A stretch of 52,390 nt of DNA from assembly GCA_017509045.1 (NCBI GenBank), contig JAFWQP010000043.1:1-52390 (forward strand). The letters are read 5' to 3'. Shown here one piece after another: positions 1-52,390 of the stretch. A program made the translations under genes and the position numbers. Position 1 is the first letter of the stretch, and each line of letters opens with the position of its first letter. The notes below the pieces were generated by a model. It saw only the letters and a list, made by a program, of their open reading frames with translations. It was not told the DNA's origin and searched no databases. This DNA is from Bacteroidales bacterium. GTDB taxonomy: Bacteria > Bacteroidota > Bacteroidia > Bacteroidales > P3.

Positions 1-243
1 GTGGGCTATTTCTGTCCCATGCGCCTAAGCGAGGATGACGAGACGGTGTTCAATTGCCTGGTGTTCATCAGCAATTGTGGAAAGAAGTGGCTCTATTACG
101 ACACCTATATCTCGACAGATGAAAATGGAAAAAACTTTACTTCCACTTCCAACAATGGTATGCCGCGCGGTGTGTTGATGAACGAAATGTGGCCTACCGA
201 CGTAAAAGTCCTGAGCATCGACAATATCCGCACGAAGAAATAA
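1..243 (+). CDS. C-terminal part of an unknown protein (5' end outside window)
   Basis: An open frame runs from the first base to a TAA at 241-243 and encodes 80 residues. No stop lies upstream inside the window, so the GTG at base 1 is probably an internal codon and the gene begins further left. The segment is polar with a short hydrophobic stretch (NCLVFISN) and aromatic residues (KKWLYYDTYIS), and it reads like a beta-rich domain. I recognise no family. Nothing directly downstream is on the same strand, so it is the last gene of whatever unit it belongs to. Confidence 0.6.
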   Translation: MGYFCPMRLSEDDETVFNCLVFISNCGKKWLYYDTYISTDENGKNFTSTSNNGMPRGVLMNEMWPTDVKVLSIDNIRTKK

Positions 244-386
244 TATCGTCTCATCCGATAAGCCCTGATGACTGATTTGGGTTCAAAGAGATGTATGTAA
301 ACCAGTGATGCAAATCTGTCAAAGTACTCTTGTTTGTGCCGTGTCTCTGCTGCCGCATTGCCTTGTGCTTTTCTTCGCCTCCTGAA

Positions 387-441
387 GCGAACCCAGAGCG
401 AAGGCAGAGCGAACCCAGAGCGAAGGCAGAGTGGAGGCACT
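387..441. repeat. Tandem 11-mer repeat, five units
   Basis: Units alternate GCGAACCCAGA and GCGAAGGCAGA (387-397, 398-408, 409-419, 420-430) and end in a diverged unit. The repeat is preceded by a small hairpin TTCGC...GCGAA. A related array lies at 8652-8684, also next to a hairpin whose arms have a different sequence. Confidence 0.85.
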
Positions 442-489
442 CCGTGAAAACGAATCCGAGATTGGCCATTTCCCGACCGTTTTCGAATG

Positions 490-497
490 CAAAGATA
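490..497 (-). promoter_or_regulatory. Orphan leftward Bacteroidetes-type -7 box
   Basis: On the minus strand this reads TATCTTTG followed by C, a perfect match to TAnnTTTG. A TTTG lies about 20 bases upstream. Transcription would run left through the 11-mer repeat and into the 3' end of the first gene on the opposite strand, where I see no believable gene. It could drive a small RNA or antisense transcript or be a relic. Confidence 0.4.
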
Positions 498-755
498 GTG
501 CGGAATAACGACATGACAAACTATTTTCGCAAAAAAATGTCACTTTTCCCTCTTTTATAAAAAAGAGGCTCTTTTTGGTGACAAAAGAGGCTCTCTTTGT
601 CACAAAGGGTGTATGAGGGTGAGTCATGAAAGACCGTTTCTATGGCTGTCAGATGAGGAAAGAAAACGATAATTTCAGGACTTGCAAATAAAGGTTTTTT
701 ACAGGATAGATGTAAGTAGATTATTATCAGTACGATAAATGATATTGGCTATCAC

Positions 756-780
756 AACTATGAACTATGAATTCATAGTT
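756..780. repeat. Heptad repeat ending in an 18-bp palindrome
   Basis: One AACTATG unit precedes AACTATGAA/TTCATAGTT, a perfect palindrome at 763-780. The 7-mer is the same as in the arms of the nearby element at 826-962, so this looks like a core-less or collapsed copy. Confidence 0.7.
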
Positions 781-825
781 TTTATACGTCAATTCTCACA
801 AATAACTGATATTTATATTGTTGCA

Positions 826-962
826 GAACTATGAACTATGAAATGCATTGTGTTTTGCTTTTTGCAATATGGGCTATAATATAATAATATTATATTATTA
901 TATTATAGAACCTCCTCAATGACCAAAATCATACGCATTTCACAGTTCATAGTTCATAGTTC
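826..962. repeat. Nested palindromic element A (GAACTAT heptad arms)
   Basis: The left arm is GAACTAT twice plus GAAATGC (826-846). The right arm (935-962) is its reverse complement apart from a six-base insertion. Inside is TGTGTTTTG, then an AT palindrome made of TAATA steps (about 875-907), then GAACCTCCTCAATGACCAAAA. The inner core matches element B (1204-1360) in order and sequence, but the arms of B are different. No gene is encoded. Confidence 0.85.
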
Positions 963-1203
963 GCGGTGAACACTTTTTACCCCATGCAATAAAAAAACGG
1001 ATTGTGTTTTTCTGCGGTGTTGGATTATTCTGCTGAAAAAATGAAGTCTTATGGAGTTGCATTCAAGGTGGTCATGTGAATACACTCGAAAAATGTACAA
1101 ATGACACAATATCAGTCGATAACCTAAATTGACACACTGAATGTCAAATAACATCTAACGCTCCGTTTTTGCATAATGTGCTAAAAACAAAAATGTTGCA
1201 CAA

Positions 1204-1360
1204 ATGTCCAATGTCCAATGTCCAATGCAATGTGTTTTGTTATTTCTATATGGCCTATAATATAATAATAATATAATAATTTATTATTATATTATTATTA
1301 TATTATAGAACTCTTCCAACAACCAAAAGAATATGCATTGGACATTGGACATTGGACTTT
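1204..1360. repeat. Nested palindromic element B (GTCCAAT heptad arms)
   Basis: The left arm is GTCCAAT three times plus GCA (1206-1229). The right arm (1335-1358) is its exact 24-bp reverse complement. The inner part is TGTGTTTTG, an AT palindrome of TAATA steps (about 1256-1309), then GAACTCTTCCAAC and ACCAAAA, the same layout as element A. The element ends about 30 bp from the stop of the ABC ATPase gene and could act as its transcription terminator. Confidence 0.88.
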
Positions 1361-1387
1361 CGCCCTCTCTGCTGTGTCGGATTTCGT

Positions 1388-3031
1388 TCAAACCCTTGGT
1401 ATGGCGGCGAGGAGGCGTTGGGTGTAGGGGTGCTGGGGGTGGGTGAAGATTTCGTCGGCGGGGCCTTGCTCTACGATGCGGCCTTGTTGCATGACTAGTA
1501 TACGGTCGGAGAGGTATTTGACGACGGAGAGGTCGTGGGTGATGAACAGGTAGGTGTAGCCGTATTGCTCTTTGAGTTCGTTGAGGAGGTTGAGCACCTG
1601 TGCCTGCACGGAGACGTCGAGGGCGGAGACGCTCTCGTCGCAGATGACCAGCTCGGGCTGCAAGATGAGGGCACGGGCGATGCATACGCGCTGGCGTTGT
1701 CCGCCGCTGAACTCGTGGGGGTAGCGGTTGTACCAGTCGGGTTCAAGTCCTACCTGCTGCATAAGGGTGAGGACTTTCTCTTTGACGGATAATCTTGTAT
1801 TACTCGCTCTGTGGACTTTTAGGGGCTCGGCTATTGCTTCGCCTATGGTGATGCGTGGGTTGAGGGAGGAGTAGGGGTCTTGGAAGACTATCTGCATTTT
1901 GCGGCGAAGGGCCTTTGTTTCGGCAGAGGTGAGTTGGTCGAGGCTGCGACCGTCGTATTCGATGGTGCCAGAACTGTGTTCGACCAGTTGCAGTATGGCG
2001 CGGCCTAGGGTACTCTTTCCACAGCCGCTTTCGCCAACAAGACCGAGTGTCTCGCCTCGGTAGATGTCGAAGGAGAGTCCGTCGACGGCTTTCAATTCTT
2101 TTTTCACCTTGCCGAAAACAGAGGTTTCGAGGGCATAGGTGACATCGAGGTCGCGGACACGTAGGAGGACAGTCGTGTCGTCGGTGACATTCATTGCTGC
2201 CGCACCCAGATAGTTCTCATTTTTTAATTCTCCATTCTCCATATCGAGAAAGTCCTTGACGGTCAGCAGGCGGCGTGGGCGGCTGTCGAGCGGGGGGCGG
2301 CAGGCAAGGAGCCCTTTGGTGTAGGGGTGCTGTGGGTGGTGTAGCACCTGTTGGGCGGGACCGTGCTCGACAATCTCGCCGTGGTACATCACCGCCACGT
2401 TGTCGGCGATTTGGGCTATGACACCTAGGTCGTGGGTGATGAAGATGATGCCCATGTGGTATTTCTGCTGGAGGCTGCGGAGGAGGTCGATGATGGTTTT
2501 CTGCACGGTGACATCGAGGGCGGTGGTGGGCTCATCGGCAATAAGGAGGTCGGGGTGGCATATCAGTGCCATGGCTATCATGACACGTTGCTTTTGTCCG
2601 CCGCTGATTTCGTGGGGGTAGCTGCGGTAAATCTTCTCGGGACGGGGCAGCATCACCTCTTCGAATAGTTGGATGGTGCGTTGGCGTGCCTCCTGTCGCG
2701 ACACCTTTTCGTGTGCCAGCAGCATCTCTTCGACCTGTTTGCCGCAACGTTGCACGGGGTTGAGACTGGTCATGGGCTCTTGGAAAATCATAGAGACACG
2801 TCCGTGAAGGTCGGTCCATGAACCTGAGATATGTGCTGTTTTGGGAAGCAGTCCCATGATGGCAAGCGAAGTGACGGACTTGCCGCTGCCGCTCTCGCCC
2901 ACAATGCCTAGTGTGGTGCCACGACTAACCTCGAAGGTGACTCCTTTGACGGCTTCGATATATTCGCCGTCGTGAGGAAATGAAACATGCAAATCATCAA
3001 CTTTCAATACTATTTCGTCCATGGCATCCAA
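1388..3031 (-). CDS. Fused two-domain peptide-type ABC transporter ATPase
   Basis: A 547-residue protein with two complete ABC ATPase domains of the oligopeptide/dipeptide (DppD-DppF) type in one chain, as in YejF or GsiA. Domain 1 has Walker A GESGSGKS at 45-52, signature ISGGQKQR near 142-149 and Walker B LLIADE near 162-167. Domain 2 has GESGCGKS near 333-340, FSGGQRQR near 441-448 and VICDES near 462-467. Each domain carries the C-terminal HPQHPYT motif typical of this family. It would power import of peptides or similar solutes at the inner membrane, but no permease or binding protein is next to it. The linker at about 264-276 (MENGELKNENYL) is encoded by heptad repeats. ATG at 3031 is used; the Met at residue 4 is a possible alternative start. 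Divergent from rocD. Confidence 0.93.
   Translation of the reverse strand: MDAMDEIVLKVDDLHVSFPHDGEYIEAVKGVTFEVSRGTTLGIVGESGSGKSVTSLAIMGLLPKTAHISGSWTDLHGRVSMIFQEPMTSLNPVQRCGKQVEEMLLAHEKVSRQEARQRTIQLFEEVMLPRPEKIYRSYPHEISGGQKQRVMIAMALICHPDLLIADEPTTALDVTVQKTIIDLLRSLQQKYHMGIIFITHDLGVIAQIADNVAVMYHGEIVEHGPAQQVLHHPQHPYTKGLLACRPPLDSRPRRLLTVKDFLDMENGELKNENYLGAAAMNVTDDTTVLLRVRDLDVTYALETSVFGKVKKELKAVDGLSFDIYRGETLGLVGESGCGKSTLGRAILQLVEHSSGTIEYDGRSLDQLTSAETKALRRKMQIVFQDPYSSLNPRITIGEAIAEPLKVHRASNTRLSVKEKVLTLMQQVGLEPDWYNRYPHEFSGGQRQRVCIARALILQPELVICDESVSALDVSVQAQVLNLLNELKEQYGYTYLFITHDLSVVKYLSDRILVMQQGRIVEQGPADEIFTHPQHPYTQRLLAAIPRV
2213..2243 (-). repeat. Heptad repeat translated as the ABC ATPase linker
   Basis: In gene sense the DNA reads ATGGAGA, ATGGAGA, ATTAAAA, AATGAGA, a run of 7-mers like those of the dispersed heptad elements. 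It encodes MENGELKNEN between the two ATPase domains and keeps the frame open. Confidence 0.6.
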
Positions 3032-3082
3032 CTATTTTTCTTAAAAACGCAATTTTTATTTTTTTATTTGAAATAATGTGTG

Positions 3083-3090
3083 TAAATTTG
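3083..3090 (+). promoter_or_regulatory. Promoter -7 box for rocD
   Basis: TAAATTTG followed by C matches TAnnTTTG. It lies about 80 bases before the rocD start in a very AT-rich leader. A clean -33 TTTG at the usual 19-21 base spacing is not seen. Confidence 0.6.
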
Positions 3091-3170
3091 CAAATTATTT
3101 TCAACATCTGCATTATTGGTGAAAATTGAATCAAACAAAATAACAACAAATCAATTAAAAAGATATTCTT

Positions 3171-4391
3171 ATGACAAAATCTGAAGAATTCATGGAGATG
3201 GAAGCCCGTTATGGTGCTCACAACTATCATCCTCTGCCCGTCGTTCTTGCCAAAGGTGAGGGCGCATTTGTTTGGGACTGCGAAGGAAAACGCTATTTTG
3301 ACTTCCTCTCTGCCTATTCAGCCGTCAACCAGGGTCACTGCCACCCCAAGATTGTCAAGGCTCTTTGCGACCAAGCTCACGAACTGACGTTGAGCAGCCG
3401 TGCTTTCTACAACAACTGCCTTGGTGAGTGGGAAAAATATGTGACCGAATACTTCGGCTACGAGAAGGTGCTGCCCATGAACAGCGGTGCCGAGGCCGAC
3501 GAGACCGCCTTGAAACTGGCTCGCCGTTGGGGTGTGGTCAAGAAAGGCATTAAGAACGATGAGGTGATGATTGTCTGCTGCGAGGGCAACTTCCACGGCC
3601 GTACAATTACCATCATCACTATGAGTAACGACCCCGAGAGCTATGCCAACTACGGTCCCATGACTCCCGGTTTCATCCGCATTCCTTATAACGACCCTGC
3701 TGCCCTTGAAAAGGTGCTTGAAGAAAAGGGTGACAAGATTGCCGGTTTCCTGCTCGAGCCTATTCAGGGCGAGGCTGGCGTGTATGTCCCCGACGAGGGC
3801 TATCTGAAGAAGTGCTACGATATCTGCAAGAAGCACAACGTGCTGTTTATGGCCGACGAGGTGCAGTGCGGTATCGCCCGTACGGGTAAGATGCTGGCTT
3901 GCGACCACGAAGGTGTGCGTCCCGATATTCTGATTCTTGGTAAGGCTCTGGGTGGCGGCGTAGTGCCCGTGAGCTGCGTGTTGGCCGACGACGATATCAT
4001 GCTCAATATTAAGCCCGGTGAGCACGGCTCCACTTTCGGTGGCAACCCCATTGCTGCCAAGGTGTCTATCGCTGCCCTGCAGGTAGTGAAGGACGAGCAC
4101 CTGATGGAGAACGCCGACCGTCTGGGTAAGATTTTCCGCGAAGAGATGGGCAACTTCAAGAGCCCGATGATTGAGAAAGTGCGCGGTAAAGGTCTCTTAA
4201 ACGCCATCATTATCAAACCCCACAACGGCAAGGAGGCTTGGGATGTCTGCTTGAAGATGCGCGACTTGGGCGTGTTGGCAAAGCCCACCCACCAGCACAT
4301 CATCCGTTTTGCTCCTCCGCTGGTTATCACTGAAGAACAGCTGCGTGAGGCTATGGAGATCATCAAGAAGGCTATTGCCTCCTTCGAATGA
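3171..4391 (+). CDS. rocD: Ornithine--oxo-acid aminotransferase
   Basis: A 406-residue class III PLP-dependent aminotransferase. It moves the delta-amino group of ornithine to 2-oxoglutarate, giving glutamate semialdehyde, and links arginine and proline metabolism in the cytoplasm. The opening [10 protein letters not shown] and [20 protein letters not shown] are hallmarks of ornithine aminotransferase. The PLP lysine is K258 in LGKALGGG, and [14 protein letters not shown] holds the conserved Asp before it. The length is normal for the family. It is a single-gene unit with its own promoter and a strong terminator 25 bases after the stop. Codon use is regular, with no sign of transfer. Confidence 0.96.
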
Positions 4392-4416
4392 TATTTGTTT
4401 CATGGTTTTTTTAGTG

Positions 4417-4450
4417 AAGGATACCCCGCTGTCGGGTATCCTTCTTTTTT
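4417..4450 (+). terminator. Rho-independent terminator after rocD
   Basis: AAGGATACCC, a 7-base loop, then GGGTATCCTT followed by CTTTTTT. It has a perfect 10-bp stem. On the other strand the tail is short, but it could also help stop the leftward mannosidase transcript. Confidence 0.9.
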
Positions 4451-4474
4451 AGTGCTGATAGTAACAATTTGGGT

Positions 4475-6571
4475 TTACTTGTGGTATATGTCGTTGAGGC
4501 ACTTGAGGGTGACTTTCACTCCAGAGAGGTCTGCATTGGGGTCGCGGGGTATGAAGGTGGCGGTGAGGGTTGCCCCTTTTCCTAGGTCGAAAAAGTTATA
4601 GTCGAAATGACCGTCGACATGCGGCACAGTCTGTAGCATCACATCGCGCATATATGTGTTTGCCTTCACGGTGACGGTCAGATGGCCTCTCCTGTCGTTG
4701 TTTTGGCTGAGGTCGTAGCTGGCCTTTTTTAGATGCAGCTTGCGGGGGTATGTCTTGTAGTATTCTGCGTATTGCTTCAAATCAACATTGTCGCTGAATA
4801 GGTCGCGGGCACGATAGTGCAAGGCTTTCCAGTTGCCATAGTAGTCGATGCTGCTCCACGATGCCACAGGCCAGCAGTCGTCCAGCTGCCAATACAGTGT
4901 GCCCATGCAGTGCGGTTGCTGCAGCAGGTGTTGGTAGATGCCGTAGCCCATACCCCAAGCCTGCAATAGTTGGCTGACGTAGCAGAAATCCTCAAGCGAC
5001 AGGCTTTTGCTGTCCACACCATAGTATTGCATCATGGCCTTGTCGATTATCTCCAATCCTCTCCCGTGTTTCTGGTGTTTTTTCATTGTGGGGGAGTCGA
5101 TGGTGCGTTGGTCTTCGGGGCAGTAACGGCAGACGGTGCTGTATTCGGGATAGCTCTGGAAACCGTATTCCGACATAAAACGCCCGGTTTTTTCCTTGTA
5201 CATCTCAAAGGGTTGCTCTCCCCACCATACACCCCAGTAGTGGCTGTCGCCGTGTGTGACACATTCGGGATGCCCCCAGCCGTAGAGGGGTGAGGAGGTG
5301 ATATAGGCACGGTGCAGGGGGTCGTATTGCTTCACCGCCTGTGCCAATATCCCATTCTCGCCAAAGAGGGTGTCGATGCCGTGCTGTAGTGTGGCAATCT
5401 GTTCGGGAGTCCAGTTGTATTGCTGTTGCCAGCCCCAGTCTTCCCAGCCGTTTTTCACCTCGTTGTTGCCGCACCACACCACCACGCAGGGATGCTGAGC
5501 GATGCGGCGCACCTGTTGCTCGGCTTCAATCTTCACATTGTTAAGGAAGTTGGTGTCAGAAGGATAAAGGGCACAGCTGAAGTTGAAGTCCATCCATACC
5601 ATCAGACCCAGCGAGTCGCACAGGTCGAAGAAATAGTCGGGCTCATATATTCCTCCGCCCCATACACGCAGCATGTTGAAGTTTGCCTCCTTGGCGGAGG
5701 TGAGCAGGTAGCGGTAACGCTCCTTCATGGCGGGTGTCAAGACGGGGAACGAATGGCAGGGAATCCAGTTGGCACCTTTGGCAAAGATGGGTTTGCCGTT
5801 CTTGTAGAAAGTGAACGACTGCCCTATAGAGTCTTTCTCCTGACGCAGCTCCACGTTCCATGACTTGGGTTTAGTGATGGGTTCTTCCTCACGTTCGCCA
5901 TTGTAGCATTCGAGTTTTACCGAGCCAAGGATGCCCACAGTGCTCAGTTTGGGGCCCCAGTCCCATCCCAGCATATAGGGAGCCATGCGACTCATGGCGC
6001 GGTGGTCGGGCAGGTCGTAGTCCATATCTGGCCATGGATAGCCATCTTCCTTGCACACCTCGTTGGCAAAATGGTTTTCGTTGTTGATTTCGATGGGGTA
6101 GAAGGTTATCTCCAGCAGGGTACTGTCGTCCATGTCGGGCAGCATGTTGCCTTCCATCAACACGTCGAACAGGCACACGCGGTATTCGCGGAACATATTG
6201 TCGCACATGATTGCCTGCCTACGGAAATGACCGCCGCTGACATCTCCTTCCAACGTCACGTCGCAATAGGTAACCCCTTGCAGCACCAGTTCGCAGTGCT
6301 CAAAGCCTTGCCACATATCGCGGGTGATGATGGTGCGGTATTTCCACACCCGTTCACCCACCCATTGCACCGAATCCTCGTTGGTACCATAGAATGGGTC
6401 GGGGATAATGCCTTGTGCCATCAGGTCGGTGTGGATGCACCCGGGCACTGTGGCGGGCAGCCACTGGTCGTTATATTGAAACTGCCAGTCGGTCAGTTCT
6501 ATAGTCTTAAGGTCTCTTCCACAGCCCATCAGTAGGGTGGTGGCGACAATCAATAGTGCTAGTTTCTTCAT
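4475..6571 (-). CDS. Beta-mannosidase-like GH2 lipoprotein, internally shortened
   Basis: 698 residues. An SPII signal (LLMGC, Cys17) anchors it to the outer or inner membrane. The sequence matches exo-beta-mannosidases of GH family 2: an N-terminal sugar-binding beta domain (about 25-225), then a TIM barrel starting near FAKGANWIPCHSFP. The acid/base is E371 in WCGNNE and the nucleophile E468 in SEYGFQS. Family members usually have about 850 residues. Here the sugar-binding domain runs almost directly into the barrel through a short charged stretch (NGEREEEPITKPKSW), so the immunoglobulin-like domain normally between them seems to be missing. It probably releases terminal beta-mannose from N-glycans or mannans. 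It lies 35 bases downstream of the DUF486 gene in the cinA unit. Confidence 0.88.
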   Translation of the reverse strand: MKKLALLIVATTLLMGCGRDLKTIELTDWQFQYNDQWLPATVPGCIHTDLMAQGIIPDPFYGTNEDSVQWVGERVWKYRTIITRDMWQGFEHCELVLQGVTYCDVTLEGDVSGGHFRRQAIMCDNMFREYRVCLFDVLMEGNMLPDMDDSTLLEITFYPIEINNENHFANEVCKEDGYPWPDMDYDLPDHRAMSRMAPYMLGWDWGPKLSTVGILGSVKLECYNGEREEEPITKPKSWNVELRQEKDSIGQSFTFYKNGKPIFAKGANWIPCHSFPVLTPAMKERYRYLLTSAKEANFNMLRVWGGGIYEPDYFFDLCDSLGLMVWMDFNFSCALYPSDTNFLNNVKIEAEQQVRRIAQHPCVVVWCGNNEVKNGWEDWGWQQQYNWTPEQIATLQHGIDTLFGENGILAQAVKQYDPLHRAYITSSPLYGWGHPECVTHGDSHYWGVWWGEQPFEMYKEKTGRFMSEYGFQSYPEYSTVCRYCPEDQRTIDSPTMKKHQKHGRGLEIIDKAMMQYYGVDSKSLSLEDFCYVSQLLQAWGMGYGIYQHLLQQPHCMGTLYWQLDDCWPVASWSSIDYYGNWKALHYRARDLFSDNVDLKQYAEYYKTYPRKLHLKKASYDLSQNNDRRGHLTVTVKANTYMRDVMLQTVPHVDGHFDYNFFDLGKGATLTATFIPRDPNADLSGVKVTLKCLNDIYHK

Positions 6572-6606
6572 ATCAAGAATATTATTTAACGGAATACTCC
6601 GCCACG

Positions 6607-6984
6607 TCAGTCAGTTTTCAAAAAGGCAAAAAACACGGCAAGGATGATTAGTCCGAATGCCACCAGATGGTTCCAACGGATGGGCTCGCCCTTGAACACC
6701 AGCGCCACGATGAGTGTGAACACCGTCAGCGACACCCCCTCCTGTATTATCTTCAGCTGCATCAGCGAGAATGGGCCGCCCGTGATTTGCGAGCCGATGC
6801 GGTTGGCGGGAATCATAAACATATATTCAAACAACGCCATGCCCCACGACAGCAGGATGATGGCAATCAACGGCCAGTCGGTAATCAGTTTCATCTGCTG
6901 TAGTTTCAGATTGCCATACCAGGCAAACGTCATAAACACATTCGAGCAGATAAGCATCAATACAGTTAATAATCCTCGAGACAT
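6607..6984 (-). CDS. DMT-family membrane protein (DUF486)
   Basis: With the start at 6984 the product has 125 residues and four hydrophobic segments. MSRGLLTVLMLICSNVFMTF, FEYMFMIPANRIG and LKIIQEGVSLTVF are typical of the DUF486 group of small drug/metabolite-transporter-like proteins. The substrate is unknown. The frame is open further upstream to 7053, but those extra 23 residues (containing IIFNFQLSIFN) are translated heptad repeats, so I prefer the Met at 6984, which begins like other family members. It lies between cinA and the mannosidase gene and is probably co-transcribed with them. Confidence 0.85.
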   Translation of the reverse strand: MSRGLLTVLMLICSNVFMTFAWYGNLKLQQMKLITDWPLIAIILLSWGMALFEYMFMIPANRIGSQITGGPFSLMQLKIIQEGVSLTVFTLIVALVFKGEPIRWNHLVAFGLIILAVFFAFLKTD

Positions 6985-6992
6985 TATATATA

Positions 6993-7092
6993 AATTGAAA
7001 ATTGAAAGTTGAAAATTGAAAATTATGCTGGCGCAGGCAAATTCCTCAAACACACAAGCATTCTTTTAGTTTTTACTTTTTAGTTTTTACTT
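6993..7092. repeat. Heptad element between cinA and the DUF486 gene
   Basis: AATTGAA-type 7-mers repeat four times (6993-7020). A core with GCTGGCGCA follows (about 7027-7035), then a second tandem motif TTTTTAGTTTTTAC (about 7062-7092) that overlaps the cinA stop codon. The same order (AATTGAA units, GGCTGGCGC-like core, AGTTC/AGTTT units) recurs at 45.05, 45.32 and 52.14 kb. Confidence 0.75.
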
Positions 7093-8536
7093 TCTTTATT
7101 AGTTCGCTCCACACGGCGTTGCAGGTTCTTTCGATGGTTTGGGCTCTGCGGTCGCCGAATTTCAGTAGTTTGGCGGTTGCTCCGTCAGGCCCTGCCACAG
7201 CTATCCACACTGTGCCGACAGGCTTTTCGGGTGTGCCACCTCCCGGACCGGCAATGCCTGTTGTCGCTACGGCATAGTCGGCTCCTAGTCGCTCGCGTGC
7301 CCCAGTAGCCATCTCGCGCACCGTCTCCTCACTTACGGCTCCGTGCGCCGCAAGGGTCTCGTGTTTCACGCCTAGGGCGCATTCCTTCACCTCGTTGCTA
7401 TATGCCACAATGCCGCCGCGGAAGTATTCCGACGCTCCCGCCATAGCGGTCAGCTGGTGTGCCAGCGTGCCGCCCGTGCAGCTTTCGGCGGTAGCAAGGG
7501 TCTTGCCCTCCTTCTTCATGGTGTATGCCACCAGTTCCGGGAGGCTCTCCAAATCTTCACCTACAATGTATTGCCCGGCAATAGGGTAGAGGCTTTTCAC
7601 TGCGTCGGCAATTTGTTGCTCCAGCAAGGGGCGCTCGTCGTGTCCGCCACGGGCGGTCAGCCTCAGCTTCAGCATCCCTGCCTGAGGTAGATATGCAAGC
7701 CGTATGCTCTTAGGCAGTGCCAGCTCCCACGGCTCAATTAGGTCGCTCAAGAACGACTCGCCGATGCCCTGTATCAGGATGTTCTTATTGACAATTTGGT
7801 AGGTACGGAAATGACGTTGCAGACGTGGGATAACCTCCGTCTCCATCAGGTTCACCATCTCGAACGGCACGCCAGGCAGCGACACTAAGACCTTATTGAA
7901 TTGAGAATTGAGAATTTCTTCGAGACATTGCTTAGGCTCGGAATAGTGCAAATCTTGAGATTTGCCCTCTTCACTCGCTTTTCGCAATGTTGAGAATTGA
8001 GCCGGTGTGTTGCCGGAGACGTTTAAAGTTGCCGTACCTGTCCCCTCTTTAGAGGGGTGGTCGAAGACCGGGGTATGCACATTTCCAATTATCAATTTTC
8101 CATTTTCAATTTCAAATTGGAACCACATGCAGGGGGCTGTGCCTAGCACGTTGTTAATCATCGTGCAGCAGCGTGGCACCCAAGCTTGCTGGCGGTTGAT
8201 AGGGGTCAGCTCGTAGCCTCGAGAGTCGAAGATGCGTTTAATGTTTGCCAACGCCTCCTCGTTCTCGTACAGTTCGCTGTCGAACAGCTCGCACAGCGTC
8301 TTCTTCGTGATGTCGTCCTTCGTCGGTCCCAGTCCGCCGGTCATCAGCACCACGTCGCTCCTTTCAATGCAATGTCGGAGGTAATATTTGATGTCGTCGG
8401 CGTTGTCGCCTATCACGTATGTGCCGCAAACGTCGATGCCTGCCGCCACCAACATCTGTGCCATGCGGCTGGCATTCGTATTGACAACCTGTCCGATAAG
8501 CAGCTCATCGCCTATGTTGAGTATCGTTGCTTTCAT
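7073..8536 (-). CDS. cinA: CinA-family protein with an inserted repeat-encoded segment
   Basis: 487 residues, against about 410-420 for normal CinA. The N-terminal molybdopterin-binding-like domain (MKATILNIGDELLIGQVVNT, TGGLGPTKDD) and the C-terminal nicotinamide-nucleotide amidohydrolase domain (ATAESCTGGTLAHQL, TTGIAGPGGGTPEKPVGTVW) are both complete. The expected activities are ADP-ribose pyrophosphatase and NMN deamidase, in pyridine nucleotide salvage. Residues about 140-214 interrupt the conserved run from GTAPCMWFQ to VLVSLPGVPFEM. This extra stretch has no counterpart in the family and is encoded by a heptad-flanked repeat element, in frame and without stops. The start at 8536 gives the canonical N-terminus. 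The next two genes probably form an operon with it. Confidence 0.93.
   Translation of the reverse strand: MKATILNIGDELLIGQVVNTNASRMAQMLVAAGIDVCGTYVIGDNADDIKYYLRHCIERSDVVLMTGGLGPTKDDITKKTLCELFDSELYENEEALANIKRIFDSRGYELTPINRQQAWVPRCCTMINNVLGTAPCMWFQFEIENGKLIIGNVHTPVFDHPSKEGTGTATLNVSGNTPAQFSTLRKASEEGKSQDLHYSEPKQCLEEILNSQFNKVLVSLPGVPFEMVNLMETEVIPRLQRHFRTYQIVNKNILIQGIGESFLSDLIEPWELALPKSIRLAYLPQAGMLKLRLTARGGHDERPLLEQQIADAVKSLYPIAGQYIVGEDLESLPELVAYTMKKEGKTLATAESCTGGTLAHQLTAMAGASEYFRGGIVAYSNEVKECALGVKHETLAAHGAVSEETVREMATGARERLGADYAVATTGIAGPGGGTPEKPVGTVWIAVAGPDGATAKLLKFGDRRAQTIERTCNAVWSELIKKVKTKK
7894..8118 (-). repeat. Repeat element inserted in frame in cinA
   Basis: In gene sense the left edge is made of AATTGAA-like 7-mers (8118 down to about 8085). 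Then come ACCCCGGTCTTCGACCACCC and CTCTAAAGAGGGGACA, then about 120 bp including CAAATCTCAAGATTTG, and the right edge is TTCTCAA 7-mers (about 7915-7895). The arms are inverted copies of one another. The CCCCGG..CCACCCCTCTAAAGAGGGG core also occurs at 16350-16386 in front of queG. The length is a multiple of three, so the host protein stays open. Confidence 0.8.
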
Positions 8537-8540
8537 GTTG

Positions 8541-8548
8541 CAAAATTA
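8541..8548 (-). promoter_or_regulatory. Promoter -7 box immediately before cinA
   Basis: On the minus strand this is TAATTTTG followed by C, a perfect TAnnTTTG. It ends only four bases before the ATG at 8536, so a transcript started at the normal distance would have almost no 5' leader. Either cinA is leaderless or the match is fortuitous. Confidence 0.5.
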
Positions 8549-8651
8549 CACCTTTTTTATGACATGTTGAAAAAATATCTGTCGAATGAATTGGTCACGT
8601 TGTGAAGTCTGTTTTCCTTATGCCTTTTGTCGCTCTACCTCCACCTGTAGA

Positions 8652-8684
8652 GCGAAGGCAAAGCGAAGGCAGAGCGAAGGCATG
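8652..8684. repeat. Tandem 11-mer repeat, three units
   Basis: GCGAAGGCAAA, GCGAAGGCAGA and GCGAAGGCATG in tandem, related to the five-unit array at 387-441. Both arrays follow a small hairpin whose second arm runs into the first GCGAA. Confidence 0.8.
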
Positions 8685-8852
8685 GTGGGTTTGATATGAG
8701 TGATGTGTTATTATAGTTATACCGAAAACGGCAAAAATCAGGGTGCCACTTTTGAGAAAAAAAAAGTGGCAGTAAACGGCACTCGATGACAATAACAATA
8801 ACAATAACAATAGGTAGGCGTGCATTGTATTGCATCTCGGGCATCCGATGCC

Positions 8853-8893
8853 TTTTTTTTCTTTCTATGTCGGGAAAAAGTTGTAATTTTGCA
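8853..8893 (+). repeat. 41-bp direct repeat, copy 1 (contains a promoter)
   Basis: Identical to 9746-9786. It runs from T8 through CTTTCTATGTCGGG to TAATTTTGCA, so it holds a perfect -7 box at 8884-8891. This copy reads into the antitoxin gene about 55 bases downstream. Confidence 0.9.
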
Positions 8894-8947
8894 AATTGAA
8901 ACGTAGGGGCGTACCCCCGTGTACGTCCTCAGCAATAGTAAAGTAAT

Positions 8948-9229
8948 ATGAGTACCTCAACGTATAGTAATCCGGCTATGAACAATCTTTGGAACTACAT
9001 TCAAGGATTGTCACTTTCTGCCAGCGACCGCCAATGGCTTGCCGATAGGCTTGTTGAGAAGACTGATGAACAGCAGACGGCAAAGTCCGAGAAAGAACTG
9101 GTATTCCCACACTTCAACGACGGCTTTGTACCATCAGAAAGCCTTCTTTCAATGGTGTTAGGACCACTGCCTGAAGGGTTCGACATCGACAAAGAACTTG
9201 AACTAATGTGGGAGGAACGGGCCAAATGA
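8948..9229 (+). CDS. Putative antitoxin of a PIN toxin pair
   Basis: A 93-residue acidic protein, rich in Glu and Asp, with helical stretches (WNYIQGLSLSASDRQWLADR). The C-terminus has the DIDKELELMWEERAK type often found in antitoxins that wrap a PIN toxin. I cannot name the family with certainty. Its stop codon overlaps the toxin start by four bases (ATGA at 9226-9229), so the two are translationally coupled. The N-terminal LSLSASDRQWLADRL resembles the short helix found in Bacteroidetes addiction-module proteins of the type that precede VapC. It is driven from the box at 8884-8891. Confidence 0.75.
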   Translation: MSTSTYSNPAMNNLWNYIQGLSLSASDRQWLADRLVEKTDEQQTAKSEKELVFPHFNDGFVPSESLLSMVLGPLPEGFDIDKELELMWEERAK

Positions 9230-9639
9230 AAGTGTTTCTTGACACAAATGTTGTTATTGACTTCATCTGTAAAAGAGAGCCATTCTTTACAGATGCAAAA
9301 AACATTTTTGTCTTGCACGAAAGAGGGGAAATTGAATGCTGTGTTTCTGCTCTCACCATTATCAATTGTGCATATATCATGCGCAAAGCATTCGATAAAA
9401 AAGAAGTATTACGGGTTGTTGGACTATTGTGCAAAAGGTTCAATGTGTCTGCTATAAACAAGTCAACCATAATGGACGCAGTCAAAAAGCAGACTTACGA
9501 CTTTGAAGACACTGTGCAATACTTGTCAGCATTGCCATACCAACCTGACGTAATCCTTACTCGCGACAAGAAAGGCTTTGCTGATTTGGGCATATTGGTG
9601 ATGACCCCAGCCGAATTTGTTGCTAGGAGCCGAATGTAA
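9226..9639 (+). CDS. PIN-domain toxin (VapC-like ribonuclease)
   Basis: 137 residues from the ATG that overlaps the antitoxin stop; a longer frame from 9208 would add six unlikely residues. MKVFLDTNVVIDF opens the PIN fold with the metal-binding Asp at 6. Further acidic residues are in YDFEDTVQY (E94, D95) and LTRDKKGF (D114). The usual second-position Glu after SALTI is replaced by Asn (INCAY), which is common in this PIN subgroup. It should cleave RNA and stop translation when the labile antitoxin is lost. A terminator follows at 9721-9753. Confidence 0.87.
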   Translation: MKVFLDTNVVIDFICKREPFFTDAKNIFVLHERGEIECCVSALTIINCAYIMRKAFDKKEVLRVVGLLCKRFNVSAINKSTIMDAVKKQTYDFEDTVQYLSALPYQPDVILTRDKKGFADLGILVMTPAEFVARSRM

Positions 9640-9720
9640 TATTGTTCAAAATTAGTAACTCACAAAAAACAGCTACAAATTAGTCAGAAGAAACAATATA
9701 ACAATTTCTTCATCCCTATT

Positions 9721-9753
9721 CCTGCTGGCTTTTTAGCTGGCAGGTTTTTTTTT
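9721..9753 (+). terminator. Rho-independent terminator after the toxin
   Basis: CCTGCTGGCT, TTTT loop, AGCTGGCAGG, then nine T. All ten stem positions can pair, two of them as G-U. Its T-tract is also the beginning of the second 41-bp repeat, so terminator and next promoter share bases. Confidence 0.88.
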
Positions 9754-9786
9754 CTTTCTATGTCGGGAAAAAGTTGTAATTTTGCA
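9746..9786 (+). repeat. 41-bp direct repeat, copy 2 (contains a promoter)
   Basis: Exact copy of 8853-8893, 893 bp downstream. The -7 box TAATTTTG is at 9777-9784. It stands right in front of the candidate structured RNA at 9790-10055. Confidence 0.9.
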
Positions 9787-9789
9787 GCG

Positions 9790-10055
9790 TCAAACACCCC
9801 GAAGCCCGCAAGGGTAAAGGGGTGGGCGACAGGACATATAGATAAGACGTTGTAACGGCGTTTATCTGCGGCTCATGAATCTCGCAAATTCTATTTGGTA
9901 CCGCAATAACGCAATGTTCAATGTCCATGTATGGGCATATAGTGTTCTACTATATACCGTCAGCGTGGGCTTCGGCATTGCTTATTCTGTACCAAGGGCA
10001 ATGCGAGAGCCTCATGAGCGGGATAAGCAAAGTGGCAGATTCCCGCGCTTTTTTT
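9790..10055 (+). ncRNA. Candidate structured non-coding RNA (about 266 nt)
   Basis: The segment starts the expected few bases after a perfect -7 box (9777-9784) and ends in GCGGGA...TCCCGC plus a seven-T run (10018-10055), a full intrinsic terminator. Inside are GATAA/TTATC (9841-9866) and a nested stem GGCT-GCATTGC / GCAATGC-AGCC (9968-10011) around the loop TTATTCTGTACCAAGG. The length and gene layout suit an independent small RNA such as a 6S-like or Bacteroidales-specific RNA, but I cannot assign a family by eye. Frames that read through it encode compositionally odd peptides and should not be taken as protein. Confidence 0.6.
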
Positions 10056-10130
10056 ATATGTTTTCCACGATTATTAACATCATTATTGACGTTGGGAGTC
10101 CGTCAAACGTTAATTCTGGCAAGACATATT

Positions 10131-10835
10131 ATGTTGCAAAAACATAGAGACTATAAATCACTTACCACAGAATGTGATGGCGAGAGAGAAATTCGTCAGT
10201 ATATGGATTTAGATTACCTCATTCGACTTCTTGTCAAAAAGGAGTATTATGTTCAACAAAAACAAGAATTCAAAGATGCAAATGAAAGTAGAATACCATT
10301 TAAATGGCAGATTGGACTATCTGACTATGAGAGCGATTATAAAAAAGGAGAAAGATGTCGTGAGATGAGCATAATGCTAACGTCGTGTTGGACATGTGCG
10401 AGAAAAGAAAGTTATCTAATGTGGAAAAGTTATACCAATAAGATGGGTGTATGTATTGTGTCAACTATTCAAAGTGTAGTAGATTCTTTTAGGAATAACG
10501 ATACTTTTATGATTGACGATTACAATATATGGACAGCACGTATGGATTATAAATCATACTATTATTCCTCACAACCAGAAGACTATCTTCATGTAAAAAG
10601 TGTTGCATATTCTGACGAGGATGAAATTCGTTTCTATTTTGACAAAAAAGGGAATAATAGTGAAAGTCAAAAAGGAATATTTATACCCACTGACTATAAA
10701 ATAATGATTAAAAGAATTATACTGTCACCCTTTATTGAACCAATTGCATCACGGTTCCTCGCTGATATTATACAAAAAGAATATCATTTCAATAAGAATC
10801 AAGTGTTAACATCAACAATAATATTAAAACAATGA
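10131..10835 (+). CDS. AT-rich protein, possibly DUF2971-like
   Basis: 234 residues from the ATG at 10131. The frame is open upstream to 9921, but that part overlies the candidate RNA and its terminator, so I reject the longer start. The pattern MLTSCWTCARKESYLMWKSY followed by MGVCIVSTI recalls DUF2971-type proteins, often found near phage-defence or accessory genes; this is a weak match. The sequence is soluble and Lys/Tyr-rich with no membrane segment. Base composition is clearly more AT-rich than that of the neighbours, which suggests acquisition by transfer. It overlaps the next gene by four bases (ATGA at 10832-10835). Confidence 0.6.
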   Translation: MLQKHRDYKSLTTECDGEREIRQYMDLDYLIRLLVKKEYYVQQKQEFKDANESRIPFKWQIGLSDYESDYKKGERCREMSIMLTSCWTCARKESYLMWKSYTNKMGVCIVSTIQSVVDSFRNNDTFMIDDYNIWTARMDYKSYYYSSQPEDYLHVKSVAYSDEDEIRFYFDKKGNNSESQKGIFIPTDYKIMIKRIILSPFIEPIASRFLADIIQKEYHFNKNQVLTSTIILKQ

Positions 10836-12136
10836 AGGCAATAAGATTTATTACATTATTCATTCTTATCCTGTTTTTTGGAGAAGAAACGTTAGCGTAT
10901 GACTTTAGTGCTATCGCACCAAGTGGACAAACTTTATATTACGACATTGCAGATGGGTATGCGCAAGTCACGTATCCCAATATTAGTGGTGGTTATTATT
11001 GTTGGTCTGGTTTCTCTAAACCAACCGGAGATTTAATCATTCCCGACAGCGTATCGAATGGAAGTAATGTATATATTGTGAATTCTATTAAAATTCGTGC
11101 TTTTTCCGGATGTGATGAATTGACGTCTGTTATCATACCAAACTCTGTTATTTACATTGAGGCATACGCTTTTGCAAGTCTTGGAATATGTTCCGTTACT
11201 ATTGGAAATTCTGTCACCAATATTGAAGACTATGCTTTTTACGGCTGTAGTGGAATACCTTCAATCACTATGAAATGCTATCCTCCTTTAATCAGTCTCA
11301 ACACCTTTGCAGGATTACCGATAAATATTCCTATCCATGTTCCTTGTGGGGCGTTGACGAGTTATCAGAGTGCTCAGTACTGGAGCAATTTCACCCACTT
11401 TGTGGAGGGGTGTGCCACTATATCCGTTACGGCTAACGACTTCACCCTAGGTGGTGTGACTGGAGGTGGTACATATTCCACAGGTGATAGTGTGACGTTA
11501 ACAGCTATTCCCTTTTTGGGGTCACACTTTGTTGGCTGGAGCAATGGCACACAGGTTAATCCGATGTCTTTCATCGCTACGACAAGTGCCACCTATGTGG
11601 CTGCTTTCGCTGCAGATAATCTGCCAGTAGATACCGTATTTGTCCATGATACCACGTATATCTCTTATGCGATTCATGACACCATCATTCAGGATATACA
11701 TGACACGGTGATTAATCTCATTCACGACACAATTTTCATCAATAACTATATTCACGATACACTTTTTTACCCCGTGTATATACATGATACAACTATTGTG
11801 AATCACACTGTTTACGATACTGTTTATTTTCACGATACAATCTATCGTGATCGGTACATCCACGACACAATCTATGTCCACGATACAATCTACATTCAGG
11901 AGGACGAGGGCATTGACAATATCACCCAGCTCAACGCTAAGATTTATCAGCGCAATGGTATGATAGTCGTGGAGGGAGCAGAGGGCAACCCCGTGTATCT
12001 CTACGATGTGGTCGGGCGGTTGCTTGCCACGCGGCGTGAGACGATGCAGGAGGTGCTGCTCGACGTGCCTGCCTCGGGTGCCTATCTTGTGAAGATTGGC
12101 GACGCTCCCGCACAGAGAATTGTGGTAAAGAGATAA
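10832..12136 (+). CDS. Leucine-rich-repeat surface protein with T9SS sorting domain
   Basis: 434 residues. A signal peptide (about 1-22) is followed by BspA-type LRR_5 repeats (VIIPNSVIYIEAYAF, VTIGNSVTNIEDYAF), then a pseudo-LRR end (VPCGALTSYQSAQYW), a beta-grasp InlB_B-like repeat (GGGTYSTGDSVTLTAIP, FVGWSNG) and a striking tract of about 85 residues (roughly 268-355) in which IHDT, VHDT or FHDT recurs. The last 75 residues form a type A T9SS C-terminal domain (VYLYDVVGRLLATR, GAYLVKIGD, RIVVKR). It should be exported by T9SS and attached to the cell surface, and LRRs of this kind often mediate adhesion. The first half shares the AT-rich composition of the gene before it, while the sorting domain is GC-rich like the rest of the genome. 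Confidence 0.88.
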   Translation: MKAIRFITLFILILFFGEETLAYDFSAIAPSGQTLYYDIADGYAQVTYPNISGGYYCWSGFSKPTGDLIIPDSVSNGSNVYIVNSIKIRAFSGCDELTSVIIPNSVIYIEAYAFASLGICSVTIGNSVTNIEDYAFYGCSGIPSITMKCYPPLISLNTFAGLPINIPIHVPCGALTSYQSAQYWSNFTHFVEGCATISVTANDFTLGGVTGGGTYSTGDSVTLTAIPFLGSHFVGWSNGTQVNPMSFIATTSATYVAAFAADNLPVDTVFVHDTTYISYAIHDTIIQDIHDTVINLIHDTIFINNYIHDTLFYPVYIHDTTIVNHTVYDTVYFHDTIYRDRYIHDTIYVHDTIYIQEDEGIDNITQLNAKIYQRNGMIVVEGAEGNPVYLYDVVGRLLATRRETMQEVLLDVPASGAYLVKIGDAPAQRIVVKR

Positions 12137-12497
12137 AACTATCGAAGAATATTTCTCCCATTCAAATATTTTATGCAATTTTGCAATCCGATTGCAAAAT
12201 TGCATATAATATTTCTACCATATGATAAGCAGGAATTTAGCATCCGCCACCAGTAATCCCACCTTCGAGGTTAGCTTTGGTAGGATAACAGAGCTATGTC
12301 CGCCCTCGAGCAATCTCGAGGACGGGACGAAAGTTGGTTATATACCTAGATGTCAGTGTTCTTGGTTTGGCATGATGTGAAAGTTCACAAAGTTGTGGTC
12401 CACAAAGTTGTGAACTTTACCCTAATGATATGATAAGATATTGGTTTACCGATTAATGAAGTGGATGAAGTTGTGACTCCAAAGCCGTTCTTCATGC
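12137..12497. other. Structured spacer after the LRR gene
   Basis: No gene is seen. It holds three strong foldback segments: a 16-bp perfect hairpin at 12172-12206, CCTCGAG/CTCGAGG with a 4-base loop near 12303-12320, and an imperfect palindrome AAAGTTCACAA...TTGTGAACTTT near 12381-12419. The stretch 12230-12360 could be a structured RNA on either strand. Confidence 0.55.
12172..12206. terminator. 16-bp perfect hairpin, possible terminator of the LRR gene
   Basis: TATGCAATTTTGCAAT, loop CCG, then the exact reverse complement. It lies 36 bases after the stop. No T-run follows directly, so it may be an mRNA 3'-end stabiliser or a repeat element. ATATTTCT(C/A)CCAT flanks it on both sides as a direct repeat. 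Confidence 0.55.
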
Positions 12498-12779
12498 TTA
12501 TTTCTTCCCGTATTTCTCCTTGAAATGGGCGTTTTCTTTCTCGCGGCGGCGGTTCCAGCGCACCTGCAGCCAGGCGGAGACAAGGGCGATGACTACGCTC
12601 AATACTATGTCCAGCGGTATCTCCCACCACGAGAACGATTTGAGGAAGAAGATGTCGACGACCCAATCAGCCACAGAAAGGACTAACAGGATGGTTACAA
12701 ATTCGATAAAGTAGTTCTTGAATACTTTTTCTTTGTTCTTTAGTAGCAGTAATTTGCCTTCTTCGATAGGGCTGTCCAT
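12498..12779 (-). CDS. Small membrane protein of unknown function
   Basis: 93 residues with a hydrophilic N-terminus, two hydrophobic segments (about 26-46 and 50-70: FVTILLVLSVADWVVDIFF and PLDIVLSVVIALVSAWLQV) and a strongly basic tail (RWNRRREKE, KEKYGKK). Such a tail suggests the C-terminus stays in the cytoplasm. I recognise no family. It stands alone between two spacers, convergent with the LRR gene. Confidence 0.6.
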   Translation of the reverse strand: MDSPIEEGKLLLLKNKEKVFKNYFIEFVTILLVLSVADWVVDIFFLKSFSWWEIPLDIVLSVVIALVSAWLQVRWNRRREKENAHFKEKYGKK

Positions 12780-13006
12780 GGTGCTGTTTTTTTTGTATAG
12801 TGTTAAATATTTCGTAATAACGAGAGTACGTCATCTATATTGTGTTGTGTAAAAAAACAGAAAAAGGAGCGAGCAGAGGTTCAAAAGGGTGTGAAAATGA
12901 GGAATAATGGCTGTCTTGGAATGTAAAATGCAGCGCGACTTGGTGAAAGAATTGATTCTGTGAGTGACTGGTACACAAGTGTTTCGATTTTTGATAAATG
13001 TTTTTC

Positions 13007-13038
13007 TTTGCATAATTGAACGGAAAGTCGTATCTTTG
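13007..13038 (+). promoter_or_regulatory. Consensus Bacteroidetes promoter for the nadC operon
   Basis: TTTG at 13007-13010, a 20-base spacer, and TATCTTTG at 13031-13038: both boxes and the spacing match the primary sigma factor consensus. The leader to the nadC ATG is about 65 bases. This probably drives nadC and the genes behind it. Confidence 0.88.
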
Positions 13039-13108
13039 CAGTTTAAAAAACGGTGTGTTGCCGATGACGCTCATGGGCGAATTGCCGTAGACATAATAGT
13101 TTTTTGAC

Positions 13109-13984
13109 ATGAATAGTATCCCTAATTTGGACGAGCTGATACGCATGGCGTTGCTCGAAGATGTGGGCGACGGCGACCACAGCACATTGGCATGTATTCC
13201 GCCGACAGCAACCAACACCGCTAAGATGGTGGCAAAGCAGGACGGTATCGTCTGCGGCATGGAGGTGGGCGAGCGGGTATTCCAGCTAGTGAATGACTGG
13301 TTTTACCACAGTACTGTGCCCATTAAGATAACCTGTTTGAAACAGGATGGTGACAGTGTGAAGAAGGGCGATGTGCTGATGATGGTGGAAGGCGCTTCGG
13401 GTGTTATCCTCACTGCCGAGCGCACTGCGCTGAACTTCATGCAGCGGCTGAGCGGCATTGCCACCGAGACACACCGCATGGTGCAGATGCTCGAAGGGCT
13501 GCACACCCAATTGCTCGATACCCGCAAGACGACGCCCAATATGCGCCTGCTGGAGAAATACGCTGTGAAGTGCGGCGGGGGTACTAACCACCGTATCGGT
13601 CTGTACGATATGATAATGTTGAAGGACAATCATATCGATTTTGCTGGCGGAATTGAGGCGGCTATCGAACGCACGCGTGCCTATCTGAAAGAGAAAGGCA
13701 AGAACCTGAAGATTGAGATAGAGGTGCGCAACCTCGACGAGTTGGAACAGGTGCTGAAGCACGGAGGTGTGGACCGTATTATGCTGGACAATTTCGACAC
13801 TACTACGCTGCGTGAGGCAGTGCGGCGTGTCGCCGCTGACAATCATAATTATGAGACCGAGGCGAGCGGCGGCATCACCGACGCCACGTTGCGCCAGTAT
13901 GCCGAGACGGGGGTGGACTTTATCTCTGTGGGCGCGCTGACGCACCATATCAAGAGCATGGACATCTCACTTGTGAAAAAATAA
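13109..13984 (+). CDS. nadC: Nicotinate-nucleotide pyrophosphorylase (carboxylating)
   Basis: 291 residues. It converts quinolinate and PRPP to nicotinate mononucleotide, CO2 and pyrophosphate in de novo NAD synthesis. Family hallmarks are LEDVGDGDHST near the N-terminus, TAERTALNFMQRLSGIAT, LDTRKTTPNMRLLEKYAVKC and GGGTNHRIGLYDMIMLKDNH, followed by the ASGGI and VDFISVGALTHH motifs of the barrel. The length is normal. It is the first gene of a rightward run. With CinA 5 kb away, the window carries two steps of pyridine nucleotide metabolism, but the two genes are not linked as an operon. Confidence 0.97.
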   Translation: MNSIPNLDELIRMALLEDVGDGDHSTLACIPPTATNTAKMVAKQDGIVCGMEVGERVFQLVNDWFYHSTVPIKITCLKQDGDSVKKGDVLMMVEGASGVILTAERTALNFMQRLSGIATETHRMVQMLEGLHTQLLDTRKTTPNMRLLEKYAVKCGGGTNHRIGLYDMIMLKDNHIDFAGGIEAAIERTRAYLKEKGKNLKIEIEVRNLDELEQVLKHGGVDRIMLDNFDTTTLREAVRRVAADNHNYETEASGGITDATLRQYAETGVDFISVGALTHHIKSMDISLVKK

Positions 13985-13989
13985 TATTG

Positions 13990-14090
13990 TAGGGGCGTAC
14001 TCCCGTGTACGCCCCATCTGTCGGATAAGGCGTACTCCCGTGTACGCTCCATCTGTCGGATAGGCGTACACGGGGGTTCGTCCCTACGGA
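13990..14090. repeat. Nested GGCGTAC/GTGTACGCC element between nadC and the yihY-like gene
   Basis: A copy of GTAGGGGCGTACTCCCGTG at the left edge faces an inverted, slightly diverged copy at the right edge. A second direct copy and the motif CCATCTGTCGGATA (twice) lie inside. Single copies of the same palindrome are at about 8905-8930 and 23279-23303. Confidence 0.8.
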
Positions 14091-14098
14091 TTCGAAAT

Positions 14099-15091
14099 AT
14101 GAACCTTTTCGACCATATCAAGGAGCTCAAGGATCGTGTGGTGAAGAGCCGTACGGTGAGGCTGGGACGCTATTTGGTGCACAACACGACGTTGCCCGGC
14201 AATAAGGGCGTGCCGCTATATGATGTGGTGAGTTATTTGCTGCAGGGCATCATCGATGGCAAACTGTGGCGTGCGGCGAAGGGACTGGCATTCTCGTTCT
14301 TGATGGCATTGCCTCCGCTGCTTATTTTCATGTTCACGTTGATTGCCTTCCTGCCATTCGACGGGTTGCAGGACGAGCTGCTGTTTCAGCTGCAGGACAT
14401 TGTCCCTGAGAGTGTCTTCACACCGTTGGCCAACACCATTAACGATGTGATGGGCCACAAGCATACCAGCTTGTTGTCGATAGGTTTTGCTGCATCGATA
14501 ATTTTGGCGGCCAACGCCATTCACGGTATGATAATGTATTTTGCCGACCGCAACAACGAGCAACGACGCTTTGTGAGCCGCTACCCGATATGCATACTGC
14601 TGGTATTCTTGCTCTACTTCATGGTAGTGCTGGTGCTGATACTGCTCATCGGCTACAAGACCATCCTGTTGTGGCTGTTTAAGAATGGGGTGCTGATTCC
14701 GGGGTCGTTCACACATATCGTCATCGGTATTGGCCGATGGATAATATTGGTGTTTATGGCATTGCTGACGCTGAGCTCGGTCTACTATATCATTCCGCTG
14801 AAGAAACAGCGGGTGGGCTTCTTCTCGTCGGGCGCGATGTTTGCCACCATCATGTTCATATTGCTTTCGTGGGGATTTAAAGTCTATTTGGCCAACTTCA
14901 ACCGCTATAACTTGTTGTACGGCTCAATCGGCACGTTGCTGATTGCCATGTTGTGGCTTTTCTTGAATGGGTTGGTGATAATGATGGGCTACGAACTGAA
15001 CACTGCCATCCTCAACGGCAAGTTGAGGGGGCGCAAGGTGCAGCATAGAATACACAATTGGAGAAAACCTAAAAATAAAGAATCAAAATAA
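14099..15091 (+). CDS. YihY/BrkB-family membrane protein
   Basis: 330 residues with about six hydrophobic segments. The N-terminal region (ITLPLLQGIIDGKLWRAAKG-like: SYLLQGIIDGKLWRAAKGLA) and the conserved LLYGSIGTLLIAMLWLFLNG followed by MMGYELNTA near the C-terminus are typical of YihY/virulence factor BrkB proteins. Their molecular role is still debated; the family was once mis-called ribonuclease BN. It sits in the inner membrane. It lies between nadC and the methyltransferase gene, six bases before the latter, in the same orientation. Confidence 0.9.
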   Translation: MNLFDHIKELKDRVVKSRTVRLGRYLVHNTTLPGNKGVPLYDVVSYLLQGIIDGKLWRAAKGLAFSFLMALPPLLIFMFTLIAFLPFDGLQDELLFQLQDIVPESVFTPLANTINDVMGHKHTSLLSIGFAASIILAANAIHGMIMYFADRNNEQRRFVSRYPICILLVFLLYFMVVLVLILLIGYKTILLWLFKNGVLIPGSFTHIVIGIGRWIILVFMALLTLSSVYYIIPLKKQRVGFFSSGAMFATIMFILLSWGFKVYLANFNRYNLLYGSIGTLLIAMLWLFLNGLVIMMGYELNTAILNGKLRGRKVQHRIHNWRKPKNKESK

Positions 15092-15097
15092 TAAGAT

Positions 15098-16315
15098 ATG
15101 ATTATTCAAAAAAATAATGGCAAAGTGGTGCCGCAGCAGTCGGGCAGAGAAAAATTTAAGATGGTCGCAAAGACCATGATGGGTTTGGAAGAGGTGCTGG
15201 CGGAGGAATTGCGGGAGTGCGGTGCTGAGAATATCGAGTGCCTGAGTCGTGCGGTAGCCTTCGAAGGCGATATGCGGCTGTTGTATCGAGCCAACTATGT
15301 GTGCCGCACGGCACTGGCTATATTGAAGCCCTTTGCCGAGTTTGATGCTAACAACGAACAGGAGTTGTACGACCAGGTGTACAAGATACGGTGGGAGAAG
15401 ATTTTGGACGTGGACTGTACCTTTATGATTGAGAGCACCACAAGTGGCGAGGTGTTCACCCATTCGTATTATGCTGCCTTGAAGACAAAGGATGCCATCG
15501 TGGACCGTTTCCGTCGTAATTTCGGACAACGTCCTTCGGTGGACACCGAGAATGCCGACTATAAGTTTAGCCTGCATATACGCGACAATCATGTGACGCT
15601 GTTGATGAACTCGAGCGGCGAGTCGCTGCACAAGCGCGGCTACCGTCAGGCTGTGGGTTTGGCACCTATCAACGAGGTGCTGGCGGCAGGCATGATAAAG
15701 TTGGCGGGGTGGAAATGCGACTGCAACTTCTACGACCCCATGTGTGGCTCGGGCACACTGCTGATAGAGGCAGCGATGATGGCAAACAATATCCCCGCTC
15801 AGTATTATCGCGAGGACCGTTTCGCCTTCAAGCGTTGGAAAGAGTTCAATTTGGGCGAGTGGAAGAGTGTGAAGGCACAGGAGGACAAAAAGATTGGGTC
15901 GGGCGACTTCGACTGCGAGATTTGGGGCAACGACATCGACCTACAGGTGTTGCAACAGGCTGAGAAGAACCTTGAATACGCCAAGCTGCACAAGGATGTG
16001 ATGCTCTTCAACGGCTCTTTCGAAGACCAAGACCCGCCCGAAGGAAAGACCCTGATTGTCACCAACCCTCCCTATGGCGAGCGTATCAAAGTGGAGGACT
16101 TGAATGCCATGTATGAGCAGTTGGGTGACACGTTTAAAAAGAGATATGGCGAGAATTGCGAGGCGTGGCTTATCACCAGCGACTTTGAGGCTATGAAGCA
16201 TATAGGGCTGAAACCTAGTAAGAAGATACCTCTGATGAATGGTCAGTTGGATTGCCGTTTCTTGCAGTTTGAGCTATACAAGGGAAGCAAGAAGGCCTCG
16301 AAAAATGAAAACTAA
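15098..16315 (+). CDS. THUMP-domain RNA N2-guanine methyltransferase (RlmL/YpsC-like)
   Basis: 405 residues. An N-terminal ferredoxin-like/THUMP region (about 15-170, MVAKTMMGLEEVLAEELREC) recognises RNA. A class I SAM-dependent methyltransferase domain follows, with the SAM loop DPMCGSGTLLIEAAM near 212 and the catalytic NPPYGERI near 322. NPPY marks methylation of an exocyclic amino group, as in RlmL (23S rRNA G2445). It lacks the second RlmK domain of E. coli RlmKL, like other Bacteroidetes and Firmicutes members. It starts six bases after the yihY-like gene and ends close to queG, giving a run of RNA-modification genes. Confidence 0.93.
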   Translation: MIIQKNNGKVVPQQSGREKFKMVAKTMMGLEEVLAEELRECGAENIECLSRAVAFEGDMRLLYRANYVCRTALAILKPFAEFDANNEQELYDQVYKIRWEKILDVDCTFMIESTTSGEVFTHSYYAALKTKDAIVDRFRRNFGQRPSVDTENADYKFSLHIRDNHVTLLMNSSGESLHKRGYRQAVGLAPINEVLAAGMIKLAGWKCDCNFYDPMCGSGTLLIEAAMMANNIPAQYYREDRFAFKRWKEFNLGEWKSVKAQEDKKIGSGDFDCEIWGNDIDLQVLQQAEKNLEYAKLHKDVMLFNGSFEDQDPPEGKTLIVTNPPYGERIKVEDLNAMYEQLGDTFKKRYGENCEAWLITSDFEAMKHIGLKPSKKIPLMNGQLDCRFLQFELYKGSKKASKNEN

Positions 16316-16440
16316 AAGTTAAAAATTGAAAGCTGATAATGGTGAAACAAGCCCCGGCCTTACGGCCACCCCTCTAAAGAGGGGACAATTATCGCATACT
16401 GATAATTCTCAATTATTAATTTTCAATTCTCAATTAGTAA
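16316..16440. repeat. Heptad-flanked repeat element overlapping the queG start
   Basis: Left heptads (AATTGAAAGCTGATAATGG), the core CCCCGGCCTTACGGCC plus ACCCCTCTAAAGAGGGGACA, then right heptads of the inverted type (TTCTCAATTATTAATTTTC). The core is the same as inside cinA. The first 35 or so codons of queG lie in this element. Confidence 0.8.
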
Positions 16441-17315
16441 AAGAGGCTGCCCAAGCGGTGGGCTTCGATGCCTGCGGCATTGCGGAGGCGACAGCATTGA
16501 CCGATGATGAGTTGCACCTGCGTCCGTGGCTGGCAGAAGGCTGCCATGCTGATATGGGCTATATGGCTGAACATGTGGACATGCGCTACGACCCACGGAT
16601 GTTGTTACCCGGGGCGCGTTCGGTGATTTCGGTATTGTTGGGCTATAAGCCGTCGCAGCGTATGGAGGGCAAGGCGAAGATTGCCCAATATGCCTACGGA
16701 CAGGACTATCACGAGCGGGTGAAAGGGATGCTCTTTCAATTGATTGCAGCCATTCGGAAAGAATATCCCGATTTTGAGACAAAGCCGTGTGTGGACACCG
16801 TGCCCATTAGCGACAGGGCTTGGGCGGTGCGTGCCGGACTGGGCTGGCGGGGACGCAACACGCTGTTGGTAAATCCCGAGTTGGGGAGTTATTGCTACAT
16901 TGGCGAATTGGTGACAACGTATTCGTCAGACCAATACGACATACCGATGGAGAACGGCTGCGGCAACTGCCACCGTTGTGTGGAGGCTTGTCCCAATAGT
17001 TGTTTGGTGCCTTTGGAAAATGGTGATTATTGGAACGATGCACGTCGCTGTGCCTCGTATCATACGATAGAGAATCGTGCAGAAACCTTGCCCGACGAGG
17101 TGCGATTGTCGGGCTATGCCTTTGGGTGCGACTGCTGCCAGTTGGTGTGCCCATACAACATTAAGGCAGCAACGCGTTACCAATTGAGTGACAGTGATAA
17201 GGACCGATTGGAACAGTTGGCAGATGCCGACGAGGCGACTTTTAAAAAAGCAACGCGCCACATGGCACTGAACCGCATCAAATACGCTCAGTGGAAGAGG
17301 AATATTAGTTTTTAA
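16326..17315 (+). CDS. queG: Epoxyqueuosine reductase
   Basis: 329 residues as read. QueG reduces epoxyqueuosine to queuosine in tRNA, using cobalamin and two [4Fe-4S] clusters. KEAAQAVGFDACGIAEA opens the family domain, IAQYAYGQDYHERVKG and DTVPISDRAWAVRAGLGWRG are hallmark runs, and the cluster ligands are CGNCHRCVEACPNSC and CDCCQLVCPYN. Homologues start only a few residues before the KEAA stretch. Here the first 35-37 residues (GETSPGLTATPLKRGQ and so on) come from a repeat element, and the only plausible in-frame start before the domain is the TTG at 16326, itself inside a heptad. The element may have replaced the original start. Co-directional with the methyltransferase gene. Confidence 0.93.
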   Translation: MKADNGETSPGLTATPLKRGQLSHTDNSQLLIFNSQLVKEAAQAVGFDACGIAEATALTDDELHLRPWLAEGCHADMGYMAEHVDMRYDPRMLLPGARSVISVLLGYKPSQRMEGKAKIAQYAYGQDYHERVKGMLFQLIAAIRKEYPDFETKPCVDTVPISDRAWAVRAGLGWRGRNTLLVNPELGSYCYIGELVTTYSSDQYDIPMENGCGNCHRCVEACPNSCLVPLENGDYWNDARRCASYHTIENRAETLPDEVRLSGYAFGCDCCQLVCPYNIKAATRYQLSDSDKDRLEQLADADEATFKKATRHMALNRIKYAQWKRNISF

Positions 17316-17398
17316 GGAAGGTATTGTTAAATAGTTAAATGGTCGGATTAAATAAATTTAAACAACTCGACCGTGTTACATATTTCCAAAATAATGAG

Positions 17399-17406
17399 TA
17401 ATTTTG
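17399..17406 (+). promoter_or_regulatory. Promoter -7 box for the small peptide/fimbrillin-like unit
   Basis: TAATTTTG followed by CAG matches TAnnTTTG. It stands 100 bases before the 70-residue gene. The -33 region is weak (TTAC). Confidence 0.65.
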
Positions 17407-17506
17407 CAGCGCAAACCGAGTTGCGGTTATGTGCTGTAGTTGCGTGTGAACGAAAGCGTTACGATGGTTTCGATGTGTATGGAATAAACTATAATATTGA
17501 AAATAT

Positions 17507-17719
17507 ATGACAAAGTTAAACAAGTATGATTCGCCTGTAATAAAGGTGGTAGCGTTCAAAGTAGAAAGCGGATTCCTTACAAGCAATCCCAATGCATCAT
17601 CGGAAAGTCAAGTCAGCTTTGGTGGTACCTATGAGACGGGTGGCGTGACCGATGACGCAAGCACCAATCAGTCGGGTTTGGGCCAATACGGCTATGGTAG
17701 CCTCTTCGGTAGAGATTAG
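17507..17719 (+). CDS. Small 70-residue protein preceding a surface lipoprotein
   Basis: Begins MTKLNKYDSPVIKVVAFKVE and continues SGFLTSNPNASSE with a Gly/Ser/Thr-rich tail (FGGTYETGGVTDDAS). It has no signal peptide or membrane segment. Short genes of this kind, with a YxxPxxxVV-like N-terminus and a polar tail, are often seen in Bacteroidales just before fimbrillin-like lipoproteins. The function is unknown; it resembles a precursor peptide or a small regulator. It has its own promoter at 17399 and lies 33 bases before the lipoprotein gene on the same strand. Confidence 0.7.
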   Translation: MTKLNKYDSPVIKVVAFKVESGFLTSNPNASSESQVSFGGTYETGGVTDDASTNQSGLGQYGYGSLFGRD

Positions 17720-17752
17720 TCCATCCTTTTGTTCAATCGATTAAAAAACTGA

Positions 17753-19519
17753 ATGATGAAGAACAGACATTTCTTTTCAATTGTAATGGCATTGACTTTC
17801 ACAGTCTTCTTTGGTGCCTGTAATAAAGACAATCAAGTTATTGACATGGACGCCACTATTGTCACGTATGGTAATGCTGGCTCTAAGGTCTATGTAGATG
17901 GTGGCGAAAATGGGACACATTTCGCCTATTGGAACAATGGTGACACCGTGATGATTAACGGTAATGAGTATTATCTCTCAGTGACCACTAATAGTGAGAA
18001 CCAAACTATTGCTGCCATTAATGGTGTTGCGGTGAACTCGGGCGGCTATTATGCCATTTATCCTTGCGATAGGGTTATTTCCTCTAACAATGGCGGTTAC
18101 CCTTCAATACAGATGCCTCAGGTGCAGATTTATAGAACGGACGGTAATGGTCACCAGCTTATCAAGGCTCCTATGGCAGCATATAGCTCAAATAGTGGCC
18201 GTCGAGAGCTTAAATTCACCAATCTTTGCAGCCTAATAGAGGTGTATCTCCCAGTAGAGAAAGAGGTTGCCTACATCAATGTCACCAGTGATGACAACTT
18301 CCTGTGGGGTAAGGCGACCATCAGTGGCACTACCAACCCATCGCTGTCGCTTAATGATAATGCAACAGCACAGGATTACACCACATCCAACAAGACTGTC
18401 ACCCTCGACTGCTCCACAAACGGTTATGCCGGTAGTAACAATGGTGGTAATCCTGCATCTGGTGTGTCGAGTGCTGGTCCTTTCTACATTGTGGTGCCTG
18501 CCCGTTCTTATTCCAATCTCAAAGTGGATGTCTATGTGTTTGATGGTACAGAAGATGGTCATCGCAAGGTCTATCGCTATAGGGCAGGTGAGGCAACTAC
18601 CCATAGTGCCAGTACCACTGTCGCATCCAATATGATTTATACTGTTGAGGTGGGTAATCCAGAAAGAATTCAGCCTCCTTACCCCTATCTGGGAACTGGC
18701 GAGTTCTCAGTTTCTCCCACCAAGAAGGTGCGTTTCGCCATGGGCAACCTCCAATATCAGGCAAGCACGGGCATGTGGCGTTTTGCCGAAACCCAATTGG
18801 TCTCTTTCTCGGATGGTGAAGGAAATCTTGTTACTAATAATCGCGACCAGCAGGCTTTATGGATAGACCTCTTTGGCTTTGGTACAAGCGGAAAGGGCGG
18901 TTATTATCCAACAACTTATACAAATAGCGTCTCAGGCAATTACGCCACCACTTCAATTAATGGTACACTCAACGACTGGGGTGTCAATGAGATTAGCAAT
19001 GGCGGCAACCAGCCTAACAAATGGCGCACCTTGACAAGGTCTGAGTGGCAGTTTTTGATGGCTGTAAACTATTCATCTGATGCGGTTCAGAGTGCATTGC
19101 GTCATGATAAACAAGTCTTGGCAGTTGTCCATGAGGGTGATATTTATTCAACATCTGCCATGGCTGAGGGTATTCTTATCGCCCCCGATGATTATACACC
19201 TAATCCGGCATGGCAACAAGAAGGGGCAGCAATACATATCACCCCCAATCAATATAATGCATTTATTCAAGCGGGATGTATTTTTCTTCCAATGACAGGT
19301 GGTTATTATTCTTATAATTACTATACACAAAGAATAGTATTGTATCCAGATGGAAATGAATTAGATGGTTTCTATTGGTCATCCACCTATGAAGATAGTA
19401 AACCCTGGGCATTTAAATTAAAGTGTGAAACCAATGGTGGAGGTACACAGGTTAGTTGTGTTTATTTTACTGGCGGTTATGAAGGCTGCGCAGTCCGTTT
19501 AGTTCGTGACGTGGATTAA
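17753..19519 (+). CDS. Fimbrillin-like lipoprotein with a C-terminal Bacteroidales surface domain
   Basis: 588 residues. An SPII signal ends at FFGAC (Cys23). The N-terminal half (DATIVTYGNAGSKVYVDGGE, FAYWNNGDTVMINGNEY, YYAIYPCDRV) resembles the fimbrillin-like/Mfa family, which builds Bacteroidales pili. The C-terminal half starts near YLGTGEFSVSPTKKVRFAMG and holds NLQYQASTGMWRFAE, IDLFGFGTSGKGGYY, TLTRSEWQFL and VRLVRDVD, a domain found repeatedly in Bacteroidales surface proteins and distantly like FGE-sulfatase or lectin folds. It is exposed on the cell surface and may bind host or glycan. It lacks a T9SS sorting domain. A terminator follows at 19539. Confidence 0.82.
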   Translation: MMKNRHFFSIVMALTFTVFFGACNKDNQVIDMDATIVTYGNAGSKVYVDGGENGTHFAYWNNGDTVMINGNEYYLSVTTNSENQTIAAINGVAVNSGGYYAIYPCDRVISSNNGGYPSIQMPQVQIYRTDGNGHQLIKAPMAAYSSNSGRRELKFTNLCSLIEVYLPVEKEVAYINVTSDDNFLWGKATISGTTNPSLSLNDNATAQDYTTSNKTVTLDCSTNGYAGSNNGGNPASGVSSAGPFYIVVPARSYSNLKVDVYVFDGTEDGHRKVYRYRAGEATTHSASTTVASNMIYTVEVGNPERIQPPYPYLGTGEFSVSPTKKVRFAMGNLQYQASTGMWRFAETQLVSFSDGEGNLVTNNRDQQALWIDLFGFGTSGKGGYYPTTYTNSVSGNYATTSINGTLNDWGVNEISNGGNQPNKWRTLTRSEWQFLMAVNYSSDAVQSALRHDKQVLAVVHEGDIYSTSAMAEGILIAPDDYTPNPAWQQEGAAIHITPNQYNAFIQAGCIFLPMTGGYYSYNYYTQRIVLYPDGNELDGFYWSSTYEDSKPWAFKLKCETNGGGTQVSCVYFTGGYEGCAVRLVRDVD

Positions 19520-19538
19520 TAATCAACAACAATCTAAC

Positions 19539-19571
19539 AAAAAGGGGGCATCGTCATGGTGTCCCTTTTTT
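19539..19571 (+). terminator. Rho-independent terminator after the fimbrillin-like gene
   Basis: AAAAAGGG...CCCTTTTTT with an inner GGCA/TGGT pairing and six T. It ends just before the stop of the convergent gene at 19580 and may serve both directions. Confidence 0.75.
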
Positions 19572-19579
19572 GTTTGGTG

Positions 19580-20083
19580 TTACGGAAACTTCTTTTTAGA
19601 GGGATTGAAACACACTCGCTTCACCACCATCACAAGGAAGAGCACTGTCAATAGGCTGCCGATGGCAAGGAAACAACCTTCACCATGAGGGTGCTGGGGG
19701 ACGTAGTGTGTCCAACACTGTGTGTCGGAATTGAGGATGTCGACGGCGTAGACTCTGACTTCGATGTCGGGGTTGGCTCGCAGGCGTTCTAGGTCTTCTG
19801 CCATAATCCAAAATCGGATATTATCGCCACAATGATATGAGGCAGGCAGGGCAAAGTCGACGAGGAATGTGGTGGTTGTTCTACCGTAGAGGTGTATGCA
19901 GCGGTAGCCCATGCCGAAAACTACCCATGAGGCGGGGAAGATGCCTTTGGTTTCATAATAGGAGTTGTGATTCTCGTGACCTTCAATGCTGACAAGTTCA
20001 TCTGGCTGCTTGGGGTAGAAGAACAACAGTAGGCAGACGACAGCAGTAGTGGCCACAATGATTTCAGCAAGCCAATGTTTCAT
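19580..20083 (-). CDS. Membrane protein of unknown function, coupled to the radical SAM gene
   Basis: 167 residues: an N-terminal hydrophobic segment (about 7-23, IIVATTAVVCLLLFFYP), an extracytoplasmic middle of about 110 residues rich in aromatic residues (FGMGYRCIHLYG, FALPASYHCG) and a second membrane segment near the C-terminus (AIGSLLTVLFLVMVV) followed by basic residues. I recognise no family. Its start overlaps the end of the radical SAM gene by four bases, so the two are translated together and may work together. Confidence 0.7.
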   Translation of the reverse strand: MKHWLAEIIVATTAVVCLLLFFYPKQPDELVSIEGHENHNSYYETKGIFPASWVVFGMGYRCIHLYGRTTTTFLVDFALPASYHCGDNIRFWIMAEDLERLRANPDIEVRVYAVDILNSDTQCWTHYVPQHPHGEGCFLAIGSLLTVLFLVMVVKRVCFNPSKKKFP

Positions 20084-21900
20084 CGTGTTGGGTGTTTCTT
20101 GTGTTTCGGGAACCGAATGTTAGGAAACCAGGTGCGAACAGGTTGTTCCAATCCTAGTCCGTTCATGTAGTTGTAGGTGGCAATTCGTAGGCCGTTGCCA
20201 ACCTCCTCAATGTCGTAGTCAAATTGGTTATCCCCATTGCCATGCAATGGCGACCAGTCCACCTCGTTATTGCAGAAAGGATTTGCTCCCAAGTCACTGC
20301 GACAGGCACCAAATCGCTCTGGTTCGCGTCCCGAGGGGCTGTGGCAGGTCATAGCGTAGCGGTGCCAGAAAGCACTCTGCACAATGCCTTCGTCGAACAT
20401 GCGTCGCACGGTGTCCAGTGCATCCAATGTTTCTTGGAGCGTTTCGGTGGGGAATCCGTACATCAGGTAGGTGTGCACCATGATGCCAGCGTTGCGAAAA
20501 TGGCGGCACGCCTTTATGGTCTGCCCGATGGTCACGCCTTTGTCCATCAGTTTTAGAAGCCGGTCGGATGCCACCTCCAGTCCACCGCTGACCGCCACGC
20601 AGCCCGACTCTGCCATCAGGTCGCACAGTTCGGCTGTGTATGCCTTCTCAAACCTGATATTGCCCCAGAAACTTACCACCAGTCGGCGGCGCAGAATCTC
20701 TTCGCACACCTCTTTCAGCAGCTTGGGTGGCAATGCCTCATCTATAAAGTGGAAGCCGCTGATGCCCGTTTGGGACATGATGTGTTCCATGCGGTCCACC
20801 ACGGTGGCAGCCGAAGGAGTATCGTAGCGGCGAATGTAGTCGAGGCTGGTGTCGCAAAAGGCGCAGCGGTGCCAATAACAGCCGTGAGCCATCATCAGTT
20901 TGTTCCACCGCCCGCAACTCCACAGTCGGTGCATGGGGTTAGTCATCTCGGCCAATGAGAGGTATTTGTCGAGTTGCAACCCTTCGAAATCGGGCATGGG
21001 GAGCTCTTGGTTGGTTGGATTCTCGTCAGTCTCTATCAGTTTGGGAGTGTTGGGTGTTACGGTGCGCAGCAGTCGGTCGGGGGGAAGTCTGCCCTCTAGA
21101 TGCTCGGCAATGCGCAGCAGGGGCAGTTCACCATCGTCAAAGGTGATAAAGTCGCAATAGTCGAAGATACGCCTCTCGCTCAGTTGCCGCCATTCCGTAT
21201 TGACAAACCCACCGCCGAATATGACAGGCAGGTGGTATTTCCGCTTGATGTATTGCGCACATCGCAAGGCACCATACAAGCATCCCGGGAAGGGAATGGT
21301 AAACCCCACAGCGTCGGGTCTGTCTGCTTCCAAGTGTTTCTGGAGCAATGCCAACATCAGCTCGTCAATCATGGTTGTAGGAGCCTGTAGGGCTGCATCC
21401 ATCTCATCGAACGTGGGGGCATAGTTGGCTATCTGTTCCGCATAGCGTATCAGGTCAAAATGGGGGTCTGTGTGGTCGCGGAGGTAGTCGGCGACCTCTT
21501 CGATAAAGAGCGTGGCAAGATGGCGTGCCTTATCCTCAGTGCCGCTTGTGCCAAAAGCCCATTCCATGTCTGCCAACTGCTCAAAACGCTCTCCTTCGGG
21601 CAGCAGGCTGCGGTTGGCTATGCGACTGGCTAGGGTATTGTCCTGCCCTCGTAGAAAGGCTTTCACATGCTCCACAATTTCGCTGCAACGCAGCAGGTAC
21701 GCCCTTTCATCCTCCTTGTCTACACTCATGGCATATTGGCTGAGCCACTCCCGACTGTAGATTTTGTCCACCAGCTCTATTCCTAGGTCGGCCTGCACGG
21801 CTGTATGCCCGTGGGCTTGAAGGAAGGCCTTCAACATCGTGGTGGCAGGGTAGGGGGTATTAATCTGCGTCAAGGGCGGAGTGATAAGGAGGAATTTCAT
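20080..21900 (-). CDS. Cobalamin-binding radical SAM protein
   Basis: 606 residues. The N-terminal part has the look of a B12-binding domain (MKFLLITPPLTQINTPYPA, FLQAHGHTAVQADLGIEL and AVGFTIPFPGCLYGALRCAQ, with VIFGGGFVN). The radical SAM core begins near 335 with GCYWHRCAFCD. Its cysteines are C341, C346 and C349, a CX4CX2C spacing instead of the usual CX3CX2C. Downstream are FHFIDEALPP, SGGLEVASDRLLKLMDKG and GIMVHTYLMYGFPTET, typical of the B12-radical SAM methyltransferase/cyclase superfamily. The substrate is unknown. It has a perfect promoter 27 bases upstream and is followed without a gap by a membrane protein gene. Confidence 0.85.
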   Translation of the reverse strand: MKFLLITPPLTQINTPYPATTMLKAFLQAHGHTAVQADLGIELVDKIYSREWLSQYAMSVDKEDERAYLLRCSEIVEHVKAFLRGQDNTLASRIANRSLLPEGERFEQLADMEWAFGTSGTEDKARHLATLFIEEVADYLRDHTDPHFDLIRYAEQIANYAPTFDEMDAALQAPTTMIDELMLALLQKHLEADRPDAVGFTIPFPGCLYGALRCAQYIKRKYHLPVIFGGGFVNTEWRQLSERRIFDYCDFITFDDGELPLLRIAEHLEGRLPPDRLLRTVTPNTPKLIETDENPTNQELPMPDFEGLQLDKYLSLAEMTNPMHRLWSCGRWNKLMMAHGCYWHRCAFCDTSLDYIRRYDTPSAATVVDRMEHIMSQTGISGFHFIDEALPPKLLKEVCEEILRRRLVVSFWGNIRFEKAYTAELCDLMAESGCVAVSGGLEVASDRLLKLMDKGVTIGQTIKACRHFRNAGIMVHTYLMYGFPTETLQETLDALDTVRRMFDEGIVQSAFWHRYAMTCHSPSGREPERFGACRSDLGANPFCNNEVDWSPLHGNGDNQFDYDIEEVGNGLRIATYNYMNGLGLEQPVRTWFPNIRFPKHKKHPTR

Positions 21901-21926
21901 GTGGCATTATTGTCTCTTACAATCTG

Positions 21927-21934
21927 CAAAGGTA
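21927..21934 (-). promoter_or_regulatory. Promoter -7 box for the radical SAM gene
   Basis: On the minus strand TACCTTTG followed by CAG, a perfect TAnnTTTG, 26 bases before the start codon. Divergent from the TPR-gene promoter 30 bases away. Confidence 0.75.
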
Positions 21935-21964
21935 CGATTTTTTACCGAAATGAAAAACTTTTTG

Positions 21965-21972
21965 TATTTTTG
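21965..21972 (+). promoter_or_regulatory. Promoter -7 box for the TPR gene
   Basis: TATTTTTG followed by C, matching TAnnTTTG, 23 bases before the ATG at 21996. Back to back with the radical SAM promoter. Confidence 0.7.
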
Positions 21973-21995
21973 CTTTTCCAAACAACTCTCCAATA

Positions 21996-22787
21996 ATGAA
22001 ACGTATATTCATTTTCTTGCTGATAACCATGTGTATAGGCACTGCTTTTGCCCAGTCCTATTCCGATGCCTTTGACGAGGCTTTCAGCCGCGATGACATT
22101 ACTGCACAGCGCGAAGCACTCAAATTGTGGCAGCGCGAAGCGCCCGAGGATGTCAACCTTTTCATTGCCCGTTACAATTTTTTTGCCAATCAAGCCATGG
22201 GTCAAAACTCCAATCAGGTCAGCGCATCGTTAGCGGACAGTGCCTTGATGGCGATAGAGGATGGCATAGCTCATTTCCCCGATCGTCTTGACCTCCGTTT
22301 TGGAAAGATTTATTTCCTTGGCGAGTTGCGCAAGTGGGATGCCTTTGTCGATGAAATCGGTCGGGCGATGGACCATTCCGTCCAAATCGGCCATCATTGG
22401 CTCTACCCTAATGTTCCCGACGATTTGATTGAGGATTTGCTCACGGAGTCAATGAACGACTATCTGGTCACTATGTGGCAGAGCATCGCCGACACAGCCC
22501 GCCTCTCGGCTGCCGACACCCTTGTGGTCAGGCAGATACAAGGCTTGGCAAAACGTGTTGTACAACTCTTTCCTGGTGATTTCCCAAACACCTATATGTT
22601 GGCACTGAGCCACCTGATACTGAATGAGAACGACAAAGCCTATAGGTATCTTGTGCGTGCCGAAAAATTGTCTAGTACAAGCAAGCCTCTACTGTGGTCG
22701 TTGGTAAAAGTATGTCGCAAACTGGGCAAGGCCGCCCAGGCCGAAGAGTACCAGCGCAGGCTCAACAGCCTGCAACAACAGGATTAG
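21996..22787 (+). CDS. Exported TPR-like protein
   Basis: 263 residues with a clear signal peptide (MKRIFIFLLITMCIGTAFAQ, cleavage near 20). The rest is alpha-helical with tetratricopeptide-like stretches (ALKLWQREAPEDVNLFIARY, LDLRFGKIYFLGELRKW, NTYMLALSHLILNENDKAYR, LWSLVKVCRKLGKAAQAEEY). Such proteins are periplasmic scaffolds for protein contacts; the partner is unknown. The last 26 bases overlap the end of the convergent HAD gene. Confidence 0.8.
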   Translation: MKRIFIFLLITMCIGTAFAQSYSDAFDEAFSRDDITAQREALKLWQREAPEDVNLFIARYNFFANQAMGQNSNQVSASLADSALMAIEDGIAHFPDRLDLRFGKIYFLGELRKWDAFVDEIGRAMDHSVQIGHHWLYPNVPDDLIEDLLTESMNDYLVTMWQSIADTARLSAADTLVVRQIQGLAKRVVQLFPGDFPNTYMLALSHLILNENDKAYRYLVRAEKLSSTSKPLLWSLVKVCRKLGKAAQAEEYQRRLNSLQQQD

Positions 22788-23268
22788 TTCCCCCCATCAG
22801 TATCTCTATCGCCTTTTCCGCATCCTCGCAGGTGATGCCTGTGTCGGACGAGGTGTCAACCAAATAGGGCAGCTGTTCGGGAAGGAATATAGGGCTGTCG
22901 TCGATAATCACATAGCGGTATTCGCTTGGATTCTCGGGCGCATTCTGTGCCAGCCATTTCATGATTTCCATGCTACGCACGTAGAAATCGCTCGTGCTCA
23001 CTTCGGGCGTAATGCCCAACAATATCCCTGGCATCTCGCGCAGTGTCCACAGCGTGTGCATGGCGTCGAGTCCCTTGTATTTCCATGTCGAGGTGATGAT
23101 TACGTCGGCATGGGTGACGTCAATAATGTGCCGAAGATTGCCCACCGACTCGTAGTCAAAAAACGGGCCATAGTCGTCGCGCCATGGTTCGCCAGCCGCC
23201 ACCCGTTTTTTGTAGCTCCGTGAAGTGTTCAACACCCCGTCGATGTCAAGAAATATATAGCGTTCCAT
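22762..23268 (-). CDS. HAD-superfamily phosphatase-like protein
   Basis: 168 residues from the ATG at 23268. The frame is open to 23304, but the upstream part is translated from the GGCGTAC palindrome, so the shorter start is preferred. MERYIFLDIDGVLNTS holds the HAD motif I (DxDGVL), ITSTWK fits motif II, and YVIIDDSPIF carries the acidic motif IV. This arrangement is that of the HAD domain of the Swiss-army-knife RNA repair type and related stand-alone proteins. A nucleotide or RNA-end phosphatase is possible, with the substrate not determinable. It lies 52 bases after the hexapeptide acyltransferase gene. Confidence 0.8.
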   Translation of the reverse strand: MERYIFLDIDGVLNTSRSYKKRVAAGEPWRDDYGPFFDYESVGNLRHIIDVTHADVIITSTWKYKGLDAMHTLWTLREMPGILLGITPEVSTSDFYVRSMEIMKWLAQNAPENPSEYRYVIIDDSPIFLPEQLPYLVDTSSDTGITCEDAEKAIEILMGGTNPVVAGC

Positions 23269-23278
23269 ACTTTTTTCG

Positions 23279-23331
23279 TAAGGGCGTACCTGCGTGTACG
23301 TCACTGTAAGGGCTTAATTATCAATTATCAA
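23279..23331. repeat. GGCGTAC palindrome next to TTATCAA heptads
   Basis: GGGCGTACCTGCGTGTACG (from about 23282) is a variant of the palindrome at 13990-14090. TTATCAA twice (23318-23331) follows and contains the stop codon of the acyltransferase gene, whose last residues EIDN are encoded by heptads. Confidence 0.7.
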
Positions 23332-24016
23332 TTTCTCGCCACACCCCGCGACGCACCACCCGTGCGGGATTGCCGGCAATCACCGTTCGCTCCTCGTCAA
23401 ACGTCCCATGCACGCAACTCCCAGCACCGATGGTGGAATGTGAGCAAACGTGTGTGCCTTTCGTCACAATCACATTGCAGCCGCACCACACATTGTCGCC
23501 AAACACGATAGGGCGGTCCTCGTTGCACCTATGTCCCTCGTTGTCAACCAGCCGATGCTGGTCAGTGTCCATAAATGTGCATCGCCACGACGTGAGCACA
23601 TCCCTGCCGAAAGTGGTCGCCTTATGGCAAACGATAAGGGAACACGGCCCCATATTAAAATGGTCGCCCAGCGTCAATGTGCCTGTCTCCGCCACCTCTA
23701 TGCTGCAGCCCGCCCCTATGGCGCATTCGCCCAAGAAGTCAAGCCTACCTCGAATGTTGAGTATCGTGCGATGATAGCGGAAATCGGTCGTCTGGCATGT
23801 GTTGAAGCCAATCTTCACCATGCCTATCCGCAACTTCTCTGTATTTAGGCTAATCCTTCCCGAAACGTCGACAACCCGAGTGCGATGCGAAATGAGCAAA
23901 GGGAGGTGCCGTGCCTGCCGAACAGGCAACAAGCGGTAGTTATACCACACGCTGCGTGGCAGTGCCAACACATATCGTATGGCGGCAAGGCGTTTATTTC
24001 GGTGGCGTTCGTTCAT
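23321..24016 (-). CDS. Hexapeptide-repeat acyltransferase
   Basis: 231 residues of left-handed beta-helix type. Imperfect hexapeptides run through the middle (VDVSGRISLNTEKLRIGMVK, LDFLGECAIGAGCSIEVAET, GDNVWCGCNVIVTKGTHVC), with the expected catalytic-region His in MDTDQHRL, and the end ERTVIAGNPARVVRRGVWRE is typical of maltose/galactoside O-acetyltransferase-like enzymes. It probably acetylates a sugar of a surface polysaccharide. The N-terminal basic segment (MNERHRNKRLAAIRYVLAL) suggests loose membrane association. The C-terminal four residues and stop are in heptad repeats. Confidence 0.85.
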   Translation of the reverse strand: MNERHRNKRLAAIRYVLALPRSVWYNYRLLPVRQARHLPLLISHRTRVVDVSGRISLNTEKLRIGMVKIGFNTCQTTDFRYHRTILNIRGRLDFLGECAIGAGCSIEVAETGTLTLGDHFNMGPCSLIVCHKATTFGRDVLTSWRCTFMDTDQHRLVDNEGHRCNEDRPIVFGDNVWCGCNVIVTKGTHVCSHSTIGAGSCVHGTFDEERTVIAGNPARVVRRGVWREIDN

Positions 24017-24063
24017 GCTTCTCCTCGCCCGTGTGTAAATCTGATTAACGCATTAACGCATTC

Positions 24064-24465
24064 CTATTGTCTGTCGAAATCCAACTCGTAGACGTAAGTG
24101 ATAGGATTGCCCTCGTCGTCACGACTCTCATTGACAAAAGAAACAGAGAGCTTTTTATTATCCAACTTCTTGATATCCATTGGAGTAGTCTTGCCTGCGA
24201 AGTCGGTGGTCAGTTTGTCGCCCTCTATAGTGTAGGTGCCGTTTTCGGTGCGCCCCATCATAGTGGCGGACATAGACTTATCGGCATTAAAGACCATAGT
24301 GAAATCCAGATAGATGTTGATGAGCTGAGTGTAGGGAGTGCAGGTGGCTGTGGTGCATTTCCAAGTGCCGACGATAAGGTCTTCCTGACTTTTTGTGCAA
24401 GAGCTGAACAACGAAATCGAGGCGACAAAACATACGATTGTCAACAGTGTAAATACTTTTTTCAT
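24064..24465 (-). CDS. Lipocalin-like lipoprotein
   Basis: 133 residues with an SPII signal (LFSSC, Cys23). The mature part begins DLIVGTWKCTTATC, and has alternating beta strands with FNADKSMSATMMGRTENGTY and TIEGDKLTTDF, the plan of the short lipocalin-like domains common in Bacteroidales. The ligand is unknown. A -7 box lies at 24512-24519 on the minus strand, 47 bases upstream, so it is its own unit. Confidence 0.82.
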   Translation of the reverse strand: MKKVFTLLTIVCFVASISLFSSCTKSQEDLIVGTWKCTTATCTPYTQLINIYLDFTMVFNADKSMSATMMGRTENGTYTIEGDKLTTDFAGKTTPMDIKKLDNKKLSVSFVNESRDDEGNPITYVYELDFDRQ

Positions 24466-24511
24466 GGTTATTGAGTGTTAAGGGTTGATAAAATGTGTTG
24501 TTTTCGATTTG

Positions 24512-24519
24512 CAAAAATA
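24512..24519 (-). promoter_or_regulatory. Promoter -7 box for the lipocalin-like gene
   Basis: On the minus strand TATTTTTG followed by C, matching TAnnTTTG, 47 bases before the start. Confidence 0.65.
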
Positions 24520-24618
24520 CACTTTTTTTTACAATTTTTATCGTTGTTCTGTAAATTTTTTTTTTCACCCAAGCTCAGGCACTTTTGTTTACCAAGTTTC
24601 TTCCTCCTTACTTTTATT

Positions 24619-24731
24619 GTTATCCTATCGTTATACCTTAGTTATACCTTAGTTATACCTTAGTTATTCTATATATAATAGTATAACTAAGGTATAACTA
24701 AGGTATAACTAAGGTATAACGATAGGATAAC
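24619..24731. repeat. 49-bp perfect inverted repeat built from 11-mers
   Basis: The left arm (24619-24667) is GTTATCCTATC followed by three copies of the 11-mer GTTATACCTTA and GTTAT. The right arm (24683-24731) is its exact reverse complement, with a 15-base AT-rich loop between. Further out CCTTACT and AGTAAGG also pair. No gene is contained. The spacer 24466-24871 holds nothing else beyond the lipocalin promoter. Confidence 0.95.
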
Positions 24732-24871
24732 GGAAGAAGGCAGTAAGGAATCATGGGGAGGGCGAAAGGGTGGAATAGAGTGGTGGTAATGAATTGTGTG
24801 TTAGGGTAATAAAAATATCTCACATCCTTGTTTAGGGGATGAGGACATGATAGGGGTGATGTGCTGGGTGT

Positions 24872-25123
24872 CTACTTCTTGATGAGGGAGATAATCCACA
24901 GCAGCAGGCAGGCACCGATGACGGAGGTGACGAGGGCACCGATAAAGGTGGTTCCCCAATGAATGCCCAACCATGCAAGAAGGTTGCCGCCAATAAAGCC
25001 GCCGACAATACCAACCAAGAGGTTGACTATGAAGCCGAAACCGGCACCTTTCATCAGCTTGCCGGCAAGAAATCCGGCTAATGCGCCAATAATAATACTG
25101 ACAATAATACTTGTAGAAGTCAT
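24872..25123 (-). CDS. GlsB/YeaQ/YmgE-family stress response membrane protein
   Basis: 83 residues, almost entirely hydrophobic with three membrane segments and many glycines (IIIGALAGFLAGKLMKG, GFIVNLLVGIVGGFIGGNLL, FIGALVTSVIGACLLLWI). LAGKLMKGAGFGFIVNLLVG is the signature of the GlsB/YeaQ/YmgE (transglycosylase-associated protein) family of small inner-membrane proteins linked to general stress. The length is typical. It is a single gene. Confidence 0.93.
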   Translation of the reverse strand: MTSTSIIVSIIIGALAGFLAGKLMKGAGFGFIVNLLVGIVGGFIGGNLLAWLGIHWGTTFIGALVTSVIGACLLLWIISLIKK

Positions 25124-25223
25124 AATAATGTGTTTTTGGTGAATTTTATCTTATTAACGAATGTTTTGATGATTTATTGTGTTATGGGGGGGGCTACTTT
25201 TTGTTGTGAGTAGGGGGGGGCGG

Positions 25224-26258
25224 TCAGTGTAGAATGTCTTTCTGCGCGGTGACGTGTGGGAAGAAACGTTTGCAGATGGGTATGGCGGCGGAACAGCACA
25301 ACATGGTGAGCGCGAGGGTTATTAGCGATGCCGTCCAAGGCTGGTCGGTGAAAAGATGGTAGTGCTTGAATATTCGTACGATGTGTAAGTAGAAAGGACC
25401 GTGAAGTATGAGTATCATGATGGAGTATCTGCCCCACCAGCGGACGACGGGGATGTATTGTATCCATTTGGATAAAAGGATAATGAATGTTGCGCCGACA
25501 AAACCGCTGATGTGATATAAGAGGTAGTTGTATGTAGCAACGGGGATGGGTTCAAGGACGCTTTCGCGAGGGGCAAAGAAGTAGAGGAATAGGGCGAGAG
25601 AGACGAGTATGAGGGGGACGAACTTGTCAGTAGGATTGGGTTGAAGAAGTTTGGTATGGCGGAAGCAGACATAGCCAAAAGCAAAAAATGGGGTGGAATC
25701 TAGCGCTCTGTCGAGGTAGAAAGGAAGATTGATGTTTTGTCGGAAAAAGAGCAACCCGACGGCACCTAGCATCATGGATAGCAGACAGATGGCCAGGGTT
25801 TGTCGACGTTTGAAGAATTTGTATGCAAGGGAGTGAATGAGATAGAAGATGATGTTGATTTCGAAGAGGCAGAGAAGAAACCAGATGGGGAGGTTGACAA
25901 AGTTTGTTTCGTGGTATAGTTTCCTAAAACTGTAGAGGGGGCTGATGGGGTGGCGTGTGAATACGGGAATGCCTAGTTGCCCGTAGATGTAAGCAATGAT
26001 TACAGAAACGAACAAGAACCAAAAGACAAAGGGGATGAGGAGTTTGTTGGTCTTGCGCTTTAGAAAGTCAAAAAATCCGTTGTATTGTTTGAAGAAACAG
26101 CCAGAGAGGAAAAAGTACAAGGGTAGCCGTATCGCTCTGAAGACATGAGCCATCGGCATTTCTGCATGATAAGAAATGGTAATATGATAAAGAACTACGA
26201 GGGTGATGCACAGGCCTTTGGCGAGGTCGAGGTATTCTATTCTTGGTTTTGTGGGCAT
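25224..26258 (-). CDS. Acyltransferase-3 family membrane protein, paralogue 2
   Basis: 344 residues with about ten membrane segments. The opening PRIEYLDLAKGLCITLVVLY with the following HI carries the conserved Arg and His of acyltransferase family 3, and LPLYFFLSGCFF and TNKLLIPFVFWFL are further hallmarks. Such proteins O-acetylate or acylate sugars of exported glycans at the inner membrane. It is similar over its whole length to the gene just upstream, with near-identical first 17 residues and last 30. Its ATG overlaps the upstream stop by one base (TAATG). It is the last gene of the unit. Confidence 0.9.
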   Translation of the reverse strand: MPTKPRIEYLDLAKGLCITLVVLYHITISYHAEMPMAHVFRAIRLPLYFFLSGCFFKQYNGFFDFLKRKTNKLLIPFVFWFLFVSVIIAYIYGQLGIPVFTRHPISPLYSFRKLYHETNFVNLPIWFLLCLFEINIIFYLIHSLAYKFFKRRQTLAICLLSMMLGAVGLLFFRQNINLPFYLDRALDSTPFFAFGYVCFRHTKLLQPNPTDKFVPLILVSLALFLYFFAPRESVLEPIPVATYNYLLYHISGFVGATFIILLSKWIQYIPVVRWWGRYSIMILILHGPFYLHIVRIFKHYHLFTDQPWTASLITLALTMLCCSAAIPICKRFFPHVTAQKDILH

Positions 26259-27325
26259 TATTTGATAGAAGAGTTATTAGGTGGGGATTGTATTGGAATG
26301 AGATCCTTCTGAGCAGTGACGTGTGGGAAAAAACGTTTGCAGATGGGTATGGCGGCGGAACAGCACAGCATGGTTAGTGAGAGAATTATCAGTAAGGCAA
26401 TCCAAGGTTGGTCGGGCATGATGTGTAAGTGACGGGCAATATGTACAAAGTGATGATAGATTGGACCGTGAAGGATGAGGATGATGATGGAGTATCTACC
26501 CCACCAACGGATGACTGGCAGGTACTTTATCCATTTGGTTCGTAGAATGATGAACGATGCACCAGCAAATCCACTAAGGTAGTGGCAGAAGAAGTCTTGA
26601 ATATCGACACGGTCTTTTGAGGAAATAGGTGTTTTAAGTGCAAGGAAATAGATAAACAGAACAAGCACGATAAGAAGGATGGGAATATATTTGTCAACCC
26701 GGTTGGGCGTTAATATTGTGGTGTGGCGAAAGCAAACATAGCCAAATGCGAAATATGGTAGGTCGCTTAGTGCAGAGTCGATGAAGAAGGGTAAGTCAAT
26801 TTCATGGTTGTGGAGTATCACGTAGACTATTCCGAGTAGAAGAGATAGAATGCAGATGACGGGTGTTTGGTAACGTTTGGATAGTTTGTATGAGATTAGG
26901 TGTATGAAGTAGAAAAGAATGTTAATTTCGAAGAGGCATAGCAGAAACCAAATAGGTATATTGAAGAAGTCCTCTTCTTTATAAAGTGTTACTAAGTCAT
27001 GCAATGGGCCAACAGGAGTAGAATAGATGGTGTGTATACCGAGTAGGTTGTATAAGTATACGACGAATATTGAGATAAGAAGAAACCAAAAAGCGAAAGG
27101 TATAAGTAATTTGTTGGTTTTGCGTTTCAGGAAGTCGAAGAATCCATTGTAGGGTTTGAAGAAACAGCCAGAGAGGAAAAAGTATAAAGGAAGTCGTATG
27201 GATCTGAATACATGGGCAATAGGCATCTGTACAGAAAAATAAGCGGTTGCGTGAAAAAGCGCAACTAGAAAGATGCAGATTCCCTTGGCGAGGTCGAGGT
27301 ATTCTATTCTTGGTTTTGTGGGCAT
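26258..27325 (-). CDS. Acyltransferase-3 family membrane protein, paralogue 1
   Basis: 355 residues, the partner of the gene at 25224. It has the same opening PRIEYLDLAKGICIFLVALF, the same LPLYFFLSGCFF, PIWFLLCLFEIN and FAFGYVCFRHT stretches, and the same ending AAIPICKRFFPHVTAQKD. The middle loops differ, so the two enzymes may act on different positions or acceptors. It begins 15 bases after the S1/P1-like gene, on the same strand. Both acyltransferase genes are more AT-rich than the neighbours. Confidence 0.9.
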   Translation of the reverse strand: MPTKPRIEYLDLAKGICIFLVALFHATAYFSVQMPIAHVFRSIRLPLYFFLSGCFFKPYNGFFDFLKRKTNKLLIPFAFWFLLISIFVVYLYNLLGIHTIYSTPVGPLHDLVTLYKEEDFFNIPIWFLLCLFEINILFYFIHLISYKLSKRYQTPVICILSLLLGIVYVILHNHEIDLPFFIDSALSDLPYFAFGYVCFRHTTILTPNRVDKYIPILLIVLVLFIYFLALKTPISSKDRVDIQDFFCHYLSGFAGASFIILRTKWIKYLPVIRWWGRYSIIILILHGPIYHHFVHIARHLHIMPDQPWIALLIILSLTMLCCSAAIPICKRFFPHVTAQKDLIPIQSPPNNSSIK

Positions 27326-27340
27326 GGTGGGGCGATGGGG

Positions 27341-28279
27341 TTATCTGCCTTTCGCCCAGCTGCGGTAGCGGGCCCAGACGTGAAGCCATACGCGGGCGAT
27401 AGAGTCGATGGCATCGCTGAGGATGTATTGGCTGTATTCGTCGAAGCGTTGGTAGGTCTCGGTGGTTTTGAATACTTCTTTGGTGAGGTCCTCTTCGTTG
27501 TAGCCTTCGGGTATGAGGCGGTAAGACATGAGGTAGGAGTATTCTGAGATGGCACTCATATAGTCCCAGGTGTTGCCGTTGCCTGTGCCCCAGCTGTGGA
27601 GGTATTCGCGGTTGAGGAGGTCGTTTTCGACAGCCTGAATCAGCGGCGTGGGCTTTTTGGGCAGGGGGTAGCCGTCGGGGGCGTAGAAAAAGCGGTTGTT
27701 GGCAGTGTCGATGGAGTAGGAGTTTTTGACTTGGGTGTCCCACTGTGTTTCGATAAAGCCGTGTATGTTTTGCCCCGACGAGAAGGAACGGCAGTCGCAG
27801 TGCAGCGGCATGTGGCAGTCGGCAATGTAGTGGCTAAGGATGAAAAAGCGCATGGCAATGTGATTGCCTGTGGTGGCAATGGGGTTGCCTCGGTCTTCCA
27901 TGCGGAGAATCTTGAAGCAGTCGATGATGCTGTGGGCAATGGATTCGCAGCGGTCGGCACAGTTACCTGCTTCAATGACGAAGGGCTTTTGATAGAGGTC
28001 GGATTTCTGCCCTAGCGTATAGAGGTTCATGGTCTTGGGGAGTTTCTTGAACTTCTGCTCGCGCGTTTCGTTGCTGGGGCGGTATTTGATGATGTGGCTG
28101 GTGGACATATCTTTGAAGACTTCGTCAGGATACCAAGAGCCTTCGATAACGAAGTCGCGGTAGTCGTGGAACCATTTTACGAGACTTTGGGCGTCTTCGC
28201 GGTTGGCTTCGGGAATGTCGGCGTATTGGAGTCGTTTGATGGCCATGAATGCCAGCCAGGCGTGGGTATACTTTTTCAT
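27341..28279 (-). CDS. Zinc-dependent phospholipase C / S1-P1 nuclease-like protein
   Basis: 312 residues. The N-terminal THAWLAFMAIKRL supplies the first His, HDYRDFVIEGSWYPDE and STSHIIKYRP follow, and SHYIADCHMPLHCDCRSFSS holds the HxxxD and H ligands of the zinc-dependent phospholipase C/S1-P1 nuclease fold. No signal peptide is obvious, which is unusual for an enzyme group that is normally exported. The substrate could be phospholipid or nucleic acid. It is the first gene of a leftward unit with two membrane acyltransferases, which points to lipid or glycan remodelling rather than nuclease function. Confidence 0.82.
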   Translation of the reverse strand: MKKYTHAWLAFMAIKRLQYADIPEANREDAQSLVKWFHDYRDFVIEGSWYPDEVFKDMSTSHIIKYRPSNETREQKFKKLPKTMNLYTLGQKSDLYQKPFVIEAGNCADRCESIAHSIIDCFKILRMEDRGNPIATTGNHIAMRFFILSHYIADCHMPLHCDCRSFSSGQNIHGFIETQWDTQVKNSYSIDTANNRFFYAPDGYPLPKKPTPLIQAVENDLLNREYLHSWGTGNGNTWDYMSAISEYSYLMSYRLIPEGYNEEDLTKEVFKTTETYQRFDEYSQYILSDAIDSIARVWLHVWARYRSWAKGR

Positions 28280-28328
28280 AAGCGTGGGTATTTTTTTTGT
28301 AATAATAACGTATTTTAATTTTTTTTAG

Positions 28329-28336
28329 TATTTTTG
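28329..28336 (+). promoter_or_regulatory. Promoter -7 box for the rhamnosidase gene
   Basis: TATTTTTG followed by C, matching TAnnTTTG, 25 bases before the ATG at 28362. The region between the divergent genes is only 82 bases and very AT-rich. Confidence 0.7.
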
Positions 28337-28361
28337 CATCGTAATATTTACATTTTCTAAT

Positions 28362-30551
28362 ATGGCATTAAGATGGATATTTATACTGCTGATGATGGTA
28401 ATATCGGGTATGGCATCCCAAGCACAATACATTGGTTGCATGTCCGACAGTGGCTTTGCCGAGACAGCGGTGTTGCACAAGCACTTTACCTTGACTGGTT
28501 CGACAGAGGGCGTGTATGCCGTGGTCAATTCCATTGGCTACCATCACCTTAACGTCAATGGCTATAAAGTGGGCGACTATGTGTTGCAGCCTGCGGTGTC
28601 GCAACTCGATAAGCACTCGTTGTCGGTAACATACGATATAAGTGGCAATCTTCGAACGGGAAAGAATGTCATTGACCTTTGGCTAGGGCAGGGGTGGGGA
28701 AGGATATATAATATGCCAGCAGTAGCACAGATGGTGGTGTGTCGAGAGGTGGACGGACATACGGATACACTTCTTGTCACCGACAGCACATGGGAGGCTT
28801 CGCCGGGCTTCCGCAGTTATACCGATAGTTGGCAGCCGTTGCACTTTGGGGGTGAACGATTTGACCCTTGTCGGAAAGCGGCGTGGCGGCCTGCCGCAGT
28901 GGTGAGGCTTCCGCAGATGAGGGTCACGCCACAGGAGTTTGAGGGCAATCGTATCGTGGATGTGCTGTTTCCGCAATCGGTTCAACCACAATTGGACGGA
29001 ACGATTCTGGTTGATTTTGGACGTGTTGTGACTGGATGGCTTCACGTGGACTTTTTTCCGCAGCCTGTCGGTCGAGAGTTGACACTGGAGTATCTTGACC
29101 ACTTGCAGGCTGAGCCGCCTCACACCGAGACTGACGTATATGTTGCGCACGGTGATAATGGTGAAATGGAACATTTTCACAGCGATATGCACCTCCATTC
29201 TTTCCGCTATGTGAGAATAAAAGGGGTGGTGTACGGCAAGGTCTTTCCCATGGCGTTGCAGATAAGTGCCGTCGACCCCAAGGAGGGTGCTACCTTTGAA
29301 TGTTCCGACCCAAGGTTGAATGCCATACACGATATGGTGAAGTACACCCTCTCGTGCCTTACCTTCAGCGGCTACATGGTGGACTGTCCTCATCTAGAGC
29401 GCATGGGTTATGGTGGCGATGGTAACTCTTCGGCCATGACATTGCAGACTATCTATGATGTGCGCAGCACCTACTACAACTGGCTCTCGGCCTGGGCTGA
29501 CGCTATGGACAGCACGGGCTCGCTGCCATACGTGGCACCGGCATTCCCCACAGGGGGCGGCCCCTATTGGAGCGGTTTTATCGTCAAGGCTCCGTGGCGC
29601 ACCTATCTCAACTATGGCGACCGCACTCTGATAGACCGCCATTACAAGCAGATGAAACGTTGGTTGGGATACGTGGAGCGGTACAGCCCCGAAGGGCTGT
29701 TGCAGCCGTGGCCCGACGAGGGACGCATGTGGTTTCTTGGTGACTGGCTGGCACCCAAAGGCATCGACGTGAAGGGAGAGTCAGCGCTGTTTGTCAGCAA
29801 CTGTTTTATTAGCGAATGCCTTGCCGACATGGTGCGGATGGCACGTCTGACGGGCAATGACGAGGATGCGCAATATTACGCTGCTCGTCGCCAACGGCTG
29901 CTGAAAGACATCCACAACACGTTCTACCATTTTGAAACACACACCTATGCCAATGGCACCCCGCTCGACCTTGCCTACGCTATGCTGGCCGATGTCGTGC
30001 CAGACAGCCAGACGCGTCAGACCGTCAAAGACAAACTAATTGCCGACAGTTATGGCAAATACAAATCCCATATTGCCGTAGGGTTGGTGGGAGTGCCTAT
30101 CTTTACCGAATGGGCTATCCGTGAGCGTCAGACTGACCTAATGGCGACCATTCTGCGACAGCCCGACTACCCTGGTTATCTTAATATGATTGAACAAGGA
30201 GCCACCACTACCTGGGAGTCGTGGGACGGGGACCGCAGTCGTGTGCATAACTGCTATAACGGCATTGGCATCTGGTTTTATCAAGCGTTGGCTGGTATCC
30301 GCCCTGACCCTGAATATCCTGGATACAAACATTTCTTTGTTGACCCACAACCATGTGATGGCATCACGTGGGTTAAAGCCACGAAACCTACCATCTTTGG
30401 CACTATCAGTGTGGACATCAACGAGGGTAATATGCACTTGACTGTTCCGAAAGGCACATGCGCCACTATTTTCCCTGGAACAAATCTGGAACGCAAACTC
30501 CCTGCTGGCGAATGGAATGTAGAAGTGCCCTATTTTAACTCATCAAGATAG
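28362..30551 (+). CDS. Alpha-L-rhamnosidase (GH78-like)
   Basis: 729 residues with an N-terminal signal peptide (WIFILLMMVISGMASQAQ). The N-terminal beta domain has NGYKVGDYVLQPAVSQ and WLGQGWGR, and the alpha/alpha barrel carries VDCPHLERMGYGGDGNSSAM (about 340-358) and GATTTWESWDGD (about 611-622), both diagnostic for GH78. Acidic residues in the first stretch and the Glu of WESW are the expected general acid and base. It releases terminal alpha-L-rhamnose from plant pectins, glycosides or bacterial polysaccharides in the periplasm. The last 22 bases overlap the convergent NUDIX gene. It is not in a classical polysaccharide utilisation locus: no SusC/SusD pair is nearby. Confidence 0.93.
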   Translation: MALRWIFILLMMVISGMASQAQYIGCMSDSGFAETAVLHKHFTLTGSTEGVYAVVNSIGYHHLNVNGYKVGDYVLQPAVSQLDKHSLSVTYDISGNLRTGKNVIDLWLGQGWGRIYNMPAVAQMVVCREVDGHTDTLLVTDSTWEASPGFRSYTDSWQPLHFGGERFDPCRKAAWRPAAVVRLPQMRVTPQEFEGNRIVDVLFPQSVQPQLDGTILVDFGRVVTGWLHVDFFPQPVGRELTLEYLDHLQAEPPHTETDVYVAHGDNGEMEHFHSDMHLHSFRYVRIKGVVYGKVFPMALQISAVDPKEGATFECSDPRLNAIHDMVKYTLSCLTFSGYMVDCPHLERMGYGGDGNSSAMTLQTIYDVRSTYYNWLSAWADAMDSTGSLPYVAPAFPTGGGPYWSGFIVKAPWRTYLNYGDRTLIDRHYKQMKRWLGYVERYSPEGLLQPWPDEGRMWFLGDWLAPKGIDVKGESALFVSNCFISECLADMVRMARLTGNDEDAQYYAARRQRLLKDIHNTFYHFETHTYANGTPLDLAYAMLADVVPDSQTRQTVKDKLIADSYGKYKSHIAVGLVGVPIFTEWAIRERQTDLMATILRQPDYPGYLNMIEQGATTTWESWDGDRSRVHNCYNGIGIWFYQALAGIRPDPEYPGYKHFFVDPQPCDGITWVKATKPTIFGTISVDINEGNMHLTVPKGTCATIFPGTNLERKLPAGEWNVEVPYFNSSR

Positions 30552-31024
30552 GCGTTAAGAAATTGGGCGGCAAGGCTGTTCGGACGGATGTTAAGGCGTG
30601 CATCTTCTGGGTTGAACCATTGGTAGGAATCTATTTCACTATTGGGAGATAACTCGCTTGAATCCTTCACATAAGCGGTAAAGTTGCACATTAGGGTGTT
30701 CGATGGCTCGAAGAAACTGGTGCGGTTGAACTTGATATGACTGGCGGTCATGCCTGCCTCTTCCTTTATCTCACGACAGACGGCATGTTCTACTTGTTCG
30801 CCTCGATTGACATATCCCGCCACGAGGATGAACGATGGCCTGCCGTATTGCTTAATCAATAAGATCTCACCAGTCTGTTCGTTGATGACGATCATGCTAA
30901 CCGCCACGTTATACATCGGAAAGCGGAACTGCTGACATTGGGGGCAGTAGGGGACAATGCCTTCGCCCTCTAGTTTCTGCTCTATCAGTTCTGTTCCGCA
31001 TTCGAAGCAATGTTTTTGTATCAT
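30530..31024 (-). CDS. NUDIX hydrolase with N-terminal zinc ribbon
   Basis: 164 residues. Two Cys pairs (CFECG and CPQC, about 8-11 and 28-31) form a zinc ribbon, as in NADH pyrophosphatase NudC. The NUDIX box is complete: G in AGYVNRGEQ, then REIKEEAGM with the metal-binding Glu residues. It hydrolyses a nucleoside diphosphate derivative. It is the last gene of a five-gene leftward unit and its start overlaps the GNAT stop by four bases. Confidence 0.9.
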   Translation of the reverse strand: MIQKHCFECGTELIEQKLEGEGIVPYCPQCQQFRFPMYNVAVSMIVINEQTGEILLIKQYGRPSFILVAGYVNRGEQVEHAVCREIKEEAGMTASHIKFNRTSFFEPSNTLMCNFTAYVKDSSELSPNSEIDSYQWFNPEDARLNIRPNSLAAQFLNAYLDELK

Positions 31025-31512
31025 GTTGTTTCGTTAAGTCTTAGCTTACATACCATAATCAGTTCTTCGTCGGTTTCTTGCAGCACTTTGAATCCTGCCT
31101 TCTGATACATTCCGACCGCGTAGTTTGCCTTTTGCACCGACAGCGATACCTGCGAGTAACCATCGTTCTGCAATAGTGCAATCATCCTCTCTAGCAGTTC
31201 TGTTCCGATGCCTTTGTTGCGGTATTCTTTGTAGAGTGATATCGCCAAGGAGGGGGTGTCGTCGGAAATATGGCCGTAGTCGTGCATAATCCTAGTCCAT
31301 ACGGCACCGACTATCCTCCCATCGCATTCGGCCACCAGACATCTGTCGTCGGGTTCGTGTCCGAAATTGCGCACATATACCTGTAGCTCTTCGTTTTCGA
31401 TGATGGATTGGGGCGGTGCCGCTACTCCCTCAGGTATAAAGATGGCTTCATAGAGGAATTGATTCAAAAGGGGTGTCTCGTCTTGTTGTATTTGCCTAAT
31501 GAAGGTGGTCAT
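31021..31512 (-). CDS. GNAT-family N-acetyltransferase
   Basis: 163 residues from the ATG at 31512; the frame extends 24 bases further, but the shorter start gives the usual N-terminus MTTFIRQIQQDE. The acetyl-CoA loop is in SLYKEYRNKGIGTELLERMI (R/Q-x-x-G-x-G/A pattern as RNKGIG), and YAVGMYQKAGFKVLQE is the typical C-terminal GNAT segment. The acceptor is unknown. It begins seven bases after the DUF5714 gene and overlaps the NUDIX gene. Confidence 0.88.
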   Translation of the reverse strand: MTTFIRQIQQDETPLLNQFLYEAIFIPEGVAAPPQSIIENEELQVYVRNFGHEPDDRCLVAECDGRIVGAVWTRIMHDYGHISDDTPSLAISLYKEYRNKGIGTELLERMIALLQNDGYSQVSLSVQKANYAVGMYQKAGFKVLQETDEELIMVCKLRLNETT

Positions 31513-31519
31513 AAAAAAA

Positions 31520-32308
31520 TTATTTCTTTGGAGCAAAGGGGCATTTCTTGCCTATGCACTGATTGTTGATTTGGCTGCGGGAGCAGTGTACCTCAGGTTT
31601 TTGCATCTCTACTCCAAGGTTTTCTTTGACAAAGTCGATGGCAGTCAGCACCGAGAGGTAGGAGTCGCGTTTGCAGCACCGTGGACCGCCATTCTCAGCC
31701 ACCTGCTCCAATGCGCGTGCGGTCATCAGGTTGCACAGTCGCCAGGTGTCGGTGGAAAGGGGTGTGTTGCGGGTGATGACCGACATGAAGATGCCTGTGC
31801 TGATGGCGGCACCGCAGGCTCCCATGTAACCGCACGCACCTCCGGGAACTTGCCGACCGCGCTCCATCACCTCGACAAGGGCTGCCTTCATGTCCAGCTT
31901 GGCGCTGTCGGGCAGACAATTGTTGTAGGCTGTCAGCAGTGCGGCCCCAACAAGCACGTGGTGCTCGGGGCCGTGCATGTGGCAGAATGGCTTTGACATC
32001 ATCGTCTCCAATACCTCTATCGGGTTGCGTGAGGTCGACTCCAAACACAAGGCAATTATGGAGTCCATGCCCGCGGTGTGGCATTCGTTGCAGACGTAGT
32101 GGCCATTCACACAGCGTGTTTTGCTAGGCTCTTGTTTATGGCATAGCACACACTCCATCAGCGTGTCCTGTGTAAGGTACTCCAGCAGTGCGCCGCAGAT
32201 AAGGCATTCTTCGTTTTGCATCATGTTTTTCTCATTATTGTTCTCACTACATGCGATGGCAGCGAGTGCTACCATTGTTAGAAGCAGTGCTTTAGATAGG
32301 ATATTCAT
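31520..32308 (-). CDS. DUF5714 protein with a lipoprotein signal peptide
   Basis: 262 residues from the ATG at 32308. After an SPII-like signal (ALAAIAC, Cys20) comes a complete DUF5714 domain: ECLICGALLEYL, CVLCHKQEPSKTRCVNGHYV, CNECHTAGM, PFCHMHGPEHHVLVG, VPGGACGYMGACGAAIS, GPRCCKRDSYLSV and the end NNQCIGKKCPF. The many conserved Cys and His residues suggest metal or cluster binding. Known members are mostly predicted cytoplasmic, so a lipoprotein signal is odd. The domain's chemistry is not established. It lies 14 bases downstream of another domain-with-lipoprotein-signal gene (flavin reductase). Confidence 0.83.
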   Translation of the reverse strand: MNILSKALLLTMVALAAIACSENNNEKNMMQNEECLICGALLEYLTQDTLMECVLCHKQEPSKTRCVNGHYVCNECHTAGMDSIIALCLESTSRNPIEVLETMMSKPFCHMHGPEHHVLVGAALLTAYNNCLPDSAKLDMKAALVEVMERGRQVPGGACGYMGACGAAISTGIFMSVITRNTPLSTDTWRLCNLMTARALEQVAENGGPRCCKRDSYLSVLTAIDFVKENLGVEMQKPEVHCSRSQINNQCIGKKCPFAPKK

Positions 32309-32322
32309 TGTGTTGCGTAATA

Positions 32323-32943
32323 TTATTTCTTCCAAGCTCCAATCACCTCGCCGATGTAAACGGTGTGAATGCCTGCTTCAAAGCCGTCGTACCACTCTTT
32401 GGGGGTGTTGCTGCGGAAGTCGTTCTCAGTTTGGTGCCATGCGGTCATGGTTTCGCACTCGATGACCGTCTTGGCCTCTTCGTAGTATGGCGTACCGTGC
32501 TCAGTGTAGGCGACATGTAGTCCGAGGGCGGCAGCCTTGTCGCCGTCGCGGCCGCTGTTCCTGCCCATGTACTGCCAAATCTCAGGGTTGTCGAATTCCA
32601 TCACGGTGAAACGGGGATGTCGTTCCATGAACTCATAGGTGTAGCGTGCAGGTGCAACGTATACCGTCACGGCAGCCCTTTCGTGGCCGAGGTAGTTGCC
32701 AATGCCACCCCAGCCGATGGTCATGGCGTTGCTCTCGGTGGAGTCGCCCACGCAGATTATTAGATTCTTGGTGAAGTAGGTAAAGCCGTTGTCGGCAAAG
32801 TCTTTCTGTACGTCGAAGGGTTTCAATTCGGTGTTCATAATCGAATCTTGTTTGTCGTTGTCTTGATTCTGTTTGCCATCACAGCTGGCCATCACGGCCA
32901 TTAGCATGGCTGAAAAGAGGAATGTGTGTGCTAACTTTTTCAT
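32323..32943 (-). CDS. Flavin-reductase-like domain lipoprotein
   Basis: 206 residues. The SPII-like signal MLMAVMASC (Cys21) is followed by a polar linker, then a flavin-reductase/FMN-binding split-barrel domain: NLIICVGDSTESNAMTIGWG, HERAAVTVYVAPARYTYEFM, RFTVMEFD and IECETMTAWHQTE. Relatives are cytoplasmic FMN-binding enzymes, so surface or periplasmic location is unusual. It may move electrons to, or from, the DUF5714 lipoprotein encoded next. Its start overlaps the kinase stop by four bases. Confidence 0.82.
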   Translation of the reverse strand: MKKLAHTFLFSAMLMAVMASCDGKQNQDNDKQDSIMNTELKPFDVQKDFADNGFTYFTKNLIICVGDSTESNAMTIGWGGIGNYLGHERAAVTVYVAPARYTYEFMERHPRFTVMEFDNPEIWQYMGRNSGRDGDKAAALGLHVAYTEHGTPYYEEAKTVIECETMTAWHQTENDFRSNTPKEWYDGFEAGIHTVYIGEVIGAWKK

Positions 32944-33836
32944 CGTATGTGTCTTTTTAGATATTCAACCAGTTCGTCGCTGATGTTGTTCCCTATCTGG
33001 CGGCAGACGTCCTGACTCCACCGTTGAGCCATCTCAATACGCTGGGCTTGGTCATGCAAGCCCTGTAGCATCGCGTAAATATAGCCGGCATTGAAATTAT
33101 CACCGGCACCGACGGTGCTGACCGTCTCTATCGCCTGCACGGGAAACCTCTCGCAGCCGTCGGGTGTAAAGACTCGTATAGGTCCCGCTCCGTCAGTCAG
33201 TATCAGTGTGCTGCAATGGCGGCTCACCCTTTGGTATATGGCATCACCCTCATGCAGTCCGAACAGATAGTCAAAATCCTCAACCGACCCGCGAACCAGA
33301 TTCGCCAGACCCATGTTCTCCTCGATATTGGACATCACATCAGGCAAATCGGCAATATGGTTCTTTCGGAAGTTGACGTCATAATAAATCCATGCACCTG
33401 CCTCGTGTGCTTTATGCAAAAGACTTGCCACGACAGGACGTATCACAGGGTTGATGGCAAAAAATGACCCGAAAAGCACTACATCGTCCTTGCCTATTTC
33501 GGGCAGTTTGCCGTCCAGGGAAACTGAGGCGTGGTCTTTGTAGAACAGGTATTGTGCGTCGTTGTTTTCATCAAGGAAAGCCAGTGATATGTGCGACTTG
33601 ACCTGCTCATGTCGGCAGACATATTCCGACGACACGCCGTTCTCTTGCAGATACCGGCAGATGATGTCACCAATATGGTCGCCACCCACCTCCGTCACCA
33701 TGGCGCAAGGCACTCCGGCACGCCCTAGCGAGACAATGCTGTTGAACGTAGAGCCGCCCGGCACAGCCTTCTGAGGCTGGTCGTCCTTGAACAAGATGTC
33801 CAGCACGGTCTCTCCTATGCCTATCACTCCTTTCAT
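32940..33836 (-). CDS. PfkB-family sugar kinase (fructokinase-like)
   Basis: 298 residues. GIGETVLDILFKDDQPQKAV and GGSTFNSIVSLGRAG open the ribokinase fold. The catalytic Asp lies in VGAGDNFNAGY, with the anion hole GAGD. It phosphorylates a sugar, most like fructokinases, in the cytoplasm. It is the first gene of the unit kinase, flavin-reductase lipoprotein, DUF5714 lipoprotein, GNAT, NUDIX, with overlaps or gaps of less than 15 bases throughout. A functional tie between the kinase and the lipoproteins is not obvious. Confidence 0.9.
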   Translation of the reverse strand: MKGVIGIGETVLDILFKDDQPQKAVPGGSTFNSIVSLGRAGVPCAMVTEVGGDHIGDIICRYLQENGVSSEYVCRHEQVKSHISLAFLDENNDAQYLFYKDHASVSLDGKLPEIGKDDVVLFGSFFAINPVIRPVVASLLHKAHEAGAWIYYDVNFRKNHIADLPDVMSNIEENMGLANLVRGSVEDFDYLFGLHEGDAIYQRVSRHCSTLILTDGAGPIRVFTPDGCERFPVQAIETVSTVGAGDNFNAGYIYAMLQGLHDQAQRIEMAQRWSQDVCRQIGNNISDELVEYLKRHIR

Positions 33837-33950
33837 GGTTATAAAGTCAAGGTTTTGTTGATGTTGTCGTTAAGTTTCATAAGGCTCCACGGGTTTCGTC
33901 ATATTTGCCTTATGAAAAACGCTCCTATTATTAATCAATATCAATTGAAC

Positions 33951-33990
33951 AAAAAGGGTCTGCTGTTTTTCTGCTGGCAGACCCTTTTTT
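33951..33990 (-). terminator. Bidirectional intrinsic terminator after the C1 aminopeptidase gene
   Basis: AAAAAGGGTCTGC and GCAGACCCTTTTT form a perfect 13-bp stem around a 13-base loop, with T-runs on both strands. It lies 60 bases after the leftward aminopeptidase stop. It also isolates the kinase unit from upstream transcription. Confidence 0.9.
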
Positions 33991-34002
33991 GATAGTGTTA
34001 TA

Positions 34003-34031
34003 GTGTTATTGTGAGACTAACACAATAACAC
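34003..34031. repeat. GTGTTATTGTG inverted repeat
   Basis: Two perfect 11-base arms (GTGTTATTGTG and CACAATAACAC) around a 7-base loop, with TAGTGTTA repeated just before. It lies between the terminator and the aminopeptidase stop. Confidence 0.75.
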
Positions 34032-34049
34032 ATTCAAGCAATTAACTTG

Positions 34050-35273
34050 TTACTTGATACCTAGTTTCTTCTTGATGTCCTTGGGCAGGGCGTCCTTGTG
34101 GACGATGATGTTCATGGTCTTGTAGCGGACGAAAGCCTTGCTGGCGTAGAACATGCCGTGGTAGTCGCCATAGTCGCCCCAGCTGTTTTTGACCATGTAA
34201 TATTCGTTGCCCATCTGGTCTTTGGCGGTGCCGTAGATCAGCATGCCGTGGTCGTCGGTAGTCTCACGGTTGTCGTAAGCCATTTGGCGCTCCTCCTGAG
34301 TGACCCAACGCTGGGGAGTGGGGTGCTTGGCGGCTTCGTCTTGGATGTCTTTGGCCTTCATGCCGGTCCAATGGGCCATGTCGCTACCCATGGTGGCAGT
34401 GACGGTGGTGGCGGGGAGCACGCAGAAGCCCTTGCGTGTGCCCATGCGGAAACCCTGCTCGCTCACGTCGGCGCCCCAGGCAACGGGATAGCCGTTGGCG
34501 ACAGCATTGTCGAAAATCTGCATCATCTCATCGAGAGGCACATTGTAGCACTGGGCATGACGCCAGTTGTCCTGAATCTCAAGGGGGAACTTCTCGTAGA
34601 AGGGGTGATGGGTGTAGGAGGTGATGCTCACATAGTCGTCGGGGTTGAGCCCGAGGCTCTCGTAGAAGCTCTTGGGAGTGTACTGCTTGCCGTTGTAGGT
34701 AAACTTCTCGGGCATCTGACCCAGATAGATGGCGTGGGCGGCACGGATGGCCTTCATGCAAAGGAGCTGGCCGTCCTTGTCGGTTTGCAGTTTCTTCAGT
34801 TTGTCGCTTTTGGCGATAGCGGCAACCATAGCGTCGGTGACGGCGCTGAGCTCGGTGTGGTCGCTGAGGGTGTCGCCGTATTCAACACCGGGACGCATCT
34901 CGGTTTCGGGGATAAGACCGAAGGTTTTCATGCCGTACATGACATCGTAGAACGAACCACCCTGCGAGAAACTCACGTCGCCGCTGGTGCGGATGGCAGC
35001 CATGGCGCGGTCGTTGTAGGTGTTCTCCACAATGTACATCTCGCTGAAGTCGTAGGTGCCCTTATTCATGCGGAGCAACTCGGCTTCGATGAAGGCAAGT
35101 CCGCTGTAGCACCAGCAGGTGCCGGCGCGATGTTGGTTCTTAACAGAGGTGACGGGCAGCTCTTTCACAACGGTGAATTTGTAGCCTTCGTCCTCCTTCT
35201 CTTTTTGTTCGGTCTGTGCAAAAACGGTGGTGCACATGGCGATAACGCCGAGGAATAGGAATACTTTTTTCAT
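34050..35273 (-). CDS. Secreted C1-family aminopeptidase (bleomycin hydrolase/PepC-like)
   Basis: 407 residues with a signal peptide (MKKVFLFLGVIAMCTTVFAQ). The papain-type active site is NQHRAGTCWCYSG, with Q47 and nucleophile C53. The His is in TDDHGMLIYG and the Asn in VKNSWGDYG. The insertion pattern and lack of a propeptide fit the PepC/bleomycin hydrolase branch, which acts as an aminopeptidase. Export is common for the Bacteroidetes versions. It probably trims peptides outside the cytoplasm. It is a single gene with a consensus -7 box at 35320-35327 and a strong terminator. Confidence 0.92.
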   Translation of the reverse strand: MKKVFLFLGVIAMCTTVFAQTEQKEKEDEGYKFTVVKELPVTSVKNQHRAGTCWCYSGLAFIEAELLRMNKGTYDFSEMYIVENTYNDRAMAAIRTSGDVSFSQGGSFYDVMYGMKTFGLIPETEMRPGVEYGDTLSDHTELSAVTDAMVAAIAKSDKLKKLQTDKDGQLLCMKAIRAAHAIYLGQMPEKFTYNGKQYTPKSFYESLGLNPDDYVSITSYTHHPFYEKFPLEIQDNWRHAQCYNVPLDEMMQIFDNAVANGYPVAWGADVSEQGFRMGTRKGFCVLPATTVTATMGSDMAHWTGMKAKDIQDEAAKHPTPQRWVTQEERQMAYDNRETTDDHGMLIYGTAKDQMGNEYYMVKNSWGDYGDYHGMFYASKAFVRYKTMNIIVHKDALPKDIKKKLGIK

Positions 35274-35319
35274 TTGTAGGTGATTAAATTATTATTTTGT
35301 TTACATTCAAATCGCGCTG

Positions 35320-35327
35320 CAAAATTA
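35320..35327 (-). promoter_or_regulatory. Promoter -7 box for the C1 aminopeptidase gene
   Basis: On the minus strand TAATTTTG followed by CAG, a perfect TAnnTTTG, 46 bases before the start. Confidence 0.75.
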
Positions 35328-35411
35328 CGATTTTTTTCCCACATATTGACTATAGATGAAAAAAATAGTGACTATTTAATACTATAATCAGCAGGGGGAC
35401 GTTATAATATT

Positions 35412-36017
35412 ATGAGTAATAAACACAATATCATGAGTAATAAGCACAAGAAAACAGTCGAATCCATACCTGAAATGGAGGGGTATGAAACTGAATTGAG
35501 AACGATTGGCATGCTCAAGGCCAATATTGTGGTGATATTGGTGCTAGTGATATTAGGATTGCTGGGGTGGGTTGCCATGTATGCCATCTGGGGTGGTGTC
35601 TCTTTTGGCAGGCCGTGGAGTGCCATGCTGTTTTGCATAGGCATTTTTGCAGGCATTGCCGTGCACGAACTGATACATGGCTTTACTTGGATGTGGGTAA
35701 CCCACAGCAGTTTCAGCCATCTACGCTTTGGTTTGTTGCAAGGAGGTGTCTACTGCCACATTGATGTGCCGATGAACAAACGTAAATATGTGGTGGGAGC
35801 CTTGATGCCCTTGCTGTTGTTGGGCATAGTGCCCTTCTTGCTGTCGTTTGCCACACACAGCCTTTGGCTGATGCTATTTGGGGTCATCTTCATTGCCTGT
35901 GCCATGGGCGATGTGCTGATAGTGTGGGCAATCCGCCACGATTCTGCCGATACGCTTGTTTACGACCACCCCTCAGAAGCGGGATGTGTTGTGTATCGTC
36001 CGATACAGAACGACTGA
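35412..36017 (+). CDS. DUF3267 membrane zincin
   Basis: 201 residues with four membrane segments. GIAVHELIHGFTWMW contains HELIH, an HExxH zinc-binding motif at the edge of the second segment, the mark of DUF3267 putative zincin peptidases. YCHIDVPMNKRKYVVGALMP fits the family too. It may be an intramembrane or membrane-associated protease, with the target unknown. The start has a duplicated block: ATGAGTAATAA-CACAA occurs twice (35412 and 35433), so translation could begin at Met1 or Met8. Confidence 0.83.
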   Translation: MSNKHNIMSNKHKKTVESIPEMEGYETELRTIGMLKANIVVILVLVILGLLGWVAMYAIWGGVSFGRPWSAMLFCIGIFAGIAVHELIHGFTWMWVTHSSFSHLRFGLLQGGVYCHIDVPMNKRKYVVGALMPLLLLGIVPFLLSFATHSLWLMLFGVIFIACAMGDVLIVWAIRHDSADTLVYDHPSEAGCVVYRPIQND

Positions 36018-36074
36018 GTTACAAGAACTACATAGAGTTCTCTCCCTCTTTTGATTAAGAAAAAAATGTGGAGC

Positions 36075-36356
36075 CTATCGCACAATCTCAGAGGTGAGTT
36101 GCTTGTCGAGGAGGGCGGTGTGCATGGGGAGGAGGGTTTCGTAGCCGCCATGCTTGACGGTGCATTTGCCGTGGCAGTGGACCAGGATGGCGCACTGCTC
36201 GGCCTGTGAGGCACTGATGCGGCAGATGTCGACGAGGGCCTTGATGACGTAGTCGAAGGTGTGTACGTCGTCGTTGTGGAGCACTAGGCTGCAGCCGGAG
36301 TCTTCAAGTACTGCGGCATCGTCTTGTCCTAGGGGAGATATTTGGGGCTTTTCCAT
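36075..36356 (-). CDS. clpS: ClpS adaptor protein
   Basis: 93 residues. LVLHNDDVHTFDYVIKALVD and AEQCAILVHCHGKCTVKHGG are the ClpS core that binds ClpA/ClpC and delivers N-end rule substrates to ClpP. The N-terminal extension is the usual flexible one. It lies five bases after ispF and is the last gene of porU-porV-ispF-clpS. The role in the operon is probably only co-expression. Confidence 0.94.
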   Translation of the reverse strand: MEKPQISPLGQDDAAVLEDSGCSLVLHNDDVHTFDYVIKALVDICRISASQAEQCAILVHCHGKCTVKHGGYETLLPMHTALLDKQLTSEIVR

Positions 36357-36361
36357 GGCTT

Positions 36362-36832
36362 TTATTGATTAATAAGCACGATGGCATGGGCGCTGATGCC
36401 TTCTTCGCGACCTTCGAAGCTGAGGTGTTCGGTGGTGGTGGCTTTGACGGATACTTGGCCTAAAGAAATGCCGAGAGTGTCAGCGATTGTTTGTCGCATG
36501 GCGGGAATATGGGGCGCCAGCTTAGGTTGCTGAGCTACGACGATGCTGTCAATGTTGGCGATGGTGAAGCCTTCGTGTTGGAGCAACTCACCGCAGCGGC
36601 GTAGGAGTATCTTGCTGTCAATGTTTTTGTACTGAGGGTCTTTGTCAGGGAAGTGCTTGCCGATGTCGCCGAGGGCGGCGGCTCCGAGAAGGGCGTCGCA
36701 GATGGCGTGGAGGAGTACGTCGGCATCGCTATGGCCGAGGAGGCCGAGATGGTGGGGTATCTGTATACCTCCCAGCCAAAGAGGACGGTCGGGGGTGAGT
36801 TGATGAACGTCGTAGCCTATTCCGATGCGCAT
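36362..36832 (-). CDS. ispF: 2-C-methyl-D-erythritol 2,4-cyclodiphosphate synthase
   Basis: 156 residues, normal for the family. [12 protein letters not shown] and [20 protein letters not shown] carry the zinc ligands (Asp8, His10, His42 by family numbering), DIGKHFPD and [19 protein letters not shown] complete the signature. It closes the cyclodiphosphate in the non-mevalonate isoprenoid pathway in the cytoplasm. It starts 19 bases after porV. Confidence 0.97.
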
Positions 36833-36851
36833 AGTTGGGGAGTGTTAGGGG

Positions 36852-38066
36852 TTAGGAGTTGATGACAGGTGTGGGTCTGGAGGGTTTGAGATTGACGGTG
36901 AGAGAGATTCGAACGGTGTTGGTGAGGGGGTTGGATGAAAAGCTGGTAGTGGGTACGAGGTAGGCGAGGTCGAACTGCATGACGTTGAAACGTAGGCCGA
37001 ATCCGAATGTGGCGTATTGGCGGCCACCTTTGGTGTTGTGTTCGAAAAAGTAGCCCGCACGTGCGGCTAAGGTCTGCTTGTACCAGTATTCGGCACCGGC
37101 AGATATCTGCACTTCGTGGAGTTCCTCGGTCATGCCTCCCGGGGCATCATAGAAGGATTGTATGACACCGCGCATGACGCCAGTTTGATAGTATTCGGTC
37201 ATATTGCGGTAGTAGTTGCTATAGGTTTCGTCGCCAATAGTAGTGGGAGGAGTAGGGACAAGGAGTTTGTTGAGGTCGAGTAGTACGGATATTTCGTTGT
37301 ATTCGTCAAGACGGTTGGTGTAGCGACCACCTACACGGAGGTTGGTGGGGAGAAACTCCTTCTTGGTGTCATCGTCGGAGTAGGAGAGCTTGGCACCCAA
37401 ATTGCTGATAAAGGCTCCAAGAGCAAAGTCTTGTTCTTTGTCAATAGGATGTTGCCAGTAAAGTCCGATATCGGCAGCAAGGCTGCGTGCAGGTTTGGTG
37501 GTGACATAGCTGGATCCGTCGGAGAGAATCTGCCCGTTGGTAAGGTCGGACTGGATGAAACGACCTGTGGCACCGAGTGAGAGCTCGTCGTTGAGTTTCA
37601 TGGCGTAGGTGAGGTCGAAGGCAAACTCATTAGGGTTCATAATGCCGAGGGGGTTGCCTTCCACATCGGTGCTTTGTATTTCGCCTAGCGAGAAGTATGT
37701 GAGAGAGGCGGCAGCGGTGCTGCGGTTGTTGATGCGGTAGTAGCCGCCAAGGTAAAGCAGGTTCATGTCGCCGACACCCAGATGGCGTAGCCAAGGAGTG
37801 TAGGTGGTGCTAAAGCCGAGGTTGCCGTCGATGAAGGCAAACTTGGCGTTGTTCCAATGAGCGGAGTAGCTGTCGGGCAGCGATGCAGCACCGGCATCGC
37901 CCATGCCGCTGGCTATGGCATCGGGAGATATGAGCAGGATGGGCATACCTGTGGAAAGGTAGTTTTGGTTTTGACCAGTGGTACGTCCGTTTTGTGCTGA
38001 GAGGGAAGTGGACAGAGCGAGACTAAGAATGAATGTGCTCGCGATGATGATTCTGATTTTTTTCAT
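36852..38066 (-). CDS. porV: Type IX secretion outer membrane protein PorV
   Basis: 404 residues from the ATG at 38066; the frame extends to 38201, overlapping the end of porU, but the extension lacks sense while Met at 38066 gives a signal peptide (IRIIIASTFILSLALSTSLS). PorV is a 14-strand outer membrane beta-barrel that hands T9SS cargo to the sortase PorU. Family marks are YLSTGMPILLISPDAIASGM, GDAGAASLPDSYSAHWN, FGLRFNVMQFDLAYLVP and an aromatic-rich barrel end. It follows porU by 71 bases, the same order as in other Bacteroidetes. Confidence 0.93.
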   Translation of the reverse strand: MKKIRIIIASTFILSLALSTSLSAQNGRTTGQNQNYLSTGMPILLISPDAIASGMGDAGAASLPDSYSAHWNNAKFAFIDGNLGFSTTYTPWLRHLGVGDMNLLYLGGYYRINNRSTAAASLTYFSLGEIQSTDVEGNPLGIMNPNEFAFDLTYAMKLNDELSLGATGRFIQSDLTNGQILSDGSSYVTTKPARSLAADIGLYWQHPIDKEQDFALGAFISNLGAKLSYSDDDTKKEFLPTNLRVGGRYTNRLDEYNEISVLLDLNKLLVPTPPTTIGDETYSNYYRNMTEYYQTGVMRGVIQSFYDAPGGMTEELHEVQISAGAEYWYKQTLAARAGYFFEHNTKGGRQYATFGFGLRFNVMQFDLAYLVPTTSFSSNPLTNTVRISLTVNLKPSRPTPVINS

Positions 38067-38137
38067 TAATCGTTGTGAGTGATTTTTGTCTAAGAAACGA
38101 AAGTGTTGTATTTTTATTGTTTGGAGGATAGTTTTTT

Positions 38138-41100
38138 TTAGTTCCGAACAATCTTTGTGTTTTGACTTAGGGTCTGCCCGTCGGTGGTGGTAAGGATGCA
38201 CCGGGCTATATAGATGCCTTTAGGCAGTAGGGTGCCGTCGGATGTGGTGAAGTCCCACGGATAGATGAGGTTGTAGGCACCGTCGGAAGGGATGATGTTG
38301 GTATGTAGTAGTTGACGGCCGCGGATGTCGAAGATGATGAGGGTGGCAGAGGCTATTTGGTCGGGCAGGTTGTGCTCGATGCGGATGGTGGTGCGGTCGT
38401 GGGCGGGGTTGGGTGCTGACGTGAATAATCCTATCTGGGCAGTGCGGTCGTTGGAAACATGGAAACTGATGGTGGCGCTACCAGAATAGTTGAATATGTT
38501 CCAGCATTTGACGGTGAGGGTGTGCATCCCTTCGTCCAGTTTGCCTAGGGTGTAGCGTACCTCGCCTTGGCGGCTGTCGTTGATGTTGGGTTCGAAGAAG
38601 TCGTTGAGGGTGACGGTGCTATAGGGGTTGCCATCGATGATGGCGGTGATGTCGTGGCCGAGTCCGCAGCCTGCGGCGTTGATGCCTACCGAGTCTGAAA
38701 GTCGGGCATAAAGGGTGGGAGTTTCGTTGGTGAGGCCTCCGTTGCGGAAGTTGGTGTCGTTGATAAAGAGTTGTACCGTGGGGTGGAATTCAGTGATAAC
38801 GAGGTCGTCGTTGAAGCCGCCAAACATGATGTTGCCGTATTGTCCGGTGGCGTCGTCGACGTTATTGGTGGCATAGTGCGACAGTTTGGCGTAATCGTAG
38901 CTATAGGCTACGTCGCGAGGGATGATGAAAGAGTAGGAAAAATGGCCGTTGATTACGTTGTCGCGGCCTTTGTAGAGTATGTTCTTTTGTTGCACGAAGT
39001 CCACTTCGGTACTGTCGTTGTCGTTGGCAAGGGTACGGCATTTTACTTCGCGGTCGAAAACAATGGGATAGATGGTTCCGTTGAAATCGTTGAGCACACT
39101 GCCGTCATGCGCAAGGATATCGCCTTCGACGGTGACACGGGATAGCACTTTGGCGGAGTCGGTTACCATAGGGTTGACAGGACGTTGGTTGATGTGGGTG
39201 ACTCGCACCTCGTTGCGGGGAACGGAGAGATGGAGGGCGGGGTCGCCCAGCAGGGCAATAGAGTGTGAGGTGGAAGACTCATTTTTAGCTAGGCAGAGAG
39301 CGTCACCGATGCTGTTGTCGGGGTTGAGAGCGTAAAGGCAGAGGCTGGTGTTGAAGCGTTGGGTGTGGTGGATGGGGCGGGAGGCGGATACGATGCCGAT
39401 GCCGGCTGCTTCGGCAAGCAGGAAGGCTTCGGCACCACAGATGTCCTGCAGGTGGTCATAGCGGCCAAAGGAGCAGGTGCTGGTGACGAAGAAGGTCAGT
39501 TGGTCGGTGTTAGTATATTTCTCGATGTCGGGAAACTCCATATAGCGTTCAGTGCCTATATAGTTGCTTGAGCCGTGGCCGATATAGTTGAGCAGCAGGC
39601 ATCCATAGTTGATGCGTTGGCGGAGAGCGTTGTTGACGTCGGGATAGTATGAGCCGTCGGCACCCGACTGTTGGGTGAATGCGTCGGCATAGATGCGGTC
39701 GATATTAAAGTGGGGGTATAGCGACTTGATGCTGCGGGCAGTAATCTCGGAGTCGCTGGTGAAAACGCTATCGTAAGGGCATGAGGGGTCGGCATCGTCG
39801 GCAAGCAAAGCCACATAGTTGCGCCAATCGCCTCGGACGGAGCTGTTGGTGAGGTCGTTGCGATTAATATAACGACTGATTTTGTCTACCATGTGGGAGG
39901 CTTCGGCAGCGCTTTTAGCTGGCAGGCGGCCAATGCCAACGCTCATGGTTCCTTCGAAATCGCCGACGGCATAGTCGTCCAGATACCCATAGATATCGTC
40001 GCTGGGGTAGACATTGCTTTCGTCGTCAAACGAGTTGGCTGTTTGATATGTGACGACCGTGGTTTGGTGTGCTTGCATGATGTCGCGGTTGTCGTAGGTG
40101 CCCTTGCCAAAGAGTAGCAAATAGCGTGGCAGGGGCGTGTCGTCGGTGCTTTTGTGTCGCAAGCATCGGAGCATCCGTCGTATGGCAACGGGGTCGGGAC
40201 GGCCTGACGAGAATTCGTTAAATACTTGTTCCTGTGTGACAACTAGCACTTTCATTCCGTCATGTTGTCTGTGCAGGTCGGCCAGATTGTTAGCTTGCGA
40301 CAGGTAGTTGGCATGGGTGACGATGACATAGTCGGGCGCGGTGGCGCCATGAATGTCTTGGTTGTCGATATTTGTTATGCCTGTAGGCACAAGGGCATCA
40401 GCGTCGGTAAAGGCGATAAAGGTGCGTGCATGGTCGGTGGCTGCGGTGAAATAGTGGCGGTTGTCGTCTGCGTCTGAGATGCTTCGGGCATCAGGCTGGC
40501 ACGGGTTTGTAACATCCCAAATCTTCAGGTCAGAGCTGTTTCCGCTGAAATAAAAGGGACATACCTCACCGTCAAGCTGTAGCTGTTGGTTGCGAAAGTA
40601 GCATTGTCCGCCAATGTATTGAAGCCGTTGCGCTCCGTTCAGTTCAATATAGTCGAAATAGCCTGCTGCATTGATTTCTTGCGGGGAATAAGTGAATGTG
40701 ATGGTTAAATTTTCGCCGGGATTGCTGAAAGAGCCATAGAGGGTTTGGTAGTCCTCGCCCGAATTGAGGCGGTGGGTTTGTGTTGCCCCTGAGTTGTTGG
40801 CACTGACGCTGAAGGTGGCGGAACTTGAGGAAACATTCGCCAGTCCGTAGCGCGCCAGTACTTCCCTGTCAGTGGTGGGGAAGGTGAAGTTGCAAGTGCG
40901 TTGGTTATATGAATTGGATAGCTTGTTGTCCACCCATGTTCTCCCACCGGAAAACACATTTATCTTGTCCTCGTGAATGAGGGCAACGCCCGTGTGACTG
41001 TTGATTTCGTATACAAACGGAGGTTGTTCTATGCCATCTTGCTGAGCAATTCTTAGCGAAGTGTTAGTTGTGCTGGTGGTGGTAAGATAGTAATAATTAT

Positions 41101-41527
41101 TGTTCGCATACGCGTGCATACGGTATTCAAACCTGTGGCTCGACTTATTATAACGCCATACGTTGGCTCCTTCGCCGTAAAAGAGGATGTAGTCCCCGTT
41201 CTCGAACACCCCGTTCTGGTTCACGTCCACCACCTCGATGGCGGTAGGCACCATGTCGTCGGTATATAGCATGGTGTTGTTCGACGAGAGCATTCCGCCG
41301 GCATCTCCAAACATGGCTATGTCGGAGCAAGCAACGCCTTGTAGCGCAGCAATCTCGTTGGTGCTAATCTTATATACACCTGCATCAGCAACGGGTATCT
41401 TATACCATACTCCGGCGGACAATAACGAGTGGTCGGCATACTGCTGCTGGGCGAAGGTGCTAGGTGTCGTGTTCTGCCACGCCAAAAGTGCCATAAGCCC
41501 GATAAGAGGAAATGTTTTTTCACGCAT
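38138..41527 (-). CDS. porU: Type IX secretion C-terminal signal peptidase PorU
   Basis: 1129 residues with a signal peptide (PLIGLMALLAWQNTTPSTFA). PorU is the surface-exposed cysteine protease of family C25 (gingipain-like) that removes T9SS sorting domains and links cargo to A-LPS. The catalytic His is H651 in LLNYIGHGSSNYIG and the Cys is C685 in VTSTCSFGRYD, in line with positions known for Porphyromonas PorU. N-terminal region VWYKIPVADAGVYKISTNEI and the central VIVTHANYLSQANNLADLHR are typical. The protein itself ends in a T9SS-type domain (PNPAHDRTTIRIEHNLP, GIYIARCILTT). First gene of porU-porV-ispF-clpS. Confidence 0.95.
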   Translation of the reverse strand: MREKTFPLIGLMALLAWQNTTPSTFAQQQYADHSLLSAGVWYKIPVADAGVYKISTNEIAALQGVACSDIAMFGDAGGMLSSNNTMLYTDDMVPTAIEVVDVNQNGVFENGDYILFYGEGANVWRYNKSSHRFEYRMHAYANNNYYYLTTTSTTNTSLRIAQQDGIEQPPFVYEINSHTGVALIHEDKINVFSGGRTWVDNKLSNSYNQRTCNFTFPTTDREVLARYGLANVSSSSATFSVSANNSGATQTHRLNSGEDYQTLYGSFSNPGENLTITFTYSPQEINAAGYFDYIELNGAQRLQYIGGQCYFRNQQLQLDGEVCPFYFSGNSSDLKIWDVTNPCQPDARSISDADDNRHYFTAATDHARTFIAFTDADALVPTGITNIDNQDIHGATAPDYVIVTHANYLSQANNLADLHRQHDGMKVLVVTQEQVFNEFSSGRPDPVAIRRMLRCLRHKSTDDTPLPRYLLLFGKGTYDNRDIMQAHQTTVVTYQTANSFDDESNVYPSDDIYGYLDDYAVGDFEGTMSVGIGRLPAKSAAEASHMVDKISRYINRNDLTNSSVRGDWRNYVALLADDADPSCPYDSVFTSDSEITARSIKSLYPHFNIDRIYADAFTQQSGADGSYYPDVNNALRQRINYGCLLLNYIGHGSSNYIGTERYMEFPDIEKYTNTDQLTFFVTSTCSFGRYDHLQDICGAEAFLLAEAAGIGIVSASRPIHHTQRFNTSLCLYALNPDNSIGDALCLAKNESSTSHSIALLGDPALHLSVPRNEVRVTHINQRPVNPMVTDSAKVLSRVTVEGDILAHDGSVLNDFNGTIYPIVFDREVKCRTLANDNDSTEVDFVQQKNILYKGRDNVINGHFSYSFIIPRDVAYSYDYAKLSHYATNNVDDATGQYGNIMFGGFNDDLVITEFHPTVQLFINDTNFRNGGLTNETPTLYARLSDSVGINAAGCGLGHDITAIIDGNPYSTVTLNDFFEPNINDSRQGEVRYTLGKLDEGMHTLTVKCWNIFNYSGSATISFHVSNDRTAQIGLFTSAPNPAHDRTTIRIEHNLPDQIASATLIIFDIRGRQLLHTNIIPSDGAYNLIYPWDFTTSDGTLLPKGIYIARCILTTTDGQTLSQNTKIVRN

Positions 41528-41569
41528 ATCCCCTATAACTCCCTTTTCCTTTTTTTATTGTTCTAGGCA

Positions 41570-41577
41570 CAAAAATA
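41570..41577 (-). promoter_or_regulatory. Promoter -7 box for porU
   Basis: On the minus strand TATTTTTG, matching TAnnTTTG, 42 bases before the porU start. This likely drives the whole porU-porV-ispF-clpS unit. Confidence 0.65.
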
Positions 41578-41763
41578 TGCTCCGAAAAACGCCAGTTTCG
41601 CATCAATAAAACGCTTAAAAAAAGGTCGAAATTTCAAAAAAATGGGTCTGAAAACATCAAAAAAAACACTCTTTTTTATTCGCTGTTGAAAAATAAATCG
41701 GTTGAAAATCATTGTGATATATTTTTTTTTTCAAAGAAAGATATTTATTTGACAAAAAAATCG

Positions 41764-41771
41764 TAATATTG
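41764..41771 (+). promoter_or_regulatory. Probable promoter -7 box for porP
   Basis: TAATATTG followed by C differs from TAnnTTTG at one base and lies 36 bases before the porP start. The region between the divergent porU and porP genes (41528-41807) is otherwise a homopolymer-rich AT stretch. Confidence 0.4.
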
Positions 41772-41807
41772 CCAATCAATTTTAGGCTTAATGTATACTA
41801 AAATAGT

Positions 41808-42815
41808 ATGATGAAAAAGTACAATAAACTTACGCTAATACTGCTGCTCCTCGTGTTGGGCATGCAGGGTGTCAAAGCACAAGATGTGGGATTTTCTCAG
41901 TTCTATGCCAATCCCATTTACCTTAATCCTGCGTTTGCCGGTTCTAAAGTGGCTCCACGCATTTCGCTCACCTACCGTTCTCAGTGGCCGGGTCTTGTAA
42001 GTGCCTTTACCACAGTTAGTGGCTCTTACGACCAATATATCCCTGGTCTCCACGGCGGTATTGGTGCCATCGTGATGACCGACCGTCAGGGTGACCACGG
42101 TACGTTGCAGGCCACATCCCTCGGTGCCGCCTATGCTTTCCGTTTCCGTATTTACGAGGATATCTTTATTAGTCTGGCACTTCAGGCTACAGTTGTAAAC
42201 AACAACCTCGATTGGGACCTCAACCATCTGCGTTTCCCCGACCAGATTGACCCCAACAATGGCTATGTCAACCAAACTTCTGCCACAGCTCCCGACCAAA
42301 CCAGCAAGTTCTTCCCAGACTTTGCCAGCGGCCTCTTGGTATATGGTCCTGCATGGTATGTGGGTTTTGCCGCCCACCATCTTAACCAGCCTAGCCAAGG
42401 CTTCTACAGCGAAGACCGCATCCCGATGAAGCTCACCGCCAACGCCGGTGGACTTATCAACCTCTCCGAGGAGCGTCGCCGCCAGTCCTCACTTGGTCTG
42501 GGTCAGCCCGTTGTGTCGCCTAACCTTATTTATCAATATCAAGGTGGTTTCCACTACTTCAACTACGGTCTCTACCTCGACTGGCGTCCCTTTATCGTTG
42601 GCACTTGGTTCCGCCAATGCCCCCAAAACTTCGATGCCTTTATCTTCATGGTCGGTGTGCAGCAAGACTACTTCAAGGTTGGCTACAGCTACGATGTCAC
42701 TCTCTCCCAGTTAGGCAACAGCACTGCTGGCTCGCACGAAATTACCATCGGCATCCTGCTCCCCGTTCCTGAGCAGAAACACAAGGTCAAGGCCATCCGC
42801 TGCCCGTCCTTCTAA
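41808..42815 (+). CDS. PorP/SprF-family type IX secretion membrane protein
   Basis: 335 residues. After the signal peptide (LTLILLLLVLGMQGVKAQ) comes DVGFSQFYANPIYLNPAFAG, the hallmark of the PorP/SprF family, then YRSQWPG, SYDQYIPGLHGGIGAIVMTD and GDHGTLQATSLGAAYAFRFR, as expected for an outer membrane beta-barrel. The end VGVQQDYFKVGYSYDVTLSQ and GSHEITIGILLP is conserved. Members work with gliding/T9SS proteins; some serve a single cargo. It lies next to a GldJ-like gene and back to back with porU. Several paralogues normally exist per genome, so I give no firm symbol. Confidence 0.92.
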   Translation: MMKKYNKLTLILLLLVLGMQGVKAQDVGFSQFYANPIYLNPAFAGSKVAPRISLTYRSQWPGLVSAFTTVSGSYDQYIPGLHGGIGAIVMTDRQGDHGTLQATSLGAAYAFRFRIYEDIFISLALQATVVNNNLDWDLNHLRFPDQIDPNNGYVNQTSATAPDQTSKFFPDFASGLLVYGPAWYVGFAAHHLNQPSQGFYSEDRIPMKLTANAGGLINLSEERRRQSSLGLGQPVVSPNLIYQYQGGFHYFNYGLYLDWRPFIVGTWFRQCPQNFDAFIFMVGVQQDYFKVGYSYDVTLSQLGNSTAGSHEITIGILLPVPEQKHKVKAIRCPSF

Positions 42816-42886
42816 TTTAAAAAATCTTAAAACAGAAACAATTTTTCGATAATAACGTATAAAGATAGATATAAAATTAATCTACT

Positions 42887-44446
42887 ATGAAGATCGTAAA
42901 AATCTCATTCCTTATGATTGCCTCCATGCTCATGCTTGTGGCATGTGGCGGCAAGGAGAAATCGGCTGTTACAGGTTGGAATCTGAATGATACAGAGTGG
43001 GGCGGCTTCGACCGTTCGTCCTATTCCGAGCAGATTACGGGTCCTGGCCTAGTGTTTATCGAAGGCGGCTCGTTCCAGATGGGCCGTGTGGCAGAGGAAA
43101 CCCGTTTCTCATGGAACAACCTGGTCCACACCGTCAGCGTCTCGTCGTTCTACATGGATGAGACCGAAGTTTCTAACTTCTCCTATCGCGAATTCGTCTA
43201 TTGGATGAACCGCGCCTACGGTGAGGAATATCCCGAACTTGTCAAGCAGATTTATCCCGACACCACCGTTTGGCGTTCGCGCCTCTCCTGGGTCGAGAAC
43301 TTTGTTGAGAACTACTTCCAGTGCGCTATGTTCAACGACTATCCCGTCGTAGGCGTCACTTGGGAGCAGGCCTCACAATTCTGCAAATGGCGTACCGACC
43401 GTGTCAATGAGAAAATCCTCGTTGATGCTGGCATCATCGAGCTTGCTCAGTCCGAGCTCACCGGCTCCGAAGCCTTCCAAACCGATGTCTATCTCGCCGG
43501 TCTCTACAAAGGTGAAGGACAGGGTGTGCCCAACCTCGACCCCGCCGCCGGTGGTGAGAACCGCAATGTGCGTCGTTCCGATGGTATCCTTCTGCCCAAC
43601 TACCGCCTCCCCACCGAGGCCGAGTGGGAGTTCGCAGCCCTTGGCATGATTGGCAACACCTACGACGAGCGTGTTGTCGAGCACAAGACCTATCCTTGGG
43701 CAGGCCAGAGCCTCCGTTCCGCTAACAAGAAGTATTATGGCCAGTTCCTTGCCAACTTCAAGCGTAGCCGTGGCGATGCCATGGGTGTGGCTGGCAACCT
43801 CAACGACGGTTGGGAATACACCGCCCCCGTCATGTGGTACTTCCCCAACGACTATGGTCTCTACCACATGGCTGGCAACGTGGCTGAGTGGTGCGGCGAT
43901 GTCTATCGTAAAGACCCCAACCCCATTGGAGCTGACGACCAGAACCCCTATCGTGGTAACGTCTATCAGTATGTTGCTATGAGCGAGGATGGCGAAGAAG
44001 CAGCTATCGACGAGGCCACCGGTAACCTTATCTATCAGAACGTCCCCGACGACATGAACCGTCGCAACTATCGTCAGGCCGATAATATCAACTACCTCGA
44101 TGGTGACTGGAACTCCAGCATCTATGACTTCGAGAGCAAAGAATCTACCTCCGCCTCTGGCTGGCTGAGAGAGGTTGACGAAGACGAAGACTATGCTGAG
44201 GAAGGTTACACCCGTAGCGACGAGGAGCAGACCAACCAGATGTACCACCGCAACGACAGCACCAGCAAGAACAACATCACTTCGATGATCAACAACCGTG
44301 TGCGCGTCGTCAAGGGTGGTTCTTGGAGAGATCGTGCCTACTGGATGCAGTGCGGTACTCGCCGCTACTACGATCAGGATCGTAGCACCTCTTGGATTGG
44401 TTTCCGTTGCGCAATGGACCGCATGGGTTCGCGTACCGCTAACTAG
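42887..44446 (+). CDS. GldJ-like T9SS/gliding lipoprotein (SUMF1 fold)
   Basis: 519 residues. The SPII signal MLMLVAC ends at Cys20. TGWNLNDTEWGGF and GPGLVFIEGGSFQMGRVAEE open a formylglycine-generating-enzyme (SUMF1) fold, with SFYMDETEVSNFSYREF, VVGVTWEQASQFCKWRTDRV, YRLPTEAEWEFAALG, HMAGNVAEWCGDVY and VVKGGSWRD through the domain. The pattern matches GldJ best; GldK/PorK is a related alternative. Such lipoproteins form the periplasmic ring of T9SS and stabilise GldK/PorK. An acidic insert (VDEDEDYAEEGYTRSDEEQ) lies near 420-445. No gldL, gldM or gldN follows, in agreement with GldJ. It lies 71 bases after porP, probably co-transcribed. Confidence 0.85.
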   Translation: MKIVKISFLMIASMLMLVACGGKEKSAVTGWNLNDTEWGGFDRSSYSEQITGPGLVFIEGGSFQMGRVAEETRFSWNNLVHTVSVSSFYMDETEVSNFSYREFVYWMNRAYGEEYPELVKQIYPDTTVWRSRLSWVENFVENYFQCAMFNDYPVVGVTWEQASQFCKWRTDRVNEKILVDAGIIELAQSELTGSEAFQTDVYLAGLYKGEGQGVPNLDPAAGGENRNVRRSDGILLPNYRLPTEAEWEFAALGMIGNTYDERVVEHKTYPWAGQSLRSANKKYYGQFLANFKRSRGDAMGVAGNLNDGWEYTAPVMWYFPNDYGLYHMAGNVAEWCGDVYRKDPNPIGADDQNPYRGNVYQYVAMSEDGEEAAIDEATGNLIYQNVPDDMNRRNYRQADNINYLDGDWNSSIYDFESKESTSASGWLREVDEDEDYAEEGYTRSDEEQTNQMYHRNDSTSKNNITSMINNRVRVVKGGSWRDRAYWMQCGTRRYYDQDRSTSWIGFRCAMDRMGSRTAN

Positions 44447-44480
44447 TATATTATTTGTTTTTCATAATTGTTTTTCATGG

Positions 44481-44511
44481 TGGCTCGATTTCTATCGAGC
44501 CATTTTTTTTT
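44481..44511 (+). terminator. Rho-independent terminator after the GldJ-like gene
   Basis: TGGCTCGAT, TTCT loop, ATCGAGCCA, then nine T. Perfect 9-bp stem, 34 bases after the stop. Confidence 0.92.
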
Positions 44512-45046
44512 GCCCAATCAGTCCTGCTGCCCATGCCCTGTAGGGGCAAATCTGAAAACGGGACACCTTCTATCACCAATTCAATGCGAATCGTTTCCAA
44601 GATAATTCGTGTCCAATTCGTGATAATTCATGTTCCTATCTCCCGTGGGGTTCAGGATGCCCCCCGTGCTCTCCTCTGTTTTACTCCATCCATACCAGAC
44701 ACTACCCCGCCACACCCCACCAAAAGCCTCTAAAACGTAACCCGCCGCTGGTCGTTCATCCCTTAATAAATACCGCACTAACACCCCTTCAACCAACAAT
44801 CAAGCCCCCATGCGCCACCCATGCCTCTCGCCGTATTCCGATGCGAAACTGATGCCTCTCCCATACCTTTTCCGCTTCCCGAGCGGATATCGAGCGGAAA
44901 ACGGCAAAGGGCGCTGGGGGGTGATTCGCGTTTGAAATAGACTTAAAAAAGGAGTTATTAGCGTTAAAAAATCATAAATGTGAGTCGCAAGTGATAGTTT
45001 TTCGTTTTTCGCGGGTTTATATATAAAAAAGGGTGTTCGATTTGAA
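44512..45046. other. Spacer with no supported gene
   Basis: About 530 bases. The short frames are not supported by start context or composition. AATTCGTG and AATTCATG repeats occur near 44608-44632 and a GAGCGGATATCGAGCGGAAA stretch near 44880. I see no promoter or RNA. Confidence 0.55.
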
Positions 45047-45600
45047 AAGTTGGTAATTGAAAGTTGAAGGTTGAAGATTGGCTGGCGCACCAGATGGTTT
45101 TCAGTTCTCAGCTTTCAACTGTCGGGTGACAAGGCATGATATCAGAATAAGGTGGGTTATGAGGTTGGATTTTGGGTGTGGGGGTGCAGAAATATGAAAA
45201 AAAATGCAATTGTAAGCATTTGATTGCAAGGGCGGAACGAAAATGTTGAAAAAAAAATTGTGTTGAGTGGCAGTTTTTTGATATTTTTGCATCTAATATA
45301 GGTAGAGATGTGAGTGTGAAAAATTGAAAATTGAAAGTTGAAAATTAATCGACGCTGCAAAGGGTCTTTAGTTCTTAACGTTCATCTTTTGGGTGACAAG
45401 GTGCGGCATCATTTTTAGGTTTAGGTGGGTTATGAGGTTGGATTTTGGGTGTGGGGGTGCAGAAATATAAAAAAAAGTGCAATTGCAAGTGGTTGATTAC
45501 AAGGATGGAATGAAAATTTTGAAAAAAAATTTGTGTAAAGTGGCGGTTTTTTCCTTTTTTTGCGTCTAATATATATAGGGAATGTGAAGATGTAAGGGAA
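45047..45600 (+). repeat. Tandem duplication of a heptad-plus-promoter segment
   Basis: Two copies of about 275 bases (roughly 45047-45322 and 45323-45600). Each has AATTGAA/AGTTGAA heptads, a GCTG core, GGGTGACAAGG, then GGTGGGTTATGAGGTTGGAT and TTTGGGTGTGGGGGTGCAGA, then an A-rich stretch and a promoter-like end. The copies have diverged in the parts between the conserved blocks. They stand upstream of the giant adhesin gene. Confidence 0.88.
45257..45289 (+). promoter_or_regulatory. Promoter in the first copy of the duplication
   Basis: ATTG (45257-45260), 21 bases, TATTTTTG (45282-45289). In the second copy the matching bases are TTTG (45530-45533) and TTTTTTTG (45555-45562), so the second -7 box has lost the A and is weaker. 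The leader to the adhesin ATG would be about 380 bases from the first copy and 105 from the second. Confidence 0.6.
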
Positions 45601-45673
45601 AAATTTAGAAGTTCGAAAAGCATTTCGTTAATAGATAAAAAACACTTTTTAGAATTTCAGAAAGGCATTAACC

Positions 45674-48600
45674 ATGAAAAAGCTGTTGTTTGTTGTTGTT
45701 TGTATGATGGCCGTGCCGCTGTCGTGGGCACAGGATACTGTATACGAGTGCGATTTCGACCAGCCGTGGGATACTGCGGGCTGGATGTTCGCTGGCGAGT
45801 ACCAGTCGCACTTTTGGGCAATAGGTACTCCAAGCAATATGAGCAGTGGGGGACTTTTTGTCACCTGCAACGGCACTGACAATACCTATTATTTATACGG
45901 AGGGCGGAGCGTGTCGTATGCCTATAGAAGGATTGTGCTGCCGAGGGGAGTATTCCGTTTTAGTTACGACTGGCGTTGCAACGGTTGGCGCAACGATTAT
46001 GGGGCATACGACTATATGCGTGTGTTGCTGGTGCGAGGCGCGGTGTCTCCGATAGAGGGCAGGGTGCCTACGGGTATGGGTACGGTGTCGAGCAACAATC
46101 TGCCGGAAGGTTATACAGCCTTGGATGGCAGTGTGCCTCTGTGCGGCTCGACCACATGGGTCAGCCACAGCAGCGACTGCTTTGTGGAGGACTCGGGGAT
46201 GTATACCTTGGTGTTTATGTGGTATAGCATAATGGTGCAGTACGACCCGCCCGCAGCGGTGGACAACTTGGTGGTGGCTCGCCCTCAGTGTCCGCAACCG
46301 GGGCTGCCGTATGTTTCTCCACTCACGTCTACCGCATTTACCGCTCGGTGGAGAGACTTCAGCGAGGGTAACACCGACAACTGGCAGGTGGAGCTGTGCA
46401 CTGCATCGCAGACCATCGGACAGGGTGTACGGCGGTTGGTGCAGGATACTTCGGCGGCATTTACTGGTCTGACACCTAATAGCGACTATATGGTGTATAT
46501 CAGTGCGCTGTGTGGCAGCGACACGACGGCCCCGGTGGGGCTGCATGTGCACACACCCTGTGCAGGGCTCGTGTCGCTGCCCGATACCCAGACTTTTGCC
46601 ACCACCAGCGTGGGCTCATTGCCATCGTGTTGGAGGATGTTGAAAACAGGTGGGAATGCAATGGCATACAGCTACGGCGACGGCCAGGTGCTACAGTGGC
46701 AAATGGCCCAGTCGGGCTACTGCTGTGTGGTGCTGCCCAATGTAGACGAGGATGCTACCCCTTCAGGCAATCTACAGGTGTCGTTCAGCGTGTGTCGCGA
46801 ACATAGCTTATTGCCTTATTCACATACGTTTGAAATAGGGTTGCTGCCCAGTCCGGGTTACATAGGAAGTTTCATTCCCATCAGCCAGGTGGTGGTGAAT
46901 TCCGACCAGTGGGAGCGGTGTGTGGTGGAGTTCGACGGCTACAGTGGGGGCAACATCGCCATACTGGACATGGGCAATCCATTTGTGATCGGCTACGCGC
47001 TGTTTGACGACTTTGTGATTAGTAGGGCAGTCGCCTGCCAGCCCGTAGACCATCTGACGGTGAGCCGCACCACGGCCACCGGCACTATGGTGGAGTGGGA
47101 GCCCTGCCGGGGAACGGTGCATCCGCCTATAGGCTATGAGGTGTGGCTGGAGCTGGCCGACCTGTCGGCAGAGATGCCATCGGAGCCCGACACGGCATGG
47201 CTGCAATACTACAGCACCGAGCCGCGCTGCACGGTGTCAGGGCTGCTGCCCGACACCACCTACAGGGCGTGGGTGCGCGCGCAGTGTGATGGCGGTGCCT
47301 ATAGCCAATGGGAGTGTGTTGCCTTTGCCACCATGCCACCGCCCTGTGCGGTGGGCGACACCGCCACAGCCGATACCGCATTGCTGGGCACTGGCACGTC
47401 CCATGTAACAGGTGTGCCGGTGTCGAATGTCTATGCCAATTCGTTCTGTCAGAGCATCTACACCGCTGAGGAGCTGCGTGACTCGACAGGCATGTCGTCG
47501 GGACTGATAACGGGCATAGACTACACTTTTACCAACAATCCCCGCGATATGATGGTCAGCATCTATCTGTCGACCACCACCGACAGCCTGTATGCCTCCA
47601 CGCACGACATGATACCTGTGCATGAGGGCAACATTGTCTACGGACCTGCCCTGCTTGCAGCCCATACCGACGGCACGGTACACTACCAGTTAGACCCGCC
47701 CTTCTCGTGGAACGGAGCGGACAATCTGGTGATAACCTCCATAATCAACAATGCGGCGGGAGCCATACAGTCCTCTTCCTTTCACGGCAACAGCACCCCC
47801 GCAGTAGGCAACAGAACTATCCACAGCTACCTGAACGACCAGCCCTTTACTCCTGCGGGTGCAGCCTTGGTTCCTGCCTCGCTAAGCAACTACCGTCCCT
47901 CGGTGGCGCTCCACATCATGGAATGTGCAGAGGCAGCCACCTGTGCGGCACCCGTTGTTGCGGTTAGAGATGTCGGGGAAGACAATGCCACGATAGAGTG
48001 GACGCCCGGTTATGGCGAGAGCGAATGGAGCCTGTATTACCGCAGATGGGGCGACAGCCTGTGGACGCTTGCCAGCAGCCGTCAGACCGCCACACACTGT
48101 CTGCTGCCCCTGCTCCAAGCCAGCACCAGCTATGAGGTGAGCGTAGTAGCCCACTGCCAGGACGACAGCCTATGCGGCTTTGCCGCCTTCACCACAACCT
48201 GTGCCAGCATCTACGACCTCCCATTCGTGGAGGATTTTGAAGATTTTAGGACTTCCCGGACAAACAATGAGGTATTCGAACCCTGTTGGTATCATGGCAT
48301 AAAGACTCCTAGCCATGTACAGGGCTGCAACCCGTTCGTCGTCACCAACAGTGCCTATAGTGGCACGCACTCGTTACGATTCTTCACCAGTGAAAATGGC
48401 TGGCCTGCCTACATTGCCACTCCCGCCATGGCGATGTCTGTGACCGATTTGCAAGTCAATTTCTATACCAACGGTCCAGTCTATTACCCATTGAAAGTAG
48501 GTGTGATGACCGACCCTACCGACTATTCCACTTTCGAGCTGGTGGAGCAGGTGACGCCCAACCAGACTGGCGTTTGGGAGGCACACGAGGTGTCGCTGGC

Positions 48601-51600
48601 GGGCTATCAAGGCGAGGGGCGGCATATCGCCCTGATGCTCTCAGAGAGCGTGGTGAACATCGACAGCTTTAGCGTCGACTACATACAACTGTGCCCGCGA
48701 CCCACCCACATCTCCTTCGGCATCATCACACGCACCACCGCCGAAGTGCAGTGGGACGGAGGTGAGGCCAGACACTATCAGTTGGAGTATGGCCCCACGG
48801 GCTTTGCCCTTGGCACCGGCATACGGCTGGCGTGCAACGCCGACACTGTGACGCTGCGGGGGCTCAACCATTCTACAGACTATGACATCTATGTGCGCGG
48901 TTTCTGTAGTGAGGACACCTCGCGGTGGTCGTTCGTGACTACATTCAGCACCCAATGTGGTGAGATAGAGTCGTTGCCCTATACCCAGAACTTCGAGAAT
49001 TTGGACGGATATCCCTATCCCAAGTGCTGGGTCTGCGGCAACGCCTCGGTGGTTAATTATTTGCCCATGGGTGGGCAGCAACAGGAGCGGGCTCTCTATC
49101 TGAGAGGTGCGTATGCCATACTGCCTGCGGTCGATTCGTCGCTGAGTGCCATCCAGCAGTTGCAGCTGGTGGTGAAGGCTTCGAGCGACACTAACTATGG
49201 AGAAGTATACTCGCACGACCTTATTGTGGGGGTCTGCTCGACGGAGGGTGACATCACCACCTTCAATCCGCTAGACACTATCACGCTTACGCCTGTATCG
49301 ACGGTCTACGAAGTGCCGCTGACGGCGGCGGCAGGCGTGGGCAGGTATCTCACCCTGATATCCACCCCCACGGGACGGGCTTTGAACAACCGCGTATACA
49401 TCGACAGTCTGATAATTGAAAGCATACCCACTTGTGTACGTCCCCGAAGGCTGACTGTGGCCAACCTTACCACCACATCGGCCACCATCACTTGGAGTGG
49501 CGGCACAGGGGCTACCACATGGCAGGTGGAATACATGCCCCATGGGGATGCCATAGGTACTGGCGTGAGCCAAACGGTAAGCACCAATTCGCTCGTCATC
49601 AACGGTCTCACCCCCGCCACCAGCTACGACTACTATGTACGCAGCATTTGCGGGGTGGGCGACACCTCGGAGTGGTGCTATACCCCCGGACTCATCGTCA
49701 CCCCGCAGATACCCGCATCGGTGCCATACGCCTTTGGGTTCGACACGGTGGCTGAGTGGAACAACTGGCAGACCCTTTCCAATTGTGCTGCCGCCTGGTG
49801 CAGGGGTATGGACGACGGGCAGCCAGCCCCCAGCATCTATCTGTCCATAGACAGTGGTGCCACACGTGGCATCCTTGCGAATACGGCGATAAACACCGCT
49901 GTGTATCGCGACTTCGACTTCGGCAACCGCGACACCAGCTATGTCATTTCCTTTGACGCCAGCTTGGAAGGGAGCGCCATGACCAGCCAAAATTACGATG
50001 GATTGGCCGTGTTTCTTGTCGAGCCGTCCACAGTTCCCAACATACCATCCAGCTATGCCAACGAGTCGCCATGGGGCAGTCTGAGCGACCTGACCCTATT
50101 GGCAAACATCCACAGACCCAGAGAATGGAGTGACTACCACATCACAATCGACAGCCTGAGCGGTGTGTGGCGACTGGTATTCTATTGGTATGGTCGGTCG
50201 GGCATTTACACGGCACCTGGCGCAATCGACAATGTCAGCATACAGTATGTGGACTGCCAGCACCCCTACAACGTGCACACTACCGGAGTGACAGCGGTGT
50301 CCGCCAACTTGGGGTGGCATGGCCCCGCAAACGCCGACTACCGAGTGTTGTTGTACAACTCCGACAGGACCCTGCTGGCTGTTGACACGGTGCACGGCAA
50401 CAGCATACATTACGAAGACCTAGTGCCGGGCACTATCTACAAGGTGCGCGTCGGTCGCCTTTGCGACGGCACGTTGGGGCTGCAAACGCCCCGCTATACC
50501 TTTGCCACCAATGCCTGTAGCGGAGGTACGAACGACACTATACTCAGCACCGCGACCACGGGCACCACCTACAGTCTGCCTGTGAACAATTGCTACCGCA
50601 ACTCCTATACGCAGCAGATAATCCTAGCCTCAGAGTTGGGCGGCGCGGGCGACATATCGAGCATCGGCTTCCTATACGAGTCGCCCTATCGCATGACTGC
50701 GAAGACCAACTGCACCATCTATCTGGGCCATACGACACGGGCTTATTTCGACCACTCCAACGACACAGTGCCGCGTACCGAGATGCAGGTGGTGTATATG
50801 GGCTCAATCAATTGTTCGCAAGGTTGGAACCGAATCATACTAGGCACCCCCTTTGCCTACGACGGCACAAGCAACCTAGTGCTGGCCATCGACGACAATA
50901 GCAACAACTATCATAACTATCACTATCAGTTTGCCACATCGCCCACCACCAACGCCATGTCGCTGGCTCATTACACATCCTACTCCGTCGATGCGACGAC
51001 CCGGCAACTGTACCATTACCGCAACCTTCTCACCATCGAGATGTGCCCTCCCAACGACTGCCCGCGGCCACGGCTTCGCACACCGCGTGTGAGGCCAAAC
51101 GATGTCACCATTCGTTGGAACAACACTAGCGACCGCTACCTGGTGGGCTACCGTCTCATGGGTAGCGACAGCTGGATTGTGGACAACCTGTTTACCACCG
51201 ACACCTTCTTCACCATCACCAGCTTCTATTTCGACAGTGACTATGTCTACCATGTGAGTCAGTATTGCGACAGCGGGGTGTCCAACTGGTCGATAGGCAC
51301 TTTCAACACCGCCGAGATTCCCTGCCTGCCGCCACTCAACCTGCGGGTAATCCAACAGACCAATAAGAAGGCTTGGTTTGCATGGACTCCCGAAGACAAC
51401 AATATCAGCTACCGTCTGCATGTGTGGGGAGGTGGGGGCTACGACACCATTGTGACCACATACCTTGCCAACGGCATGGTGGAAAATCTCAATCCCGCCA
51501 GCCGCTATTATGCGGCCGTGGAGGTTCGGTGCGAATATTCTGACCAGCCCAGTATCTGGAGTGATACCGTCTCGTTCACCACCGCGTCTTGTCCCGACGT

Positions 51601-52135
51601 TGTCGACGTTAGGGCTGTGGAGGTAGGGGGCAACAGTGTGCTGCTGGATTGGGATAGCGAAGATGGAGTGGTTAGATGGCTGTTGGAGTGGGGTCATCAA
51701 GGCTTCGACCACGGCATGGGCGACATCGTCGAGACAGACCACCACCCCTATCTGCTCACAGGCCTCACGGGCGAGACCACCTACGAGATAACGGTTCGTG
51801 CCGTGTGTGGCGACGACTTTGTGAGCGAGAACTGGTCCAACCGCCTCACCGTCACCACCGCGTATAGCGGCATCCACAGCATGGTGGACGATAGCCGCGT
51901 GCAGCTACAGCCCAATCCCACCAGCGGCGACGTGCAGATTACGCTGCCCGACGATGCTAGTGCTGTCTGTGTGGAGGTCATCGACATGGCTGGCCATACC
52001 CGGCAGACCTACACCCTGCCACCCCACACCCTGCGCGCCACCCTAGCCACCTCGCAGCTGCCTCAGGGAGCCTACTACGTGCGAGTGACAGGCAATCGCC
52101 TCAACACAGTCAGGAAAGCGTTGAAAACTTATTAA
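45674..52135 (+). CDS. Giant multidomain surface adhesin with FN3 and jelly-roll modules and a T9SS sorting domain
   Basis: 2153 residues with a signal peptide (MKKLLFVVVCMMAVPLSWAQ). Nine fibronectin-III-like modules start with Cys-x-x-Pro or similar near residues 205, 454, 757, 1007, 1254, 1529, 1796, 1884 and 1973 (for example CPRPTHISFGIITRTTAEVQ and CVRPRRLTVANLTTTSATIT). Between them lie choice-of-anchor-J/jelly-roll domains (VEDFEDFRT, TQNFENLDG, FGFDTVAEWNNW) and two copies of a third domain (near 575-740 and 1620-1790, with VSNVYANSFCQSIYTAEEL and VNNCYRNSYTQQIILASEL). A type A T9SS domain ends the protein (VQLQPNPTSGDVQITLP near 2076, GAYYVRVTG). It is probably an attached or released adhesin or glycan-binding protein. 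It lies 1.2 kb after the GldJ-like gene. Confidence 0.92.
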   Translation: MKKLLFVVVCMMAVPLSWAQDTVYECDFDQPWDTAGWMFAGEYQSHFWAIGTPSNMSSGGLFVTCNGTDNTYYLYGGRSVSYAYRRIVLPRGVFRFSYDWRCNGWRNDYGAYDYMRVLLVRGAVSPIEGRVPTGMGTVSSNNLPEGYTALDGSVPLCGSTTWVSHSSDCFVEDSGMYTLVFMWYSIMVQYDPPAAVDNLVVARPQCPQPGLPYVSPLTSTAFTARWRDFSEGNTDNWQVELCTASQTIGQGVRRLVQDTSAAFTGLTPNSDYMVYISALCGSDTTAPVGLHVHTPCAGLVSLPDTQTFATTSVGSLPSCWRMLKTGGNAMAYSYGDGQVLQWQMAQSGYCCVVLPNVDEDATPSGNLQVSFSVCREHSLLPYSHTFEIGLLPSPGYIGSFIPISQVVVNSDQWERCVVEFDGYSGGNIAILDMGNPFVIGYALFDDFVISRAVACQPVDHLTVSRTTATGTMVEWEPCRGTVHPPIGYEVWLELADLSAEMPSEPDTAWLQYYSTEPRCTVSGLLPDTTYRAWVRAQCDGGAYSQWECVAFATMPPPCAVGDTATADTALLGTGTSHVTGVPVSNVYANSFCQSIYTAEELRDSTGMSSGLITGIDYTFTNNPRDMMVSIYLSTTTDSLYASTHDMIPVHEGNIVYGPALLAAHTDGTVHYQLDPPFSWNGADNLVITSIINNAAGAIQSSSFHGNSTPAVGNRTIHSYLNDQPFTPAGAALVPASLSNYRPSVALHIMECAEAATCAAPVVAVRDVGEDNATIEWTPGYGESEWSLYYRRWGDSLWTLASSRQTATHCLLPLLQASTSYEVSVVAHCQDDSLCGFAAFTTTCASIYDLPFVEDFEDFRTSRTNNEVFEPCWYHGIKTPSHVQGCNPFVVTNSAYSGTHSLRFFTSENGWPAYIATPAMAMSVTDLQVNFYTNGPVYYPLKVGVMTDPTDYSTFELVEQVTPNQTGVWEAHEVSLAGYQGEGRHIALMLSESVVNIDSFSVDYIQLCPRPTHISFGIITRTTAEVQWDGGEARHYQLEYGPTGFALGTGIRLACNADTVTLRGLNHSTDYDIYVRGFCSEDTSRWSFVTTFSTQCGEIESLPYTQNFENLDGYPYPKCWVCGNASVVNYLPMGGQQQERALYLRGAYAILPAVDSSLSAIQQLQLVVKASSDTNYGEVYSHDLIVGVCSTEGDITTFNPLDTITLTPVSTVYEVPLTAAAGVGRYLTLISTPTGRALNNRVYIDSLIIESIPTCVRPRRLTVANLTTTSATITWSGGTGATTWQVEYMPHGDAIGTGVSQTVSTNSLVINGLTPATSYDYYVRSICGVGDTSEWCYTPGLIVTPQIPASVPYAFGFDTVAEWNNWQTLSNCAAAWCRGMDDGQPAPSIYLSIDSGATRGILANTAINTAVYRDFDFGNRDTSYVISFDASLEGSAMTSQNYDGLAVFLVEPSTVPNIPSSYANESPWGSLSDLTLLANIHRPREWSDYHITIDSLSGVWRLVFYWYGRSGIYTAPGAIDNVSIQYVDCQHPYNVHTTGVTAVSANLGWHGPANADYRVLLYNSDRTLLAVDTVHGNSIHYEDLVPGTIYKVRVGRLCDGTLGLQTPRYTFATNACSGGTNDTILSTATTGTTYSLPVNNCYRNSYTQQIILASELGGAGDISSIGFLYESPYRMTAKTNCTIYLGHTTRAYFDHSNDTVPRTEMQVVYMGSINCSQGWNRIILGTPFAYDGTSNLVLAIDDNSNNYHNYHYQFATSPTTNAMSLAHYTSYSVDATTRQLYHYRNLLTIEMCPPNDCPRPRLRTPRVRPNDVTIRWNNTSDRYLVGYRLMGSDSWIVDNLFTTDTFFTITSFYFDSDYVYHVSQYCDSGVSNWSIGTFNTAEIPCLPPLNLRVIQQTNKKAWFAWTPEDNNISYRLHVWGGGGYDTIVTTYLANGMVENLNPASRYYAAVEVRCEYSDQPSIWSDTVSFTTASCPDVVDVRAVEVGGNSVLLDWDSEDGVVRWLLEWGHQGFDHGMGDIVETDHHPYLLTGLTGETTYEITVRAVCGDDFVSENWSNRLTVTTAYSGIHSMVDDSRVQLQPNPTSGDVQITLPDDASAVCVEVIDMAGHTRQTYTLPPHTLRATLATSQLPQGAYYVRVTGNRLNTVRKALKTY

Positions 52136-52215
52136 ATTGAGAATTGAGAATTGAGAATTGAGAATTTGGCTGCCGCCCAACTTCTTAGTTCTTAGTTCAT
52201 AGTTCTTACTTCAAA
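52135..52215. repeat. Heptad element at the adhesin stop codon
   Basis: Four AATTGAG units (52135-52162) start at the last base of the stop codon. The core TGGCTGCCGCCCAAC follows, then TTCTTAG/TTCATAG units (about 52172-52211). The layout matches the elements at 6993-7092, 45.05 kb and 45.32 kb. Confidence 0.85.
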
Positions 52216-52288
52216 GGTTGTCTGCCGCGCCACTTATCAACGTATCAATATAATTAATTTGAATTGTGTGAGAATCGGGAAAAATGAG

Positions 52289-52296
52289 TATATTTG
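52289..52296 (+). promoter_or_regulatory. Promoter -7 box for the next gene
   Basis: TATATTTG followed by C, a perfect TAnnTTTG, with ATTG 22 bases upstream. It points at an ATG at 52386. Confidence 0.65.
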
Positions 52297-52385
52297 CAAA
52301 TGAAAAAAACTTGCGATAGGGATAAGGAAGTGAAGTAAACGACTGTAAGTTAACAATTAATGATAAAACTAAAATAATATTTGTT

Positions 52386-52390
52386 ATGAA
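52386..52390 (+). CDS. Possible start of a gene running out of the window
   Basis: ATGAA at the last five bases follows a promoter by about 90 bases in an AT-rich leader. ATG-AA is the common beginning of exported proteins (Met-Lys or Met-Asn) here. Nothing can be said of the product. Confidence 0.35.

Follow-up and report, generated by a model that had tools for sequence, protein, structure and literature searches.

Heptad-armed intergenic hairpins in a Bacteroidales genome: arm words that differ between copies and mostly match within a copy

INTRODUCTION

The foldback transposons FB and Galileo of Drosophila possess long, internally repetitive inverted repeats and occur also with solo or mismatched arms; their subfamilies differ in arm sequence and swap the central region, for which the available text of the source invokes ectopic recombination and conversion (PMC3573991). 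The repeat described here is like these elements, as far as that text portrays them, in its internally repetitive inverted arms and in the occurrence of solo-arm and mismatched-arm copies (PMC3573991). As in foldback elements, its inverted terminal repeats are internally built of short tandem repeats; unlike FB and Galileo, it is bacterial, spans about 150 bp, and has arms of about 24 bp composed of 7-mers, with words that are mostly one base apart. By its arm architecture it is best likened to the foldback elements, which is a likeness rather than an established membership.

REPINs, which go with RAYT transposases, have as their ends the conserved part of a hairpin-forming doublet, according to the accessible portion of the source (PMC3116915). 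They share with the present repeat the many intergenic hairpins of two inverted modules, and REPIN singlets are described there as remnants; unlike REPINs in that account, the heptad-arm hairpin has variable outer arms and a conserved inner motif (PMC3116915), i.e., its ends are the variable part. Nor are there constant terminal inverted repeats as in MITEs, the arm words differing between copies. BrickBuilt, a MITE of Porphyromonas gingivalis for which promoter activity in both directions is reported, is likewise an intergenic miniature element of Bacteroidales with tandem repeats; unlike the heptad hairpin, it has, in the part of its description at hand, a direct repeat of 23 nt, terminal inverted repeats that are short, and no inverted heptad arms (PMC4596501). 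Heptameric repeats are over-represented in Xanthomonas and Nostoc, where polymerase slippage has been proposed (PMC4692102), and a TAACTGA heptamer is repeated in Beggiatoaceae (PMC4679880). These simple repeats are intergenic and of period 7, as is ours, in which tandem 7-mers are over-represented as well; as excerpts of both papers depict them, they are direct, with one heptad type per genome, and lack matched inverted arms with a shared core (PMC4692102, PMC4679880). Finally, replication template switching is a published DNA-level source of paired hairpin changes, described in the available pages for RNA genes (PMC8794818); such homogenization should also reach inner stems, which the heptad hairpins do not show.

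In the open full-text literature, as far as its text was accessible, no description was found of a bacterial foldback-like combination of internally repetitive, matched inverted arms with a shared core. The repeat is a new variant among palindromic intergenic repeats.

RESULTS

Elements A and B

The window, i.e., the whole analyzed stretch of 52,390 nucleotides, contains two palindromic elements that had been described in a first-pass annotation made from the letters alone. Both are present where they had been placed, with palindromic arms, and the observation as such is confirmed, whereas its interpretation is partly supported. The relevant features are the following.

310-600, minus strand: module U, an intergenic sequence of high copy number to the left of the hairpin, defined by own-genome matches and coverage of the fetched loci
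489-497 (GCAAAGATA) and 517-520 (CAAA), as read on the plus strand: putative Bacteroidetes-type promoter in module U, pointing left, assigned by eye
763-780, no strand: upstream 18-bp perfect palindrome AACTATGAATTCATAGTT, an inverted dimer of the arm word of element A
826-962: element A, hairpin with heptad arms
826-845, plus strand: left arm of element A, about two and a half ATGAACT units (GAACTAT in the phase of the first-pass annotation)
874-908, no strand: AT palindrome of element A, 17-bp arms with a 1-nt center
943-962, minus strand: right arm of element A, innermost unit GTGAAAT
about 1203-1360: element B, hairpin with heptad arms
1203-1229, plus strand: left arm of element B, GTCCAAT three times, then the beginning of the constant motif
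1255-1308, no strand: AT palindrome of element B, 25-bp stem
1334-1360, minus strand: right arm of element B, three units, complement of the left arm

In element B, the outer stem comprises 24 consecutive base pairs (1206-1229 with 1334-1357) and the AT stem 25 (1255-1279 with 1284-1308); the predicted fold has -72.3 kcal/mol (z = -15.16), and none of 200 shuffles was as good. In element A, complementarity between the arms (826-845 and 943-962) amounts to 95% over 20 nt. It is thus inexact, the right inner unit being GTGAAAT and the left one ATGAAAT. No match at the gathering score of Rfam 15 was obtained in the window.

The cores of A and B align with a local score of 76, whereas dinucleotide shuffles gave a mean of 26.9 and a maximum of 50, with none of 1,000 as high. 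The similarity of the whole core thus survives the control for AT-richness, which had been named beforehand as a possible source of the likeness. Taken alone, the part to the left of the AT palindrome scored 33 (shuffled mean, 15.0; 0 of 1,000); the part to the right alone was not significant in the pairwise comparison (138 of 1,000 dinucleotide shuffles) and aligns across the 28 elements of an alignment termed A1, which were hand-picked from BLAST hits. The arm words ATGAACT and GTCCAAT, set in register, differ at four of seven positions, which agrees with the initial description of the arms as unrelated; that description falls short in that three intermediate words from other copies join them by the path ATGAACT-GTGAACT-GTGAAAT-GTCAAAT-GTCCAAT, each word of which occurs as an arm in this genome.

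The repeat family and its genomic setting

A covariance model built from 28 copies located the repeat in at least 42 distinct places of this gut Bacteroidales assembly (2,710,724 bases, 154 contigs), a lower bound corresponding to 50 matches with both strands counted and at most 50 candidates scored per genome. DNA searches of the same genome gave 59 matches with A and 49 with B, both strands and overlapping places included. The prediction that many copies would combine the same core with copy-specific complementary arms was borne out by this genome search.

Two inverted arms surround an AT-rich hairpin, each consisting of about two to four copies of a heptad word and a constant motif, TGCAATGTGTTTT. 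Specifically, the heptad word lies outside, followed inward by the constant motif TGCA[AT]TG..TTTT (TGCAATGTGTTTTGG), and the right arm mirrors this order. The arm size, judged by eye, is roughly 24 bp, also where the period is 6 or 8. In many elements the word occurs once or twice more upstream; it forms a palindrome there in type Ia (e.g., window 763-780) and is present as an inverted copy in type 2. Solo arms occur on contigs C54, C50, C20, C112, and C21.

The hairpins are short, AT-rich, and intergenic in many copies, with genes called by a longest-ORF heuristic. Many type-1 copies sit in a larger intergenic unit with an outward-directed putative promoter. Module U has at least 45 own-genome matches, pieces counted (40 of 121 candidates scored). 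The Bacteroidetes promoter consensus is TTTG/TAnnTTTG; the putative promoter in U reads TTTG-N19-TATCTTTGC on the minus strand and is directed away from the hairpin. The search for sharp ends of the unit found none, many matches on the left starting at scattered places between 297 and 396. Gene orientation around the units is mixed. The 10 neighboring proteins that were scanned (nine from this genome, one from the related genome G037) look ordinary: a ferredoxin-type protein, arginine deiminase, carboxyltransferase, cysteinyl-tRNA synthetase, GcpE, RecJ, a flavin reductase, an M1 peptidase, and two proteins without a Pfam match. Among perfect tandem runs of at least 18 bp, period 7 is the commonest (36 of 81 runs in 283 kb; none of this period in a second-order Markov control).

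Several other repeats were noted alongside. Module U contains tandem 11-mers (AGAGCGAACCC/AGAGCGAAGGC, window 386-440) with matches at many other fetched loci. Octad hairpins (GCTACAGT) form recurring arrays with heptad hairpins of types 2 and 1, beside or between which they lie; the arrays have three parts at loci L023, L033, L035, and L038 and two in the fetched stretch of L036, L041, L050, and L051. One octad hairpin (L041, 471-647) includes a short palindromic repeat (AACCCAAATCGG...TTAGGGTTT) that is absent from the other listed copies and was seen at several loci. A tandem-armed hairpin with the 11-letter word GTTATACCTTA lies at window 24630-24710 and also on contig C25 of genome G000 and near the Y1 transposase gene of contig C78. 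A degenerate core, TGCTGCCGCACCCAGATA, with TTCTCCA-like tracts occurs inside an ABC transporter gene (window 2195-2260), where it falls within the linker that joins the two ATPase halves; the linker length also varies in L114, the nearest named relative. A second core family, GGCTGCCGCACCCGGATA (L198, L199, L210, and L234-L263), gave 44 hits at up to three mismatches, versus 3 for the reversed control; its period-7 tracts differ by copy, and the two sides are often noncomplementary.

Arm words

Left and right arms were compared in 48 elements (45 from this genome and 3 from G037) picked by the presence of both inner motifs, arm complementarity not being demanded; this set, 44 elements before four of B type were added, consists of two-armed copies and thus passes over solo arms and copies truncated at the end of a contig. 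The second unit was identical on both sides in 33, shared the first five letters in 8, was one word at a shifted spacing in 5, and differed in 2. With random pairing of left and right arms, 144 of 1,892 pairs matched (7.6%; 44 elements). In alignment A1 (28 elements, 21 arm pairs), 94.0% of the positions were paired; at 16 pairs, 110 cells were changed on both sides, compared with 31.8 ± 4.5 after shuffling, and 5 cells were changed on one side, so the paired change that had been postulated for the arms is found. A1 has 6 G-U and 9 A-C cells, so that neither strand is favored as an RNA.

The common words, set in register with the inner motif, are GTGAACT, GTGAAAT, ATGAACT, GTTAAAT, GTCAAAT, GTCCAAT, GTTCACT, GTCACAA/T, GTTACAA, and TTTACAT; GTCCAAT tandems are present on seven contigs. 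Among the words counted at least twice in the 44-element set, two out-of-register words being dropped, 8 of 10 form one component connected by single-base steps, and GTTCACT and TTTACAT lie outside. GTCCAAT, contributed by the added B-type elements, is one step from GTCAAAT. When letters were shuffled within words, the component never exceeded 3 in 2,000 trials; a column-preserving shuffle reached a component of 8 in 129 of 2,000.

Of the 44 left arms, 35 have an innermost unit that agrees with the next one in its first five letters, as do 32 of the 44 right arms; a second unit that ends in AT and equals the innermost one is present in 40 of 96 arms. The latter number is as expected if the innermost unit, the end of which belongs to the constant motif, were often the donor of slippage.

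Intermediate states and flanking copies

The window stretch has a duplicate on contig C9, with 92% identity over 307-1251. At the position of B, the duplicate carries GTCAAAT arms versus GTCCAAT in the window, and the upstream copy is GTCAAAT at both, so that within a shared flank the word of B has changed either in place or by local exchange. Half-changed elements were found as well: in L325, GTGAAAT is present three times in the left arm only, with GTGAACT in the right arm and flank, and L314 and L315 have GTTAAAT on the left arm only. Mixed arms occur in L199, L207, L027, L041, L023, and element A, with three words within one arm in L199 and L207.

Flanks were tabulated for type-2 elements after 11 of 34 rows had been dropped as chance pattern hits. 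In this genome, the word found in the second arm unit is also present in the flank of 15 of 21 elements; the flank matches with the innermost unit only in L199 and L207, and there is no match in L048, L210, L314, and L325. L315, which the type-2 search pattern missed, likewise fails to match its flank, and both type-2 rows of G037 combine GTTCACT arms with a GTGAAAT flank. At the upstream palindrome site, the copies on C9, C135, C109, and C26 carry their own arm word and that on C119 nearly so; in B-type copies this site is often a one-step neighbor of the arm word. Arms and upstream or flank copy have a common word over tens to about 200 bp despite drift in between, and the heptad word is better conserved than its spacing. 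A control with swapped words (mean, 8.35 own versus 6.31 swapped) was disturbed by neighboring hairpins and was given no weight.

Changes that are not concerted

Pairwise comparisons were made within core clades (upstream flank identity of 0.75 or more) of 43 elements with up to 4 mismatches in 16 between the arms, a choice that favors matched arms; the comparisons overlap, each element pair being counted in both directions, and clade labels were set by hand from a tree of the cores. Between elements with different words, 61 to 74% of the changed arm pairs were double Watson-Crick changes, whereas elements with the same word showed 0 or 1 double arm change per clade. In the inner AT stem, double changes amounted to 0 to 14% in different-word and 0 to 25% in same-word comparisons, the higher of the same-word figures resting on few changes. 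Since same-word arm differences are almost all unpaired, no running correction between the arms is seen, and the pattern in arms and inner stem indicates that words, rather than pairing as such, are visibly maintained. General palindrome correction as the sole cause was rejected, because inner AT stems change mostly unpaired. In the GTGAAAT group, spacing irregularities are not common to both arms, which argues that long tracts are not copied from arm to arm. Arm-to-arm copying, as suggested in the first-pass annotation, is plausible but not needed for every change: spread of the innermost unit within each arm could account for part of them, and paired changes between same-word elements are almost absent.

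The tree of 42 cores (L087 left out, two spellings of one word merged) implies 19 word changes for 10 words; many of its branches are weakly supported, it has no shuffle control, and type-2 hairpins, oriented by a regular expression, may be reversed in it relative to type 1. The GTTAC, GTCAC, and ATTTTAC types as well as ATGAACT, GTGAAAT, and GTTCACT are found in more than one core clade, and this recurrence needs exchange between elements, restricted outcomes, or selection.

Occurrence in related genomes

With strict filters, the covariance model matched in at least 6 of 59 genomes of a genus sample, the own genome included. In a family sample it matched in at least 9 of 190, again including the own genome, and all of these belong to this genus (1 of 12 genera); the other 11 genera gave no match among up to 15 candidates scored per genome. 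Other species of the genus have a similar architecture built on different words. One core has different arms, i.e., GTAGATG-type in G046, GTGAAAT in G120, and a mixture in G102; further arm words are GTGTCAAA octads in G014, TGACAGT in G014 and G041, GTTCCA in G041, the octad GCTACAGT in G000 and one G041 locus, and GTTACAGT in another G041 locus. When inverted repeats with tandem arms of any word were scanned for, 3 were found in the window and 6 in 231 kb of other own-genome contigs (one of them, on C8, belonging to the heptad-hairpin family). Two other species of the genus, covered over 140 kb each, gave 5 and 3, whereas 120 kb of a third species and Markov controls gave none. Note that this sampling was not strictly unbiased, as five low-numbered contigs with earlier hits were left out and the G041 and G014 stretches came from contigs with model hits. 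The transporter gene of the window is closest to records from uncultured Bacteroidales. In the nearest named relative (L114, 86% identical protein), no element lies beside the same transporter gene; the other neighbor differs there, so the insertion point is unreadable. Plasmid and phage collections queried with window 300-1365 and viral contigs searched with one exact 29-letter pattern gave no match.

DISCUSSION

The words differ between copies, mostly match within a copy, and are mostly linked by single bases, and mixed and half-changed states occur. We consider it reasonably probable that the repeat is a genome-specific, foldback-like, noncoding intergenic element whose arms evolve in concert via tandem slippage and short inter-arm exchange. 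A base change in one unit would spread along the arm through tandem slippage, with the innermost unit, whose last letters lie in the constant motif, often serving as the donor; the changed word may then reach the other arm, and occasionally the upstream copy, by short-tract exchange between inverted copies, e.g., through replication template switching. The elements were probably dispersed over the genome by recombination or through a transposase acting in trans. Concerted evolution of tandem words explains the word network, the mixed arms, and the lagging flank, but leaves two points unexplained, namely why the flank should follow the arms and why words recur across clades. It also has to face that the AT stem, a good substrate for template switching, changes mostly unpaired, that in 6 of 21 type-2 elements the flank copy lags behind or differs, and that the elements are not independent of each other.

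The two unexplained points would be accounted for by a factor that reads the words, which in turn needs many factors. In iteron plasmids, tandem half-sites are combined with an inverted operator, and the word could similarly be a half-site bound by a protein, shifting as different protein variants are followed. This reading is unlikely. In its favor, arms and upstream or flank copy keep a common word while the intervening sequence drifted, the word is kept better than the spacing, partnerless solo arms still have repeated words (mixed in C54), and identical words reappear in separate core clades. It would, however, demand as many proteins as there are words, about a dozen in this genome; flank copies are often unlike the arms (G037 type 2, L210, L314, and L325); and a search for Y1 transposases, the sole reader family searched, gave two genes, neither linked to the hairpins. 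A related proposal, to which we assign a low probability, is that the word acts as an address, with a transposase, regulator, or guide RNA in trans reading the arm tandems and the upstream dimer and with hairpin lineages having rewritten their words for new readers; about a dozen addresses would then coexist in one genome. Selection on an RNA or single-stranded DNA structure, in which compensatory changes keep a transcribed hairpin paired and the upstream copy possibly competes for the left arm, is disfavored and unlikely. The very stable fold (z of -15), the strong covariation in A1, the alternative pairings open to upstream copy, left arm, and right arm, and the G-U pairs in 101 of 613 changed arm pairs of different-word type-2 comparisons would fit it; A1, however, has 110 double changes and only 6 G-U versus 9 A-C cells, decay of the inner stem in types 2 and Ib is unpaired, Rfam gave no match in the window, and the putative U promoter points away from the hairpin.

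Two further explanations concern the origin of the ends. Given the high-copy intergenic hairpins, the arrays of mixed hairpins, the solo arms, and a Y1 transposase gene in the genome, a REPIN/RAYT-type or transposase-borne miniature element with merely polymorphic ends, its arm match inherited from few founders, comes to mind. We nevertheless judge it very unlikely, as few founders by themselves do not explain the half-changed elements or a word change inside a shared flank (C9 versus the window; type 2 at about 90% flank identity), and the better Y1 gene, on C78, sits among other, GC-rich palindromes. Of the two Y1 genes, this one has an 11-mer hairpin and octad-word tracts within 3.3 kb; neither could be tied to the heptad hairpins. 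At L052 (1-2500), a Y1 transposase gene lies amid GC-rich CCCCGTAGGGG-type palindromes and CGAAT-word hairpins, and this locus looks like a conventional REP/transposase locus. The other explanation, offered in the first-pass annotation, is that a 7-mer present at the site is adopted for the ends of the element or that whole arms are swapped between unrelated sequences. Copy-specific arms with the word outside and the constant motif inside would suit it, but the same word is found at many places, most words are point-mutation neighbors in a fixed register, and the inner units of some elements keep a neighboring word. Uptake of a local 7-mer was rejected on the first two of these grounds, and the explanation as a whole is highly improbable.

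Concerted evolution has mostly been inferred from long eukaryotic arrays. In the present case, a single bacterial genome displays step-like states side by side in several dozen small units that can be compared: the new word occupies one unit, one arm, or both arms, and the flank may or may not have it. The matching of inverted arms is thus open to a direct test in this repeat, which offers a natural record of repeat DNA being rewritten in concert.
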